Assembly (NCBI GenBank): GCA_017621815.1
Contig: JAGASK010000052.1
Location: forward strand, 1-64,000
From: Lachnospiraceae bacterium
GTDB taxonomy: Bacteria > Bacillota > Clostridia > Lachnospirales > Lachnospiraceae
DNA length: 64,000 nt
Direction: 5' to 3'
The notes beneath the pieces are model-generated. The model had not been told where the DNA came from and searched no databases. It saw only the letters and a list, made by a program, of their open reading frames with translations. Position 1 is the first letter of the stretch. Every line of letters starts with the position of its first letter. Below are positions 1-64,000 of this stretch, in pieces. The translations under genes and the position numbers were made by a program.

Positions 1-207
1 CCCGGAAGAATCCGTCACATACTCCATAAAATCCAGGAATTCTTCCGAGAAATCCTCCCTGTTTCTTCCCTTTGTATTAATAAAGATTCTGACTGCCCCG
101 TCTAAAAGCTTTAAGTCCGGACATTCCCTGCTTTCCATGGTTTCATCAAAAAGAAACTTGTCCACCAGGTTTAAGTCCTTCAGCCTTGTTACTGTTTTCT
201 TTGCCAT
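1..207 (-). pseudogene. Rpn/PD-(D/E)XK family protein, internally deleted, runs off window edge
   Basis: The 69 visible codons begin at an ATG with AGGAGG about 8 bases upstream. The first 25 residues (MAKKTVTRLKDLNLVDKFLF, then DETMES) match the usual start of the Rpn family of recombination-promoting nucleases/putative transposases as I know it from Lachnospiraceae. They are followed at once by RECPDLKLLDGAVRIFINTK, which in those relatives sits near residue 180-200, after the nuclease core. About 150 residues carrying the catalytic core therefore seem to be missing in frame. The reading frame stays open to the window edge. I infer a non-catalytic deletion derivative. The family assignment comes from memory of the conserved ends, not from a search. 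Confidence 0.6.
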
Positions 208-263
208 AAATTTTCCTCCTCCTGGCAGGAAAATATGGCTATGGATTACTGTCTCCGCCATCA

Positions 264-279
264 GCGGTTTTTCAACCGC
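264..279 (-). promoter_or_regulatory. Leader hairpin upstream of the Rpn remnant
   Basis: On the minus strand GCGGTT-GAAA-AACCGC forms a perfect 6-bp stem closed by a GNRA-type GAAA loop, 57 bases before the ATG of the Rpn-like gene. It has no following T run, so it is not an intrinsic terminator. Its role is unknown; an mRNA leader structure is the simplest guess. Confidence 0.4.
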
Positions 280-570
280 CGGATATAAAATGACCAGACA
301 GAATTTTCGGCATTCTCTTCATTTTCCTGCTTTTATATGATTGATTGGGTTTTAAAAGCAGGATTTCAAGATACTTATTGAACAGATTGTTCTGTCAGAT
401 GCGGCTGTGCCGCAATACAAGCTTTCGCTTATAGAAATCTTTTGCTTTGAATGCATTGTTGCATAGTATTATCTGTATTTCAATATGATAATTCAATATT
501 TCGTATTTATTTCTACTTTTCCAAATACACCTGCGCAATTGTAAAAGCATATTAAATCATTCTATTAATA

Positions 571-595
571 AAGGCATCCACCAAGTGAACGCCTT
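571..595 (-). terminator. Possible terminator after the flippase gene
   Basis: The minus strand can form an 11-bp stem (571-581 with 585-595, including two G-T wobbles) with a 3-base loop, about 120 bases after the flippase stop codon. The tail reads TATTAATAGA, so the T tract is poor. It is the only long stem in the stretch and sits where the locus ends, but the weak tail keeps confidence low. Confidence 0.4.
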
Positions 596-716
596 CTTCA
601 AATAATCACAAGAGTTTCCTCAACCCCTGTCATAATACCCTTTTCATATACAACCACTTATCTTTTTTAATCAAAAACATTTAATATAAACAGCATATCG
701 CAGCAGGGAAATAATG

Positions 717-2126
717 TCAATTTTTCATTCTTTTCTTCATCATATTTCCAAACCCTTTTATCATTTCTCTATTCGCAAAAATGAATATCATTATAGCAAA
801 AATAAACATTACGATATCCGGAATTGTCCCTGACACACAAGCCAAAACCGCATACGCAAAAGCCGTCCCGCCATAAATTCCAAGCCTTTTATAATTCAGA
901 CTGATTTCGAGACTTTTCTTTGTCTGCTTTACCCGCACTATCCACATAACCAAAAATCCCAGAAATGTGGAAAATGCCGCCGCCTGCAGTCCCCAGGAAT
1001 GAATCAGCAGAAGATTTACCGCAATATTAACCAGCGCTCCATAGATACTCGTCATAGACGCTCCCCTGGTATTCCCGCTTTTTAAATAGCCCGCCCCGAA
1101 GTATGCCGCAAAGGACTGAAAAGCGCTTCCCAAATACAGAAACGCAATGTAATCGGCGGACGCCTGATACTGCTTGCTCATAAACAGATGAACATATAGC
1201 TTTGATATGGGAATAGCCATAAGTACCAGTGAAAAAACCAGCACCGAATATTGATCAAACACCTGGCTGTAATAACTTCCCTGATTCTCTTCTTTGTCCG
1301 CAATACTCACATCCTGCCAGGAATTGGTAAAAAGCGACAGCACCGACTGCAGCACAGTAGGAAATTTATAAGAGATGGAATAAATACCGTTCCACTCATT
1401 TCCGAGAAATGTTTTTACAATATATCGGTCTGACCAGTTTACCACCCACCAGCTAAGCTGATTGGGTATCAGCGGCAGGGCAAACCGAATCATTTCCTTT
1501 TCTATCTGCCTCCGGCAAAACAACTCTTTTCCCGGAAAATAGCGAACTCCTTTTTCCCCCAGTAATGCAGCAAACGTACCTGCCCAGTAAGCTGCTGCTG
1601 AACTCAGCAGCATACCTTCCATGCCTCTTCCCATAAAGCAGATTTGTATCATATTCAAGGCCAGAAACACTGCCGTATATACAATTCCGCTGCCTGCAAA
1701 CAGCTTCTGATTTTTCACTCCCCTGAGCATTTTCTGAACTGTATTAAAAACAGCGCTTCCTGTCAGGATAAAGAAAAAATATCCCACATATGGGTATTCC
1801 GTAAATTGTTCAATTACAAACAAGACTATTGCAATAACGGCAATATGCCAAAAAAGCAGCTTATAAGCCACTCCCAGATAGTCCTCGCGCCTTCCCTCTT
1901 CTCCTATCAGCCAACGATAAGCTGCATCCCCTATCTGTATAGTTACAACCGGTGTCAGAAGGCTCACGGTTGTTATGATCAAATCATAAACGCCCATTTC
2001 CGCCGGCAGAATATAATAAGTATAAAGGGGTACAAAAAGAAAGCTCAGGATTTTTGTTCCAAAGCCTCCGATTGCATAAATCACCGTTCCGGAAATTAAT
2101 TCCCTGTTCTTATTTTTCTCCTGCAT
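717..2126 (-). CDS. Wzx/MOP-type polysaccharide flippase
   Basis: A polytopic membrane protein of about 470 residues with the features of the oligosaccharide/polysaccharide flippase (MATE-like MOP) superfamily. The N-terminal stretch ISGTVIYAIGGFGTKILSFL is a typical first helix, and alternating hydrophobic helices and short loops continue to a basic C-terminus. Such proteins move undecaprenyl-pyrophosphate-linked repeat units to the outer leaflet. I chose the ATG at 2126, which has GGTGGAGG just upstream and leaves 23 bases after the preceding stop. A GTG at 2168 would overlap the preceding gene by 19 bases. It is the last gene of the locus. Its presence beside an ABC exporter (43783-45843) suggests two export routes or two polymers. 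Confidence 0.85.
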   Translation of the reverse strand: MQEKNKNRELISGTVIYAIGGFGTKILSFLFVPLYTYYILPAEMGVYDLIITTVSLLTPVVTIQIGDAAYRWLIGEEGRREDYLGVAYKLLFWHIAVIAIVLFVIEQFTEYPYVGYFFFILTGSAVFNTVQKMLRGVKNQKLFAGSGIVYTAVFLALNMIQICFMGRGMEGMLLSSAAAYWAGTFAALLGEKGVRYFPGKELFCRRQIEKEMIRFALPLIPNQLSWWVVNWSDRYIVKTFLGNEWNGIYSISYKFPTVLQSVLSLFTNSWQDVSIADKEENQGSYYSQVFDQYSVLVFSLVLMAIPISKLYVHLFMSKQYQASADYIAFLYLGSAFQSFAAYFGAGYLKSGNTRGASMTSIYGALVNIAVNLLLIHSWGLQAAAFSTFLGFLVMWIVRVKQTKKSLEISLNYKRLGIYGGTAFAYAVLACVSGTIPDIVMFIFAIMIFIFANREMIKGFGNMMKKRMKN

Positions 2127-2149
2127 GTCCTCCACCTGCTTTACCCGCT

Positions 2150-3292
2150 TCACTGCATCAATTCCCACAATTCTTCCACATGCTCCCGCATTCTTGTCCA
2201 GGAAAATCTTTCTGTTTCATTCACGATATTTTCTCTGAATTCCTCTGCTTTATCCTCTTCAAAAAAACGCACCACGGCATCCGCAAGAGCCGGATCATCC
2301 CCTGCCGGCACCAGATAGCCTGTCTTTCCGTCTGTGATTACATCCGGAAGTCCTCCCACACAGGTTGCTGCCACCGGTTTATGAAATCCAAAAGCAATCT
2401 GAACGATACCGCTTTGAGTGGCAGATTCATAAGGCAAAATCACCAAATCCGAAGCAGCAAAATATTTCTGTATTTCCGTATCCGGCACATACTCATCCAC
2501 CAGCTTCAGGCAGGAAGAAAGCTTCTTTTCCTCAATTATCTTCAAATAATCCTCTCTGTCATTTCCAAATTCCCCCACCACCATAAGCTCCGCATCCGGC
2601 AGTCTTTTCAAAATAGAAGGCATTGCACAAAGTAAATGCTTTAAACCTTTATACTCTCTGACAAATCCAAAGAACAGCAATACCTTCTTTTCCTTTTCTA
2701 TTCCAAGAAGCTCTCTTGCTGTCTCCGCAGACATATGGCTGTAATTAAATCCTCCATAGGTAGGATGCACGGCAGTGATACACTTTGCATCCGGCACAAT
2801 GGATTTTAAATTCTCTGCGTCCATGGCTGACTGGGTAATAAAACCGTCACCTCTTTTTAAAGTCAGTTTTGTTAATATTTTATCCATTGGAAAACGTTCA
2901 TGAGGGAATACGTTATGACAGATGAACAAAACCCTGCATTTTTTAAGCAATTTAAGTAAAATCACATCGCAGGGGGCAAAATAAGGATGCCACCACTGCA
3001 TAAGCACTAAGTCCGGTTTCTGCTTTTTTATCTGCAGAGCTGTCTTCACAATATTAAAAGGATTGGCTGTATTTAATAGAAACTGTGCCTCCTCAATTTT
3101 TCCTTTTTCATCTGAGTAATCCTTCTGAGGTTTTTTAAACAAAAATTTCGGATACTGCATCTTGTAGGAAATCAAAGAAACCTCATATTTTTTCTTAAGT
3201 TCCTTAAAAAGCGCTGCCGTATAATGGGCAATTCCACCCCGATAGGGATAAACAGGTCCTATCATAACAATCTTTTTCAATTCATTTTTCAT
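2150..3292 (-). CDS. Glycosyltransferase family 4 protein
   Basis: A GT-B-fold glycosyltransferase of about 380 residues. The N-terminal IGPVYPYRGGIAHYT is the usual donor-fold start of GT4 enzymes. The C-terminal half has LLFFGFVREYKGL and LPYESATQSGIVQIAFGF, the nucleotide-sugar-binding region. The second acidic residue of the classical E-x7-E motif is not obvious here. The chosen ATG at 3292 overlaps the upstream pyruvyl transferase stop by 11 bases, consistent with translational coupling; the longest frame from 3370 would overlap much more. It probably adds a sugar on the cytoplasmic face. Donor and acceptor cannot be read from sequence. Confidence 0.85.
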   Translation of the reverse strand: MKNELKKIVMIGPVYPYRGGIAHYTAALFKELKKKYEVSLISYKMQYPKFLFKKPQKDYSDEKGKIEEAQFLLNTANPFNIVKTALQIKKQKPDLVLMQWWHPYFAPCDVILLKLLKKCRVLFICHNVFPHERFPMDKILTKLTLKRGDGFITQSAMDAENLKSIVPDAKCITAVHPTYGGFNYSHMSAETARELLGIEKEKKVLLFFGFVREYKGLKHLLCAMPSILKRLPDAELMVVGEFGNDREDYLKIIEEKKLSSCLKLVDEYVPDTEIQKYFAASDLVILPYESATQSGIVQIAFGFHKPVAATCVGGLPDVITDGKTGYLVPAGDDPALADAVVRFFEEDKAEEFRENIVNETERFSWTRMREHVEELWELMQ

Positions 3293-4451
3293 AAATACTG
3301 TCAATTCCTTCTGCCAGATATTCGTAATTCTTATCCGCTTTTGCAGCTCCTTCTTCCCGCCGCTTATCACAGTTTTTCATACTGCCGCAGGACAAAGCTG
3401 CAAGAAGTTTTTCCTTTGTCATATCCTTCACCCATACAGTATCACACTGCCTGCCTATGGATTCCATAAAAATCTGTGTTTTCAGACTATAGGAAAGCGC
3501 TGCCACATTACATCCGGACAGCTCGGCAATCATAACTCCGTGAAGCCTTCCGCAGATATAGCTTTCAGACGAAGCAATAAATGCAAGCTTATCCATAGCC
3601 TCCATATGCCCGATATAAGCAACCTTTACCCTGACCCTTGCCTTAATCCTATCTGCCAGACGACCATTCACAGAACTGTCCATATGCTCATCAATGGGAA
3701 GAAATACAATTTCCTCATAATTTTCTGCAATTTCGGCAATGGCATCCTCAAGAATGCTCATCCGCTTTTCCTCTTCCTCCCATTCCATGTACTGGCTCTG
3801 ATACCGCCAGGAAATCAGCAGACGCTTTTCCTTAGGGCAGTTTAAGCTTGAACCTGACTTTACCCGCCTCAAAACTCTGTATACAATATCCTCCGAAAGC
3901 TTAAGCTTTGCATTCCCCCTGGCTGCTCCTGTTTCTGTCAGCCTTTCCGCCTGCCTTAAGGAGGTTTCATCCCGAAATACAGTCAGTAAACTCCCTGCAA
4001 ACAACTCTGCTGCCTGTTTTCTTTTCTCCCTGTCTTCAAAATAATCAATACCGACTCCCAGATATCCGTAAGGAATTCTTCTTTTTATGTTATGTTTAAA
4101 ATAGGAATAAAGCCCGTTTCCGCCGATATCCGCAAAGCAGGTTCCTCCAACCCACAATACCAGATCATAATGCGTGACAATAAAATTCCCATATATCCAT
4201 TCTTTTATTTTACCGATTCTGAAAGGATGGAGATTAATAATTCTGAGATTTTCTCCATAATTCTGCCGCATTTTAGTTTTGCAGCCCTGATAGCGGATTA
4301 AAATACTCACCTGGGCTTCCGGATATTCCTCCTGTAAAAAACGGACAGTTTCCATCATCATCAAATCATCACCCAGATTGTTGTTTCCCACATATCCTGT
4401 TAACAATATCCGGACAGTATTTTGTCTACCACTTCGAATCTCTTTTCCCAT
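3282..4451 (-). CDS. Polysaccharide pyruvyl transferase family protein (CsaB-like)
   Basis: About 389 residues. The N-terminal TGYVGNNNLGDDLMMMETV is the hallmark GN-x-GDD motif of the polysaccharide pyruvyl transferase family, and SYICGRLHGVMIAELSGC matches its conserved C-terminal R-x-H motif. CsaB-type members add pyruvate ketals from phosphoenolpyruvate to secondary cell-wall polymers, which SLH domains then bind. That is directly relevant to the SLH genes 4-14 kb upstream. The start at 4451 has AGGAG 6 bases before it and overlaps the preceding gene by 52 bases, an unusually long overlap. The frame is open further upstream to 4517, without a better ribosome binding site. Confidence 0.88.
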   Translation of the reverse strand: MGKEIRSGRQNTVRILLTGYVGNNNLGDDLMMMETVRFLQEEYPEAQVSILIRYQGCKTKMRQNYGENLRIINLHPFRIGKIKEWIYGNFIVTHYDLVLWVGGTCFADIGGNGLYSYFKHNIKRRIPYGYLGVGIDYFEDREKRKQAAELFAGSLLTVFRDETSLRQAERLTETGAARGNAKLKLSEDIVYRVLRRVKSGSSLNCPKEKRLLISWRYQSQYMEWEEEEKRMSILEDAIAEIAENYEEIVFLPIDEHMDSSVNGRLADRIKARVRVKVAYIGHMEAMDKLAFIASSESYICGRLHGVMIAELSGCNVAALSYSLKTQIFMESIGRQCDTVWVKDMTKEKLLAALSCGSMKNCDKRREEGAAKADKNYEYLAEGIDSIYEK

Positions 4452-5467
4452 GTGTTCTCCTGCAGAAATCTTTTTTGTTCCTCTGCCGTATATTTTGGCG
4501 GAAATCCTTCTTCGCACAATTTCCTCAGCAGCGCAATATATTCCTCTTCATTATGATAAAAATAAACAAAAGGGCTGAAACGTTCTATTTCCTCATAATA
4601 GCTGGATATAATACATTTTCCGAAGGCTATATATTCATAAAGCTTTACCGGATCCACCGCTTTCGTTAAATCATTAATATGAAAAGGCATTACCAGACAA
4701 TCATAATCCTTTATAAAATCATATAATGCGCTATGCTCCTTACTGCCCTCATAAACAAGTCTTTCGCAGCCTTCAATTTGAGTTGTATAGGGACCTACCA
4801 GATGATAACGGATATCAGGACACTGCACTGTGCTTCGTGCCATAATGTCCACATCCACCCATTGTGCAACCGCCCCGATAAATCCTATTTCATAGGATGC
4901 CTTTTTGACGGGCATGTTTACCGGATGAATGCTTTTTCCGTCATAAGCGTTGCGCACCAGCAAAGGCTCCGCGCCGCTGTCTAATTCCTGTATTCTCTTA
5001 CAAAGCCACTTGCTGGTTGCCAGAACCACACTGGCCCGCTTAATGCATTCCTTTTCCTTTTCCCTGATTTTAAGCTTTCTGGACTGCTTGCTTGTAAAAT
5101 TCTCATAATTATCCATACAGTCATAAAGAATTCTGCCCGTGTAGCTTTTGGGAACATACCAAATCAGCTCCGGTCCCCCAATCCAGATAAAATCAAAATC
5201 ATTTAAGTCCTTCATAACTCTCCGGTAACTGAAAGCGGTAAACCATCTGCTTAAGGCCAGCTCATACTGATAAGGAAACTGGTAAGCCAGCCTGTACTTT
5301 TCCGGAAAAATATTTTCTTTCTGGGTATGCTTATGGTTTCTGAAAACCTTGTGCACGTCAATCACTGTACAATCATATTTTCCTGTTTTCTCAAGCTGAT
5401 AGTACATCATCTGATGACGTCCTACCACCTGCTTCCATTCCATATTAGTTATATATAATATCTTCAT
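4400..5467 (-). CDS. Glycosyltransferase, TuaH-like GT-B fold
   Basis: A 355-residue protein starting MKILYITNMEW. ILYDCMDNYENF near residue 125 and DPVKLYEYIAFGKCIISS near residue 270 are characteristic of GT-B transferases related to teichuronic-acid TuaH. No signal peptide or membrane segment is visible, so it should act in the cytoplasm or peripherally at the membrane. It lies 9 bases after the Stealth gene and overlaps the following pyruvyl transferase, so the three are probably translated from one message. The sugar transferred is unknown. Confidence 0.82.
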   Translation of the reverse strand: MKILYITNMEWKQVVGRHQMMYYQLEKTGKYDCTVIDVHKVFRNHKHTQKENIFPEKYRLAYQFPYQYELALSRWFTAFSYRRVMKDLNDFDFIWIGGPELIWYVPKSYTGRILYDCMDNYENFTSKQSRKLKIREKEKECIKRASVVLATSKWLCKRIQELDSGAEPLLVRNAYDGKSIHPVNMPVKKASYEIGFIGAVAQWVDVDIMARSTVQCPDIRYHLVGPYTTQIEGCERLVYEGSKEHSALYDFIKDYDCLVMPFHINDLTKAVDPVKLYEYIAFGKCIISSYYEEIERFSPFVYFYHNEEEYIALLRKLCEEGFPPKYTAEEQKRFLQENTWEKRFEVVDKILSGYC

Positions 5468-5476
5468 TCCCTTTTC

Positions 5477-6478
5477 TCACTTTTCAAACATTGACTTATC
5501 AGGAAATTTTTCGGAAAGACATCTGTTTACCTTATCCTTAACCTGCCCAAAAAGCTCTGACGGACATTCATCATTTAAACACAGCAATTTATACTTTCCC
5601 GATTTCAGAATATTATAAATTTCCGGGTCATCTCCTCTGATTACCAGAAATTTTCCGTCCTTTAACGTGTTGTGGGGATGAAAATTACCGGAAAGGACAT
5701 CAAACAGATGAAACAGATAGATTGTCAAATCATCCATTTGCCTGAATTTATGCCTGTTTGTTTCCGTCAGTTTTTCTCCCTCCCGTGTCCACATCTCCTG
5801 AAAACTGCTTTTTGTATAAGGACAGGCAAAATGTGGTGTAAGGATACCGAATAAATTAGGAAAAGGCATCAGATACATAATCAGATTATAAAAAAACATC
5901 ATTCCATAACGTGGGGTTAAAATTTTTCCTCTCAGCTTCTTTTTATAATCCCGCCTTTTAAAATACTTTCCCAAAAGATTATAATTATTAATAAGCAAAT
6001 GAGGAAACACTTCACTGTTTCCTCCGCATCCCACAGGGTATTCCACAAAAATCGTCTGCGGCCTGCCCTGATAGAAAAAATCTTCCGGTTTCAATTCATT
6101 CATCAGGAAAAAGTCATCATTCAGGACAATAAACCGCTCGCTTAAGCCTTCAATTCTATGAAAATTATTTTCTATTACATTGGTATTAAAAGTAGGAAGA
6201 AATTCTGCCGGAATATAATCCTCATGATTTACAAGCACCAGCTTTTCACACTCTTCGTTAATCCATGCCGGTGCCTGATGGTCAGTTACCAGAAAAACCT
6301 TATGAACCCATGAAGCATATTTTTCAATTCCGCGAAAAATGTACTGCAGGTTCTCCCAGTCCCGGTAACGTGCTGTTCCTGCATCACCGCCCCGGCCACA
6401 CTCATATTTATCTCTTTTCTGACGCCAGCGCTTTTCATTTCCGTCTACATAAGTAATTACAATATCAATGTTTTCCAT
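5477..6478 (-). CDS. Stealth-family sugar-phosphate transferase
   Basis: About 333 residues with the Stealth conserved regions in order: IDIVITYVDGN at the N-terminus (CR1), RYRDWENLQYIFRGIEKYA and LPTFNTNVIENNFHRI with VLNDDFFL (CR2), and LTPHFACPYTKSSFQEM (CR3). Stealth proteins, related to the UDP-GlcNAc lysosomal-enzyme phosphotransferase, transfer hexose-1-phosphate to make phosphodiester-linked glycans. The start at 6478 is preceded by GAGGA at good spacing, 10 bases after the upstream stop. Together with LicD and LTA-synthase-like genes it points to phosphodiester linkages in the polymer. Confidence 0.9.
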   Translation of the reverse strand: MENIDIVITYVDGNEKRWRQKRDKYECGRGGDAGTARYRDWENLQYIFRGIEKYASWVHKVFLVTDHQAPAWINEECEKLVLVNHEDYIPAEFLPTFNTNVIENNFHRIEGLSERFIVLNDDFFLMNELKPEDFFYQGRPQTIFVEYPVGCGGNSEVFPHLLINNYNLLGKYFKRRDYKKKLRGKILTPRYGMMFFYNLIMYLMPFPNLFGILTPHFACPYTKSSFQEMWTREGEKLTETNRHKFRQMDDLTIYLFHLFDVLSGNFHPHNTLKDGKFLVIRGDDPEIYNILKSGKYKLLCLNDECPSELFGQVKDKVNRCLSEKFPDKSMFEK

Positions 6479-6488
6479 ACTGTATTCC

Positions 6489-7718
6489 TCAGCCGTCAAT
6501 ATCATAGTCTCTGTTTCTTCTGGCTCTTTTACGGCTTCTTCTCCTTCTGGCTTTCCTGGATGTCCCCGCTACTAACAATCCGGTGGCCAGAATTCCTGCA
6601 CCGATGAGCCCCATAGCAATAATCCACGCCTTGGAACGGCCTGCTTCTCCGCGGTTTCGCTCTACTTCTTCCACAACCATTTCACCTTCCACCGCACTGT
6701 TTTCTATTTCTTTTGCCAACGCAGCTAAATCCACATCATCATCAGTTAAAACAATCTGGTCATCCTCTACTGTTCCCAGACTTCTGATAAGCGCATAATT
6801 GCCGATACCACCGGTTGTCTTAAAAGTAGCGGTTCTTCTGTCATCATCTATGTCCTTCCATACAGTTACTGTTCCGTCTTCCCGTACACATGCCACCCCA
6901 TAAGACATGGTATCGGCTGCAAAATTATCAGGTATGCCAAAAACGATTTCTATGTCCGCCCCGTCAGAAGGCAGAAGACTGTATTTTCCTTCATCGCCGC
7001 CTACGGTTATCTTCCCCAGTTCAATACTCAGCATAGGACCTACTTCTGCCCCTTGGGCTGATGCCGCCAATTCCAGTGCTTTTTTAGATTCCGGATTTTT
7101 CTCCGTATTCAGATTTAAAAACTGGGCATAAGGCTTTTCATCCTTGGAAATGCCATAAGCCTTCCTGATTTCATCTTCACTTGTAATTACAGCACATCCG
7201 TTTACCGCAGTACCGAGATATACGCCATTGATACCTGACTGAATTCCCTGAACCGAATCTTCTGAAGGGACCTGTGCCGCTGCAGTTCCGCTGCTTTCAT
7301 CCCGGCTTTCCGGCTTCTCCGTTGGCTGGTGCACCGCTTCTGATTCATTTTCCCCTGTCTGATTTAAGTCCGCTTCAGGTGTTGCCGCAGTTTCTGCATC
7401 TGATACAGTCTCCGATACTCCGGTCTTCTCCCCGGCAGGTGTTGAAGCAGTTACCGCATTCTGACCGCTTCCATTTCCTTCTGTGGTACTCTGGCTGCCA
7501 CTTTGCGCAGTTGCCTTCGGTTCCGGCGTATTTTTCTGCTGCTTACCTGCTTCCTCATTCTCTGAAATAATATCATCCACAACCGTATTGCCTCCGGTTG
7601 TTCCCGCTCCTACCGTTCCGGTATAAGTCGTGCCTGTTGCATTAACAGACATTACAGGAGCTATAACCAATGCTGCCGTAAGTATGCCGGCCATTGTCTT
7701 TTTTATCTTCCCTGTCAT
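6489..7718 (-). CDS. Secreted surface protein with C-terminal membrane anchor, unknown function
   Basis: I do not recognise a family. Residues 1-27 look like a signal peptide (MTGKIKKTMAGILTAALVIA, then ...SVNATG). Residues about 45-155 are a low-complexity Ser/Thr/Glu/Gln linker. About 165-340 look like a folded beta-rich domain with VYLGTAVNGCAVITSEDEI and GTVTVWKDIDDDRRTATFK. A hydrophobic helix follows near 365-385, then the strongly basic RKARRRRSRKRARRNRDY tail. This gives an extracellular protein held by a C-terminal stop-transfer helix, without an LPxTG or SLH anchor. It sits between a membrane acyltransferase and the Stealth gene, so a role at the cell wall is a guess. Confidence 0.7.
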   Translation of the reverse strand: MTGKIKKTMAGILTAALVIAPVMSVNATGTTYTGTVGAGTTGGNTVVDDIISENEEAGKQQKNTPEPKATAQSGSQSTTEGNGSGQNAVTASTPAGEKTGVSETVSDAETAATPEADLNQTGENESEAVHQPTEKPESRDESSGTAAAQVPSEDSVQGIQSGINGVYLGTAVNGCAVITSEDEIRKAYGISKDEKPYAQFLNLNTEKNPESKKALELAASAQGAEVGPMLSIELGKITVGGDEGKYSLLPSDGADIEIVFGIPDNFAADTMSYGVACVREDGTVTVWKDIDDDRRTATFKTTGGIGNYALIRSLGTVEDDQIVLTDDDVDLAALAKEIENSAVEGEMVVEEVERNRGEAGRSKAWIIAMGLIGAGILATGLLVAGTSRKARRRRSRKRARRNRDYDIDG

Positions 7719-7734
7719 AATCTTATCTTCCTCC

Positions 7735-8727
7735 TTATTCTCCGATTACTGCTTTCAACCGTGTTTTTCTGATAATATTTGTCAATACATATGAAACAGC
7801 ATAAGACACCAGAATAATGCCGCCACACAGCAAAACAGGATTTATATCGTACTTTCCCAAATAATAAAATAATACATATATAATCATCGGATGCAGCAGA
7901 TAAATGCCGAATCCATTCTTATTTATTTTCTTAAAAATATTCAAACTGCAGATTCTTAAATCAACATATTGAACTGCTCCTGCTGCAATTCCTATTCCGC
8001 ATAAAGAAGCTGCTGCCTTTTCACCTGCCGGCAGCAGATGACTTAAGACAAATGCAGCTGCCAGCAAAATCATTACAATCGGCCGTTTCAAAATTCCTGT
8101 TATCTTTTCATAATTCCTGTTTATTATATATCCCAAATAGAAGAAGGGCAAATAATATATTATTTTTTTTATCTGAAAGACATTGGGAAGTTTCCATGTT
8201 ACCGCCAGAATAATCAGAAGAACAGCAAACATAATGAATGAGTTCCATTTTTGCATCTGCTTTTTTATAAGCGCACATATACAAAAAATGCCGAACAGCA
8301 CAACCAGATACCACAAGTGCCTTGAATCTCTTACAAGAAGAATACCGGAAATGCAATATTCCAAATAAGAACTCTCCGTAAAGCGAAACAAAACCATAAC
8401 CGGAGCTACATATATAATTCCGAAAAACCAATATGGAATCAAAAGACGTAAAAATTTATTTTTAATAAACTCCAACGTATTCCCATATTTTTTATAATCG
8501 TCAACACATAAGCCGTAAACCATACCCGATACACAAATATACAGAGGCATATGAAAATCATAAATAATATTACAAAGACTGCTTAAGAAAGCCGAACTAT
8601 TATAAGGCTGCACCACCCCTTCTCCCGTATACATCCTTGCTGCATGGGCAGCAACAACAAGAAAAGTTGTAACTACTTTAATAATATCATATTGCGCCGA
8701 TGCCCGATTCATTATCTGTTTTTCCAT
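7735..8727 (-). CDS. Acyltransferase 3 (OafA-like) membrane protein
   Basis: A 330-residue polytopic protein of the acyltransferase-3 family, which O-acetylates or succinylates surface glycans. The N-terminal DIIKVVTTFLVVAAHAARM contains the family His, and FHMPLYICVSGMVYG with LRLLIPYWFFG follow the expected order, then several membrane helices. GGGTGA lies upstream of the ATG. It is separated from the SLH gene block by 111 bases with a nested inverted repeat. A run of eight A at 8163-8170 (coding strand) falls in KKII codons and is a possible slippage site, though the frame is intact. Confidence 0.87.
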   Translation of the reverse strand: MEKQIMNRASAQYDIIKVVTTFLVVAAHAARMYTGEGVVQPYNSSAFLSSLCNIIYDFHMPLYICVSGMVYGLCVDDYKKYGNTLEFIKNKFLRLLIPYWFFGIIYVAPVMVLFRFTESSYLEYCISGILLVRDSRHLWYLVVLFGIFCICALIKKQMQKWNSFIMFAVLLIILAVTWKLPNVFQIKKIIYYLPFFYLGYIINRNYEKITGILKRPIVMILLAAAFVLSHLLPAGEKAAASLCGIGIAAGAVQYVDLRICSLNIFKKINKNGFGIYLLHPMIIYVLFYYLGKYDINPVLLCGGIILVSYAVSYVLTNIIRKTRLKAVIGE

Positions 8728-8755
8728 AAGTCACCCAAATCACTATAATAAGGCA

Positions 8756-8810
8756 GGCTACAGAAGCGCTGCAGCCATAAGTCAGATTGCTGCAACATGC
8801 CCCTGTAGCC
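8756..8810 (-). promoter_or_regulatory. Nested inverted repeat between SLH gene and acyltransferase gene
   Basis: GGCTACAG and CTGTAGCC (8756-8763 and 8803-8810) form an 8-bp inverted repeat. Inside it TGCAGC pairs with GCTGCA around a 13-base spacer. It fills most of the 111-base gap. There is no T run after it on either strand, so it is a poor intrinsic terminator. It could be an mRNA structure or an operator for the acyltransferase gene. Confidence 0.45.
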
Positions 8811-8838
8811 ATAAAATTTCAAACCTCTGTCAGAATTA

Positions 8839-11655
8839 TTACCTGTATTTTTGAATAAATTTTGTCAGCATGACCGCACATTCTGCCCTTGTAGCCTGCC
8901 CTTTGGGATTCATATAATACTTTCCATTCCTGGTGCTTCCGCTGATAATTCCGGCGCCTACTGCCCACTGCATATTTTCGTAGGCCCAACGGCTCACCTG
9001 TGATGAATCCGCAAATTTACTGAAATCTGCACGGTCACCAGTATCATATCCCTGCACCTTGGCAAATTCCATTAACATTCTTGCCATTTGCTCACGGGTA
9101 ATATTATCATTGATTCCGTAACGGCCATTACCTAAACCTGCCACAATTCCGTTTTCATAAGCCCAGATAATAGCATTGCTGTACCACTTTCCTGCCGGAA
9201 CATCACTGAAAATACTCTTATAAGATACCGCCGGTTCACCTGCCAGACGGTAAATAACCGATGCAAACATGGCTCTTGTAAGAGGTTCATCAGGCCGGAA
9301 TTCATCAGTTTTAACCCCTGTCATAATTCCGTTTTCGTATACAAACTTAATATTCTCATACTTCCAGTTGCCGGCATTGACTGCTACATCAATGAAAGGC
9401 CAGGAACCTGAAGGTTTTTTCGTGGGGGTAGGGGTAGGAGTTGGTTCCGCCCCTTTTACCGTAATATTCAACTTCGCTGAAACCTCAGGATTGCTGACAG
9501 AAGTAAATGTAATAGTTGCACTTCCCCCGCCCACTGCCTTTAATGCAGAAGTTGCTGCATCATAGGTTATTACCTTTTGATTGCTGACTGCCGCACTCGT
9601 CTTGGAATTTACCGTAAAATTGGTGCTCGCTCCTCTTCCGACTCCGTTTATATACAAAACATCACCCACAGCCAGACTCTTACTGCTTCCGGCAGGCAGA
9701 ACCGTATATAAACTGCTTCCCACATATCCTGCTGCTGAATACTCCCTGATATTCACAGATGTAACCGGATAAATTTCCGTACTTTGGGACGGATTATATC
9801 CTGTAATCAGTTTAGGAAGATATGCACTGCTGATTGTAGCAGCAGCCTGATATCCGATAGTGACAAACTGCAGTTTATTATTTTCATCAATCATGGCAAT
9901 TACAGGCAGGGTAACACTGCTGCTGAATCCGCCTGCCCCGGCATATGCCCACATTGCATAATAAATATTCCTGGTAGAATCATCATACCCAAAGTCAATG
10001 TAACCTTCCGGGCAATAAGTATTTTCAAACTCCTCCACAGTCTCAGAAGACTTTCTTTCAAATTCCAGGGCATATACCTCCACCTGGCCATTCTTTACCC
10101 AGTCACTTTGGGATATACTCTTTAAAGTCTGCTGGGAATTCGGGCAGGTAGTTCTGAAAAAGACAAGAATTTTAGCCTTCCCGCTGCTTTGTGTGGATAA
10201 GGTTCCTCCATCAATACTGTCGAAGGTATAAACATATTGGCTGTTATCAATTTCAAGTGTTTCCTGATTTTGGACTGACCAGGAAACAGGTGCCATAGGA
10301 TATTCTTCATAAAAGCTGCCTGTCTTATAGGCATTATTTCTTAAATGGTCTGAAAAATCTTCATCTGACTTCAGGAAATAATCATAATAAATACCGCCTC
10401 TGGTGGAATCATCCCATGTAGTATCCACGTTATACCAGTAATCTCCCAATTTTACAATATTCCATGCATGAGGTTCCGCCTCTCCCTGGCTGCATCCGTA
10501 TCCGGTAATAAATCTTACAGGAATGCCTGCCTCCTTGCACATTCTGTAAAACAACGATGCATATCCCTGACACACCGCTTTTCCTTCCACAATCGCTGCA
10601 TAGGTACTATGACAGGTATCTGTACCGTCATCGGTATATTCAATACGCTCCACAACGAAATCATGAATTGCCAGTATCTTTTCATATTCGGTTTTTCCAT
10701 TCAGATTCAACGAAGCAAGGGCCTGCCGTACTGCAGACGTTACCTGGGCTTCCTGCTCGGCAGTATCCATATAAAGCATGGATATCACATAAAAATTCTG
10801 TTTGCCGTCGTACCTGCGATAATATCTATATCCTCCGTAATTAGCCAGAATATAGTCTCCTTCATCGCTTCCTGATGCGATTTTCTCATCCATGGCAGCG
10901 TTAATAAGCTCTCCTATACTATAATCCGAAGCATAAGCAGTGCTCATGCTGATCTCCGTATTTCTCACCTTCATCTGAGATTTGAGATAATTAACAACTT
11001 CTACATCAGAATTAAGGACAACAATATCTTCGGAAGCTGCAACCAGCTCATCTGTATCTTTCGCTCCAAGCCGGTTCTCAATGTCTTCCTCTGTATAAAT
11101 TCCCTCGTATGCCGGTCCTACGCCGCACTCAGTACCTGTCTCAGTTTCTCCTGAGCCGAGTAATTCATCGGTTTCTTCCGGTTCCTGTGTCTCAAAAGCC
11201 GCACTGGGTGACGGTGTTACAACAGGTGATACTGCTGCACCGGGTGACGGTATTTCGCCTGGAACCGCTTCCGGGGTCTGTGAAGGAACTGCTGTTGCCT
11301 CCGGCACCTTTGTGGGAGCTGCCGCTTCAGGAGTTGCGGATGGAACTACTGCCTCAGGCGTTTCCGATACTTCAGGTGACGCTGTCTCCTCAGGTGTTTC
11401 CGATGCTTCCGGTGAAACTGTTTCCTCAGGTGTTTCCGATGCTTCCGGCGAAACTGTTTTCTCAGGTGTTTCCGATGCTTCCGGCGAAACTGTTGTCTCC
11501 GGCACTTCCGATGCTTCCGGTGAAACTGTTTCTTCAGGTGTCTGCTCTGTTTCTGTGACTATTCCTGTCTGTTCCGGAATTTCTGCTGCCGCTGCCGGCA
11601 TCGCAGGCACCATCAAACTTATTGCAAGCAATATACTTAAAATTCGTTTTTTCAA
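8839..11655 (-). CDS. Secreted transglutaminase-like/thioredoxin-like/Ig-like/SLH protein
   Basis: About 938 residues. A signal peptide (KKRILSILLAISLMVPAMPA) is followed by an 11-residue Pro/Glu/Thr repeat linker. A transglutaminase-like core near residues 335-430 has the Cys-His-Asp triad (EGKAVCQGYASLFYRM, EPHAWNIV, NVDTTWDD; about C362, H396, D411). A thioredoxin-like domain with ILVFFRTTCPNSQQTL lies near 495-625, then a bacterial Ig-like (Big) domain near 635-735, a Thr-Pro linker and three SLH domains to the C-terminus. I prefer the TTG start at 11655: GGGAGG lies 8 bases before it, and the promoter at 11694-11723 would leave the ATG at 11676 almost leaderless. It may crosslink or cleave wall-associated proteins; the substrate is unknown. 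Confidence 0.88.
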   Translation of the reverse strand: MKKRILSILLAISLMVPAMPAAAAEIPEQTGIVTETEQTPEETVSPEASEVPETTVSPEASETPEKTVSPEASETPEETVSPEASETPEETASPEVSETPEAVVPSATPEAAAPTKVPEATAVPSQTPEAVPGEIPSPGAAVSPVVTPSPSAAFETQEPEETDELLGSGETETGTECGVGPAYEGIYTEEDIENRLGAKDTDELVAASEDIVVLNSDVEVVNYLKSQMKVRNTEISMSTAYASDYSIGELINAAMDEKIASGSDEGDYILANYGGYRYYRRYDGKQNFYVISMLYMDTAEQEAQVTSAVRQALASLNLNGKTEYEKILAIHDFVVERIEYTDDGTDTCHSTYAAIVEGKAVCQGYASLFYRMCKEAGIPVRFITGYGCSQGEAEPHAWNIVKLGDYWYNVDTTWDDSTRGGIYYDYFLKSDEDFSDHLRNNAYKTGSFYEEYPMAPVSWSVQNQETLEIDNSQYVYTFDSIDGGTLSTQSSGKAKILVFFRTTCPNSQQTLKSISQSDWVKNGQVEVYALEFERKSSETVEEFENTYCPEGYIDFGYDDSTRNIYYAMWAYAGAGGFSSSVTLPVIAMIDENNKLQFVTIGYQAAATISSAYLPKLITGYNPSQSTEIYPVTSVNIREYSAAGYVGSSLYTVLPAGSSKSLAVGDVLYINGVGRGASTNFTVNSKTSAAVSNQKVITYDAATSALKAVGGGSATITFTSVSNPEVSAKLNITVKGAEPTPTPTPTKKPSGSWPFIDVAVNAGNWKYENIKFVYENGIMTGVKTDEFRPDEPLTRAMFASVIYRLAGEPAVSYKSIFSDVPAGKWYSNAIIWAYENGIVAGLGNGRYGINDNITREQMARMLMEFAKVQGYDTGDRADFSKFADSSQVSRWAYENMQWAVGAGIISGSTRNGKYYMNPKGQATRAECAVMLTKFIQKYR
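11353..11538 (-). repeat. Five to six 33-bp coding repeats (11-residue TVSPEASETPE unit)
   Basis: Tandem in-frame units of the TVSPEASETPE type encode the acidic Pro-rich linker just after the signal peptide of the transglutaminase-like SLH protein. Units differ at single codons. Such repeats can change copy number by recombination or slippage without shifting the frame, altering linker length. Confidence 0.85.
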
Positions 11656-11693
11656 ACTCTCTGCCTCCCATTTCATAAGCTTTACACAAAAAT

Positions 11694-11723
11694 ATTATAA
11701 TTCCGGTTAAGATTTATTGTCAA
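11694..11723 (-). promoter_or_regulatory. SigA-type promoter for the transglutaminase-like SLH gene
   Basis: TTGACA (11718-11723) and TATAAT (11694-11699) are separated by 18 bases in the 54-base gap after the preceding SLH gene. Both boxes match consensus exactly, so this gene can be transcribed independently. The inferred start of transcription, near 11687, leaves about 32 bases before the TTG start codon. Confidence 0.8.
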
Positions 11724-11730
11724 TCTGTCA

Positions 11731-13947
11731 TTAATACTTTGACATAAATTGCTTCAGCATAACTGCGCACTCCGCTCTTGTAGCTGCTCCCTTCGGATTC
11801 AGATACGACTTTCCATCCTTTGTAGAACCGCTTATAATACCTGCTCCTACTGCCCACTTCACATCATTCAGCGCCCAACCGCTGACTGAAGACGCATCTG
11901 CGAACTTGTTAAGTTCTGCACTCTGACTGATATCATATCCATTTACCTGGGCATAAATATGAAGCATCCTTGCCATCTGCTCACGGGTAATATTATCATT
12001 GATTCCGTAATGCCCGTTGCCTAAACCTGCCACAATTCCTTTTTCATAAGCCCAGATAATTGCATCACTGTACCACTTACCTGCAGGTACATCACTGAAA
12101 ATATTCTTATATGTCACCTGGGGACTTCCTGACATTCTGTAAAGCACAGAAGCAAACATGGCACGGGTCAATGCACTGTCCGGTTCAAAAGTATCAGCTT
12201 TTGTTCCTGTCATAATACCGTTCTCATACACATATTTAATATTTTCATATTTCCAGTTGCCGGGATTTTCTGCCACATCTTTAAAGGGCCAGGTCTGCAC
12301 ATTATCAGACGGCTGTGGACAGGCCGACGCGGGCATATTATTATAAACCGGTATTTTAAATACAAAAGTATTGTCAAGAGAACCTGCCTGGGTATAAGCC
12401 CGCCTGATATTTCTTCCTTCCGAACAGGCCGCTTCAATGTTCTGCATATACTGATGCCAATATAATCCGTTAGCGCTTGCATCCACATCATATTTCTGCA
12501 GATAGAGAGTATCCTGGCCTTTTAAAATATAACTTTCCGATATCAGTTTTGCGCCTCCTGACAAGGATTTATACCGGGTGTCCCAACCTTCTTTTCTGGC
12601 TCTCTCCAAACCGCTGGTTATTACCAGATAATCTGTATTTCCTGATGCTCCAATATTAAAATAATTGTACAAATTCTCATATCCCGCAAAGGTTCCCGAT
12701 ATCAGCGCGGAAGTACCTTTCCCCTGCTCCTGATACACCCTGCATGCCAAATGAAAGGGGCTTACCTTCAGACTGCTTCCGATTTCATAAAAAGCCTGGG
12801 CATAGGTTTTGTCCATTCCCGGTATCTTGCCGCTCATAAAAGTGGAATTCAGTATATACTGCACTGCATCCTTTGTATGATAAGTTGCATTATAAGTCAG
12901 CAATTCAAACTGGAAAATATCCTGCTCATTCAGAAAATTTCTGGGATCCATATAGTATTTCAGAATACCTTCCGAAGCATAATACCATGTATTGCTGTAT
13001 TTCCCGTTTTTCCACGACTCAGGGCTGGTATAATGAACCAGATTTCCTTCTCCGATTTCATTCCTGATTACCGTATTCCAGTCCAGTCCCGTATCCATTC
13101 TGACAAAAGTCCAATTAGGATGTCTGCTCTTTAAAGCTGTTAATCCTGCCTTATAAGAATCAGGAAATGTATTAATATCGGCATTATTTGCCGCTCTTAA
13201 AATTTCATCTGTACTTTCGGGAAAATTTTCTTTTTCCCAGCTCAGCAAGTCCTCATCGGAAACAGCAAGATATACTCTTTCAATATACCCCTGATAATAA
13301 ACATCCCCCAGATAAAATCCTATCTGGCTGAAAACGCCGTCAGCAGTAAACTCCACCCCCAGAATCTGCACCGACTGTCCCGATTTCACACTGGCAATTA
13401 CATCACTGCTTAAGTTTGCTTCCTTTCTTACCTCATAACTATCAGTTAAATAAACAAGGGCAAGAATATCCTTTTCCTCTGCAATTCTCCGGAAATCTTC
13501 ACTTAATTCCTCATAAGCTGCCAAAAGCTCATCATCATTTTCCACTTCCTCCGATGGTTCCTGCTCCTGGACATCGTCACTTTCCACTTCCTCTAATGAT
13601 TCCTGCTCTTGAACATTATCACCTTCCATTTCTTCCAATGGCTCCTGCTCCTGAACATCATCACTTTCTTCCGACTCTTGCTGAGCATTATCATTGCCTT
13701 CCCCATTATCTACAGAAGGTACCGTCTCTTCATAATTGCTGCCGCCTGCATCCTCAAAAGGGCTCTCCAGGATACCTTCATTTTCTCCGGCATCTTCAAC
13801 AAAAGATTCCTGTATCTCATTTTCGTTCTGCAAAGTTACTCCACTGGCATATGCTGAAACTGACAAATTTGAAATAGTAAGTAAAATTGCTCCTGCCAGA
13901 ATCAAGCTCCGGCGGGTTTTCATCAAAATCCTGTGTTTTCTAATCAT
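11731..13947 (-). CDS. Secreted glucosaminidase-like SLH protein (peptidoglycan hydrolase)
   Basis: 738 residues. A signal peptide (RRSLILAGAILLTISNLSVS) is followed by a strongly acidic Glu/Gln repeat region (about 40-140), an SH3-like domain near 160-230, and an N-acetylglucosaminidase-like domain near 255-540. The latter has HPNWTFVRMDTGLDWNTVI, YYMDPRNFLNE and CRVYQEQGKGTSALISGT; E407 sits where GH73-type enzymes have their catalytic Glu. Three SLH domains follow (about 553-738). This architecture is known in clostridial wall hydrolases annotated as endo-beta-N-acetylglucosaminidases. It probably cleaves peptidoglycan glycan chains while bound to a pyruvylated polymer. GAGAGG precedes the ATG at 13947. 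Only 24 bases separate it from the protease gene upstream, so they are likely co-transcribed. Confidence 0.85.
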   Translation of the reverse strand: MIRKHRILMKTRRSLILAGAILLTISNLSVSAYASGVTLQNENEIQESFVEDAGENEGILESPFEDAGGSNYEETVPSVDNGEGNDNAQQESEESDDVQEQEPLEEMEGDNVQEQESLEEVESDDVQEQEPSEEVENDDELLAAYEELSEDFRRIAEEKDILALVYLTDSYEVRKEANLSSDVIASVKSGQSVQILGVEFTADGVFSQIGFYLGDVYYQGYIERVYLAVSDEDLLSWEKENFPESTDEILRAANNADINTFPDSYKAGLTALKSRHPNWTFVRMDTGLDWNTVIRNEIGEGNLVHYTSPESWKNGKYSNTWYYASEGILKYYMDPRNFLNEQDIFQFELLTYNATYHTKDAVQYILNSTFMSGKIPGMDKTYAQAFYEIGSSLKVSPFHLACRVYQEQGKGTSALISGTFAGYENLYNYFNIGASGNTDYLVITSGLERARKEGWDTRYKSLSGGAKLISESYILKGQDTLYLQKYDVDASANGLYWHQYMQNIEAACSEGRNIRRAYTQAGSLDNTFVFKIPVYNNMPASACPQPSDNVQTWPFKDVAENPGNWKYENIKYVYENGIMTGTKADTFEPDSALTRAMFASVLYRMSGSPQVTYKNIFSDVPAGKWYSDAIIWAYEKGIVAGLGNGHYGINDNITREQMARMLHIYAQVNGYDISQSAELNKFADASSVSGWALNDVKWAVGAGIISGSTKDGKSYLNPKGAATRAECAVMLKQFMSKY
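13537..13662 (-). repeat. Three 42-bp coding repeats (14-residue DDVQEQEPLEEMEG unit)
   Basis: Three in-frame units (DDVQEQEPLEEMEG, DNVQEQESLEEVES, DDVQEQEPSEEVEN) make the acidic linker of the glucosaminidase-like SLH protein, residues 96-137. Unit length and sequence differ from the linkers of the neighbouring SLH genes, so these tracts arose separately. Confidence 0.8.
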
Positions 13948-13971
13948 TCTTTTCCTCTCTCCGGTATTTTT

Positions 13972-16236
13972 TTATCCGATTTTCTGCAAAAATTGTGTTA
14001 GTAAAGATGCACACTCTGCTCTTGTAGCTTCTCCGCCCGGTTTCAAATAGTAAACTCCGTTTCTGGTTTCGCCCACCATAATTCCGGCACCTACCGCCCA
14101 GCGGATTTCTTCTAATGCCCAACTGCTGACTTCCGCCTTGTCTGCAAAGGAACTCAAATCCGCAGATGCGCCGGTATCTATCCCCTGTACATCGGCATAA
14201 AGCTTTATCATTCTGGCAATTTGCTCACGGGTAATATTCGCATTCGGCCTGAAATTTCCATCCGGAAATCCATAAACAATTCCTTTGCTGCTGGCCCATA
14301 TTACAGCATCACTGTACCATTTTCCGGGTGCAACATCTGAAAATCTATTCACAAAAGTAACGTCCGGGCTGCCTGCCATACGATACAATACCGATGCAAA
14401 CATTGCTCTTGTTAATGCCCCGTCCGGTTCAAAATAAAGTTCACCTTGGGAATTGATCATTCCGGACATAATATTATTTTCATAAACATATTTTACACTT
14501 TCATATTTCCAATTTCCTTTTATAACAGGTACATCATAAAAAGGCCATTTTGAAATATCTCCCGAAGGCACAGGCTGTCCGGAAGGAGTTGGTGAATTTA
14601 CAGGTGATGCAGTGGGATTCGGAACCGGAGTTGGAGTCGCCGACGGTGTCGGTAATACAGGAACCGGCGTTGGCATATCTTCTCCATATATATTGTCCGT
14701 AAATGCTTTCAGCCTGATATTTTTGTTCTGCACTTTTCCGAAATCTGACCAGACTCCGTCACTATAAGTATAGGACTGTTTTTCCCTGGCAGTTGCAACA
14801 GCTTCCATGCCGGTCGTTCCATATTGCCTGGATCCTTCCGCATACACAGATATCCCATATCCCGGCTTGCTTAAAGTAATAACGACTGCGAAAGTCTGTC
14901 CTTCTTCCAGAATTACTGTCTCATCCAGCGGAATCGTGTAATATCCGGCTGCCTGAGTGTAACCGGTTACAGGCTCATCTAACATAGCTGTACCGCTTTC
15001 CGGGTTATTCTCATCTGCTAAATTGCTGAAAATTTGAACACTGTATTCCAGATTTACAGTATATGGGGAAAAAGATATGGCTTTTATTTCTTCTCTTCCG
15101 TTTAAATTGCCGCAGGCCGTAAAAACATTTGATATCTTTATCTCTCCTGTTCCTATAGCGATAATATCATCTAATATAGTTCCGTCATACTGGTAATTGT
15201 TGTCATAATTATCCGCACTGTCCGCTTCTATGGCATATACATTTGTTCCGATACTTGCGTCCTGATAAGAGAGCCAAAAACAGCCGTTATTTCCCCAGCT
15301 TTCCCCCCAGCTGTTTTTAACAAGCCACGCTCCGTCAGAACCGGGATTTTCTTTAAAATTATCAGCAGAAAAATTATCATCCCAGCCAATGACTGTAACC
15401 GCATGATTGACACCCGAACCGCCAAACGGATAATAATACGCATAATTCCCGGCATTATAATAACTGCTGTAAAAAGGAGGAACATAAAAAGAAATTCCTA
15501 CAGAACCGTATTCCATAATGGCTCGTTTAATTGCATCCTTATCATTTTTATGATAAATATAATTATTTTTCAGATGAATAATATCCTGTTCATAAGCCGC
15601 CTCTATGTCTGCCGGCAGTCTTTCTTCTGCCTGTTCATAGGGCGCCGCTGATTCCGGAACTGCCCCCTGCCAGTTAGCCAGACGGCGGCAAGCCAGATTA
15701 ACGTTTCCTCCCAAATACAGAAATGACATATCATTGGGATAATAAACAGTTTGGTCTCCTTCGGTTCCTCCCAGTGCATCCGTCACCGGATAATATGTAT
15801 AATAAGCCAGATGCCTTTCCGATAAATCCGCTTCATCAAATCCTAAAAGATTATTTTTAATGGCATTGCTCTCCAACATACTGACTGCCGTAAAGGCCCA
15901 GCAGGTACCATGACTTCCCTGATTTTTAGCTACGGTAATAATCCCGCTGCTTTGGGAATTATAAGATGAGGGAATTACTCCAAACATCTGAGGAACATTG
16001 TCCTCCATGATGCTTTCAACAGGCTCTTCTTCCAGTAAATAAGGCAGCTGAATTCCTATATCTTTAAGGCTCTCCCCGCCCGATTCTGTCTCCTGAACAT
16101 CAGACTGTAACATATAATCCTCTGCCGGATATTCTTCTGTTGCAAATACCGTACCGCTCTGCCCGCTTAGCAATAAAAAAATAAGAAAAGCTGCAGATAT
16201 CTTTCTATTTCCATGCCATTTCTTTTTCTCCATCAT
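13972..16236 (-). CDS. Secreted C1 (papain-like) cysteine protease with lectin-like and SLH domains
   Basis: 754 residues. A signal peptide (FLIFLLLSGQSGTVFA) leads into a papain-fold protease: NQGSHGTCWAFTAVSMLES (oxyanion Q106, catalytic C112), GSGVNHAVTVIGWDDNF (H278) and DGAWLVKNSWGESWG (N308). Residues about 337-515 fit the lectin-like domain usually found after this protease type in clostridia. A Thr/Pro linker and three SLH domains (about 563-754) complete it. The catalytic residues are all present. It probably processes surface or environmental proteins while SLH-anchored. A consensus promoter lies about 45 bases upstream, and GGGAGG precedes the two adjacent ATG codons (16236 and 16233). 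Confidence 0.92.
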   Translation of the reverse strand: MMEKKKWHGNRKISAAFLIFLLLSGQSGTVFATEEYPAEDYMLQSDVQETESGGESLKDIGIQLPYLLEEEPVESIMEDNVPQMFGVIPSSYNSQSSGIITVAKNQGSHGTCWAFTAVSMLESNAIKNNLLGFDEADLSERHLAYYTYYPVTDALGGTEGDQTVYYPNDMSFLYLGGNVNLACRRLANWQGAVPESAAPYEQAEERLPADIEAAYEQDIIHLKNNYIYHKNDKDAIKRAIMEYGSVGISFYVPPFYSSYYNAGNYAYYYPFGGSGVNHAVTVIGWDDNFSADNFKENPGSDGAWLVKNSWGESWGNNGCFWLSYQDASIGTNVYAIEADSADNYDNNYQYDGTILDDIIAIGTGEIKISNVFTACGNLNGREEIKAISFSPYTVNLEYSVQIFSNLADENNPESGTAMLDEPVTGYTQAAGYYTIPLDETVILEEGQTFAVVITLSKPGYGISVYAEGSRQYGTTGMEAVATAREKQSYTYSDGVWSDFGKVQNKNIRLKAFTDNIYGEDMPTPVPVLPTPSATPTPVPNPTASPVNSPTPSGQPVPSGDISKWPFYDVPVIKGNWKYESVKYVYENNIMSGMINSQGELYFEPDGALTRAMFASVLYRMAGSPDVTFVNRFSDVAPGKWYSDAVIWASSKGIVYGFPDGNFRPNANITREQIARMIKLYADVQGIDTGASADLSSFADKAEVSSWALEEIRWAVGAGIMVGETRNGVYYLKPGGEATRAECASLLTQFLQKIG

Positions 16237-16280
16237 GCAGCCTCCCTTTACCTACGTTATGTAATAAAATATCCGAAAAT

Positions 16281-16309
16281 ATTATACCTTTACTAATCAT
16301 TTTTGACAA
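16281..16309 (-). promoter_or_regulatory. SigA-type promoter for the C1 protease/glucosaminidase pair
   Basis: TTGTCA (16304-16309) and TATAAT (16281-16286) with a 17-base spacer, directly after the terminator at 16324-16354. The -10 box is perfect and the -35 has one mismatch. It should drive the protease gene and, through the 24-base gap, the glucosaminidase-like gene. Confidence 0.82.
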
Positions 16310-16323
16310 TATACTGAGAAAAC

Positions 16324-16354
16324 AATAGAAAGCTCGCTTTGCGAACTTTCTATT
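16324..16354 (-). terminator. Intrinsic terminator after the beta-repeat SLH gene
   Basis: A 14-bp stem (16324-16337 with 16341-16354, one G-T wobble) with an AAA loop is followed on the minus strand by GTTTTCTC. It lies 65 bases after the stop codon. A further 9-bp inverted repeat (16365-16373 with 16407-16415) lies between the stop and this hairpin. It is the clearest terminator in the window and divides the SLH block. Confidence 0.85.
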
Positions 16355-16418
16355 ATCATGAATTAATGAAAGCATCTGTACAGCACAAAACTACTGCCAT
16401 ACAAACGCTTTCATTCTG

Positions 16419-18620
16419 CTATTTCTGATATTTTTCTATAAACCTCATCAGCATAGAGGCACATTCCGCTCTGGTAGCATTTCCTCTGGGATCAATGTAT
16501 TTCTGACCATTTTCAATCTTACCACTGATCAGACCGCTTCCGACCGCCCATTTCACATATTCTGTAGCCCATTTGCTGATATTTTTGCTGTCCACAAAAG
16601 TATCTACATTTCCACGCTCAGATGTGCCATATTTTTGTACATCAGCATATTCCTTCAGCATCCTCGCCATTTGCTCTCTGGTAATATTATCATTTACACC
16701 AAATCTCCCATCCGAATATCCACTTACAATCCCTCGTTTATATGCCCATACAATGGCATCACTATACCATTTACCCGGCGCCACATCTGTAAATACCGGT
16801 TCATAACTAACATCAGGATTACCTGCCATTCGATAGATAACCGCCGCAAACATAGCCCTGTTCATGGGAGTATCAGGCTGAAAAACAACTGTTCCGTCTG
16901 CACTGTTCATGCCGCTCATGATATTGTTTTCATAAACATACTTAGCACTCTTATATTTCCAGTTATTTTCATTGATTGGAATATCAACAAAAGGCCATTC
17001 CGGATTAACACCAACCAGCGTCACCCAACAACGTGCCGGACTAAACTTATAATTACTCATAGCCTTTTTCAACTCTAATATATTGAAAGTATTATTATTA
17101 TTTTTAAATGACACCTGCTGTGCACCGTCTCCTGCCAGAATTACCCTGTGACCATATTTTCCAACAAAATTATTATAAGTATCCAGCTGTGTTAAATCAC
17201 CCTTCAGTGTAATAATACCATATTCATATTTACCACTGGCACTTGACTGTAAAATGAAATTTTTCCCGATATTCAGCTTTCCTTCCGTTTCCGTCATGGT
17301 AATATAACCTGTGCCAACGGCTGCATTTCCTGCTGCATCTTCTCCCTGCAGTCTTAAATCTCCTCCAATATCTACAATTCCCTTTCCTACATTCAAGTAA
17401 GAAGAAATCTGTGTATAATTTCCGGTTACAATAAGATGTCCCCCATTGCTTCCTGTCGTAACAATACCACTCGCTTTTACGTCTCCCTGTATGGTAAGAG
17501 TATATCCATTCAGATTAAGTGCGGCAAAATGCAATCCTTCACTACCAACTTTAATCGTTCCATTTGATACAAGTGAAGTATCCAAATACCCGGAAACTGT
17601 TATATCAGAATTATCAAGCTGTAAATATCCAATCTTGTTGGATATATTTACACCGGAATCAGGCAGCCGGATTTGCTGAGCACTGCTTCCATTCATTATC
17701 AATTTTATTCCGGATAAATCCAGCCAATAGCCTCTCTCTAATTGCTCAAGGTTGCCCTTCAGGGTTATTGTCCCCGCTGTAAATGTCATGGAATTAGGTG
17801 AATTCTGACAGATAAAATCCCCGCCGATGTTCAGATTTGCTGACGCATTATTCATAGTAATAGACGCTGTGCCCTTAACATAATCACCATCTTCATCATG
17901 TTTTTGGATACGGAAATCTCCGCCGACATCAACGCTTCCTGTTTCCACCTGCAGTATATTCTGTAAAAGTAAATCTCCTTGTACACTCAGCTTTCCTGTA
18001 TTGCAGAAAACAGCTCCTTTGCTTCCTTCTCCAAGGATTACATTCCCATTTACGGTAAGTTGGTAACTTCTCAAATATACAGCACCGGTTACTGTCAGAT
18101 TTCCATTAATAATCCAGTCTTTTTCCAAAAAAACTGTATTGCTGATAGTATAATCTCCTTCTATCACCTTCGCCCCAAGCAGTTCATCCTCATTCTCAGG
18201 TTCTGTTACCTCTGCTAAAGGAATTTCCGGTACCTCCGGAGTTATGGTTGGTACCTCCGCTGCTTCCGGGGTCATGGTCGGCTCTTCTATTGCTTCCGGC
18301 GTTACCGTTGGCTCTTCTGTTGCCTCCGGAGTTACCGTTGGCTCTTCTGTTGCCTCCGGAGTCACGGTCGGCTCCTCTGTTGCTTCCGGAGTCACGGTCG
18401 GTTCTTCTGCTGCTTCCGGAGTTACTGTTGGTTCTTCTGTTGCCTCCGGAGTCACGGTGGGTTCTTCTGTTGCTTCCGGAGTCACGGTCGGCTCTTCTGT
18501 TGCCTCAACCGCAGCAGTTCCATCCTCCTTACCGCTTCCGGTCTGTGCATATGCAGTCATATTTACAGACGTAAACATAAGCGCAGCTGCCAAAACAATA
18601 CTTAATACTTTTTTACTCAT
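16419..18620 (-). CDS. Secreted beta-repeat (solenoid-like) SLH surface protein
   Basis: About 733 residues. A signal peptide (MSKKVLSIVLAAALMFTSVN) is followed by nine 10-residue EEPTVTPEAT repeats. A central region of about 390 residues is rich in recurring NGNLTVTG / VGGDFRIQ / LNIGGDFIC / TLKGNLEQL patterns, typical of a right-handed beta-helix or similar beta-repeat surface fold. Two stretches of this region resemble each other (SVDVGGDFRIQKHDEDGD... and IVDIGGDLRLQGEDAAGN...), suggesting an internal duplication. Three SLH domains end the protein. No catalytic motif is visible; adhesin or structural roles are possible. The ATG at 18620 is preceded by AGGAG at 7 bases and is preferred to the start at 18650. 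Confidence 0.85.
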   Translation of the reverse strand: MSKKVLSIVLAAALMFTSVNMTAYAQTGSGKEDGTAAVEATEEPTVTPEATEEPTVTPEATEEPTVTPEAAEEPTVTPEATEEPTVTPEATEEPTVTPEATEEPTVTPEAIEEPTMTPEAAEVPTITPEVPEIPLAEVTEPENEDELLGAKVIEGDYTISNTVFLEKDWIINGNLTVTGAVYLRSYQLTVNGNVILGEGSKGAVFCNTGKLSVQGDLLLQNILQVETGSVDVGGDFRIQKHDEDGDYVKGTASITMNNASANLNIGGDFICQNSPNSMTFTAGTITLKGNLEQLERGYWLDLSGIKLIMNGSSAQQIRLPDSGVNISNKIGYLQLDNSDITVSGYLDTSLVSNGTIKVGSEGLHFAALNLNGYTLTIQGDVKASGIVTTGSNGGHLIVTGNYTQISSYLNVGKGIVDIGGDLRLQGEDAAGNAAVGTGYITMTETEGKLNIGKNFILQSSASGKYEYGIITLKGDLTQLDTYNNFVGKYGHRVILAGDGAQQVSFKNNNNTFNILELKKAMSNYKFSPARCWVTLVGVNPEWPFVDIPINENNWKYKSAKYVYENNIMSGMNSADGTVVFQPDTPMNRAMFAAVIYRMAGNPDVSYEPVFTDVAPGKWYSDAIVWAYKRGIVSGYSDGRFGVNDNITREQMARMLKEYADVQKYGTSERGNVDTFVDSKNISKWATEYVKWAVGSGLISGKIENGQKYIDPRGNATRAECASMLMRFIEKYQK
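18231..18500 (-). repeat. Nine 30-bp coding repeats (EEPTVTPEAT unit)
   Basis: Nine tandem 30-bp in-frame units encode the Pro/Thr/Glu linker of the beta-repeat SLH protein. Several units are nearly identical at the DNA level. Copy number should be prone to change without frame loss, which would vary the distance of the domain from the wall. Confidence 0.9.
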
Positions 18621-18669
18621 TAGTCTCTCCTCTCTTTCCCTCAGTATCATTAATTTTATCGTTTACTTA

Positions 18670-19626
18670 CTATGAATCTTTGTCATTTATTTTGTAATCC
18701 AGTTCCTTAACCCTTACCTGCACATCCTCCAATATCTTCCTGTTGGCAGCAATTAAACTTGCCATAAACCCAAGAATAATCGTCTCGCTTCCCAGCATAA
18801 TCAGCATGCTGCACAAAATCAAAGACTGAATATGGCCTGAACCGCTTCCGTTAAAGAAATAATAAAGGAATCGGATTCCCAGTACCGTTCCCAACGCAAA
18901 AATACTTCCTCCGATAATTCCGAAAAATTTCACAGGCTTGTACATCATATAGGCACGCACAATCGTTACCATGGATCTTTTCACATAACCCAGCATACTG
19001 TGAAAAAGCCTGGAGGGACGCAGTTCCTCATTGGTTCTTACCGGCACTGATTCCATGGCTATCTTGCTTCTCCCTGCCTGCACAATGGTTTCAAGAGTAT
19101 ACGTATATTCATTGATTACGTTCAGATGCATGGCTGCTTCACGGCTGTACGCCCTAAAACCTGACGGCGCATCAGGTATATCCGTGCCTGATGCCTTTCT
19201 TACCACAAAACTTCCGAAATGCTGAAGCTTTTTCTTAAGCGGTGACCAATGCTGAACCTCATCAATAGGCCTTGCACCGATGACAATATCTGTTTTTCCT
19301 TCCAGAATCGGCCTTACCAGCTTTTCTATATCGTCAGCACAGTATTGATTATCAGCATCCGTATTCACAATAATATCAGCGCCATTGCGCAGACAGGCAT
19401 CTATTCCTGCCATGAACCCCTTTGCCAGTCCCTTGTTCTGTTTAAAATTAACAATATAGTTAACACCCCATTTTCTGGCAACCTCTACAGTTCTGTCCTT
19501 ACTTCCGTCATTGATAATCAGATATTCAATTTCATCAATTCCCTCTATTTTCTTAGGAAGCGCATCTAAAGCTATGGTAAGCGTTTCTTCTTCATTATAA
19601 CAGGGGATTTGGATAATGAGTTTCAT
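18670..19626 (-). CDS. GtrB/DPM1-like family 2 glycosyltransferase with two membrane helices
   Basis: 318 residues. The GT2 domain starts IIQIPCYNEEETLTIALDAL, with IINDGSKDRT and NTDADNQY (DxD-type motif). After residue 220 two hydrophobic helices (FGIIGGSIFALGTVLGIRFL and LILCSMLIMLGSETIILGF) precede a basic tail. This is the layout of enzymes that load a sugar onto undecaprenyl phosphate for use outside the cell. AAGGA lies 8 bases before the ATG. The next gene upstream encodes a GT-C-type transferase that could use such a lipid-linked sugar. Confidence 0.88.
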   Translation of the reverse strand: MKLIIQIPCYNEEETLTIALDALPKKIEGIDEIEYLIINDGSKDRTVEVARKWGVNYIVNFKQNKGLAKGFMAGIDACLRNGADIIVNTDADNQYCADDIEKLVRPILEGKTDIVIGARPIDEVQHWSPLKKKLQHFGSFVVRKASGTDIPDAPSGFRAYSREAAMHLNVINEYTYTLETIVQAGRSKIAMESVPVRTNEELRPSRLFHSMLGYVKRSMVTIVRAYMMYKPVKFFGIIGGSIFALGTVLGIRFLYYFFNGSGSGHIQSLILCSMLIMLGSETIILGFMASLIAANRKILEDVQVRVKELDYKINDKDS

Positions 19627-19643
19627 AATCTATTCCTTTTTTA

Positions 19644-22208
19644 TTATTCATGTACCAAATATAATCTTTGTCCGGTCACAGACTCTTCATATATCATTTC
19701 TACCGGATATGGCAGATCCTCTTCCGATTCTCCTGAATTTTCAATCCAGTTTGTATCCGCTACAAAGTAAACCGGAGTATCAGTCTTACTTAAATCCAAC
19801 TCACTCAAATCAGCGAAATCCACTCCTGAATAAAAGGAAATCGTGGGTGCCTGCCACCAGCCGTTTCCGCAGATAACCGCCTGCTCATCCCTGGCTTTTT
19901 GCTGAACTACCTGTGCAAGCTCTACAGCTCCCTTCTTTGCATCTCCATTATATACCTGCATACCGAAACTGACAAAAATAATTGCAAAACCACAGATAAC
20001 AGTTTCCGCAATAGCTTTTGCCGACCGGGATATGGACAGCTTTCCTTTCTCCACCAGCCAGTCAAAAATATAAAATCCTTTTATGCAGCTTAACCATTCA
20101 AGGAGCAGAAGTCCGATAATAATTCTTCTTCCCCACGCTTTTTCTGTGGGCGTAATGAGAAGCCACCATCCAAAGTAAGAATACACCACTAATTCAATAA
20201 TATCAACAAATTCCAGTCTTTTCCTTTTTACTGCCCTGAATACAAACCATGCAAAGTTAAGGATAAGCAGTACCATCAATACTGCTGCGGGAATACCAAA
20301 GGTATCTGTAAAGGCGGTCAAATGAATCCCCACCTTTTCTATCAGATTGGGGGTATCCTCATAACCTGCTTTCACTCCGGCCTGCCGCAGGATATTATCT
20401 GACTGACCGCTCCAATAAACCAGATAATGACTGAAACCAAGTTCAATCAGTTTATATATTTCGAAGACAATGACAGGAACTGCCGCTCCCAAAATCCATA
20501 AAAGAATATCCCTGAATTTCATCTTCTTTTCAACAAGCCACTTACTTGCAAACACCACTATAAGTGCCGGAACAGCAATCAAAATAACCGTTTTAGTCAA
20601 ATAAGCGAGTCCGAAAAACAGTCCTGCTGCGGCAAAGTATCCTGCTTTTTCCTTTTTCTGCGCAAGCATCAAAAAGTATATGCATCCAAGGAACAACGCC
20701 AGCGCTGGAATTTCTCCATAGATTCCCATTGACAGTTCCATGAAATGCCAAATAAGTATTGTAAGCCCCAAAAACCAAACTACAGCAGCCTTGTTTGCAT
20801 CCAGTTCTTTTGAAATCTGAATGAAAAAGAATGCCATAAGCGCAATATAAAATACATTAATAAGCAGCGCCTGCACAGAACCAATTCCAAATACCTTAAA
20901 CATAAGCGCAATGAGGAAAAGTACAGGTGCGCCTGTCTGTATTCTCCGGGCAAACGGAAACAGTCCGCCATAGTTTGTAGCATAAAGCCCGTCTCTCGCC
21001 AGGCTTACCGGAACCTGAAGATTCATGCTTCCGTCAAAGCTGGGCACCTGCGTACATGCCAAATATACAAAACGTCCCAGATAAATAACTACCGAAACCG
21101 CAAGCAGAATTTTACACACATAAGCAGCATATACCCTTTCATAGCCATCTGCCTTTCTAAGCCCCAGCTCCAGCTTCTTAATGCCTGCACCCGCTGCCCA
21201 AATCACAATCAGACACAATACGAATAAAAACAGCATACCGGCAATACCAAGACAGCCCTTCGGCAGCATTTCCATAATCGTATTCAAAAGATAGTGATGT
21301 ACCAGAAATACCGGGAATGAATAAAAGCTGAAAAACGATACGGCTTTCTTTATTTTTTCTCCTTTAAACCAGCCGGAAATATAATTCAACACAAGAAATA
21401 AGCTCATACCGGCTATGGGTACTAATACATAAAGAGATATCCATGGAATTTTTACTGCAAAGACAGTTCCAAGCAACAACAGAGAAACCAAAACACCTTT
21501 CCAGGTTACTTTTTTATTGATTTTAATAAAGTACATTCCGAGAAGTACTTCAAAAGCTCGCAGAATCACGTCATTTCTTTTTGCAAAATTAATGGGATAA
21601 AAACGCTCCCAAATAAGAAAAACAAGTCCGTATAGCACAACCGTCAGATGCGGGTTTTTATTCAGAAATTTACGAAACAAAGGAAAAAGAAGATAAATAC
21701 ACAAAATACAGCCTACGAACCAATCCCCTACCAATGCGTAATTAGGAATTACCTCCAAAAGCCATCCGTCTATTCCAAGCAATGTCAATAAGTATGTCCA
21801 CGCCGGGATGCCATGCTCAAGCTTCTGTGTTAAAATAAGCCGAAGCAAAAATACTGCTGTAAACGCTATGTAATACAACGGATAAATTGCTTCTGTCCGC
21901 TTCCGGAAAAATTGCTTCAACTCAAGCTTTTCCTGATAAACATACATCAAACCCGCCCCTGAGATGATGAAAAATAAGGAAACGGCATAATTGCCAAGTG
22001 TCAGATTGACACCCCCCAGATTAAGCAGACTGATATTTCCTATTTTAAATGCATCAGGGTTTTGTAACAATCCATAGCTTTCCACTCCTGCCAGAAAATG
22101 ATATAAAATAATCAGAAAGGTTGCTATAACCCTGATAAAATCTAAATAATATACTCTTTCTTTTAATACTTTCAAATTATTCTCAATCTGTGTTTTCATC
22201 ATATCCAT
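19644..22208 (-). CDS. Acyltransferase-3 / GT-C glycosyltransferase fusion
   Basis: 854 residues in two membrane halves. Residues about 15-345 are an acyltransferase-3 domain (YYLDFIRVIATFLIILYHFL with the family His, and FFIISGAGLMYVYQ). Residues about 365-854 resemble a GT-C-fold transferase of the GT39/GT83 type: a helix, a first external loop with VPSFDGSMNLQVPVSLARDG (acidic residue in the usual catalytic loop), many helices, and a soluble C-terminus with TISFYSGVDFADLSELDL. A single reading frame links them without a break. It probably adds both an acyl group and a lipid-carried sugar on the outer face. The GtrB-like gene immediately downstream could supply the donor. Confidence 0.82.
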   Translation of the reverse strand: MDMMKTQIENNLKVLKERVYYLDFIRVIATFLIILYHFLAGVESYGLLQNPDAFKIGNISLLNLGGVNLTLGNYAVSLFFIISGAGLMYVYQEKLELKQFFRKRTEAIYPLYYIAFTAVFLLRLILTQKLEHGIPAWTYLLTLLGIDGWLLEVIPNYALVGDWFVGCILCIYLLFPLFRKFLNKNPHLTVVLYGLVFLIWERFYPINFAKRNDVILRAFEVLLGMYFIKINKKVTWKGVLVSLLLLGTVFAVKIPWISLYVLVPIAGMSLFLVLNYISGWFKGEKIKKAVSFFSFYSFPVFLVHHYLLNTIMEMLPKGCLGIAGMLFLFVLCLIVIWAAGAGIKKLELGLRKADGYERVYAAYVCKILLAVSVVIYLGRFVYLACTQVPSFDGSMNLQVPVSLARDGLYATNYGGLFPFARRIQTGAPVLFLIALMFKVFGIGSVQALLINVFYIALMAFFFIQISKELDANKAAVVWFLGLTILIWHFMELSMGIYGEIPALALFLGCIYFLMLAQKKEKAGYFAAAGLFFGLAYLTKTVILIAVPALIVVFASKWLVEKKMKFRDILLWILGAAVPVIVFEIYKLIELGFSHYLVYWSGQSDNILRQAGVKAGYEDTPNLIEKVGIHLTAFTDTFGIPAAVLMVLLILNFAWFVFRAVKRKRLEFVDIIELVVYSYFGWWLLITPTEKAWGRRIIIGLLLLEWLSCIKGFYIFDWLVEKGKLSISRSAKAIAETVICGFAIIFVSFGMQVYNGDAKKGAVELAQVVQQKARDEQAVICGNGWWQAPTISFYSGVDFADLSELDLSKTDTPVYFVADTNWIENSGESEEDLPYPVEMIYEESVTGQRLYLVHE

Positions 22209-22235
22209 TTTCGCCCTTTTCCTTCAAACATAACA

Positions 22236-23612
22236 TTAAAACCTGAAATAAATAAATGGATTGTAATCGCTGGCAGCCATGTAACAAAGCGCAATAAAGA
22301 AAACAACCAAAACTCCAACATCCTTTATCCATTCCTGTTTTATACGCCCGGCAGCCTTTTTTACCAACGGCGTTGAAAGGATTATAGAAAATACTAAAAA
22401 TACAAAATACTGCGGATTTAATACCCTGATCATATCCATATTTCTGATTCCGCCTTTTTGAATTCCAAACATATAACCAATATATTTTACTGCGCTGCGT
22501 AAATTATCAGCCCGGAAAAATACCCATCCCCAAATTACAACTAACATGGTATATATATAAGAAAGCCATTTCGGAATTTTTGCACAGAATCCGGTCATCT
22601 TTTCTATTAATAAAAAGCACCCATAATACAGGCCCCAGACAATAAAATTCCAACTGGCTCCATGCCATAATCCTGTCAAAAAGAAAACTATCATTTGATT
22701 AATATACGTTCTCCCGTTTCCTTTTCTGTTTCCGCCTAAGGGAATATAAACATAATCTCTGAACCATGAAGAAAGCGATATATGCCATCTTCTCCAAAAT
22801 TCCTTAATACTGGTTGAAATATACGGATAATTAAAATTTTCCTTAAAATGAAAACCAAATATATGAGCGATGCCGATTGCCATATCAGAATACGCAGAAA
22901 AATCCAGATAAATATATACGGTATAGGATATTGCTCCAACCCACGCATACACCGGATGCAGTCCCCATTCATAATTAAATGCTGCGTCCGCTGCCCCTGC
23001 CATTTGATTAGCCAATATAACTTTTTTGGCAAATCCCAGAAAAAAACGCCTTAAACCTGCATGACACTGTTCAACATTAAATTTCCTGTTTTGTATTTCA
23101 TCCTCAATATCTGCATAACGAACAATAGGCCCCGACATGATTTTAGGAAACATCAAAACATACAGTCCCAAGCTGATTACATTTTTCTGAGCACTTATTT
23201 TGCCATAATAAACATCTATTATATATGATAAAATTGAAAATGTAAAAAATGAAATACCAATAGGCTGGACAATATTGGGAACAGTGATGCCTGCTTCAAA
23301 TCCTTCCGCAAAAATCTGATTTAATATTTCACAAATAAAACCGGTGTACTTAAATACTGTAAGGATACCAATATTACAGATTACGGCCAGAATTAATATT
23401 TTCTTTCTGCCTTTTACCCATATTCCCAAAATATAATTTACAAATATGAGAAACAACATTAAAATACAATTTTTAATACCTCCCCATGAATAAAATATCA
23501 GGGAGGCAACCAGTAATACTGCATTTTTAACTTTTATATTTTTGCAAAGCATATATACCATCAAAACTATGGGAAAAAATATAAAAATAAAAATCTCAGT
23601 TGAAAAGCTCAC
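22236..23612 (-). CDS. MBOAT-family O-acyltransferase (AlgI/DltB-like)
   Basis: A polytopic protein of about 458 residues with AlgI signatures: FLLVASLIFYSWGG-like N-terminus, NYPYISTSIKEFWRRWHISL, SSWFRDYVYIPLGGNRKG and FFLTGLWHGASWNFIVWGLY with the catalytic His. It transfers acyl groups across the membrane to an extracellular glycan. The start is the GTG at 23612, preceded by AGGAGG at 7 bases and beginning VSFSTEIFIFIFFPIVL as AlgI homologues do. This overlaps the upstream AlgJ-like gene by 17 bases. Tight coupling with that gene matches known AlgI-AlgJ/AlgX or PatA-PatB type pairs. Confidence 0.92.
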   Translation of the reverse strand: MSFSTEIFIFIFFPIVLMVYMLCKNIKVKNAVLLVASLIFYSWGGIKNCILMLFLIFVNYILGIWVKGRKKILILAVICNIGILTVFKYTGFICEILNQIFAEGFEAGITVPNIVQPIGISFFTFSILSYIIDVYYGKISAQKNVISLGLYVLMFPKIMSGPIVRYADIEDEIQNRKFNVEQCHAGLRRFFLGFAKKVILANQMAGAADAAFNYEWGLHPVYAWVGAISYTVYIYLDFSAYSDMAIGIAHIFGFHFKENFNYPYISTSIKEFWRRWHISLSSWFRDYVYIPLGGNRKGNGRTYINQMIVFFLTGLWHGASWNFIVWGLYYGCFLLIEKMTGFCAKIPKWLSYIYTMLVVIWGWVFFRADNLRSAVKYIGYMFGIQKGGIRNMDMIRVLNPQYFVFLVFSIILSTPLVKKAAGRIKQEWIKDVGVLVVFFIALCYMAASDYNPFIYFRF

Positions 23613-24756
23613 TGTTATCCTCCTCACCCAGAATATTATTATCCAATAAATAATCAATAAATCCAAAACTCATTCTGGGAATTGCCTCTTCATTTACTTC
23701 CAGGAATATAATATCAGAATCTACAATCATTTCCTGAACAGGTAACATATCATAGGAATCAAAGTTTCCTGAGTATGTCCCTTCCGGACACACTGCAAAT
23801 GTATTTTCCATATAATAGCTTCGTGAAAAATAATTATTCTGTATCATCAAACCATTTAAACCGGCCCCCATGAAACTGCCTCCGCGCGCAAGAATTGCAT
23901 AATCTTCCTTATCAGAATCCGTAATTTCTATTACAGGCTTATAATATTCCTCATCCGATTTTTCTAATAAATTCAGCAGATTATATATATCCGAATCCGG
24001 CGAGGCAGCTTCACTGCACCTTTCATATTCCACTTTGCATTCAGGTAAATTAATCCCCAATTGCTCTTCCATGGCATCAGCCAGTTTTCCTGCACAAATT
24101 GCAGCTGTTACACGGCTCCAATGAGTCCCTGTCCTTGGAAATACATGAAACTCTGAAGTCTCTTTTAATTCCCTTACATCAGGAGTACTGTCATAATAAG
24201 CAATATTTGTCTGATTCAGCGCATTCATGAACATGCTATATGTGCTTTCCGCTTTTTCTTTCGGTGCAACACTTTTATAAATATCCGGAATATCTTCCGG
24301 ATATATTTCCGCCTTGCTGGGAGTTATAAAAATGAAAAATTTTTTATCCTTCTCTTTTAACGCTTTATCTATAATATCCAGTTTATTTACCAAAATATCT
24401 ATTTCTTCCCTTGACATTGGTGCGTAAATCTGCGTTTCAAAACATATATACTCTTCTTCATATAAATTCTGATTTTTACCGATAACTATATTACTGTTAG
24501 GGGAGGATTTAAACACACTGTACATAATCTGATTTCGGACAGGAATCAGCCACTCCCTGATTTTCAAATTATCTTCCAGATAATTTTCATAATCACCCTG
24601 CCATTTTCCGCTCCATACATCGGCAAATGATATACTTTCCTTTTCTTCCTTTACTGTCTCCCCCTGCAGATTTCCGCTTTTCACAGCAAGCTGTCCTGCA
24701 GCACCCAGAGCCATCAATATAAAACTAAAAGCAATAAATAATATTTTGTTCTTCAT
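23596..24756 (-). CDS. AlgJ/AlgX-like SGNH acyltransferase partner (DHHW-type)
   Basis: About 386 residues. An N-terminal membrane anchor (MKNKILFIAFSFILMALGAA) is followed by an extracellular domain with FFIFITPSKAEIYPEDIPD, FHVFPRTGTHWSRVTAAICA and YAILARGGSFMGAGLNGL, the arrangement of AlgJ/AlgX-like SGNH-fold proteins; THWS carries the expected His. It should complete O-acetylation of an exported polymer with the MBOAT protein encoded next. The ATG at 24756 has AGGAG just upstream; a GTG five codons earlier is less likely. Confidence 0.85.
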   Translation of the reverse strand: MKNKILFIAFSFILMALGAAGQLAVKSGNLQGETVKEEKESISFADVWSGKWQGDYENYLEDNLKIREWLIPVRNQIMYSVFKSSPNSNIVIGKNQNLYEEEYICFETQIYAPMSREEIDILVNKLDIIDKALKEKDKKFFIFITPSKAEIYPEDIPDIYKSVAPKEKAESTYSMFMNALNQTNIAYYDSTPDVRELKETSEFHVFPRTGTHWSRVTAAICAGKLADAMEEQLGINLPECKVEYERCSEAASPDSDIYNLLNLLEKSDEEYYKPVIEITDSDKEDYAILARGGSFMGAGLNGLMIQNNYFSRSYYMENTFAVCPEGTYSGNFDSYDMLPVQEMIVDSDIIFLEVNEEAIPRMSFGFIDYLLDNNILGEEDNSELFN

Positions 24757-24779
24757 TTTACTCCTTTGCACTTAATACA

Positions 24780-26753
24780 TTATTCAAAATATTTTACTTC
24801 TGAATCAGACTGATTAAATGCATTATAGTATTGTATGTAAGAATATTGAGTTAATGCTTCGCTTGTTTCCTCCAGACCATGCCACTTTCCTTCTTTATCC
24901 AAATAACCAAAAGCATTTATTGCCGGATATTCTTCCATCAGTTCAAGCAAAAATCTGTCATAGCTGCTCATCTCACAATTCGCTGTCTGTAATAACAACG
25001 GTCTTAAATAATTTGCTGATATAAGTAAATCATCCTTCTCTTCAATATTAAAATTAGCCCATATCAGAAAATCCGTAAAATATTTTTTCTGTCTTATCTC
25101 TAACGATTCATTCTCTATATAAAACACATCCTTTGTCATAGGATAAAATGCTTCCCATTCAATGCCAGGCTGATGGTCGCCAAACATCAGGACAACCACA
25201 TCTCTGTCCACTTGCTGAAAATAATCAATCAGTTCTTCAAATGCTTTATCCGATTCCCGAATCAGTGATAAATATTCATTTACCGACGGATATTGCTTAT
25301 CTGCATCCACCGGCATTATCTCTGACTCAAATCCACTGCCCGCTTCTCCATATCCGCCATGATTCTGCATCGTAACATTAAATATGAAAATCGGGGCGTC
25401 ATTATTCTCCTCACGACTCTTTTCATAAAGATAAATAAGATTCTCATAATCAGACTCATCGCTTAGAAACTTGCGAATCTTTTCATTATACGGCAAACCG
25501 CTTTCCAGTGAATAAAAATTATCAAGTCCCATCAAAGGATAAACTCTGTATCTCTCATAACCCTGAGGATAATATGGATGATACCCTATTACATCATATC
25601 CCCTGCTTTTCAAGGCTTTTGCAATTGACTGTTGTCCGTTTCGTACATATTGTACTAAAGGAAGACTGCCGCTTTTAAAAAATGCCATACTGTTTCCTGT
25701 TAAAAATTCATATTCAGAATTAACTGTAAAACCTCCGTAAACTGATACTAAAAGATTTCCTTTCACAGTATTGTCTGAAAGCGAATGAATAAATGGCATA
25801 ATATCTTCATTAGTCTCAAATTCATAAATGGATGGTAAATCCGAAAAAGATTCATTCATTATCACAATAATGTCCGGTTTATTCTCTTTTTCCTTTTCCG
25901 TTTCACTGCTTTCATACACTTCCAAAATCTCTTCAACTATCCCTTCGCCATAACCATTCGGCTCATTGGCAGAAAATGTTTCCTTACAATACCCTACAAA
26001 AGAATATAAATATCCATTTTCCCTGCTGGTACTTGAAATTTCAAAATACTGCAAATCAGGCATATTAAAACATAGCCATACTCCGCTCCATAAAGCTGCC
26101 GCTTCTAAAATACATCTTGGAAAAACAGATATTTTTATTTTCCTCCTCATCAATCGGCTAAAAATAATATAAAACAATACAATTTCCGTAAGCAGCACAA
26201 ACCACATCGTCCGAGTAATATCAAAATGATACCCCGAAATAACCTCCATTGCCGTTCCGGCTGCCAAAAGATTTACTGCTTCAAAAGGTTCCGAACGAAA
26301 CGCAAAATAATAATGATTTATTATACCAAGAATTAAAAACAACACATTAGTAATGCACATAACTATTCCAATATTGGAAATAACCCTATACATAATCACT
26401 ATCAAAACCAGCACTATAAGAAAATTTACCAGCCAGATTTTTCCATCCTCTAAGTTAAATTGCACTCCTCCTAAAACTTCAATTATAGCAAAATTATAAC
26501 AGGCTGTACTTAAACATAGTAATATTGCCAATACATTTTCTACTCTTTCTCCTCGCCAAAAACGCTCCAGAATGACTCCCAGAAATTCGATTATAAAGAA
26601 GGCGGCAGTTAATATTAAATACCATTTTTTTATTAATTCCTCAGTATCAGGATGAAATACTTCTACTAAAACCAATAAAGCAATCAAAATATTCAGCACT
26701 AGCAAAACAGCTCTTTTTATTTCTCTTTTCTGTATCTTTATTTTTTTATTCAT
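24780..26753 (-). CDS. LTA-synthase-like polyol-phosphate transferase
   Basis: 657 residues. Five or so N-terminal membrane helices (to about 230) precede a sulfatase-fold extracellular domain. The metal ligand and nucleophile motifs of the LtaS family are clear: IIVIMNESFSDL (E301), GGFTVNSEYEFLTGNSMAF (T343) and VLMFGDHQPG (D526, H527). LtaS-type enzymes transfer glycerol-phosphate from phosphatidylglycerol to a glycan or glycolipid. Here, in a glycan locus with LicD, TagD-like and lipid kinase genes, it may decorate the polysaccharide rather than make lipoteichoic acid; that is inference. It is 23 bases upstream of the AlgJ-like gene. Confidence 0.9.
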   Translation of the reverse strand: MNKKIKIQKREIKRAVLLVLNILIALLVLVEVFHPDTEELIKKWYLILTAAFFIIEFLGVILERFWRGERVENVLAILLCLSTACYNFAIIEVLGGVQFNLEDGKIWLVNFLIVLVLIVIMYRVISNIGIVMCITNVLFLILGIINHYYFAFRSEPFEAVNLLAAGTAMEVISGYHFDITRTMWFVLLTEIVLFYIIFSRLMRRKIKISVFPRCILEAAALWSGVWLCFNMPDLQYFEISSTSRENGYLYSFVGYCKETFSANEPNGYGEGIVEEILEVYESSETEKEKENKPDIIVIMNESFSDLPSIYEFETNEDIMPFIHSLSDNTVKGNLLVSVYGGFTVNSEYEFLTGNSMAFFKSGSLPLVQYVRNGQQSIAKALKSRGYDVIGYHPYYPQGYERYRVYPLMGLDNFYSLESGLPYNEKIRKFLSDESDYENLIYLYEKSREENNDAPIFIFNVTMQNHGGYGEAGSGFESEIMPVDADKQYPSVNEYLSLIRESDKAFEELIDYFQQVDRDVVVLMFGDHQPGIEWEAFYPMTKDVFYIENESLEIRQKKYFTDFLIWANFNIEEKDDLLISANYLRPLLLQTANCEMSSYDRFLLELMEEYPAINAFGYLDKEGKWHGLEETSEALTQYSYIQYYNAFNQSDSEVKYFE

Positions 26754-26805
26754 TCGTCAATTATTCCTTCTATTTTTGTTATATCTTCAAAAACAAAAGT
26801 CCTTA

Positions 26806-28290
26806 TTATTCATTTGTAATATTAAGCAAGACTGACAATTTCCTTACATCTCCATTGTTCGGTTCAAAAACCTCTGATGCTTCCAATATCATATCACTCG
26901 TTCCTTCTAATATTTCTATTTCAAACTGGTAAATTTCGGAAGGCAATATTTTAAATATCGCTTCTTCTCCTTGATATAAACAGCTTATTTCCATATCTTC
27001 TACATTTCCTGCATTAGTAAGACTAACGACTATTGTTTGTTCCGTTTCAGCAGTAAATGAAATTGTTGCAGATTCCCCCAACCAACTATCTGTGTACCAG
27101 TTACCTTCTTTCACTTCATACCCCATTTTATAGTCCTGAACATTATATAATAAAATGAAAAATGACATCAAAGAAAATATCAGCACAATCCCCCCGTCTC
27201 TAACCTTAATCCATTTTGATTCATCTTTCTTATGATTTGCCAGAATATCTGCTATGAATGATCCTGACAAAATCTGCAGTATTATTACCATTACAATGTG
27301 CATCTGGGGCATAATACTGGGAGAACGCAACAGCATTCCTTGTGAACTGCATCCGCTAATTAACAAAGTAAATAGCAAATATTGTTTTCTTTTCAAATAA
27401 TAAACTATGAAAAGAATAAAATATATAAAAAACCATATGATTCTTACTGTGTCCGAGACAATCATTGAAATTTCAAAGATTTGATCCATAAAGAAAAAGG
27501 AGACAAACAAAAACGAAATTTCCAAGAGAATTTCTCTTTTAAAATAAACATATGCTGCTCCTCCGCCTGCAAGTGTTACTAATACCGTAAGAAACAGATT
27601 ATTACACCCAATATTCACCCTCATAACCGGAAGTATATTGCCAACAATTCTCTCCAAAATACCTTCAGAATAAAATTCTCCAAATAATTGCGGGTCAAGT
27701 CTGTTTTTTGATATTATAATTGCCGATACCAGGCAAATTACGGCAATAGCATTTAAAATCAACAAATATCTGCTGAACTTTTTCTCTTTCCGATACTCCC
27801 AAAAAGTATAAATTAATAAAAAAAACACGGTCATTGTTGCAATACGGTCATGATAAAAAGATGCTGCCCCAAATAATATCGGTGCCGCTATCCGATATTT
27901 TATTGCCCCTGTTTTCTCATATTTAATCAGAAAATATACTCCTGCCAAAAACGGAAGCAGCGGCCATAATTCATAAATACTTGCAGAGTAATAATAAACA
28001 CCATCTTTTAAAGTCTGAATGTCAATAAATCCATACATTACCAGCAATAATACCATACATTTCACTTTATTATACCCGCTGGTTTCTGCAATAATCCCAC
28101 CAGAAAAACAACATATTAAAATAACTATAACAGATTGTGCTATCTGTATTGCATGCAGTCTTGCAGTTCCAAATACCCGATATTCTTCAAAATGCTGTAT
28201 TCCGCAATAATGCTGTAGAAAAATAATCACACTAAATAAACCTGCTGCAAAAAATGTGAGATACTTTTTCCAATTCAAACTAAATTCCAT
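26806..28290 (-). CDS. Polytopic membrane protein of unknown function
   Basis: 494 residues with about ten hydrophobic helices up to residue 395, then an extracellular C-terminal domain of about 95 residues (WYTDSWLGESATISFTAETE...). The YYYSASIYELWPLLPFLAGV and GAASFYHDRIATMTVFFLLI stretches recall uncharacterised membrane glycan-locus proteins of the DUF6056 type, but I am not certain of that link. AGGGAG lies 5 bases before the ATG. The base composition is visibly A/T rich. A GT-C-like or polymer-handling role is possible from context only. Confidence 0.7.
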   Translation of the reverse strand: MEFSLNWKKYLTFFAAGLFSVIIFLQHYCGIQHFEEYRVFGTARLHAIQIAQSVIVILICCFSGGIIAETSGYNKVKCMVLLLVMYGFIDIQTLKDGVYYYSASIYELWPLLPFLAGVYFLIKYEKTGAIKYRIAAPILFGAASFYHDRIATMTVFFLLIYTFWEYRKEKKFSRYLLILNAIAVICLVSAIIISKNRLDPQLFGEFYSEGILERIVGNILPVMRVNIGCNNLFLTVLVTLAGGGAAYVYFKREILLEISFLFVSFFFMDQIFEISMIVSDTVRIIWFFIYFILFIVYYLKRKQYLLFTLLISGCSSQGMLLRSPSIMPQMHIVMVIILQILSGSFIADILANHKKDESKWIKVRDGGIVLIFSLMSFFILLYNVQDYKMGYEVKEGNWYTDSWLGESATISFTAETEQTIVVSLTNAGNVEDMEISCLYQGEEAIFKILPSEIYQFEIEILEGTSDMILEASEVFEPNNGDVRKLSVLLNITNE

Positions 28291-28334
28291 AATAACTCCC
28301 TTGTTTACCCTTATTTCAAATGACTATGCTTAAA

Positions 28335-29219
28335 CTATACAATAATTGATAATTCCTGTTTTAAATTAACTATTTCAATTTCTTTATATCTCCCTCCATA
28401 TTCTCCATCGAGCGTCCAATCTATATCTTCTTCCGCAACAATTTCTATTTTTTCAGTTTTACAGTATACAATCTGTGGATTATCATCTAACTTCTCACCC
28501 AGCAATGAGGATACAATTCCATGTAATTCCAACAGATTAGATGGTTCTGTTATAAATATTGCTTCAAATTTTCCATCATCCAAAGCCACATCATTCGGCA
28601 TAATATTTTTGAAACCGCCGACAGATAAAGTATTTGTTACCAATCCTAATATAAACCTGCCGTTTACCGCTTTATTCTCTGCCTTTATTGTCAGATGATA
28701 CGATTTTAAATCAGAAATCTGTTTAATTCCTTCCAGTATGTATGCCGTATGTCCCAATAAATTCTTTGTCTTCTGCGGAGTACTGTAGGCTACTTTTGTA
28801 AAAATTCCAAACGCTGCCACATAAAGAAAATACTTATCCTTAAAACGTCCGATATCTATGTTTTTTATCTGTCCGTGCAAAGTACTTTTTAACGCTTCTT
28901 TAAAATCATCTGAAATTCCCAGGCTATATGCATAATCATTCGTAGATCCGGATGGCACATAAGCAACTGCCTCCTTTATCCCCTTCTGCATAAAGAAAGA
29001 CAACATGAGATTTAATGTTCCATCTCCTCCACTGCAGACAATGACATCATACCGCTTTTCATAAAGCCCTAATATATCAAAATAATCCCCAAGTTTTCTT
29101 ATAGGACATAATGTCACCACACAGTCATTGTCATCATAAAATTCTATTATCTCATATAAATTCTTTCTAACCCTTCCTACTCCTGCAACTGGGTTATATA
29201 CAAACAAAACATGCTTCAT
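28335..29219 (-). CDS. Diacylglycerol kinase-like (YegS/DgkB) lipid kinase
   Basis: About 294 residues. FVYNPVAGVGRVRKNL and VIVCSGGDGTLNLMLSFFM (GGDGT motif), AYVPSGSTNDYAYSLG and a C-terminal WTLDGEYGG are the standard motifs of the DAG kinase catalytic family, which includes DgkB. DgkB recycles the diacylglycerol released when LtaS uses phosphatidylglycerol, so its presence two genes upstream of the LtaS-like gene makes functional sense. I start at the ATG at 29219, 22 bases after the preceding stop, because the family begins MKHVLFVYNP-like. The longer frame to 29288 would overlap the LicD gene by 47 bases. Confidence 0.88.
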   Translation of the reverse strand: MKHVLFVYNPVAGVGRVRKNLYEIIEFYDDNDCVVTLCPIRKLGDYFDILGLYEKRYDVIVCSGGDGTLNLMLSFFMQKGIKEAVAYVPSGSTNDYAYSLGISDDFKEALKSTLHGQIKNIDIGRFKDKYFLYVAAFGIFTKVAYSTPQKTKNLLGHTAYILEGIKQISDLKSYHLTIKAENKAVNGRFILGLVTNTLSVGGFKNIMPNDVALDDGKFEAIFITEPSNLLELHGIVSSLLGEKLDDNPQIVYCKTEKIEIVAEEDIDWTLDGEYGGRYKEIEIVNLKQELSIIV

Positions 29220-29241
29220 ATCTTTTTCCCATTTCTCTTTA

Positions 29242-30567
29242 TCAGAAAATTCCCGATGCCTCCACACTATGGGTAGGCTTTCTTGCATTCATAGGCGGAT
29301 ACTGCATAAAATCCCCATAATGCATGTCTAAAAAAGCTTCATAATTTCCGGGAACAGAAACTGTCATATCACCCAGCGGCAGCCTTGTTCCTTCTCCAAA
29401 CCATTCCTGCTTAAATTTCCAGGGTATACAATAAATAAATCCATTTGACTCAAAATAATTCTCACATTTCTTATTTTTATTCCATTTTCTGACCCATTCA
29501 TAGCAGCCGAAAATCCAGGAAAGCGGAATTCTTTTTCCAATCGAAGATAAAGTTTTTACAATTTTCTGTGTTTTTTCATCCCTGTTTTCATAATCTGCCG
29601 GGTTGATGTAAGCGCGGTGCCCCATGGCAAGACCATATAATCCCCTGATAAACTGAGTCTGAAATTGATGAAACTTCTCATTGTCAGACGCATTATCAAG
29701 AACATAAATATCCATAGGAAGGTGATTATCCACATCTTTCCTTCCCTTGCCTTTTATCTTCCTGAAAATATTCACGGGAATTTCTTCTTTCATATATACA
29801 AGACGGGTCATATAATCAAGGAACGCATGATTTCCCATTTCACTATAATTCAGGAACATAAAATCCCCGCCAGCTTTCCACTCTTTCTTCGCATACTTCA
29901 ACAACAAGTCAAAATCCTTACGGGGCATGGCGATATCCACATCATCATCCCAGGGAATTAAATCCTTATGACGCACTGCCCCTAAAAGACTTCCGCAAAT
30001 CAAATAATAATGCAAATCATATTTCTGACATACACGGTCAAATTCTGCAAGCACGGTTTTTAATATGCGATGTGCTTTTTCAAGATATTCCTGTTCCTCT
30101 TTACCTGTTTCAGACACATCAAATACTTCCGTAAACATTCCTTCTGCCGTCAAAGGTATTTCTTTCATTAAGTCTTCATTTACATAAACTTTCAGTGCCG
30201 CTCCCAAATCCACTAACCATGAAGGTACATAATAAACCATTTTAAGTCCGCTGTTTCTGATTCCGGTATCCTTCAGATAAACTCTGGTCAAGGGCGAAAT
30301 CCATGCCCCATTTTCTTCAGGTCCCCAGGAATCTCTTACCGCCTGATAATTCCATTCGGCAGTAAAAGGAAATTCAAGCCTGCTGAGTACATAGGCATCA
30401 TTTGGGTAAGTAATATCCTTATATTCCGGCTGAACTGCTCCCAAATAATTAAGAAGCACACCCAAATCCCGTATATCCTCACTTGTTCCTGCTTTGCTGG
30501 GATTAAAAGTTTTTGTCATTTCAAGTTTTATCTCATACCCTTGTGAATCATATAAACATTGGCTCAT
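29242..30567 (-). CDS. LicD-family phosphotransferase with novel N-terminal domain
   Basis: 441 residues. The LicD domain (about 160-441) has HYYLICGSLLGAVRHKDLIP followed by WDDDVDIAMPRKDFDLLL, the nucleotidyltransferase-like GS-x9-DDDVD core. LicD enzymes transfer phosphocholine or similar phospho-substituents to glycans. Residues 1-155 are not part of the usual family; they contain EFPFTAEWNYQAVRDSWGPE and look like a beta-rich module of unknown role. GGAGAG precedes the ATG. It is the second LicD gene after the cytidylyltransferase that could make its activated donor. Confidence 0.88.
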   Translation of the reverse strand: MSQCLYDSQGYEIKLEMTKTFNPSKAGTSEDIRDLGVLLNYLGAVQPEYKDITYPNDAYVLSRLEFPFTAEWNYQAVRDSWGPEENGAWISPLTRVYLKDTGIRNSGLKMVYYVPSWLVDLGAALKVYVNEDLMKEIPLTAEGMFTEVFDVSETGKEEQEYLEKAHRILKTVLAEFDRVCQKYDLHYYLICGSLLGAVRHKDLIPWDDDVDIAMPRKDFDLLLKYAKKEWKAGGDFMFLNYSEMGNHAFLDYMTRLVYMKEEIPVNIFRKIKGKGRKDVDNHLPMDIYVLDNASDNEKFHQFQTQFIRGLYGLAMGHRAYINPADYENRDEKTQKIVKTLSSIGKRIPLSWIFGCYEWVRKWNKNKKCENYFESNGFIYCIPWKFKQEWFGEGTRLPLGDMTVSVPGNYEAFLDMHYGDFMQYPPMNARKPTHSVEASGIF

Positions 30568-30582
30568 TTTTCTCTCCGCTTT

Positions 30583-31020
30583 CTATTTCTTTTCTAAAGA
30601 CTTCATAATAGCTGCTTTAATCATTGTAGAACTGGTGCTCTTGGTATAAGGGAAAAACTCAATATTGGAGCCTACCGCCTGCAAGGACTTCTGGTCCTCA
30701 ATCCAATAAGGATTCCCCGAATAATCATCTCCCGAAAAAAGGCAGTCAAAATGATACATATTCCAAGCCTTCATTTTTTCATGATTTTCTTCTGTCACAG
30801 CCACCACTTCATCCACATAACGAATTGCTTCCAGAATCCGTTTCCGTTCTTCAAAGGGAATATAGGGCGGATTCTTTTTAAACTTTATTACAAGCTCATC
30901 CGTAAGAGCTCCCACCATAAGATAATCACAACGTTCCTTGGCCCTCTGCAAAAGATTCAAGTGTCCCACATGAAACAAATCAAATACACCTGCAAGATAT
31001 CCTACTTTATATTTTTCCAT
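30583..31020 (-). CDS. TagD-like cytidylyltransferase
   Basis: 145 residues, the usual length of glycerol-3-phosphate cytidylyltransferase (TagD). It has GVFDLFHVGHLNLLQRAKER with the HxGH active site, a PFEERKRILEAIRYVDEVV helix, and FPYTKSTSSTMIK where TagD has the RTxGISTT nucleotide-binding motif, here changed. It should make a CDP-activated phospho-alcohol (glycerol, choline, ethanolamine or related), and its place between two LicD-domain genes suggests it feeds them. The substrate cannot be read from the sequence. AGGAG lies 7 bases before the ATG. Confidence 0.87.
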   Translation of the reverse strand: MEKYKVGYLAGVFDLFHVGHLNLLQRAKERCDYLMVGALTDELVIKFKKNPPYIPFEERKRILEAIRYVDEVVAVTEENHEKMKAWNMYHFDCLFSGDDYSGNPYWIEDQKSLQAVGSNIEFFPYTKSTSSTMIKAAIMKSLEKK

Positions 31021-31050
31021 TTCTTATACTCCTGTTCTCACTGAATAAAC

Positions 31051-33543
31051 TTATTTATTATATCCATTCCGGACAATATAGTCAATATAAGAGACATCCG
31101 TATCAAAAATTGCCTGATGATGGGGCTTACGCTCCTGAACCGCTGCATAATATAAATAATTTCCTCCGTATTCAGTCATCAGACAATCCTCATAACCAAC
31201 CGGTATCATGATTTCAATATCCTCAAATTTTGCAGGAACTACAAATTCAAAATCCGCTGCCGAATATTCCGTATAAAGCCTTCCGAAACGATATCTGGCT
31301 AGTACTGCAACCTTATCAGATATTTCAGTTCCAAAATCCGTAATGGTATCATGCAGCAGTCTGCACAATTTTTCCCTGCTATACCACCTTCCTGCTTTCT
31401 TTATCTTCTCCTCCTCATCCTCCGGCAAATCCCACAGCATTCGCTTTTCCGGATAAGTCTTCTTCAATAACAGTCTCTGATACTTAAGTATTAATTCCTG
31501 CTGCTTTTTCTTTTCCTCCGATGACTTCAGCACATAATCCAACGGAAAGATATCGATCCAAATCCCCTGATTACAGTTATGACCCTTATTGCGTTCCTCT
31601 AAACCTGTCGTATCACTGTTTCTAAGCTTTGCATAGCCCCCATAAAAGCATTCCGGATCGCTTTCTGGTGTCTGTAAGAAATAAGGCTTTTTAAACACTT
31701 TCGGAGCCAGTTCCAATAATTTATCATAATCTTTTCTGGGCATCAGAATATCTGCATCATCATCCCATGGTATATAACCCTTATGCCTGATTACACCAAG
31801 CAATGTACCGTAAAATGCACAGTAAGTCAGATTGTTTTCTTCACATACACGTATTAATTCTGACAATATATTCATTTGAACACGTTTTATTTTATTCAGT
31901 TCAAAATCTTTCCTGTAAACATCTATTCCATATGTCTTTTTCTGAAATAAGTCTGCTGGCCTGTTTCCCTTAACTCTTTCCTTTAATTCTTCGGAGGATA
32001 TGGACGCCCATTTATAGAAAGAACGCAGCAAATCATAATTTCGGTTATCCTCCACAAATCTCGCTTCTTCCCTTTCAAATGCCGCCCACACTAAGTCAAG
32101 ACCATACTTACTCTTAAAATACTGCAGCGGAATAATATTTTCTGCCTCAGTCACATAAATATAAGAATAACGCAACGCCCTGAACAGCACATATTTGGCA
32201 GGATAGCCTTCTTTTACAAATTCCTGGTCATAAAAAAGGAATTTCTTCCGCAGCTGCCCTTCTTCTTTTAGATAAAAACAATTATAGGGAATCATGTCAA
32301 TATAAGCCTTTGCCAAAACAGGGCCTGCATTCCCGCTTGTTATTTCGCCGTCCTTCAGCCGGCATTCCTCAAATGGTACCTGCACGGAAGACTGTACAAT
32401 CATTTGATAAAGCTGTTCAAAAACTTCTTCTATCTGCTCCCTTTTTCTGTCATCATATAATTGCCTTAAATATTCCATACAGTTTGCCCCCTGTACGAAA
32501 GGCATCTCAATTGCATCCGGCAAAAGGTGCGCCTCAATGCAGGCCACTCCCCGTCCTGCCAGTTCCTGCTGATTCCGGTAAATCAATTTCAGCCCGTCTT
32601 TTCCCGCAGGATGCAGTATTTTTTTCTTCACAGTCTGTTTATTAGTGATTAACGTTGCAAAACCATGCTCATGCCCCCGGTCTGTAGACAATGCGGCAAA
32701 CAAAACCTCTTGCTCAAAGCATTCTTTACCGCACTCTATCAGAATAGAATTAGCCAGTGCCTGAAACAAACCGTTGGCTATCACATCATCGCTAATCTGA
32801 TTTTCCAGATAAACTAATCCCCCACGTTCCTTTTCCGTATAGTAGGGAATCACTCTGTCCCTGATGCTTTCTTTAGGAAGATATTCATCAGAATAAATTG
32901 CCTGCGGCAGATTATGGTCAGGTGCCGGATAATACAGATAATATCCCTGAATTTCTTTACAGACATCTAATTCCTGCAAAATGCCTGTCCTTGTTAACCG
33001 TTCCTCTTCTGATTGAATATTTAATCCTCCAAAAGCTGCCTGATTAACAGAATCGGGAACCCCGCATAAATATTTCATGCCCAGACGGTTCTCACAGGGT
33101 ATTAGCATTCTCCCCTGCTCTTTTAAAAAAGGGCATAAATCTGCCAGTAAGTTATGCAGTTCTTTCTTTAATACAACAGCCTTTTCAATAACTATATAAT
33201 CATAGCCCTGATATTCAGTTAACTGCTCAATTCCTCCAATCAGCACCGATATACTGTTACAGTCTTCATAACGGCGTCTTATGCTTTCTCCTCTGTTTTG
33301 TTCTGCTTCCAAAACAGTTAAATGTTCACTATTCCTGGCAAGCACCCCTGCCAAAGCTCCATAACCGTCACTGACTAACAATATACTGCTGTTTTCATCA
33401 AACGGATACCAGTTATACAAGCTTTCCCGTATAGAGCTGAGTTCATAAAAGGTATCCCAATCCGCATTTTTTAAATGCTCCTCATAGTCTGAGGGGGTAT
33501 TGTTCCATATAATCTCTTCCACTGTGTGCTTTACTTTTGTCAT
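31051..33543 (-). CDS. Methyltransferase-like / kinase-like / LicD triple-domain protein
   Basis: About 830 residues. Residues about 40-190 look like a Rossmann methyltransferase-type fold (SSILLVSDGYGALAGVLARN, then LTVLEAEQN) but lack a clear catalytic signature. The middle (about 250-520) contains FVQGANCMEYLRQLY and KFLFYDQEFVKEGYPAKYVL and resembles a protein-kinase/aminoglycoside-phosphotransferase-like fold; this is tentative. The C-terminal third is a clear LicD domain: YCAFYGTLLGVIRHKGYIPW then DDDADILMPRKDYDKLLELA. The ATG at 33543 has GAGGTG at good spacing and leaves 17 bases after the upstream stop; the frame is open from a TTG at 33588. It is probably a multifunctional phospho-substituent transferase. 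Confidence 0.8.
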   Translation of the reverse strand: MTKVKHTVEEIIWNNTPSDYEEHLKNADWDTFYELSSIRESLYNWYPFDENSSILLVSDGYGALAGVLARNSEHLTVLEAEQNRGESIRRRYEDCNSISVLIGGIEQLTEYQGYDYIVIEKAVVLKKELHNLLADLCPFLKEQGRMLIPCENRLGMKYLCGVPDSVNQAAFGGLNIQSEEERLTRTGILQELDVCKEIQGYYLYYPAPDHNLPQAIYSDEYLPKESIRDRVIPYYTEKERGGLVYLENQISDDVIANGLFQALANSILIECGKECFEQEVLFAALSTDRGHEHGFATLITNKQTVKKKILHPAGKDGLKLIYRNQQELAGRGVACIEAHLLPDAIEMPFVQGANCMEYLRQLYDDRKREQIEEVFEQLYQMIVQSSVQVPFEECRLKDGEITSGNAGPVLAKAYIDMIPYNCFYLKEEGQLRKKFLFYDQEFVKEGYPAKYVLFRALRYSYIYVTEAENIIPLQYFKSKYGLDLVWAAFEREEARFVEDNRNYDLLRSFYKWASISSEELKERVKGNRPADLFQKKTYGIDVYRKDFELNKIKRVQMNILSELIRVCEENNLTYCAFYGTLLGVIRHKGYIPWDDDADILMPRKDYDKLLELAPKVFKKPYFLQTPESDPECFYGGYAKLRNSDTTGLEERNKGHNCNQGIWIDIFPLDYVLKSSEEKKKQQELILKYQRLLLKKTYPEKRMLWDLPEDEEEKIKKAGRWYSREKLCRLLHDTITDFGTEISDKVAVLARYRFGRLYTEYSAADFEFVVPAKFEDIEIMIPVGYEDCLMTEYGGNYLYYAAVQERKPHHQAIFDTDVSYIDYIVRNGYNK

Positions 33544-33560
33544 ATACGGCACCTCATAAT

Positions 33561-35642
33561 TTAAATAGAATCTCTCTGATTGCTCCAATCATCAACCAGG
33601 CATAAATGATGCAATACACTGCCTGCATCAGATAAAATACTCTCTTCACTTGCTGCTAATAAACTATCCAATAGAGAAATTTGAAGATTTTCAGCTTCTG
33701 CACTACCTGTAAGACTGATAAATTCCTTAAAAAAATCCATACATCCGTTCTGCATTGCCTCTATATAATTTAGTTCCTCTCTGGTGCGTTTCTCTTTTCC
33801 AAATACAGGATTGCCGCCTTCATCAAAATAATCCACTGAAGGTTCCCCTGAGGTCAGAAAAGTTTCAAAACCTTTGTAATGTCTGATAAAATAGGAATCC
33901 TTATCCTCCACCATTGTCCTGACACAGATAGTATTCCCATCAGCATCCTTCTTCCAGCCGGCATACAGTCCCTCTATATCAAAGGGTGCATATTTCACTA
34001 AAGATTTCTGACAAGTTCCCGAAGATACAAAATCCATAAATGCGTATTTCCAGCCGATTGCCAGCCTCAGGTTTCCCATATACTTCATATAATTCTTCCG
34101 CGCTTCTTCTGCCCTGTCCATAATAGCATCAACATGCTTCCAGACATACAGCTGCCATGGATCATATTCTTCCGCCTGATAAGGAAATATCTGTTCCTCT
34201 GTCAAAGCAAAGCCTTCCCTCATCATTTCCTCTTTCTCTTTTCCCTCATAAATGCCGATAATCATATTAATATACTGCTCATCCTTTACACAAGGCATCA
34301 CCGCAGCCTTACGCGAGGTATAAAAATAAATACTTTCCGGCAAATTTTCTGCTCCATACCAGTCTTTCAGCCAGTCATACATCTGCTTCATTAAATAACC
34401 GTCCCTGGCTGCAAATAAAACTCCCTTATAATGAGATTTCTTTGCCTGTCCAAAAATCCACAATGCAAACCTTGCCACATACGCCGCACAGAAAATGTAC
34501 GCATAATCCTTCTCCGAGTTAATTACCAAGCTCTTCGTTTCCCTGTTTCCTGCAACCAATCGGGTAAAGGGATTATTAAACATACGGTTAATTACCATTC
34601 CCATTACAACATGCTCTTCTAATGAAGCCGCCTTCTGTATGGCTTTTTTTAAGGGCGAAAGCAAAGCATATTTATATCCTGCAGGTATCAGACAATAATC
34701 AATTCCTGCAAGACAGGCACAAATTCCGTCATGAATCAAATGATCCCCAATGTGCAGAAATGTATTATTTCCTGCTTCTGCTTTATAGGTTTCAAGTAAT
34801 CCCTGAAGCTTTAATTGTTTCCTTGTACACGAAAGATATAACTTCTCATACCCCGTAATTCCATTTTCTTCGAGAATTTCTTTTAAAGTATTTTCCGATA
34901 TGTACATATCTGTCACAAGAAATACCTTTTTTCCCATCTCCAGACATCTTTTATAAATCTGCAGCATTTCTTTTCTTGGAACTAATACCTGCTTTTCTAC
35001 AGCTATCTCCTCTTCTAAATATGCATCCGCCAGATTGGCAGCAATATGAAATGTATTCTGAAGACAGTTATAAATCTCATACAAATTCGGATTGGACAAT
35101 CCAAGCTGTTCCTGCGCTTTTATTCTCTTTTCTCTGAAATTCTCTATAACCATTCCCTTTTCGCTGCTATTTCTCTGCACAAGGTCAAATACATCCTCAG
35201 GAAGCATTACCCTGCGCATAAGCAGCGTATCAAAAATATCAAAACTGATATAGTTATGCTTCTCTATTTCATCAAAAAGCTCCTCATAGCTGCACCAGCC
35301 CTTCTCTCCGGCATCCCTGCATATCCGGTATAAATCTCTGCCCTTTACATCATAAATTCCCGCTCCTGTCCGACTGCAGTAATCCATTATTTTATTAAAT
35401 TCAGCCTGATGTGCAATCATCTGCCCTGCAATCACAAATACATCTATCTGCAATCCGTTTTCCAGCTTTTGCAGTTCAAAATCATATACAGCAAAAAGAG
35501 AGGATAAACTGCTGTTAGCAGCAGTCATCTCTCTTTTTTCTTCATAAATCATAATATTTTCTGCCTGACGCATTTGTAAAATTTCTATCAGCTTTTCTGT
35601 CACAGAGTACCCTCCAATATATTCCGCAATGCTTTCTAACAT
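33561..35642 (-). CDS. HAD-superfamily protein, COG5610-like
   Basis: 693 residues. The HAD core (about 125-330) has YISFDIFDTLLMRRVMLPED (motif I), KKVFLVTDMYISENTL (motif II) and FLHIGDHLIHDGICACLAGI (motif IV). The C-terminal half begins HYKGVLFAARDGYLMKQMYD, found after the HAD domain in COG5610-like proteins of surface-polysaccharide loci. The N-terminal 110 residues are unassigned. The ATG lies 2 bases after the upstream methyltransferase stop with no good Shine-Dalgarno, so translation is probably coupled. Function is unknown; phosphatase or glycan phosphotransferase activity is plausible. Confidence 0.75.
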   Translation of the reverse strand: MLESIAEYIGGYSVTEKLIEILQMRQAENIMIYEEKREMTAANSSLSSLFAVYDFELQKLENGLQIDVFVIAGQMIAHQAEFNKIMDYCSRTGAGIYDVKGRDLYRICRDAGEKGWCSYEELFDEIEKHNYISFDIFDTLLMRRVMLPEDVFDLVQRNSSEKGMVIENFREKRIKAQEQLGLSNPNLYEIYNCLQNTFHIAANLADAYLEEEIAVEKQVLVPRKEMLQIYKRCLEMGKKVFLVTDMYISENTLKEILEENGITGYEKLYLSCTRKQLKLQGLLETYKAEAGNNTFLHIGDHLIHDGICACLAGIDYCLIPAGYKYALLSPLKKAIQKAASLEEHVVMGMVINRMFNNPFTRLVAGNRETKSLVINSEKDYAYIFCAAYVARFALWIFGQAKKSHYKGVLFAARDGYLMKQMYDWLKDWYGAENLPESIYFYTSRKAAVMPCVKDEQYINMIIGIYEGKEKEEMMREGFALTEEQIFPYQAEEYDPWQLYVWKHVDAIMDRAEEARKNYMKYMGNLRLAIGWKYAFMDFVSSGTCQKSLVKYAPFDIEGLYAGWKKDADGNTICVRTMVEDKDSYFIRHYKGFETFLTSGEPSVDYFDEGGNPVFGKEKRTREELNYIEAMQNGCMDFFKEFISLTGSAEAENLQISLLDSLLAASEESILSDAGSVLHHLCLVDDWSNQRDSI

Positions 35643-35644
35643 AT

Positions 35645-36622
35645 CTATTTTACAGCTTCAAAATACATAGGTAAATACCCCATATATGCTTTCTTTAAAC
35701 CATAATATACTTTTCCGTAAGCATCCTTAAATCCGCAATTGCGCAAAGTATCTATCATATCCCATCCAAAAATCTGATATACAAGCAAGGGCTCCTTTTC
35801 TAATCCCGGCACAGGATTGCCGTGATAATACTTCTCTGTCGTATAAATCACATTCATTTCATCCATTTCCACTCTTCTGGAGGTTTCCATGCTGTTTCCG
35901 TCAAAAGGAACTGTAAATATCATTTTCCCACCGAATTTCAGAATCCGGTAAGCCTCTTTAAATGCCTGTTCATAATCATATACATGCTCAAACGCATCAT
36001 TGGCAACAATTAAATCAAAACTCTCATTTTCATAATTCAGTGCACAAATATCCTGTACATCTACACCATTAATCTTTCCCGGCTGATGACCTGCCCCCGG
36101 ATAATCAAACCCCTGAACGGAAGGAATTTCTCTTTGAACCTTACGGAACACTTCCGAATTCTGTTCATATAAAAGAATCTGCTTTTCCCCGTCATAATCT
36201 TCAAAAATCTGACGGATACTGTAACGCTGTCTGCTGTTGCAGCCGCAGTTAGGACAAACAAGACGCTCTCTCCAGTTTATTTTTTTTACACCGTTTTCTT
36301 CCTCCGCAAAACGGTAGTCTGCGATAAAAGGCTGCGGTGAATTACAGACTTCACAATTACCATAATAGAAAAAAGATTCTTTCTTAGTATAAGCATGCAA
36401 TTCGCACAGGCATCGTTCAAAATGCCAATACCGAATCCAATCCATATACACCTGATGAAATTCTTCAGGACTACGCAGAACTCGTTCGATAACTTCCATT
36501 TCCTCATCCCGGAAGGAGCAATGCCTGACAATCTCCACAGCTTCTTCCATCTGCACACCCTGAATATAAGTGATATCTTTTCTCATTAACGGCTCTGTAT
36601 TTTCTCTTCTTGCCTTCTTCAC
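35645..36622 (-). CDS. Class I SAM methyltransferase with zinc-ribbon
   Basis: 325 residues. CEVC-x39-CPNC near residues 90-135 forms a probable zinc-binding knuckle. A SAM-dependent methyltransferase follows: LLYEQNSEVFRKVQR, NESFDLIVANDAFEHVYDYE and AYRILKFGGKMIFTVPFDGN. Glycan-locus methyltransferases often cap or modify sugars, but here the target is unknown. The start is a GTG at 36622 with AGGAG 8 bases upstream. Confidence 0.83.
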   Translation of the reverse strand: MKKARRENTEPLMRKDITYIQGVQMEEAVEIVRHCSFRDEEMEVIERVLRSPEEFHQVYMDWIRYWHFERCLCELHAYTKKESFFYYGNCEVCNSPQPFIADYRFAEEENGVKKINWRERLVCPNCGCNSRQRYSIRQIFEDYDGEKQILLYEQNSEVFRKVQREIPSVQGFDYPGAGHQPGKINGVDVQDICALNYENESFDLIVANDAFEHVYDYEQAFKEAYRILKFGGKMIFTVPFDGNSMETSRRVEMDEMNVIYTTEKYYHGNPVPGLEKEPLLVYQIFGWDMIDTLRNCGFKDAYGKVYYGLKKAYMGYLPMYFEAVK

Positions 36623-36639
36623 CTTAAACTCTCCTGCCT

Positions 36640-39468
36640 TTATCTGATATTCATGTCTAAACGCAACACTTCTTCCGCTGCCCTGGAAGTAAAATATTTC
36701 TCAATTAGTTTTTTCCCTGCATCCGACATCTGATTTAATTGTTCATAATCTTCGTATAACTCAATCATTAAACCAGCCAGCTTTTTCTCATCATCTTCTA
36801 CTTTAAAGGAACCGATTCCGGCATCAAGCCCCTCTCCCCCTATGGATGTAGTCACTACAGGGATCTGATAATATGCAGCCTCTACAATTTTCCCCTTTAC
36901 GCCTGCTCCATAACGGAGAGGAACTACAACCATCCGGCATTTCCTGTACAGCTGCTCCAGCTCTTCATCCGACAAATATCCCTCTAAAATAATATTATCA
37001 CCAGCAAGTGACTTAACTTCCTTTGGCGCATTTCCGCCTACAATATGCCATTTCAAATAAGGATATTTCTCTAAAATTACCGGAAATATTTTATCGGCAA
37101 ACCATATAACTGCATCAACATTAGGCTGATGCCCGAATCCCCCCACAAAAAGAATATCCTGCCTCTTGGAAAAATCTTTCTCAATGTCTGCAGGCTCATC
37201 ATCATAAATGTACAGCGGAATATTGCGAATCGGTTTATCAGGAAAGGCATCCTGCATGATTTGCTGCTCAAAACTTCCGACTACATGCCCTACATCGGTT
37301 TTTTCAAACAATTCATATTCAATCTTTTTCCATTTCTTAGCTTCTTCCCTGGCTTCTGTCTTTCCGGTCACTTCATAATCACGCATCATTCTGATATGAT
37401 GCAGATCATGGGCAAAGTAAAAGATTTTAGCGCGGCTGTATTCCTTCAGCACATCCATGAATTTAATGGAAATATGAGGACGCTGGGTATAAATATAATC
37501 AAAATGACACGCATTCTCCTGCAGCCACTCTTCCCAATTAGCCTGATAATAATTACCGTACAAGACTTCCACGCCCATCTGGTTTAGAATTGTTGTATAA
37601 GGCTCCGGTTTTGCAAAATTTTCACCAATGAAAGTCACCTTCATTCCCATGTTAATAAAAGCCTTAATATACATATAAGTACATCTTCCGCCCGCATCCT
37701 TGTCGAAATTAGGTACAAAGTGGTCTATCACTAAAATTTGTGTTTTCTTCTGCCCCCGATCCTTTGCCAAATATACATTTTCTCCGTTTGCAAAATGTTC
37801 TTTTCCCAGCACATCCTTCCATTTCTGAAAGAATTTTTTCTGATTGGCAACCTGATACGCTTTCAATCCTTCAGCAGTATCCGTACCATTAGAAATTCCT
37901 TCAAAATGTACAACTACAGATAATGGCTGATATACTACCCTATAGCCCGCTTTACGTACCTGAAATGCCAAATCCGTATCTTCATAATATGCCGGAACAA
38001 AAGCAGTGTCAAATCCCCCCAGCTGCTGCCATAAATCCCTGCGAATCATAATAGCTGCGCCGGAAATGTAATCTGCTTCCTTCACATAATTAAACTCCGG
38101 GTTTCCCGGATTCTTCATATGCCCGTAATTCCATGCACTTCCGTCCTTCCACAGGATACCTCCAGCTTCCTGTAAATAGCCCTGAGGATAAATCAGCTTG
38201 GAGCCTACCATTCCAATAGTATCATCGTTTTCAATTAAATCCACCAACGGCTTTAACCATCCAGGCTGTACCTGGGTATCATTATTCAAAAATAAGATAT
38301 ATTTTCCTTTTGCATACTCAGCCGCCTGATTACAATTCAGTAAAAACCGAAGATTTTTCTTATTGTGTAAAATCCTGATACCCGTAACAACTTGTTCCAG
38401 CTCCGCAACCTGATCCGTAGAACAGTCATCTGCAATTATCACTTCATAAGCAACATCCCCCGAATGTTGAAGAATGGCATTCAGACAATCATAGGTATAT
38501 GCAAATTGATTATATACAGGAATTACTATGGAAACCATCGGTTTATCACAGACCGGAAACGTTAATACCGGGCAGTTTCTTATGTCCTCTTTATACTCAA
38601 TTCCTTCAACCAAAGTCACATTGATATCCGCAGGTTCGTCTTCAAAAGTATCTCCGCACACCTTATAAAAATTAATCTTATACTGCAGCTGTGTAGCCAT
38701 CCTTTCAAAGGATATCCTTTTTTCATCCGCTTTTTCCTCTGAAAAGTCGTCCACATACACCTTCAACAGATAGTTTTCAAAAGCTTTCCGGACATTTCTG
38801 TTTTCCAGCATTTCAATATCAAATACATCAATCTCTTCAAATAATGTTCTGGGGCTTTTTATAAGAAAGGTTTTAAATCCCAATCCTTCGGGAATTACCT
38901 CATCCTGTTCTTTGTCATCGCCGAGGTGTAAATATTTTACACTTCCATAATGGGATAAGACCTCCTGATAAAGACCACTCCATTTATATTTCTGATATTC
39001 AATACCGCAGAAAACCCTGTCATATCCTTCCACCTGATATGCCGCCAGCAGTCTCTCCAAAAGCTTTGAAGTCAATTTATATTCCGGATTATCATCTATA
39101 ATACAAACCTTCTTATTTAAGCTCACTGCATATTTGAATATGTCCAATACAGCTTTTCTGGGCACAAAATACTGAATCAACATTTGAAGCGCAAGTTCAA
39201 ATACCCGCCCCATTTGTGACTCAGGAATTTCCTTTTCTATAGCCACTTCCCGCAAAATCTGCTCAAAATTTTTACTTTCATCTTTCCACTGAATATTAAG
39301 AAACCTGTCTGCAAACCATGTTAAATTAATTCCGTTTGCCAAATACTTTCTTTCAAGTTCCTGATAAAAATCAAATTTATCAATTTTACATGGGGAAAAA
39401 AGGGTATTGGACAAATCTATCGATATTACATCCGCTTCTTGTATTAAATTCTCCAGCATTTCTTCCAT
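36640..39468 (-). CDS. HAD-like / GT2 / GT4 triple-domain glycosyltransferase
   Basis: 942 residues. Residues 1-235 are HAD-like but degenerate: DVISIDLSNTLFSP where active relatives have DxFDTL, then KKVCIIDDNPEY and YLHLGDDKEQDE. Residues about 311-545 are GT2 (MVSIVIPVYNQFAYTYDCLN, ADDCSTDQ, LFLNNDTQVQPGW, YYEDTDLAFQVRKAGYR). Residues about 575-942 are GT4 (DILFVGGFGHQPNVDAVIWF, VVPLRYGAGVKGKIVEAAYY). Two consecutive sugars may be added by one protein. The HAD part shares its general layout with the 33561-35642 product. AAGGA lies 7 bases before the ATG. Confidence 0.87.
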   Translation of the reverse strand: MEEMLENLIQEADVISIDLSNTLFSPCKIDKFDFYQELERKYLANGINLTWFADRFLNIQWKDESKNFEQILREVAIEKEIPESQMGRVFELALQMLIQYFVPRKAVLDIFKYAVSLNKKVCIIDDNPEYKLTSKLLERLLAAYQVEGYDRVFCGIEYQKYKWSGLYQEVLSHYGSVKYLHLGDDKEQDEVIPEGLGFKTFLIKSPRTLFEEIDVFDIEMLENRNVRKAFENYLLKVYVDDFSEEKADEKRISFERMATQLQYKINFYKVCGDTFEDEPADINVTLVEGIEYKEDIRNCPVLTFPVCDKPMVSIVIPVYNQFAYTYDCLNAILQHSGDVAYEVIIADDCSTDQVAELEQVVTGIRILHNKKNLRFLLNCNQAAEYAKGKYILFLNNDTQVQPGWLKPLVDLIENDDTIGMVGSKLIYPQGYLQEAGGILWKDGSAWNYGHMKNPGNPEFNYVKEADYISGAAIMIRRDLWQQLGGFDTAFVPAYYEDTDLAFQVRKAGYRVVYQPLSVVVHFEGISNGTDTAEGLKAYQVANQKKFFQKWKDVLGKEHFANGENVYLAKDRGQKKTQILVIDHFVPNFDKDAGGRCTYMYIKAFINMGMKVTFIGENFAKPEPYTTILNQMGVEVLYGNYYQANWEEWLQENACHFDYIYTQRPHISIKFMDVLKEYSRAKIFYFAHDLHHIRMMRDYEVTGKTEAREEAKKWKKIEYELFEKTDVGHVVGSFEQQIMQDAFPDKPIRNIPLYIYDDEPADIEKDFSKRQDILFVGGFGHQPNVDAVIWFADKIFPVILEKYPYLKWHIVGGNAPKEVKSLAGDNIILEGYLSDEELEQLYRKCRMVVVPLRYGAGVKGKIVEAAYYQIPVVTTSIGGEGLDAGIGSFKVEDDEKKLAGLMIELYEDYEQLNQMSDAGKKLIEKYFTSRAAEEVLRLDMNIR

Positions 39469-39485
39469 AAGCTTATCCTTTTTAT

Positions 39486-40739
39486 TTATATTCCTTTTGC
39501 CAACTCATCAAATAATTTCTGAAGATTTTCTGTTTTCTGCGTTTTATTTTCCAAATCTCCCCATAACATACCAATGGTATTTCCATAAAAGCAATACATA
39601 GCTTCACATATCTCCATCAGAGTTTCCAGTGTAATCTCTTCCTCATTATTATTCCAAAGATAGCCAATCAAAGCATCTATTTTGCTCTTATAATAAGCAT
39701 ATATTTTTTCTTTTGCTGCGGAAAACTCATTATTATCAAGTGTCTCCGCATATATTCTTATCTCTCCGACCAGATTAATTAAATCCTGTTCAGGCTGTAT
39801 TTTAAGCTTTCTTATTTTCAGGAAACCACCGTCAAGCGTCAAAATACCTTTTATTGCATCCAATACCGCAAACTTAGACCATAATACCGGTATCCTTGTA
39901 ATCTCGCTAATCCAACAAATAATTTTATCATACAACCATACGCTTCCCAATAAAAATTCATTTTCTGTTAAAACAATCCTATCATAATCATCCAGGATTT
40001 TGCCAAACACTCTTCTTTCAACCAACATCCGTCTCAAATAGTACATTGCCGGACGATTATGCGAATGCCTGACTACGGTCATACCTAACAGCATAAGCCT
40101 GTGTCCATCTTCTATCAGCCTTTTCCCCATATCAAGATCTTCTGCATAATTTAAGCGATATTTATACTTCATAAATACATCCTTGCAGTAAGCACATGCG
40201 ACATCATTCAGGCAGCCGTTTTGCCTGATAACATATTCATATTTCTGATTTTCCTGCAGCTCACTTGGCAAAAACATAATTCTATTCTTATTTTTGACAT
40301 CCAACCACTGAATTTGATCAGAAATAGCCATTTTTGCAAATAAATCTGCATCTTCTCTCGGACGCTCCACACAAGTAACAGCTGAAATATTATCGCCATC
40401 CATAATTGGCTGAATCATATTTCTTACCCAGAATTCATTTTCCGGGAGGGCATCCTGTACCATAAAAAGAATATACTCATTTTTGGCATTTTCTGCCCCT
40501 AAATTTCTGCTGTATGAATGGGAAAACGCTTCGTGCGGTATTTCAACTATCTTAGCCTGATATTCCCCTGCCATTTCCACTGTTCCATCATTACTTCCGG
40601 AATCGACAACAATAATTTCCAAACTATTAATATCTTTCTGATCCCTCAGACAACCCAGCAATAATCGGAAATCCGGACCTGCATTATAAGTCGGTATAAT
40701 TATACTTACATTCAATTCACTACCTGTTGTCTTTGCCAT
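39486..40739 (-). CDS. Family 2 glycosyltransferase (rhamnosyltransferase-like)
   Basis: 417 residues. The GT2 domain has NVSIIIPTYNAGPDFRLLLG, VVDSGSNDGTVEMA, and HEAFSHSYSRNLGAENAKNE, the last resembling bacterial rhamnosyltransferases; LFMVQDALP occupies the DxD region. After about residue 260 a helical C-terminal extension with no recognised family continues. It is probably cytoplasmic. Rhamnose as the sugar is only a suggestion. Confidence 0.82.
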   Translation of the reverse strand: MAKTTGSELNVSIIIPTYNAGPDFRLLLGCLRDQKDINSLEIIVVDSGSNDGTVEMAGEYQAKIVEIPHEAFSHSYSRNLGAENAKNEYILFMVQDALPENEFWVRNMIQPIMDGDNISAVTCVERPREDADLFAKMAISDQIQWLDVKNKNRIMFLPSELQENQKYEYVIRQNGCLNDVACAYCKDVFMKYKYRLNYAEDLDMGKRLIEDGHRLMLLGMTVVRHSHNRPAMYYLRRMLVERRVFGKILDDYDRIVLTENEFLLGSVWLYDKIICWISEITRIPVLWSKFAVLDAIKGILTLDGGFLKIRKLKIQPEQDLINLVGEIRIYAETLDNNEFSAAKEKIYAYYKSKIDALIGYLWNNNEEEITLETLMEICEAMYCFYGNTIGMLWGDLENKTQKTENLQKLFDELAKGI

Positions 40740-40757
40740 AATAATACCTGCCTTTCA

Positions 40758-43700
40758 CTATTCAACCATAAGCTTCCCTAGACATTTTGCCATCTCTCGA
40801 TGGGCTTCGCTGTTATAATATGCCGGTTCGGTTCCATAATCAGACGTTCCGCTTGTAAAATTCAATTCAGATGAAATCTGAAGAGTTCTGCAATTTCCCA
40901 GCTTCATTTTAAAGTAATCATAATATTCTTTCAGCATCAGATTTATCTCTTCAATATCGTCCCAGGATAACATCCTGCCTGCCTTATTTTTACACTTAGG
41001 CGCAAGATAATTTTCCACCAGAATTATATTTGACGCTTTAAATTTTGAAAGGATTAATTCTATAAATCTGTCGCAGGATTTCTGCCAAAGCTTCCGGCAT
41101 TTTACTGTGCTGCGCCTCAAGGTTGAAACTTGTCCATTATATTGACATGCTTCCAATATATCACTTGCAGACATCCAGTTCCCTTTAGATATTTCCAACA
41201 GATTATATCTTTCCTCCAGCAAATCTAATAAAAGAAAATCTGATTTTAAAGGCTGAATGTTTTTAAAGCTTTGATTTTTCTCTTTATTAAGCTGGTCTAT
41301 GCGTACCGGATTATTAATCTTTACATCAAGTTCAAAATCTATGGTTTTATTTTGCATCAACGGAATGATGCTTGAAAACCCATAATAATATTCTAAATCT
41401 TTTCCGCTCAGTTTATATCCGCTGATATTTGGAACATAGGACACAATCCGCGACAGATTATAACTTCCCCAAATCCAAATCTTCGTAATACCCTGATAAT
41501 ACAAACTTCCTGGGAAAACCTTCTCTAAATGTTCAAACCACTCCGTTTTTACCTGCAGATACTGCTCTTCCAAATAATTATTCTTAACACGGCTTTCTAC
41601 TGCACCTATAATATGATAATAACAGATATCACGCAAAAGATTCTGAAAATCCTTCCATAAATCCAGCCTTTTTGCTTCTTTTACCATATAATCCACTGCC
41701 TGAGGATAATATTCTATATTCTTCATATTATCCATTACGCTGTTGCCTGTATTAATCTGATAATGATAAATAGACTTGTTAAGTCCAATCACCTTCTGCG
41801 CCTTCAAAAGAAGCAATGGATAAATTGCCATATCCTCCAGTGGAATTCCCGGCATCTGTATTTCATTATCTATAAACAAAGCCTTTTTATACATATTGCA
41901 CCACATATTAGGAGCCACATATGTTAAGTGATTCAGCACATCAATTTCATCGGGAATTTTAGCTTCAAAAGTAGAATTGGCTGATATGTCATGAAAAGTA
42001 AAGTTACTTTTACATATATCTGCATTTTCACGCAATATTTTTACTATCATGCTTTCAACGTAATCTGCATCAACCCAGTCATCCGCATCAATAAAGGTAA
42101 TGTACTCTCCTTTTGCCAATAACACAGCCCTGTTACGGGTGGGACCCATTCCCTGATTTGTTTGATGATAAATCCGAAAACGCCTGTCCTTCTTCCCCCA
42201 TCTATCCAAGATATCTGCTGTATTATCTGTGGAACCGTCATCAATTACAATGCATTCCCACTCACCCCAGGTCTGATTTATAACACTTTCAAGACACCTG
42301 TTTATCCATCTTTCAGCGTTATATGCGGGAATTATAATACTTACCAAAACCGTATCAGAATACCATTTATCAATATGAAATCTGTTATATAATTCTTCAT
42401 GCTGCAAGCATGTTGTAATGTCACTGCATTCCCTGACAAAATCACTATATTCCATCTGTGCATATTCTTCAGGCTTCTGTACCTGCAGCAGTTCAAAAAT
42501 CTCTCGTAACTCTGTTTCCTTTTGCTCTTTACCGACCGTTAAATAATATTCATAGTTTTTATATATATAACGGATAATCTGATTTTCAGGAACTCCCTTG
42601 TCTATTAACTCTTCTCTGACTTCACTGTATGCTTTCTGTGAAGAAATAATTATCAGATAATTATCCGATACCAGAGGCAGCCATTCCGGAAATTCAATAA
42701 CTCTTTTTCCATGATAAACTTCACCGATTTTCTTTTCATTCTTATCACAGAAAAACCGGATATTCTGAACCCCTCTTGCAGACAGCCGGTCAAACAATTC
42801 ACGGGATATATAAGTATATCCGTAAATTATGATATGCGGAGCTTTATTACAGGCTTCCACAATTTTATCAAAATCTGCAGCAATATTGCTTTGATATATT
42901 TCCTTCTTCTTTTTATTTATTAAATCATTTTCGGGTATTTTATCAACTATCTTCCACCATTCTAAGGCTTTTTTGCCATGCAGATTTTTCCATGGCTTAT
43001 CCTGCCCTCCGGCAAAATGAATGATAGAAATTCTGTCTTCTTCTATTTCGTTTAATTCTTCTTCCGGGTACCTCCCGCAATTATAGAATTCCGGCTTATC
43101 AAGAAATCCGCTGAAAGTATTATACTTTATCGGAAGATATCTGATGCGGCCTTTACAAGTTACATTTAATATATCCTGGTCTTCTATGGTATATTTCTTT
43201 TCAATGGCCTTCAAAAAAACCGGCACCATATTATCTTTCCTAATCTGTGCCAGATTAAATACCAAAACTCCTGCATTAAAATATGATTCCATGGAATCAA
43301 ATCCAAGTTCTTCCTGATGCTGTGTATAATATGGACCCTGACCACATTGCATACCGATATCCTTCACCGCGGCAAGGTAATTGTTTTCCATATCAGCATT
43401 GAATATCTCCGCCACATCGCACTGAACCAGCAAATCACCGTCAAGATACAGGCATTTATCACATTCAGGCAATAAATCACTGATTACCAAGCGGTAATAA
43501 GTTTCAACTGTAATATGATAATTTGTCGTTGCTGCATTGGCAAATAAATCCTCATTAACAGTAAGATACTGGTAGTCAAAGTTAGAATATCTTTCCTTTA
43601 GCTTTGCAAATACGCCTTTATCCATATCCAAATACTGCCTGCTTACCAGAAGATAGATTTTATATATATTTTCACTTGCTCCATTTTCCAAAATAGATAC

Positions 43701-43763
43701 TATCGTAGCACAGGTAGGCAGCAAATAATTTTCATCAGAAGCCATCACTATAGGTATTATCAT
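40758..43763 (-). CDS. GT8 / Rossmann module / GT2 / DUF6270-like fusion
   Basis: 1001 residues with four parts. GT8 (1-265): IPIVMASDENYLLPTCATIV and CLYLDGDLLVQCDVAEIFN with the DxD motif. A Rossmann-like module (about 305-410): HIIIYGYTYISRELFDRL, FFCDKNEKKIGEVYHG. GT2 (about 470-700): VSIIIPAYNAERWINRCLES, DDGSTDNT, FIDADDWVDADYV. The C-terminal 240 residues start IWIWGSYNLSRIV and contain FLLLDLLEERYNLLEI, resembling the DUF6270 (SGNH-like) proteins; this last call is moderate. It is a paralogue of the 45910-48222 product over the first three parts. GAGGGG precedes the ATG. Confidence 0.86.
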   Translation of the reverse strand: MIIPIVMASDENYLLPTCATIVSILENGASENIYKIYLLVSRQYLDMDKGVFAKLKERYSNFDYQYLTVNEDLFANAATTNYHITVETYYRLVISDLLPECDKCLYLDGDLLVQCDVAEIFNADMENNYLAAVKDIGMQCGQGPYYTQHQEELGFDSMESYFNAGVLVFNLAQIRKDNMVPVFLKAIEKKYTIEDQDILNVTCKGRIRYLPIKYNTFSGFLDKPEFYNCGRYPEEELNEIEEDRISIIHFAGGQDKPWKNLHGKKALEWWKIVDKIPENDLINKKKKEIYQSNIAADFDKIVEACNKAPHIIIYGYTYISRELFDRLSARGVQNIRFFCDKNEKKIGEVYHGKRVIEFPEWLPLVSDNYLIIISSQKAYSEVREELIDKGVPENQIIRYIYKNYEYYLTVGKEQKETELREIFELLQVQKPEEYAQMEYSDFVRECSDITTCLQHEELYNRFHIDKWYSDTVLVSIIIPAYNAERWINRCLESVINQTWGEWECIVIDDGSTDNTADILDRWGKKDRRFRIYHQTNQGMGPTRNRAVLLAKGEYITFIDADDWVDADYVESMIVKILRENADICKSNFTFHDISANSTFEAKIPDEIDVLNHLTYVAPNMWCNMYKKALFIDNEIQMPGIPLEDMAIYPLLLLKAQKVIGLNKSIYHYQINTGNSVMDNMKNIEYYPQAVDYMVKEAKRLDLWKDFQNLLRDICYYHIIGAVESRVKNNYLEEQYLQVKTEWFEHLEKVFPGSLYYQGITKIWIWGSYNLSRIVSYVPNISGYKLSGKDLEYYYGFSSIIPLMQNKTIDFELDVKINNPVRIDQLNKEKNQSFKNIQPLKSDFLLLDLLEERYNLLEISKGNWMSASDILEACQYNGQVSTLRRSTVKCRKLWQKSCDRFIELILSKFKASNIILVENYLAPKCKNKAGRMLSWDDIEEINLMLKEYYDYFKMKLGNCRTLQISSELNFTSGTSDYGTEPAYYNSEAHREMAKCLGKLMVE

Positions 43764-43782
43764 TGGAATCCCCTCACAAATA

Positions 43783-44514
43783 CTATAAATTCATAAATTT
43801 ATCATATTCATTCAATACAGCTTCCGTTTCCCCAAGCTGTATTAATTTCCCGTCATTTATCCACAAAACCCTGTTGCAGAATTGCTTCAGCGTATCCGTT
43901 GCATGAGAAACAATCAAGACCGTTCTTTGTGCCCCGGTCATTAAATCTGTCATTTTTTTGTAACTCTTTTTACGAAAATGTTCATCTCCTACACTCAGCA
44001 CTTCATCTACAAGCATAATATCAGTATCCAATATTGCTGTTACTGCAAAAGAAAGTTTGGAATACATACCGCTTGAGTAGGTTCTTACAGGACGGTCGAT
44101 AAAATCCCCTAATTCAGAAAATTCAATAATCTCTTCTTCCCGTTCCCTGATATAATCCGGCTTACAGCCAAGCAGCATTCCCGATTTCATAATATTTTCA
44201 CGACCGGTATTATTAGGATTGAACCCGATTCCGATTGCCATCAGGGAAACACGATTTCCTTTTTTATCAATAATACCTTCATCCGGCTGAAAAATACCTG
44301 CAATCGAACGAAGCAGCGTGGATTTTCCGCTGCCGTTCCTTCCTATAATCCCCAGTATTTCTCCCTTATCCACAGTAAAGGATACATCATCCACTGCCCG
44401 GATAATATCTGCCTTCTTCACATCCTTATTTAAAAACATCTGATGAAGAGACATATGCATAAGGTTCTTGTAATCAATACTCACATGTTGTACATCTAAT
44501 GCAATTTTACTCAT
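43783..44514 (-). CDS. Polysaccharide ABC exporter ATPase (Wzt/TagH-like)
   Basis: 243 residues, a complete nucleotide-binding domain: Walker A GIIGRNGSGKSTLLRSIAG, signature YSSGMYSKLSFAV, Walker B DIMLVDEVLSVGD, and switch His in LIVSHATDTL. The N-terminal NKDVKKADIIRAVDDVSF is typical of the Wzt/TagH/RfbE group. It lacks the C-terminal carbohydrate-binding domain found in some Wzt proteins. Its ATG directly abuts the permease stop codon (no gap), so the two are translationally coupled. It powers export of a lipid-linked polymer. Confidence 0.95.
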   Translation of the reverse strand: MSKIALDVQHVSIDYKNLMHMSLHQMFLNKDVKKADIIRAVDDVSFTVDKGEILGIIGRNGSGKSTLLRSIAGIFQPDEGIIDKKGNRVSLMAIGIGFNPNNTGRENIMKSGMLLGCKPDYIREREEEIIEFSELGDFIDRPVRTYSSGMYSKLSFAVTAILDTDIMLVDEVLSVGDEHFRKKSYKKMTDLMTGAQRTVLIVSHATDTLKQFCNRVLWINDGKLIQLGETEAVLNEYDKFMNL

Positions 44515-45843
44515 TTAAACCACCTTTACATATCCATTTTCATTTTTGTAAACCGTATGAACGCCGACACAGCATAATATAACTGAAATCAGGAACCAAA
44601 TAATCAACTGAGGGATATTCGTTATCTTATTGTAAAGCAGGGCATTTCTCATGGAATCAATCAAAATCGCCACCGGATTGCAGTACATCATAATTTCATT
44701 AAAGGGCGAGGATAATGTTGTGCTCATATTGTAAAATACGCCCGACAGATACATTACCATATTCATCAATATAGTTACTGCATATGATAAGTCATCCACA
44801 AAAACTCCAAAATGCAGCAATATCATTCCGCATCCGAATGACAGCAATATCAATATGATATAAACCGGAATGAATAACAATATATTCAGGCTGACATGCA
44901 CCCTGAAAATTACCATCATTACAGCCAAAACAATCATGGAAAACAACAGCTTATAAAAATTCAAAAACATATTTGATAAAAGAATTACAAATTTGGGAAT
45001 ATAAACCTTTGTTACAATATCACGGTTCGACCGTACAAGCTTGACGCTGTAATTAACATTTTTATTAAAGAAAGTCCACATCAGCAAAGCAGAATAAATA
45101 AACAGCGCATAATTTTCAATACTTCTTCCCAAAACCTGCCCAAAAACAATTACATATACCAACATATTGAAAAAAGGCTCCAGAAGCCACCAAAGCCTGT
45201 TCAAATAAGAATTGGCTACCTCTGCTTTCAAATTCGTTTTTGCCGAATAAACAATATAGTATGCATAATTGACAATATCTTTAAAAAATCTTTTCCCTTC
45301 TTCTACCACGCCCTGCCTGTACTTATAGTTTTCCTTCTTTTCAGCTATCACTTTGCCAATCATCAAAACGACCGCCAGAATGACCACCCACACTTCTTCA
45401 AGAAGCAGTCTCTCCTGGAGCATGGATTCAGAGAAGTCTTTGATATTTTCTGCAAATTCCTGATTGCACATAATTCTCAGCTTTTCACCAGTACTTTGAA
45501 TCAACAGACTGTCATCCAGATATTTTATACTGCTGTTTTCATCATCAGCTATAAAATTCCTGAACTGTCCATAAGTCCAACTCTTTACCAGTATCAAATC
45601 ACGACTGTATACCTCTACCTCTTTCAAATCCAACTCATTAAAGGGAAATTCAAAATAAAAGCTGTCCTCATGAGCAATATCATAATTGCTCAAACCAAAA
45701 GCAGTCTTTTCCCCTTCTGCATCCACAAAAGAAATTTTCAGGTTACGGTTGTCAAACTGAAACAGCATAATGAATGCGCTTCCTGCCAAAAACAGAATTA
45801 AAACAAGCATTTTTATATAAAAATATAAATTTCTCTTTTTCAT
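44515..45843 (-). CDS. Polysaccharide ABC exporter permease with extra N-terminal domain
   Basis: 442 residues. The last 250 or so form the ABC-2 permease: LRWWLLEPFFNMLVYVIVFG-like segment (NRLWWLLEPFFNMLVYVIVF), six helices and a short tail, as in Wzm/TagG. Ahead of this is a non-standard part: one helix (about 9-28), an external domain of about 115 residues (IAHEDSFYFEFPFNELDLKE), and a second helix (about 150-168), with the usual amphipathic start near residue 190. The permease is therefore about 185 residues longer than the family norm. The extra domain may bind the exported glycan. Confidence 0.92.
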   Translation of the reverse strand: MKKRNLYFYIKMLVLILFLAGSAFIMLFQFDNRNLKISFVDAEGEKTAFGLSNYDIAHEDSFYFEFPFNELDLKEVEVYSRDLILVKSWTYGQFRNFIADDENSSIKYLDDSLLIQSTGEKLRIMCNQEFAENIKDFSESMLQERLLLEEVWVVILAVVLMIGKVIAEKKENYKYRQGVVEEGKRFFKDIVNYAYYIVYSAKTNLKAEVANSYLNRLWWLLEPFFNMLVYVIVFGQVLGRSIENYALFIYSALLMWTFFNKNVNYSVKLVRSNRDIVTKVYIPKFVILLSNMFLNFYKLLFSMIVLAVMMVIFRVHVSLNILLFIPVYIILILLSFGCGMILLHFGVFVDDLSYAVTILMNMVMYLSGVFYNMSTTLSSPFNEIMMYCNPVAILIDSMRNALLYNKITNIPQLIIWFLISVILCCVGVHTVYKNENGYVKVV

Positions 45844-45909
45844 CCTATCTACTCTTTCTATTTATAATTTTTCAAAGCATCCTAAGTGTATCTTTTTTTA
45901 CATACATTG

Positions 45910-48222
45910 TCAATGTTCTGTCTTTACGCCATAATGCGCAAGGCAGCCCGGAAAGCAATTTTCCAAAAACTGATACCATTTCCGCCTGTATTCCTCAAAT
46001 TCCTTTTCAGGCAGCCATTTTTTTACACGGCTGTTCAGAGAACCGTTCATATGACGGAAGGCAATATCCATCAGTAAATCCTCATATGTATCCCGCAAGT
46101 TTAATCTTTCGCACTCTTTAAGCAAAAAACTAACTGCCTCAGGATAATACATAATATTTTTTATATTATCCATCACACTGTTTCCGGTATTTATTTGATA
46201 ATGATACAGCGGCTTTGACACTCCCACGATTCCTTCTGCCTTCAGCAGAAGCAGAGGATATACTGCCAAATCCTCCAAAGGGATGCCCGGCATTTTTATC
46301 TGATTATCTTCAAACAATTCTCTTTTAAAAAGATTACACCACATATTAGGGGTGCGGTATACCTCAACGCTGTAGGGATTAATTGTTTCCCCTATCCCTG
46401 CCTCAAAAACTTTATCATTTTTTATATCATGATACCAGAAATTGCATTTACAGACATCAGCATTATTTTTTAAAGCTGTCTTCAGCATATCTTCCACATA
46501 AGCCGATTCCACCCAGTCATCCGAATCCACAAAAGTCAAATATCTTCCTTCTGCCAGGGAAATTCCCTTATTTCTGGCCTGTCCCATTCCCGCATTGTCC
46601 TGGGAAACCAGGCGGAATCTTCTTTCAACACGCATCCACTCCTGAATGTGTTCTTCCGTCCTGTCTGTAGAGCCGTCATTAATAATAATGCATTCCCACT
46701 TTGGATAGGTCTGCGCCGATATGCTGCTAAGACACCTGTCAATATATTTTTCCGCATTATATGCCGGAATAATAATACTGACCAAAGGCATATTTACATA
46801 CCAGTCAAACAGAAAATATTTATCATACAGCTCCCGATATAAAAAATAATTTTCTGGAAACGCCAATATTTCTTTCTTCTCCTCCCGGCTTTTTTGATAT
46901 AATACAGGATAATCCGTCCTTAAGGATAAATCACAAAGAACCTCCTGCTCCAATTCTCTTTCATAATATTCTTCATCCAGTATCCTGTAATATTCCCTGT
47001 TTTTCACAACATAATCAACAATACTGTCTTCGAAAACACCAAACCCGCGCAGCATGTTTCTTACCTCTTTGCATGCCTTCTGCGCACAATTAATAATTAA
47101 ATAATTTTGTTTTAAAAAGGCTAACCACTCTGAAGGCTCAACGCAAACAACATTCTCATATACTTGTCCTATTTTTTTTGGTTCCTTGTCAAAAAAGAAT
47201 TTAATATTTTTAATCCCTACTTTTATTAGTTTACATAACAAGTTTCTCGAGGTCCATGTATAACCATAAAGAAAAACCACATCATACTTTTTACATTTTT
47301 CTCCTATCTTCAACCAATCAGATTCTCTCACCGGCTCAGACAACTCCCGCCGTTTCTCCTCCGCCCATTGAACCACAGGCATTTCCCATGCATACTGCCA
47401 CCATAAGCTCGCCTTTTTGCTGTATCTGCTTTTCCAAGGCTTTTCCACTCCGCCTGCATAATGAACAATTTTAATATGATTTTCCCTTATATCAGCTAAT
47501 TCTTCCAGAGTAAATATTCCGCAGCTATACAGCTCCGTTTTCCCGAGGAATCCGCTGAAAGCATTATATTTCAACGGAAGTTCCAAAACTTTTCTTCTGC
47601 ATGTTACATTTAATATATCCTGGTCTTCCAAGGAATAATTACAATCGATTGCTTTCAGAAATTGTGCGGTCATATTATCATCACGTATTTTTTTCAGATT
47701 AAACACCAATACGCCGGCATTGAAATATGTTTCCATATTTTCAAATCCCAGCTCCTTTTTATGCCTGATATAATATTCACCACGCCCGCACTGCATCCCA
47801 ACATCTTTTACAGCTGCGAGATAATTTCCTTCTAAATTCAGTTGATACAGTTCCGCAATATCGCACTGCACTATTAAATCGCCGTCTAAATAAAGACACT
47901 TATCCCATGCCGGAAATAACTCGCCTATAATAAGACGGTAATAAGTTTCTATAGTCACATGTTGATTTGTCAATGTGACTTTTTCAAAAGGCCGGCCGTC
48001 AATAATAATGTATTGATATGAGAAATTAGAATAGGATTCCCTAATTTTATCAAACAGCCCACTATCCATACCTTCTAATTCTTTTTTTACCAGAAAATAA
48101 AAACAATACCTTGTATTCTTATTTCCGTTTTTCAGGATAGACCATATGGTAACAGTGGAGGGAAACAAGTAATTATAGTCTGTTGCCATAACTATGGGGA
48201 TTTCGTTTGTATAATTATTCAT
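45910..48222 (-). CDS. GT8 / Rossmann module / GT2 fusion
   Basis: 770 residues, paralogous to the 40758-43763 product but without its C-terminal domain. GT8 (1-270): IPIVMATDYNYLFPSTVTIW, KCLYLDGDLIVQCDIAELY. Rossmann-like module (about 310-410): DVVFLYGYTWTSRNLLCKL, FFFDKEPKKIGQVYEN. GT2 (about 480-720): VSIIIPAYNAEKYIDRCLSS, NDGSTDRT, FVDSDDWVESAYV. The paired genes flank the ABC exporter, suggesting duplication around it. AGGTGA lies 6 bases before the ATG. Both transferase domains look intact; it may add two sugars in sequence. Confidence 0.88.
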   Translation of the reverse strand: MNNYTNEIPIVMATDYNYLFPSTVTIWSILKNGNKNTRYCFYFLVKKELEGMDSGLFDKIRESYSNFSYQYIIIDGRPFEKVTLTNQHVTIETYYRLIIGELFPAWDKCLYLDGDLIVQCDIAELYQLNLEGNYLAAVKDVGMQCGRGEYYIRHKKELGFENMETYFNAGVLVFNLKKIRDDNMTAQFLKAIDCNYSLEDQDILNVTCRRKVLELPLKYNAFSGFLGKTELYSCGIFTLEELADIRENHIKIVHYAGGVEKPWKSRYSKKASLWWQYAWEMPVVQWAEEKRRELSEPVRESDWLKIGEKCKKYDVVFLYGYTWTSRNLLCKLIKVGIKNIKFFFDKEPKKIGQVYENVVCVEPSEWLAFLKQNYLIINCAQKACKEVRNMLRGFGVFEDSIVDYVVKNREYYRILDEEYYERELEQEVLCDLSLRTDYPVLYQKSREEKKEILAFPENYFLYRELYDKYFLFDWYVNMPLVSIIIPAYNAEKYIDRCLSSISAQTYPKWECIIINDGSTDRTEEHIQEWMRVERRFRLVSQDNAGMGQARNKGISLAEGRYLTFVDSDDWVESAYVEDMLKTALKNNADVCKCNFWYHDIKNDKVFEAGIGETINPYSVEVYRTPNMWCNLFKRELFEDNQIKMPGIPLEDLAVYPLLLLKAEGIVGVSKPLYHYQINTGNSVMDNIKNIMYYPEAVSFLLKECERLNLRDTYEDLLMDIAFRHMNGSLNSRVKKWLPEKEFEEYRRKWYQFLENCFPGCLAHYGVKTEH

Positions 48223-48253
48223 TATTTCACCTATATAGCCTGAACGAATTAAA

Positions 48254-50659
48254 TTATAAATTAATCTTTCTGGGTTTTTCCCAGAATATTTTATCTTTTG
48301 TTATTCCCAGTTCCATCAGTTCTTTTTCAATCTGCTCTGCCATACTCTCATTGGCTACCCCTATAATTATCATGTCATAATCAAGTTCTTTAATTTTTTC
48401 AGGAAAAATCTGCCCCTTACCAACTATTGCTGACTTATCGGCCCATGCTATTAGTTCCAGCTCTTCTGACTGAATAATCTGCCGATAGAATAACTGCCCG
48501 ACTTTTCCCGCTCCGTATAAAATAATTTTAGGGTTGTCTTTCAGCTTTTCCACAGGAAGAACCCATATGGAAGGTATATTTTTCCCCTTTAATGTTTTTA
48601 TTTCATTTTCCAGTTTAACAATATTTTCTCTTTGTACTTTTACTTCTGAAGCCAATCCGGTATTGATTTCCTTCAATGCCTGAATTTGCTTATCTCTTTG
48701 AATGATACTCTGTTTTAAATGCTGTGCTTCTTCTAATGAGTACGGAATATGAAATAATTTCTGTCCCGCATGGTTCATAACGTTTAACATATAATATCCC
48801 AACTGCTTTAATAGAACTTCACTGTATTCTGAATCCGAAAAAATACGATACAAATATTCATGTAAATAATACATATTATCAAGCAGATCTTTATTTACAG
48901 ATTTTGATACAGAATTCTGTACAGCACGGTAATGATAAAAATATTTTTTTATAATATAAATACAATTTGCCTTTAAGCATGCCGGAAATACACTTGCTGC
49001 ATCTTCGCCATAAAAAATCCTTTCATCCAATTCTAATATCTTTTCTCCTATGATATCTCTTTTAAAAAGTTTACCCCATAAAGTAGGCCAAATCCCCCAA
49101 TGTTCCAGTATATTGCGGTAGAACATGTTAGGCAGAACTTTTTTCTTCAAATCCTCTCCCCGGAAAACGCCCTCCTCCAGTTTTCCTCCCTGGGGATAAT
49201 CCTGCTGGTTAACATCAGTAATAAAAGTATCGGTAACAATATCTGCTTCATTGTTTTCTGCAATATCTACCATGTAACTTATCATATCAGGCTTTATATA
49301 ATCGTCCGCATCAATAAACATGACATATTTTCCGGTCGCATTTTGAACTCCCAATTTACGCGCACTTGTACTTCCGCCATTAAACTTATAAAAATACTTA
49401 ACCCTCTTATCTATCTTTCTGAATCTTTTGCAAACATCTGCAGAACCATCCGTTGAACCATCATCTATTAATAAAATTTCCAGATTGGGGAAAGTCTGCT
49501 CTAATATACTGTCCAGGCATTCCTCCAAATAAGATTCCGCATTATAGATCGGCACTACTACAGAGACCCATATTTCTCTGTACTGCTGCATTTCCACATG
49601 TTTTTCCAAATAGTGAAATAAATGTCTCTGCCTGCTTATATTTTGAAGAAGATGCATATTAATTCCAAGCTCTGCTTCTTTTGATAAAACATAATCTGTC
49701 AATTCAAGAATATTATGAAAAACCAAGCCTTTTGTTACTCTCTCCACTGCATCTTTGTTTTGTTCAATAAATGAAAATAAATCCTCTAACTTTCCCACAA
49801 GCTGAGGATAATCAATCATTTCAGTCCGTTCCCAGACATTTCTTATTTTACGAATATTAGATGCCAGATATATGGAAACACATTCTGTGTTATCTTGCTG
49901 TGTACAAAATGTAAATAAATTTGTCCATATTTTTTTTACAGATGTAATTTGACTTAATAAGTGTGTCATACTGCAGGGACTTGTTATAATGGAACCTGTG
50001 CGATATCTTCTTACATATAATTGTTCTGGTAAATAAACCAGCCTTTGCGCAAGCAAGTGTATCTTTAGACCATGTTCATTATCTTCGTAATACACCCCTT
50101 TTTCAAAGGAAATTTTATGTTCATCTAAAAAATCCTTTCGGCAAAACAGAAGGTAGGCATTATTAAATACACCTCCCTGCTTATAAAAAGTATTCCAAAA
50201 CTCCTTACCGTTCCATACCTTTTCACTATCAATCCCAATCTTATTACGTGTATAATTATTCATTACAGAAGTATCAAATGTTTCTTCACAAAAAGATACA
50301 GCGTCACACGTAACCACATCCGCTGCCTTTTTTTCCGCAAAATTAAATAAATGCTCCAATGCTTCAGGACGCAGAACATCATCAGAATCCAAATATTGAA
50401 TATATCTGCCTTTTGCAGCATAAAGACCTGTGTTCCTGGCTCCCCCCAAATTTTGATTTTCCTGATGAATTACAGAAATATTCCCATAAAGGGCAGCATA
50501 TGCATCAGCTATTCTTCCGCTGTCATCCGAAGAGCCGTCATCAACCACAATGATTTCTATTTCCTTCAAAGTCTGATCCAAAGCGCTTTCAATGCTTTCT
50601 GCTAAATACTGTTCTGTATTATACACCGGAATAATAACACTTACTTTCACATTAGACAT
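48254..50659 (-). CDS. Tandem GT2-GT2 glycosyltransferase with C-terminal Rossmann module
   Basis: 801 residues. First GT2: VSVIIPVYNTEQYLAESIES, VDDGSSDDSGRI, YLDSDDVLRPEAL (1-330). Second GT2: VSVVVPIYNAESYLEECLDS, DDGSTDGS, FIDADDYIKPDM (about 365-600). A coiled-coil-like stretch (about 640-700, QRENIVKLENEIKTLKG) leads to the C-terminal Rossmann-like module IILYGAGKVGQLFYRQII ... YDMIIIGVANESMAEQI. The first GT2 is related to that of the 51799-53727 product (same YEDNE-HGLKIHLLAQRL-type segment). Product sugars are unknown. Confidence 0.88.
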   Translation of the reverse strand: MSNVKVSVIIPVYNTEQYLAESIESALDQTLKEIEIIVVDDGSSDDSGRIADAYAALYGNISVIHQENQNLGGARNTGLYAAKGRYIQYLDSDDVLRPEALEHLFNFAEKKAADVVTCDAVSFCEETFDTSVMNNYTRNKIGIDSEKVWNGKEFWNTFYKQGGVFNNAYLLFCRKDFLDEHKISFEKGVYYEDNEHGLKIHLLAQRLVYLPEQLYVRRYRTGSIITSPCSMTHLLSQITSVKKIWTNLFTFCTQQDNTECVSIYLASNIRKIRNVWERTEMIDYPQLVGKLEDLFSFIEQNKDAVERVTKGLVFHNILELTDYVLSKEAELGINMHLLQNISRQRHLFHYLEKHVEMQQYREIWVSVVVPIYNAESYLEECLDSILEQTFPNLEILLIDDGSTDGSADVCKRFRKIDKRVKYFYKFNGGSTSARKLGVQNATGKYVMFIDADDYIKPDMISYMVDIAENNEADIVTDTFITDVNQQDYPQGGKLEEGVFRGEDLKKKVLPNMFYRNILEHWGIWPTLWGKLFKRDIIGEKILELDERIFYGEDAASVFPACLKANCIYIIKKYFYHYRAVQNSVSKSVNKDLLDNMYYLHEYLYRIFSDSEYSEVLLKQLGYYMLNVMNHAGQKLFHIPYSLEEAQHLKQSIIQRDKQIQALKEINTGLASEVKVQRENIVKLENEIKTLKGKNIPSIWVLPVEKLKDNPKIILYGAGKVGQLFYRQIIQSEELELIAWADKSAIVGKGQIFPEKIKELDYDMIIIGVANESMAEQIEKELMELGITKDKIFWEKPRKINL

Positions 50660-50669
50660 ATTTTATCCT

Positions 50670-51797
50670 CTATTCTGTAAAGTTTATATTCATTTTTTCT
50701 CCTTGCGCAATAATATATGCATCCAGATCCAAAATTTTAATGTAATCTTCCCTGTTCCTATAGCCCATTTTTTCCACCTGCATGCAAATTTCTTCACAAT
50801 ATTTTGTAGATGCAATTATTATTTTTTCACGGTTATCTTCCAATACGGATGGTCTGCATACAGGAATTCCTTCAAACGAAATTCCCCACTTCTCTGAATT
50901 ATTATCAACAAACATTTTAACAGGAATTCCCCATCCCCTCAATCGCTTCAAACATTCAGCGCCTTTCACACCCGTTCCAAAAACAGTAATTCCTACCGCA
51001 TTCATCAAATAATTCATTAGAATGTTATGTACCTTGTCTTTTTGTTCTTTTTCCTTTTCCAATTGAATCTTATTATTTTCACTCTGTATTCTCTTATCAT
51101 ATCGATCATGAATTATCTGCTTATACTCATCTTTATGATATTTATTTACATACTTAAGAGCAATTTCTTTTGTTTCCGACAAGCTGAGAATAATTTGCTT
51201 CGTACTGGATCCTCCCGAACGGAAAAATGCTAAATCATATTCCAGATAGCCAAACTTTACACCTGAACTATACAATCTTAACATTAACTCATAATCCGCT
51301 GCCATCCGGTAAGTTTCATCAAAAACACCATGCTTTTTATATATTTCCTTTTTTATAAATACTGTTGGATGAGGTGTAACCATTAAATACCACATTGCTT
51401 CCAATGGATACTTCATGTTTCTGACCTGTTTTCCGTCTTCATAAACATAGATGCAATCCCCATACAGGACTTCTGCGCTGCTCGCTCCAAAAAAATTTAC
51501 AGTTCTTTCTACTGCTTCAGGACTATACCAGTCATCGCTGTTGATTATACCTATAATATCACCGGAAGCAGCATTAATTCCTTTATTCATAGCATTATAA
51601 ATCCCTTTGTCCGGTTCACTTACAACATATGTTATCTTATCCCGATATTTTTTTATTATATCCAACGTTGCATCCGTTGAGCCTCCATCAATGATAATAT
51701 ATTCTATATTCTCATATGTTTGCCCAATAACACTTTGAATTGTCTGTTCAATAGTTTTTTCACTATTAAAAGAAACTGTTATTATACTGACATTCAT
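50670..51797 (-). CDS. Family 2 glycosyltransferase with C-terminal Rossmann module
   Basis: 375 residues. A GT2 domain of the WcaA type (VSIITVSFNSEKTIEQTIQS, IDGGSTDATLDII, GIINSDDWYSPEA) reaches about residue 230. A charged linker follows (SENNKIQLEKEKEQKDK), then a Rossmann-like module, ITVFGTGVKGAECLKRLRGW, FVDNNSEKWG, KIIIASTKYCEEI. It is closely similar in layout and sequence to the 57543-58646 product. GAGG lies about 8 bases before the ATG. Confidence 0.88.
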   Translation of the reverse strand: MNVSIITVSFNSEKTIEQTIQSVIGQTYENIEYIIIDGGSTDATLDIIKKYRDKITYVVSEPDKGIYNAMNKGINAASGDIIGIINSDDWYSPEAVERTVNFFGASSAEVLYGDCIYVYEDGKQVRNMKYPLEAMWYLMVTPHPTVFIKKEIYKKHGVFDETYRMAADYELMLRLYSSGVKFGYLEYDLAFFRSGGSSTKQIILSLSETKEIALKYVNKYHKDEYKQIIHDRYDKRIQSENNKIQLEKEKEQKDKVHNILMNYLMNAVGITVFGTGVKGAECLKRLRGWGIPVKMFVDNNSEKWGISFEGIPVCRPSVLEDNREKIIIASTKYCEEICMQVEKMGYRNREDYIKILDLDAYIIAQGEKMNINFTE

Positions 51798-51798
51798 C

Positions 51799-53727
51799 TT
51801 ATGACCTCATTTGCCCCCAACTATTCATTAATTCCTCATACGTTAAAACATTATATTTTTCACCATATAACTTCCTTACAATATGAAGCATTTCCGAAAT
51901 ATATTTTGTAGTTGCCACAATAATTAAACCAACATTTTCGCTTCCGATTGCCTCTATGGGAAATACTTTACATTCATCATAAATGCTTTCAGCAACAGAA
52001 GTTTGTGCATAAAAAACATGTTCCCTGAAATTTTCCCCCAACAGATTTTTTATACTGTCTGATACTCGTTTTCCTATCTTCCCGGTTCCATAAATACATA
52101 TTTTTTGTTTCTCATTAATTCCGATCATCTCTAAGACCCGGCTCAGCTTTCTCTTTGCTATCTCATCAGATATATGTACTGTCTTTTCGATCTCTGTCCT
52201 GTCTTCCCCTTCCATAAATTCCTTTAATCTTTCATCTTGCAAAACAGCATTAAAAAAATCAATTACTGGCTTCATTACTCTTATATCATAATTTCCCACT
52301 AAAATATCCTCATTCTGCCATATAAAATCATTAAATGACAGAAGCTCTTTTACAAACCATTTTCCATCCAACTCTTTTACCTTTTCTAAAGTATTTAAAA
52401 CTTTATTCAGGCTGGACGAAAAAAAAGTATAAGAAGCATTGCTTTGCTTCACTATATCAGCATAATAAATTATATGCTCCCAAATACACCTTGACGAAAC
52501 CAACCTGCTTACCAGGTGTATTGTCTTCAATTCACCTGTCATAGTAGAATCTGCACGATAACGCCTTAAATAAAATTTTTCTGGCAGGCACATAAAACGT
52601 TTTGCACATAAGTAAATTTTCATTCCAAACTCATTGTCTTCATAAAAAACATTCGGCTGAAATTCAAAATGATTTAACTGTAAAAACTCTCTTCTGCAAA
52701 ACATAAAGCATGGATTTATAAACGCCCCTCCCTTTCTGTAATTCTCATTCCAATACTCGCTCCCCTTCCACACTCTGTTAAAATCAATATTCAGACCACT
52801 TCGGTCATACAAGACCTCCAATCCGTTTGAATCGACTCCTTCTTCATAAAAAGGCTGCGCATCATAGCTGACTGCATCCAGCCGCTTTCTGCTTGCCAAT
52901 GCGTACAGCTTTTCCAATGCATCCAATACCAGATAATCATCAGAATCAATATAGGCTATATATTCGCCTTTTGCCACTGATAATCCATAGTTTCTGGCTG
53001 CTCCCTGCTTTTGATTTTTCTGATGTAATGCGACAACATCAGGATATCTTTCAGCATATTCATCAATTATCCTGCCGCTGTTGTCGCTGGAACCATCATT
53101 AATTAAAATAACTTCAACTTTATCTAATGTCTGATTCAAAAGACTGTCAATACATTCCGGCAAATATTTTTCCGTATTATACACCGGCACAATAACGGAA
53201 ACTTTTTTTTCATATTGTGTTATATTTATTTTTTCTCTTTGTTCTTCCATAACCTCTCCTAAAGAAACAATGGGACACTGGACAAGCCTTTGTATATTAT
53301 CTTTAGCCAACGTACTTACATATTGATCAGCTACGATTACAATATCTGCTTTCTGCATACTTTTCTTATCTATCAGTTCATCCTTCTCATTCAACATACA
53401 GTATTGTCCATTCCGCCTATCAATACGTGCAAATACTCCCTGCTCAGTCCTTTGCATCGATTCATATAAAACCTGCCCCAAATTGCGCATATCATATATA
53501 CAGGGATAATAATATCCATGGTCAATCATATAATTTTCAATAACAATTTCCCTGTCAGCCTGCGGCAGCCACTTAAATACCAAATCCATAATACCTCTGA
53601 GCCGCTTCATATTATCAAGATACATAGCTGTACGTCTGATAAACTCATTACTTACAGAAACCAGCAGTCCAATAACAACAACTAATATTACTATAATAAT
53701 TATCAATACAATCAGTATCGCTTTCAT
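51799..53727 (-). CDS. Membrane-anchored GT2 with C-terminal Rossmann module
   Basis: 642 residues. One N-terminal helix (ILIVLIIIIVILVVVIGLLV) suggests membrane anchoring. Residues about 40-165 form an unidentified domain (FKWLPQADREIVIENYMIDH; DIVIVADQYVSTLAKDNI). GT2 follows (about 175-420: VSVIVPVYNTEKYLPECIDS, NDGSSDNSGRI, YIDSDDYLVLDAL, YEDNEFGMKIYLCAKR). The C-terminus is the Rossmann-like module KICIYGTGKIGKRVSDSI ... VGLIIVATTKYISEML. The gene ends 1 base before the next starts. It is the only GT2 here with an obvious membrane anchor. Confidence 0.85.
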   Translation of the reverse strand: MKAILIVLIIIIVILVVVIGLLVSVSNEFIRRTAMYLDNMKRLRGIMDLVFKWLPQADREIVIENYMIDHGYYYPCIYDMRNLGQVLYESMQRTEQGVFARIDRRNGQYCMLNEKDELIDKKSMQKADIVIVADQYVSTLAKDNIQRLVQCPIVSLGEVMEEQREKINITQYEKKVSVIVPVYNTEKYLPECIDSLLNQTLDKVEVILINDGSSDNSGRIIDEYAERYPDVVALHQKNQKQGAARNYGLSVAKGEYIAYIDSDDYLVLDALEKLYALASRKRLDAVSYDAQPFYEEGVDSNGLEVLYDRSGLNIDFNRVWKGSEYWNENYRKGGAFINPCFMFCRREFLQLNHFEFQPNVFYEDNEFGMKIYLCAKRFMCLPEKFYLRRYRADSTMTGELKTIHLVSRLVSSRCIWEHIIYYADIVKQSNASYTFFSSSLNKVLNTLEKVKELDGKWFVKELLSFNDFIWQNEDILVGNYDIRVMKPVIDFFNAVLQDERLKEFMEGEDRTEIEKTVHISDEIAKRKLSRVLEMIGINEKQKICIYGTGKIGKRVSDSIKNLLGENFREHVFYAQTSVAESIYDECKVFPIEAIGSENVGLIIVATTKYISEMLHIVRKLYGEKYNVLTYEELMNSWGQMRS

Positions 53728-53746
53728 ACCAAATTCTCAGTCTTCC

Positions 53747-54892
53747 TTAATATATTTTTTCAATTTTCCTCGTCTGCTTCACGCTGTCAAAATTCTCTTT
53801 TGCATATGCCTTTGCCTGTCTTACTATTGCCTTTACTTCTTCTTTATGAGATAATGCAAAAATCACTTTTTCCGCTAAATCATTTTCATCTTCCGGCCTA
53901 TATAAATATCCCGTCTTTCTATCCTGAATAATTTCTGCAGTCCCTCCTGAATCGGCTCCTATAACCAGAATATCACCCAACATAGACTCTATTGTTACTC
54001 TTCCTAACGCCTCATTTTTGGAACATACAAGAGCAATATCAATATTTTTCCTTATTTCCTGAATATTTTTAGTAAAGGCTATAAATGTTACATAATCCTC
54101 TATAGATTTATCCTTTACATACGTTTTAAGTTCGTTAGTATAATCAGCATCTCCGCTGCCAACAACATACAGGTGAACATCAGTTATTCCCTTATGAACC
54201 AATATATCAATCATTTTAACAGCATAAATCTGCCCTTTTCCTTCCTGGACGGCCCCACAAATCAAAAAATTGCAAATATTACCGTTTAAAATTTCTTCTT
54301 TATTAATCAAATAGTTGTCTATATCAAATCCGTTATAGATTACTTCTACGTTCTTTTTATTCTTTTTCCCATAATTTTTTTCTTTGACAGCTTCCGTAAT
54401 GCAAATCACTTTTCGAGATTGATTCCTCAACATTTTGTTTAATCGGGGACAAACATATTCAATATTATAATCATCTTCCATCATTTCCCTGATATGCCAT
54501 ACATGAGGCTTACCCGTCAGTTTTGCCAATACAGGTCCAAAGTCGGAAACAGAACTGTTGGAATGAATTACATCTACATTCCATCTGGTAATTATATCCT
54601 TATTCTGTTTTGCCAAAGCGAAATTATAAGCAATATTATACAGTTTATCTCTTTTGCTTATAGGTTTTCCTACTTTTTGATAATTTCCAAAAAAAGGAAT
54701 TACCTTATAAGTATACTTTTTTTTATTAAGTTCCTGTAATAGCGGTCCGTAAGCCGACACAATAACGCTTGTCCTAAAACCATCCAGATTTAATTTATCC
54801 ATCAGGTTAAGCATGGAAGTATTAGCACCATACAAACCCGCATTACTCGTTACAAACAAAATATGTTTCTTGCTTTTCATTTCAATTCTCAT
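53747..54892 (-). CDS. Glycosyltransferase family 4 protein
   Basis: 381 residues. HILFVTSNAGLYGANTSMLN is the GT4 acceptor-side glycine-rich loop, CNFLICGAVQEGKGQIYAVK starts the donor half, and CSKNEALGRVTIESMLGDIL carries a clean E-x7-E motif followed by GADSGGTAEIIQDRKTGYLY. The GGGGAGG sequence lies very close to the ATG at 54892; an ATG four codons later is the alternative. It is a retaining transferase by family; sugar unknown. Confidence 0.88.
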   Translation of the reverse strand: MRIEMKSKKHILFVTSNAGLYGANTSMLNLMDKLNLDGFRTSVIVSAYGPLLQELNKKKYTYKVIPFFGNYQKVGKPISKRDKLYNIAYNFALAKQNKDIITRWNVDVIHSNSSVSDFGPVLAKLTGKPHVWHIREMMEDDYNIEYVCPRLNKMLRNQSRKVICITEAVKEKNYGKKNKKNVEVIYNGFDIDNYLINKEEILNGNICNFLICGAVQEGKGQIYAVKMIDILVHKGITDVHLYVVGSGDADYTNELKTYVKDKSIEDYVTFIAFTKNIQEIRKNIDIALVCSKNEALGRVTIESMLGDILVIGADSGGTAEIIQDRKTGYLYRPEDENDLAEKVIFALSHKEEVKAIVRQAKAYAKENFDSVKQTRKIEKIY

Positions 54893-54914
54893 ATCCTCCC
54901 CATAAGGCTGTTAA

Positions 54915-56816
54915 TTATTGCCGTGCAAGCGAAATCCCATTCTCTGATGATAATACCCGATAAACAGCATTCGTTTGCAGTGCTTCCCCGCCTGTATATT
55001 TTTCAAACACTTTGTTAATGTCATCATTTGTGGTAATGACAAATATATAATCATTTTTTGCAATTTCATTTATCGCATCGTTTTCCATTTCTTTTGTTGA
55101 AAAATCATATGTAATTAAGTCGTTATATTTGTAATTGAAATATACTCTCTGCGTATCCAGGAAGTAGTTTACATAATATTGATTTCTGCAATTTTCTTCG
55201 CAAATCAGAAAAACGGATGCATCAGTTTCCGTTCCATTTTCAATTATTTCTGCATATTGCCTCCATTTCGTCATATTATTTCCCAAAATTCTTTGAGGAA
55301 GCAGATATTCAAAGGATTCATGATCCAGCATCAGCACACCGAAAGCTAATGCAACGGCCAAGGATTTATAATTTACATATTGCTTCTTACAACTGTATGC
55401 AAGCCTTACAAGTAAAATCAGCAATATTAAAAACTCGCTGACAACATATGAGGACATATATCGTTCAAAGCTTGCCAACTTTAATGCCTCTCCTTCAGAA
55501 TAACAAAACATATATAAAACAAACATCGTAAATGCATATCCAGCTGTACCACAGATAAAAACGATGGACAACATTAATACATTTTCCTTTTCAAATTTTT
55601 TCTTAAATGCACGCCAAAGAATAAACAAAAAAATGAGCGCAATAAATATGGACGATACATAGGCAATCGAGATAATTCCAGAAAACAAATTTCTTTCACA
55701 AAGAGCTAACACATATGATTTATACACACTGCGCTGTACCTGACTGCCCCCTCCTCTAAATAAAATATTTACAATTTCGCTGAGTTTAATTTTTGAAAAA
55801 CTAAACTGTTGTCCTGTAATATTTAAAGAATCAACATACCTTGTCCAAGATATATAACTTAAAACCGGCATTAGAAATAGAATGCCCATTTTAGTCAATA
55901 CGTATATTTTCTCCTGACCGCGACTATCATTACCATGAGAGTTAGGCCATCTTTTTCTCCAATCTACAAACTGATGCAAAACATAATACAAATACACAAG
56001 CATTACAAATGCTATACCCATCTGTTTTGATATAATAAGAGCTGACAGGCTTAAAACCAAGCCAATGTAATCAAAAAGGTCATAAAACGCGCCTCTGTCT
56101 ATAAGCAAGGATATAGCATATACATATAATATCGGCATAAACATATCATTATAAATAGTCTCAAAAATACCATAAACATCAAAGGTTCCTATAAGCAAAA
56201 TGATTATCACAGACAAACTGACAGCAGATAAAAAATGCTTAAATCCTTTTTTTTCATATTGAAAATCTGCAATCGGAGGAACTATTAGTGAAAGGGTAAA
56301 TATATGCAAAGACATTGTTACTGCCGACTCAGAATAGCCTCCACATAATTTGCACCACAACATTTCAAAGACTGAAACAAAGGGCGGATAATCCTTATGG
56401 ACAAGAAGCCTTGATTCCGGCACAGAATAAAACTGATCAAGACGCAGCATTTCTTTCACCATAACTCCCCAATGAGAAAGTTCATCCCATGTCGAAAAAC
56501 TTCTTCTATAATCTATGATAAAATAAATGAGAAAAACAGCTATAAACGCATATAATCCATAAGAAAAAACCTTTTCCCTGATCATGGAATTTTTCTTTAT
56601 AATAATCCACCATAAACCAGCCCCCCCGCCTGCTGCGCTTCCAATGACCAAAGCTATGTAGCCTATTTTAAAGGAACCAAATATCATTTGAGTAATATAC
56701 AAAATAAAGACCGCCGCCAGCAACGTTACCGGAAGACACTTGCCGAAGCTTCGTTTACCTATTATAACTACGCCTACCGTTAAAAACACAAAGAACAACA
56801 ATGGTATAAATAACAT
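54915..56816 (-). CDS. Polytopic membrane protein, possible GT-C glycosyltransferase
   Basis: 633 residues with ten or more hydrophobic helices and a soluble C-terminal tail of about 120 residues (DASVFLICEENCRNQYYVNY ...). The first large external loop has YRRSFSTWDELSHWGVMVK, an acidic motif in the position where GT-C enzymes keep their catalytic residue, followed by HKDYPPFVSVFEMLW. That pattern suggests a lipid-sugar-dependent transferase acting outside the membrane, but I cannot name a family. GGGAGG lies 6 bases before the ATG. Confidence 0.7.
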   Translation of the reverse strand: MLFIPLLFFVFLTVGVVIIGKRSFGKCLPVTLLAAVFILYITQMIFGSFKIGYIALVIGSAAGGGAGLWWIIIKKNSMIREKVFSYGLYAFIAVFLIYFIIDYRRSFSTWDELSHWGVMVKEMLRLDQFYSVPESRLLVHKDYPPFVSVFEMLWCKLCGGYSESAVTMSLHIFTLSLIVPPIADFQYEKKGFKHFLSAVSLSVIIILLIGTFDVYGIFETIYNDMFMPILYVYAISLLIDRGAFYDLFDYIGLVLSLSALIISKQMGIAFVMLVYLYYVLHQFVDWRKRWPNSHGNDSRGQEKIYVLTKMGILFLMPVLSYISWTRYVDSLNITGQQFSFSKIKLSEIVNILFRGGGSQVQRSVYKSYVLALCERNLFSGIISIAYVSSIFIALIFLFILWRAFKKKFEKENVLMLSIVFICGTAGYAFTMFVLYMFCYSEGEALKLASFERYMSSYVVSEFLILLILLVRLAYSCKKQYVNYKSLAVALAFGVLMLDHESFEYLLPQRILGNNMTKWRQYAEIIENGTETDASVFLICEENCRNQYYVNYFLDTQRVYFNYKYNDLITYDFSTKEMENDAINEIAKNDYIFVITTNDDINKVFEKYTGGEALQTNAVYRVLSSENGISLARQ

Positions 56817-56827
56817 AATTATCCTCC

Positions 56828-57469
56828 CTAAATACTGCCAATCCTAACAATAGATTCATAAATCAGTTGCGCAATACCTTCATTTGCAGCTCTGTCAAAA
56901 TGAATATAATCTGTATGAACGACGCTTTTCTCTGTCAATCCGGAATATATATCTATATATTTACCTGAATATTCCCGGCATACTTCTTCCACAATCCTGT
57001 TTCTTTCTGCAATTTCAATATTTCTTTTTTCATCTGGTGTAATCAAATCTTCTTTTAAGACCGTTGGCGTTGCAGATAAAAAATATATATTACTGCAATA
57101 TTCGGAAATCACACGAACTAAATTTTCATAACCGCTCTTAAATATTTTACGATATTCTTCATCATCACTGCATCTCCTAAAAAAACCATGCTGTCCTCCC
57201 CATTGCAGAATAACAGATTGATATTTATATTCACTTACTTCAAAGAAAAAACGTATTTGTTTTTCACTCATGGAATCCGTCACTTGACTGGATGATGCAC
57301 ACAAATCCACTGCAATTTCATTTTGCATGCATAATTCATTCAGTCTTCCTCTTATTCCCCTGGTTACAGAATCTCCAAGCATTGCAAATCTTTTCATGTC
57401 AGCTCTGTTGGCTTTCTCAAACCAAGTATTTCCCCACTCGATACCCTCTCTGCAAAACACGTCACTCAT
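56828..57469 (-). CDS. SGNH/GDSL-type hydrolase-like protein
   Basis: 213 residues. RFAMLGDSVTRGIRGRLNEL contains the block I GDS motif with the catalytic Ser, and HTDYIHFDRAANEGIAQL carries the C-terminal Asp/His block (DxxH). LQWGGQHGFFRRC lies where the block III Gly/Asn region would be. There is no signal peptide, so it may be cytoplasmic. GDSL enzymes in glycan loci often add or remove O-acetyl groups. A Shine-Dalgarno is weak. It is followed in the gene order by the large membrane protein, 11 bases away. Confidence 0.8.
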   Translation of the reverse strand: MSDVFCREGIEWGNTWFEKANRADMKRFAMLGDSVTRGIRGRLNELCMQNEIAVDLCASSSQVTDSMSEKQIRFFFEVSEYKYQSVILQWGGQHGFFRRCSDDEEYRKIFKSGYENLVRVISEYCSNIYFLSATPTVLKEDLITPDEKRNIEIAERNRIVEEVCREYSGKYIDIYSGLTEKSVVHTDYIHFDRAANEGIAQLIYESIVRIGSI

Positions 57470-57542
57470 TTTTTCTTATTATTCCTTTCCACTCTTTTAA
57501 TTACAAATATCGTGTTTTTAAGCTCATTTTAATTACCTGTTA

Positions 57543-58646
57543 TCAGGCATATGTCCATTCCTTTATCATTTGATCTATTGAAATCCAATTCAGTCCGTCA
57601 TTGCCATAGCCACACAACTGGCCGCTGATTTCTTCATCATGATTTCTGACTGCTATAAGTACATTGGCCATTCCATATGACAAAATTTGAGGTTTTTCAA
57701 TTTTTATCCCCCTTAATTCCTGTCCCCATTTTTCTCTGTCATTATCCGCAAAAAACCTCACGTGAATACCTGCCTGCAACAGCACCTGACATAGCCTTTC
57801 TCCCCAAACGCCGGTTCCAAAAATAACAATTCCATCCTTAACATCTTTAAATTTTCTTTCCAAAACGAAATAAAGAGCAAGGGGATTCTCACTTATTGCT
57901 GCAGTAAACTCTGCTGTACGATATTTATTTTCAATCTGCACCAATGCTTTTTCCTTCTCCGGACAATAATCCACATACTTCATCCGAATTATCTTTGCCT
58001 CTTTTGCACATTCTAATGCTTTCTTAGTACTGACTCCTCCATATCTGAAATTCGCTATTATTTCATCAATATATGCAAACTTAACACCCCTGCACAAAAA
58101 ACGCAGAATTAAATCGTGATCTGCCGCTATATTATACTCCGTATTAAATATCCCGTATTTTTCATATACATTTTTTCTTACAAAAACGCTGGGATGAGGT
58201 ATCATCATAGAATACCATAACTGATTTAACGGCTTTTTTATACTGCACCTTCTTGTTCCATTTTCACAAATATTCCATATTTTTCCGTAAACCAATTCTG
58301 CGTCTGAATTCCGAAAACAATTCACTGCCTTTTCAACAGCATCCTCTTCATACCAGTCGTCACTGTTTATAATCCCTATAATATCCCCTGTTGCATGGTA
58401 TATTCCTTTGTTCATTGCATCATATATACCATTATCCGGTTCACTTACATAATAATCTATCGACTCCTTATACTTTTCAATAATATCACACGTACTATCT
58501 GTAGACTTTCCATCTATCATGATATATTCAATATTATCATAGGTCTGATTCACTACACTGCATATTGTTTGTTCTATTGTGGCAGCAGCATTATATGATA
58601 CCGTAATAATGCTAACCTTTATGTTCTCTCCCGACACATCCTTCAC
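57543..58646 (-). CDS. Family 2 glycosyltransferase with C-terminal Rossmann module
   Basis: 367 residues, a paralogue of the 50670-51797 product. GT2: VSIITVSYNAAATIEQTICS, IDGKSTDSTCDII, GIINSDDWYEEDAVEKAVN. Rossmann-like module: IVIFGTGVWGERLCQVLL, FFADNDREKWGQELRG, NVLIAVRNHDEEI. The reading frame begins at a GTG (58646) that is very close to AGGAG; a GTG three codons later would be better spaced, so the start is uncertain by a few residues. Two nearly alike GT2-module proteins about 6.9 kb apart point to duplication within the locus. Confidence 0.87.
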   Translation of the reverse strand: MKDVSGENIKVSIITVSYNAAATIEQTICSVVNQTYDNIEYIMIDGKSTDSTCDIIEKYKESIDYYVSEPDNGIYDAMNKGIYHATGDIIGIINSDDWYEEDAVEKAVNCFRNSDAELVYGKIWNICENGTRRCSIKKPLNQLWYSMMIPHPSVFVRKNVYEKYGIFNTEYNIAADHDLILRFLCRGVKFAYIDEIIANFRYGGVSTKKALECAKEAKIIRMKYVDYCPEKEKALVQIENKYRTAEFTAAISENPLALYFVLERKFKDVKDGIVIFGTGVWGERLCQVLLQAGIHVRFFADNDREKWGQELRGIKIEKPQILSYGMANVLIAVRNHDEEISGQLCGYGNDGLNWISIDQMIKEWTYA

Positions 58647-58656
58647 TCTCCTGCAG

Positions 58657-59916
58657 TTAATTCTGTATATTGATAATGTTGAATAATCTTCTTCTTTTCA
58701 GTTCCTCAATAATATCCGATTTATTTTCCCTGGATTTAACGCCCAGTACAATCGCTGCATATTTATGATTTGCTTCCAATTCCTCAATTTCATATACAGG
58801 CAGACCATTAATGGAAACAGTGTTGGAATGCTTCTTAGTGACAGCTACTGCATTAACCAAAATTCCTTCTCTATTTAGACATTCAATCACATCAACCGCA
58901 TAATTGCCTGCGCCATATACAATAATCTCACTTGCGCTACGAAGCTTTATTAAATCATCTGTTTTCAGCCTCAAAGCTTCATTTATGTCCGCATTCACCA
59001 ATAATCTGCAGTATAAATGACATTCTGACCCTGATTCAAAATCCTTTTCTGAAAGAAATTTTTTATTCCTAGCATAAAGCCTTCTTGCCTGTTTCAGACG
59101 CATGCACATATACTTATCAAAATACCCATTTACTTCCTCAGAAAATTTACTTTGATTCCAAAATTCAAGCAGCCTACAATATATCTTAAACATAGCGATT
59201 GCTTTTTGAGGTGAAACATTGGTAGACATTGTTCCTCCATGTCTCCTGTAAATATGGTATTCCTTATCAATACACATACACCTTTTAGCAGAAAGCATTG
59301 CCCGTACTGAAAATTCTGCATCCTCTCCTAATAGCCCATCTGAAAATTTAATATCGTAATCCGTCAGAAACCTACGGCGCCAAAATTGCCTGCAGACAGA
59401 ACCCGTATATGCGTTATTTTCCATCAAAATACTGAACATTTCTGTACCGCTTAATATTTTCCCTTCAAGATCAGGCAATTCAAAGTGCAACCGCAAATTG
59501 CCAATATGTTCTTCATCCTGCAGTTCACTGTTAAAATAGATACAGTCTGTTTCGTTTTCATCCGCATATTTAATCAACTCCGTAAATATCTGTGGCTTTA
59601 TTAAATCATCAGCATCCAAAAAATATACATATTTCCCCCTCGCTATTTCCAATCCCCTGTTTCTGGCATATGCAGTACCTTTATTTCCAACATTGCTAAT
59701 AAGCCTAATGCGATTGTCCTTATTGCAATACTTTTTAATAATATCCGATGTTCCATCTGCCGAACCATCTTCCACACATATAATTTCTATATTATATACC
59801 GGCTGTTGAAATACACTGTCCAAACAACTGCTTATATATTTCTCAACATTATAAGCCGGAATAATAACTGAAACAACAGGTTTATACTCATTTTTTTCCA
59901 TTTTTATTTCCATCAC
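58657..59916 (-). CDS. Family 2 glycosyltransferase with C-terminal Rossmann module
   Basis: 419 residues. GT2: VSVIIPAYNVEKYISSCLDS, VEDGSADGTSDII, FLDADDLIKPQIFTEL. The C-terminal third has SEIIVYGAGNYAVDVIECLN, INGLPVYEIEELEANHKYAA and IVLGVKSRENKSDIIEEL, the Rossmann-like module seen in several neighbours. No clear Shine-Dalgarno precedes the start at 59916 (GTG, then ATG at the next codon). It follows the split acetyltransferase gene by 22 bases. Confidence 0.87.
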   Translation of the reverse strand: MMEIKMEKNEYKPVVSVIIPAYNVEKYISSCLDSVFQQPVYNIEIICVEDGSADGTSDIIKKYCNKDNRIRLISNVGNKGTAYARNRGLEIARGKYVYFLDADDLIKPQIFTELIKYADENETDCIYFNSELQDEEHIGNLRLHFELPDLEGKILSGTEMFSILMENNAYTGSVCRQFWRRRFLTDYDIKFSDGLLGEDAEFSVRAMLSAKRCMCIDKEYHIYRRHGGTMSTNVSPQKAIAMFKIYCRLLEFWNQSKFSEEVNGYFDKYMCMRLKQARRLYARNKKFLSEKDFESGSECHLYCRLLVNADINEALRLKTDDLIKLRSASEIIVYGAGNYAVDVIECLNREGILVNAVAVTKKHSNTVSINGLPVYEIEELEANHKYAAIVLGVKSRENKSDIIEELKRRRLFNIINIQN

Positions 59917-59938
59917 TTTATATTTTTATTGTACAATA

Positions 59939-61067
59939 TTATTCTTTCTGATTCACATCTTCCGAAAGCCTTATATTCTCCTCACCGCAGCTGCAAATAT
60001 CCTCGGCCTGATCAGCTCTGGTCCATGCTACATTCTTCCTTTTTATTATGGCAGGACTTCCGAACAGCAAAACATTATTTGGTGTTCTGCACTTTACAAA
60101 ACTGCATGCCCCTACAATGCTTCCATTTCCCAAATTTGTATTATACATAATTGTGCTTCTCATGCCAATCCAGACATGGTTTCCTATTTTAACTTCTAAG
60201 CCTTCATCTTTCCTTTTCCTGAAATTAATATTCTTCTTTGATTCAACATCAAAAATTGAATGCCCATCGTTTGTCCGCAGATGAATATCATTTGCAAACA
60301 TACAGTCTTTACCTATCTCACACCTGGTATCTGCCCCCATCGCAAAAAAACAATTCATACCCACAGTACTTCCTGATCCTATCCGAAAACTGCTGTTTCT
60401 GCGCAGTATCAATTTTATGCCAGTTGCAAAATGACAGCCAGTTCCCAAATCAGCAATGCTGTTCCCTTCCACTGTAAAATTCGCTTTCCTGACGGATACT
60501 TTCTCACCCATTTCTATCTTTGCCTCATCACCAAGAGAAAAATGACAGTCAATAACCTCTGCCTCAGCACCGATGTTTATTACTGAATTATTATGCATAT
60601 AGATGAGCGTATCCTCAATATAAGCCTTATTATCTATTTTAATTATTGCATTCCAACCCAGAAAATAAAATTTTAACCCTTTATAAAATCCATATATTCT
60701 ATTTCCGTGGGCATCCTCAAAATATTCGTCATCTTTTTTAACAGTACAATCACAAAAGCAATAATAATCCCTAACAGGCGTATACCCCCCCCCCACGCAA
60801 TTTATCGGCTTTTTTATCGTTATTACAATCCATAGGAATCACTATATAATATTCATTGGATTTATCATCCACCTCATTAAGCGCTCTGACCGCCCTCCCC
60901 GCAATATTATCTGCCTTTTCCTCTATAAAGAACTCCGTAGTTAAATTATATGATTTTCTCAATACCGCAGCAATGCCTTTAGATGCTGAACTATAACCCC
61001 ATATAACAATTTTTCTATTGCGATAATTTTGAAATACGTTTTCTGCTACATCATCAATCCAGTTCAT
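59939..61067 (-). pseudogene. PglD-like Rossmann/hexapeptide acetyltransferase, frameshifted at poly-G (probably phase-variable)
   Basis: Two overlapping frames make one gene. The first (61067 to 60771) starts MNWIDDVAENVF with GGAGG before the ATG and encodes the Rossmann-like module (KIVIWGYSSASKGIAAVL, NEYYIVIPMDCN). It then runs into a ten-G tract and stops after GGGVYAC (98 residues). The second frame (to 59939) begins in the tract with GGGYTPVRDYYCFC and encodes a left-handed beta-helix acetyltransferase (FRIGSGSTVGMNCFFAMGAD, KIGNHVWIGMRSTIMYN, LLFGSPAIIKRKNVAW). With nine G the two join as one 375-residue protein. As written, the acetyltransferase is off unless slippage or reinitiation occurs. 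A sequencing error in the homopolymer is the alternative. Confidence 0.85.
60785..60794 (-). repeat. Poly-G(10) tract, putative phase-variation switch
   Basis: Ten consecutive G on the coding strand (C on the plus strand) interrupt the acetyltransferase gene. Ten gives a stop 13 bases after the tract; nine (or six, or twelve) gives a full-length protein. Long G tracts inside surface-modification genes are the classical form of slipped-strand contingency loci, and this is the longest G/C homopolymer I noticed in a window where A/T runs are common. Confidence 0.9.
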
Positions 61068-61089
61068 ATTCCCTCCACGATTTTGAGCT

Positions 61090-62577
61090 TTATTCTGCAT
61101 GAATCGCTTTATAAATATCCAATCTGTTCTTTTCAGAAATCTCAAGTAATTTTTTGGACATTTCCTTCTGTTTCCACTCAATGTCCGCAGAATCTATTAT
61201 CTTCGCAAATACTTCTAAAATATTGCTGCAGATTTCATTTGTATTTTCCCTGAGATTTACATAGCACTCCTCCATATTTACATCTTCCAAGAACCACTTC
61301 ATCTTATTATGCGTTCCCAAGGTAATAATCTTTCTTCCAAGACCATAAGGAATCATTTGCGCATGTCCACGCATCCCAATGGTACATTCGGTTTTCTGAT
61401 AAAAACTATATATCTGTTTAGGTAAACACTGTGTAAAATTCTTTACTTTATATTTTACTTGTTCTCTGTCCAGATATAGCAAAAACTGCAAGTCTGCATC
61501 ACAATGCGCAACATAAACAATGTGAAATCCTTTCTTTGAAATCTCAGATATTGCTTTGGCAACACTAGTAAGTATATTCTCTTTGCATAAACCAAAGCGG
61601 CTTTCAGAACGATCGAATGCCATATTGACTGCTATAATACGTTTCTTTTTAGTTTTAAAGCATTTTTCAGTTGGCACAAATTGCTTTGCTAATACTGTAG
61701 TACAGGGCTGATAGCATATTTTATCTCGTAAATCCTCATTAAGCAGCCCTTTTACAGCTTCGATACTTCCATAATTTCTTAATCCGATAAAAATCGCTTT
61801 CCTGGTTATTGCGTTCAATGAATGAATAAATAATTCTGTGTTTTTCTGCCCTATAAAGTAATTATAACCTACGGAATAAATAATAATGGGAATATGAATT
61901 TTTTCCAGCAATTCTTCAGAAATTGCCCACTGCCAGCCGCTTATTTTATTCTTATTAGTATCTGGCAGGAAAAGCCCACCTCCGCCGATAACAAGTACAT
62001 CTGTCTGATTAATCTGATTTATCAAATCCAGTGTAACTTTTTCCCTGATGTCTATAATATTCCATTTATGAAACGCAAGATATTTTCTGACACACCAAGA
62101 CAAATATGTGTCACCTGCATTTTGAGCTACACAATAAGTAATATGAGTTGCATATATTTCTTTTCTATTTTTACTATGGGTTTTCTTCTCTAAGTTTTTA
62201 TATATAACATTTCTTAACTTTCGCATCTTTAATGCAAGTTCACTTTTTTTATAACTTTCCGCATACAGCTTTCTTGCATCCATATAATTCTTAATTTTCA
62301 GATTTTTTACAATTTCCCGGATTTCTGTAGCGTACTTATCACTGACAGCTAAAAGAAAAATAGTATTTTTGTAAAAATCCTGTACTTCATATACAGGTTT
62401 TACTTCGATTCCATTAATGAAATAAGGTTTAAACTCTTTTTCGCTTTTAACAAAGTATTTTACCCTGTTTTCGATTTTTAAATCTCCCAGGAACTGCAAT
62501 GTTCGTTTTCCTATCTCGCCCGCTCCATAAATTATAACACTTTCAAAATTCATAACTTTTTTGATATATTTGTCCAC
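61090..62577 (-). CDS. Polysaccharide pyruvyl transferase with N-terminal Rossmann module
   Basis: 495 residues. Residues 1-110 are the Rossmann-like module (SVIIYGAGEIGKRTLQFL, KYFVKSEKEFKPYFINGI, FLLAVSDKYATEIREI). Residues about 140-480 match the polysaccharide pyruvyl transferase family: YCVAQNAGDTYLSWCVRKYL, TDVLVIGGGGLFLPDTNK and ECTIGMRGHAQMIPYGLGRK. It is the second pyruvyl-transferase-family gene in the locus. The start is a GTG at 62577 with a GGGGG sequence about 9 bases ahead; an ATG at 62553 lacks any Shine-Dalgarno. A possible promoter lies upstream. Confidence 0.87.
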   Translation of the reverse strand: MDKYIKKVMNFESVIIYGAGEIGKRTLQFLGDLKIENRVKYFVKSEKEFKPYFINGIEVKPVYEVQDFYKNTIFLLAVSDKYATEIREIVKNLKIKNYMDARKLYAESYKKSELALKMRKLRNVIYKNLEKKTHSKNRKEIYATHITYCVAQNAGDTYLSWCVRKYLAFHKWNIIDIREKVTLDLINQINQTDVLVIGGGGLFLPDTNKNKISGWQWAISEELLEKIHIPIIIYSVGYNYFIGQKNTELFIHSLNAITRKAIFIGLRNYGSIEAVKGLLNEDLRDKICYQPCTTVLAKQFVPTEKCFKTKKKRIIAVNMAFDRSESRFGLCKENILTSVAKAISEISKKGFHIVYVAHCDADLQFLLYLDREQVKYKVKNFTQCLPKQIYSFYQKTECTIGMRGHAQMIPYGLGRKIITLGTHNKMKWFLEDVNMEECYVNLRENTNEICSNILEVFAKIIDSADIEWKQKEMSKKLLEISEKNRLDIYKAIHAE

Positions 62578-62607
62578 TCTACGAGCCCCCTATATCCTGC
62601 AAATTGT

Positions 62608-62637
62608 ATCATAAGCTTATATACTTGCTATGCACAA
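62608..62637 (-). promoter_or_regulatory. Possible promoter upstream of the second pyruvyl transferase
   Basis: In the 140-base gap, TTGTGC (62632-62637) and TATGAT (62608-62613) are spaced by 18 bases. The -10 has one mismatch, the -35 three. It is the only sizeable gap in the first 45 kb of the transcription order, so an internal promoter here would make sense, but the -35 is weak. Confidence 0.35.
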
Positions 62638-62717
62638 TTTCACCAACACCATATATAAAAAGATTAACTCTTATTACGGATTATTTTCCATTCTTTCTTT
62701 AATTCCATTACTGTACC

Positions 62718-63890
62718 TCATATATTAACTGCATTCTTTTGTTTTAATATAATATCAATAATTTCTCTCACCGCGCCCTGTCCCCCCTCTTTTTGAGTGA
62801 CATACGTAGCTGCTTCTTTTACTATCTGCACTCCATTTTTAACGCTGCACCCGAATCCTACTGATTTAATTACATCTAAATCATTGATATCATCGCCAAC
62901 ATATGCTACATTCTGTAACTCTATTTTATATCTCTCACATAACTTTTTAACTACGCTTAATTTATCTTGTATACCTTCTTCAAAAATATCAAGATTCAAC
63001 TTTTTGCATCTGCGACGATTTAACTCTCTTTTTTCCCCCGTTATTATACCGGTCAGAATTCCTTTATTTTTAAGCATTGACAATCCCATACCATCCAATG
63101 TGCTAAATTTCTTCAACTCATCCCCATTTTCAGAATAATACATTCCGCCATCTGTCAAACAACCATCACAATCCGTAAGAAACATCTTAATCTCAGGAAT
63201 CTCTTTCTTTATTCTTTCCTTCTGTATTCTGTTTTCTAATTGCTTTTCTATTACTATCCAGTCACTTGGCTCATCTATTTCAAAATAAGTGGACTCATCC
63301 ATTTCGTATGCACGGATGTTGCCTGATATCCTGTTTTGAGTTGAAACAAGAGCAGTTTTGCTCGTAATATAAAAAGCTCCGTTTTCTACCAAATATCCTT
63401 CAAATTCCTGTCTCCTTGGTCTGTGAAAGACATCGTAATTAGTCGGCCTTGCAAATCCATTTTTATCTTCTTTCCAATGAAATCTCTTCTGTCTTACAAC
63501 CGAAAGCACACTATCTGTTTCTTCTTTTCTGTATAATTCAAAGCCTCCTGTCAAATCATCAGATGTCAATAAAGGAGATGTCGCCTGAATCAATACTATA
63601 TTTTCAAATAAATATTTATCTGCAAATTCCAGCATAGCGGATTCTGTAGAAGCAGTATCAGAGGCCGTTGCTTGCCCCCTCTCTACAACCATTACTTTGG
63701 GCAAATTAAAACTTTCCACTGTTTTTCTAATAATATCATTGTCTGTTGCCACATATACATTGTCTATATCTCTACAATCGCTTGCTGCTTTTGCTACCCA
63801 ATAAACCAGTGGTTTACCAGCTATTTCTTTAATATTCTTTAATGGAATAGACTTACTTCCTCCACGCACCGGAATAAATGCTACATTCAC
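62718..63890 (-). CDS. CMP-nonulosonate synthetase fused to KdsC-like phosphatase
   Basis: 390 residues. The N-terminal half is an N-acylneuraminate cytidylyltransferase: VAFIPVRGGSKSIPLKNIKE, VYVATDNDIIRK, IVLIQATSPLLTSDDL, and EIDEPSDWIVIEK. The C-terminal half (about 235-390) is a KdsC-type HAD phosphatase: IKMFLTDCDGCLTDGGMYYS (DxD), FSTLDGMGLSMLKNKGI, and VAYVGDDINDLDVIKSVGFG. Together they would dephosphorylate a nonulosonate-9-phosphate and load it onto CMP. Which nine-carbon sugar (sialic, legionaminic or other) cannot be told. The start is a GTG with AGAGG 8 bases upstream. It lies 11 bases after the preceding gene and so belongs to a longer operon beyond the window. Confidence 0.92.
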   Translation of the reverse strand: MNVAFIPVRGGSKSIPLKNIKEIAGKPLVYWVAKAASDCRDIDNVYVATDNDIIRKTVESFNLPKVMVVERGQATASDTASTESAMLEFADKYLFENIVLIQATSPLLTSDDLTGGFELYRKEETDSVLSVVRQKRFHWKEDKNGFARPTNYDVFHRPRRQEFEGYLVENGAFYITSKTALVSTQNRISGNIRAYEMDESTYFEIDEPSDWIVIEKQLENRIQKERIKKEIPEIKMFLTDCDGCLTDGGMYYSENGDELKKFSTLDGMGLSMLKNKGILTGIITGEKRELNRRRCKKLNLDIFEEGIQDKLSVVKKLCERYKIELQNVAYVGDDINDLDVIKSVGFGCSVKNGVQIVKEAATYVTQKEGGQGAVREIIDIILKQKNAVNI

Positions 63891-63901
63891 TTTTATTACC
63901 T

Positions 63902-64000
63902 CTAATGCTTTCTGTATTTTAACTTTTCCCGCTGAATTCTTTCTATATCAAGAATTTCCTTTTCTTTATAATGTAATGCAGAATACGTTGCCATTAAATC
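63902..64000 (-). CDS. C-terminal end of an unidentified gene (partial)
   Basis: The last 32 codons of a gene that enters from beyond the window edge, ending ...LMATYSALHYKEKEILDIE and a basic tail before TAG. I do not recognise it. Nonulosonate loci usually place a synthase, epimerase or oxidoreductase next to the CMP-synthetase, so one of these is likely, but this fragment does not decide it. Confidence 0.6.
   Translation of the reverse strand, partial: DLMATYSALHYKEKEILDIERIQREKLKYRKH

Follow-up and report, generated by a model that had tools for sequence, protein, structure and literature searches.

A run of ten G in a putative acetyltransferase gene raises the question of whether the gene is simply broken or is switched on and off at random. 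Random on/off switches based on G runs are best known from pathogens. The genome considered here comes from the gut Clostridia, in a genus of 37 genomes that includes Parablautia intestinalis (Lachnospiraceae). The window, which is the whole stretch of 64,000 nucleotides that was analysed, had been read in the first-pass annotation as holding a slipped-strand ON/OFF switch of a PglD-like enzyme.

The split acetyltransferase gene

The tract is a run of ten C on the plus strand at 60785-60794, which gives ten G on the coding minus strand, and the two frames of the gene overlap there. Starting from the ATG at 61067, the upstream frame ends with the residues ...KADKLRGGGVYAC, followed by TAG. A stop 13 bases past the tract had been described earlier; the stop is present, and it occupies bases 12-14 after the ten G. 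The downstream frame comprises 281 open codons, ends at 59939 and contains no other stop. The joined length of 375 residues, proposed for a tract of nine G, agrees arithmetically with these coordinates. The features of the gene and its surroundings are the following.

60785..60794, minus strand: ten-G tract, proposed slippage site; L125 has nine G at these codons and stays in frame
61072..61076, minus strand: GGAGG ribosome-binding site preceding the ATG at 61067, read from the sequence
60771..61067, minus strand: upstream frame, Rossmann-like half, stopping at TAG 60773-60771 just past the tract (orthologue match)
59939..60784, minus strand: downstream frame, hexapeptide (left-handed beta helix) acetyltransferase half (Hexapep, orthologue and PDB matches)
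57543..59916, minus strand: two family-2 glycosyltransferases downstream of the acetyltransferase (PF00535)
61090..62577, minus strand: polysaccharide pyruvyl transferase family protein (PF04230)
62718..63890, minus strand: cytidylyltransferase fused to a KDN-9-phosphatase/KdsC-like phosphatase (PF02348, HAD, TIGR03584, NF058599, TIGR01670)
43783..45843, minus strand: ABC exporter, ATPase at 43783-44514 and membrane part at 44515-45843 (PF00005, PF01061)

Both halves are parts of one protein. In tblastn comparisons, five continuous orthologue frames from four genomes (L124 with two tandem copies, L126, L127 and L128) matched both halves, each half in another frame, and the change of frame was at or close to the tract in all five. 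Residues 14-105 of L126, for example, matched 61064-60786, and residues 104-454 matched 60790-59942. When the halves were compared separately with a single 379-aa protein of P. intestinalis D8-82, the upstream one matched residues 30-107 and the downstream one residues 118-377. The claim that the ten-G run parts one gene into two frames was borne out by the five continuous orthologues. Translation of the downstream half from a start of its own, GTG at 60796, was considered unlikely, as a Shine-Dalgarno-like sequence was not seen ahead of it.

The downstream half was identified as a hexapeptide-repeat acyltransferase (Pfam PF00132, Hexapep, 38.4 bits versus a cutoff of 27), and the upstream frame gave no Pfam or NCBIfam match. 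By sequence, the nearest solved structures were the polysialic acid O-acetyltransferases 3jqy (4.9e-23) and 2wlc (2.2e-17), with maltose O-acetyltransferases ranking next. The label "PglD-like" can be kept at most for the predicted domain order: the downstream half and the full-length orthologue L124 reached 38.4 and 43.4 bits with the NeuD/PglB model TIGR03570, far below its cutoff of 160.8, and membership of the NeuD/PglD-type N-acetyltransferases was therefore rejected. That domain order, a Rossmann-like domain ahead of the hexapeptide domain, comes from a predicted model of the P. intestinalis orthologue (mean pLDDT 61, pTM 0.49, six sequences), which was relied on solely for its well-scored N-terminal domain (pLDDT 73-92). 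Weak fold matches to the model include VioB, WeeI, PglB and PerB, none of the 292 having E ≤ 0.001. The tract site corresponds to residues 119-122 of this orthologue, between helix 111-119 and strand 128-130, the last helix and last strand of the N-terminal alpha/beta domain, so that the break falls inside the predicted Rossmann module, as had been proposed.

The surrounding genes point to a glycan locus. Two genes upstream of the acetyltransferase lies the nonulosonic-acid cytidylyltransferase-like gene; its fused product scored above the cutoff of TIGR01670 and below those of TIGR03584 and NF058599, and is likely to act in nonulosonic-acid activation. Judged from its relatives and its neighbours, the acetyltransferase probably O-acetylates a sugar of the surface glycan made by the locus, and a nonulosonic acid is perhaps the acceptor, which is a reasonable guess. 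Glycosyltransferases are numerous in the locus, and LicD and MptE-like proteins were found outside the window. Since MptE-like proteins presumably include the Maf flagellin-glycosylation factors, flagellin and a cell-wall glycan are both possible targets. By eye, several of the glycosyltransferases between 48254 and 59916 carry towards the C-terminus a Rossmann-like stretch (a strand, then GxGxxG) that is of the same general type as the acetyltransferase's upstream half. A run of seven C at 56621-56627, hence of seven G in the coding sense, lies early in a 633-aa ORF (54915-56816) and was noted as a possible young tract.

A comparison of G length among orthologues had been suggested as a check. 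At the same codons, L125 (DKYC01000151.1, MAG UBA7110, Lachnospiraceae) has ACC, nine G and TAT and is in frame; this sequence starts just 45 bases ahead of the tract, and the upstream half is outside it. The window and UBA7110 differ by four bases ahead of the shared TAT, as would result from an additional codon (three bases) and a single additional G. The tract length thus differs between orthologues with a matching frame, ten G being broken in the window and nine open in UBA7110. Their downstream halves are about 41% identical, with a dN/dS of 0.25 at a saturated dS of 2.2. UBA7110, a distant relative, is the only orthologue with the tract: at eight other sites, in seven genomes, the longest G run was four, and the P. 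intestinalis orthologue reads AGCTGGGGATAT there. The contrary case that had been named, ten G fixed in all relatives together with decay downstream, was absent; the relatives carry nine G or at most four, and the downstream half retains 26 of the 30 positions invariant in six relatives.

Long G runs in the genus and their placement

The source genome (3.50 Mb, 52 contigs, 91.55% complete) contains two runs of at least nine G, versus about 1.8 expected from base composition under a GC of 0.38 and independent bases; for runs of at least ten G the expectation is 0.35. Eight-G matches in the window numbered 3, versus 1.63 expected from a dinucleotide shuffle of the window. Since chance alone would give about as many long G runs in this genome, their number was rejected as evidence. 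The count proves nothing alone, and the unusual part is the placement of the runs.

Of the 37 genomes of the genus, 30 contain runs of at least nine G. If run frequency fell off steadily with length, far fewer such runs would be left than were counted in 32 of the genomes, namely at least 103, against 95 of exactly eight G. At least 103 distinct tracts were obtained from 25 genomes, and 93 of these, together with five from other genomes, made up the 98 tracts analysed with their flanks. Ten tracts were left out (G029 C200; G034 C58; G060 C157 and C186; G027 C22; G012 C85; G022 C11; G002 C11; G001 C21 and C55). A tract was counted as in-gene when the G lay on the sense strand and was flanked in both directions by at least 100 open codons. 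By this measure, the frame was broken at 18 of 29 in-gene tracts and continuous at the remaining 11, versus breaks at 5 of 104 runs of five to eight G (Fisher p = 9e-11) and at 5 of 97 A/T runs of seven or eight (p = 2e-10). With a threshold of 60 codons, 28 of 44 long runs were broken versus 10 of 166 runs of five to eight G. Open frames were taken from stop to stop, and a few of the "broken" cases may therefore be two neighbouring genes; the short-run loci were sequences fetched for other reasons and are no random sample. Of A/T runs of at least nine in genes there was a single one at 60 codons (unbroken), too few for a control. On the sense strand, G tracts outnumbered C tracts by 29 to 4. 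Frame breaks are tied to long G runs genus-wide, and the tract of the window, rather than standing alone, is one of a genus-wide set of candidates, with the slipped-strand reading itself supported.

In a family census, a run of at least nine G was found in 124 of 200 Lachnospiraceae genomes, high counts being unreliable. About 150 bases rich in poly-G at G208:C19:67251-67404 account for most of the count of that genome and are most likely a sequencing artefact. Three tract-rich genomes of other genera supplied 17 distinct tracts; many of these sit close to contig ends or do not lie in coding sequence, so that generality beyond the genus is only likely. Some tracts adjoin contig ends or scaffold gaps (L044, L091, L113 and UBA7110), which indicates that they are hard to assemble. 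The UBA7110 genome also has two ten-G tracts about 270 bases apart (G358:C38; L283 1501-1510 and 1771-1780), flanking a stretch of N.

At least 58 open codons were present on both sides of 53 tracts, and 42 of the genes concerned were scanned with Pfam (left out were L096, L109, L093, L053, the C-sense tract of L042, L100, L049, L055, L123, L120 and L114). In 10 broken genes, a profile was cut in its middle within about 15 residues of the tract. Profiles started late in the aminotransferase L066 (from 154/361), TylF L047 (from 75/264), Acyl_transf_3 L080 (from 46/326), the methyltransferase L085 (from 23/95), GH3 L056 (from 115/316) and AAA_21 L076 (from 238/304). They ended early in MBOAT L108 (to 281/337), Acyl_transf_3 L122 (to 217/326) and L086 (to 260/326), and the methyltransferase L073 (to 123/164). 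Methyltransferase families accounted for 10 of the 42 genes (L115 below cutoff only, L084 also a glycosyltransferase) and O-acyltransferase families for 8 (three MBOAT, four Acyl_transf_3 and the Hexapep of the window). Five more carried capsule or membrane families, one Caps_synth, two DUF6056 and two DUF2142, of which we take the two DUF families to belong to glycan assembly. The remainder were one aminotransferase, three AraC regulators, seven genes of single other families and eight without a family. Any enrichment is an impression, since some of the 42 are mutually orthologous and there is no control set. A nine-G run at L042:2608-2616 leaves the frame intact in a gene that weakly matches C-5 DNA methylases (22 bits, at the cutoff); a switch in such a gene could alter many others. 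In a lipoprotein gene (DUF3502), ten G at L083:2001-2010 break the frame right after a lipobox-like Cys.

A different placement was observed for the second G run of the source genome (G000:C31:2101-2109; L001 1501-1509; L209 2101-2109), in which nine G lie in a promoter spacer. The promoter has perfect hexamers, TTGACA and TATAAT, separated by 10 bases and the nine G (spacer 19), and it precedes a secreted protein with SLH domains (S-layer-domain protein). The same contig also encodes a paralogue, whose promoter reads TTGACA...GGGAGGGG...TATAAT, with a spacer of 18 and the run interrupted. The strict pattern with perfect TATAAT was found at a single site in the genus, the one on C31 (1 of 37 genomes), and its reversed control also at one, in G001; a scan of the flanks added four sites with one mismatch. 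In total, 5 of 40 non-coding tracts lie in a spacer whose two hexamers together deviate from the consensus at no more than one position (C31, L059, L062, L101 and L112). From a background of 0.0005 per random position and 0.0017 per nearby position, about 0.02 to 0.07 would be expected among 40. By eye, the protein that follows has a signal or lipoprotein N-terminus in four of the five cases. The spacer runs at L059:1501-1509 and L062:1501-1509 stand ahead of lipoproteins that resemble the one of L083 in look.

Orthologues in different states and the origin of the break

Orthologue pairs in different states were found for several tract genes. An FkbM-type methyltransferase is broken with ten G in G009 (IMSAGC_005) and open with nine in G014, the proteins being 84-87% identical; because a base next to the tract differs as well, length alone does not account for the change of state. 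An AraC regulator is broken with ten C in G029 and open with nine in G028 (85-86% identity, one gap in 300 bases). Downstream of the break, the coding sequence is conserved, with a dN/dS of 0.17 for the FkbM gene (dS 0.49) and 0.04 for the AraC gene (dS 2.5, saturated); a row for the window and L005 was discarded for its wrong frame. An MBOAT gene has eleven G and is broken in G010, and has nine and is open in G019, at a Trp-Gly-Gly motif; the corresponding sequence of other members is TGGGGAGG or close to it, and no G run there exceeds six. Long runs seem to have been seeded at conserved Trp-Gly and Gly codons such as this MBOAT site. A gene that had no Pfam or NCBIfam match is open with ten G in G009 (L092:2001-2010) and broken with eleven in G208 (L263:1501-1511), from another genus of the family; apart from the tract, the alignment is free of gaps for about 250 bases in both directions, and two three-base gaps lie farther upstream. 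One Acyl_transf_3 pair, L048 open and L086 broken, has nine G in both. Different states were also seen in records not marked as MAGs, P. intestinalis D8-82 and IMSAGC_005.

These observations are best accommodated by slipped-strand mispairing, which during replication would add or remove a G in the run. Some tract lengths would yield a complete acetyltransferase (ON); with others, as here, translation would end just past the tract and the product would have no catalytic domain (OFF). A population would then be a mixture of acetylated and non-acetylated cells, and the acetyltransferase tract would be one of a set of poly-G switches of the genus, in glycan-modifying genes and in promoter spacers. 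A fixed pseudogene, in which a one-off slip at a chance G run led to loss of the gene in this lineage without switching back, appears unlikely. It would agree with the 0.35 runs of at least ten G expected by chance in the genome, with the lack of the tract in most orthologues and with no reversion having been seen, but UBA7110 carries the tract in frame, the downstream half has kept 26 of 30 invariant positions without acquiring another stop, and the same pattern recurs in many genes of the genus.

Still less credence is given to an assembly or sequencing error, by which the true tract would be in frame and the tenth G an artefact. Poly-G is error-prone, a relative (G208) has the artefact of about 150 bases described above, and some tracts are found at contig ends or beside N gaps. 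However, A/T runs of eight in genes were broken in 0 of 16 cases at 100 codons and in 1 of 31 at 60 codons (16/16 and 30/31 unbroken), G runs of six to eight in genes were unbroken in 15 of 15, and different states occur in the non-MAG records D8-82 and IMSAGC_005; even if the error were real here, a nine-G tract would stay a candidate switch. The least probable explanation is programmed decoding, in which slippage of RNA polymerase or of the ribosome on the G run would join the frames with no change in the DNA. Slippage on long homopolymers is known, and the two frames do overlap at the tract, yet a programmed site needs neither orthologue tracts of different length (9/10, 9/11 and 10/11) nor the in-frame state of 11 of 29 in-gene tracts, and tracts in promoter spacers cannot act through decoding. 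Slipped-strand ON/OFF switching of a surface-glycan O-acetyltransferase, OFF in this assembly, is therefore considered highly probable, supported by the nine G of UBA7110, the genus-wide frame breaks and the orthologue pairs that differ in length and state. From these we infer replication slippage, reversibility within a strain and O-acetylation of the glycan of the locus.

Relation to known switches and biological meaning

The proposed switches resemble several known systems. In Neisseria switches of the porA/opc type, a homopolymer lies in the promoter spacer, as does the C31 run between -35 and -10; the latter is known from sequence alone and stands ahead of an SLH-domain protein. The acetyltransferase shares the hexapeptide O-acetyltransferase family with NeuO, the polysialic acid O-acetyltransferase of Escherichia coli K1, which we take to be the protein of structure 3jqy. 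NeuO switches through a heptanucleotide repeat at the 5' end of its gene, whereas here the G run is inside an added N-terminal Rossmann-like domain and the substrate is a guess. The neuO gene is called a contingency locus in a title cited in PMC9558356.

A close parallel is with the poly-G contingency genes for surface glycans of Campylobacter jejuni, such as cgtB, whose switching is established (PMC6437147): a tract of about nine G lies in a glycan gene, one G sets the frame, and a surface sugar is turned ON or OFF. Mixtures of lengths and phenotypes have been shown in C. jejuni (PMC6437147), while the candidate switches of the Gram-positive Clostridia genus described here are known from sequence comparison only. 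In the gut commensal Bifidobacterium breve, an intragenic G tract likewise acts as a switch, with several lengths in one population (PMC9187656); it concerns sortase-pilus genes of an actinobacterium, in contrast to glycan enzymes and many loci in Lachnospiraceae. Phase variation in Clostridia is represented by the invertible promoters of Clostridioides difficile, which use site-specific recombination instead of the slippage proposed here (2025 review, PMC11868660). Poly(A)/poly(T) tracts were the emphasis of a survey that covered 81 bacterial genomes (PMC2831843). Among the matches listed in the open PMC literature, no report of poly-G phase variation in Lachnospiraceae was found. The type of switch is already known; its Clostridia host and the multi-locus set are without a report in the literature searched.

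It seems rather likely that the genus containing Parablautia, and probably further Lachnospiraceae, possesses a multi-locus poly-G phasome in which G tracts switch independently and would make each commensal population a combinatorial mixture of surface types, as in Campylobacter, though here in commensals among the Clostridia. Its putative members, on the same reading, are O-acyltransferase, methyltransferase and glycan-assembly genes, AraC regulators, a DNA-methylase-like gene and promoters of surface proteins. The titles of the non-MAG records suggest cultured strains (D8-82 and IMSAGC_005), and with simple sequencing of the tracts switching is directly testable. If the proposal is true, strain-level gut metagenomics misses a fast layer of surface variation with possible consequences for phages, antibodies and colonisation, and some of the sequences in these genomes that look like pseudogenes would be genes that are switched off.
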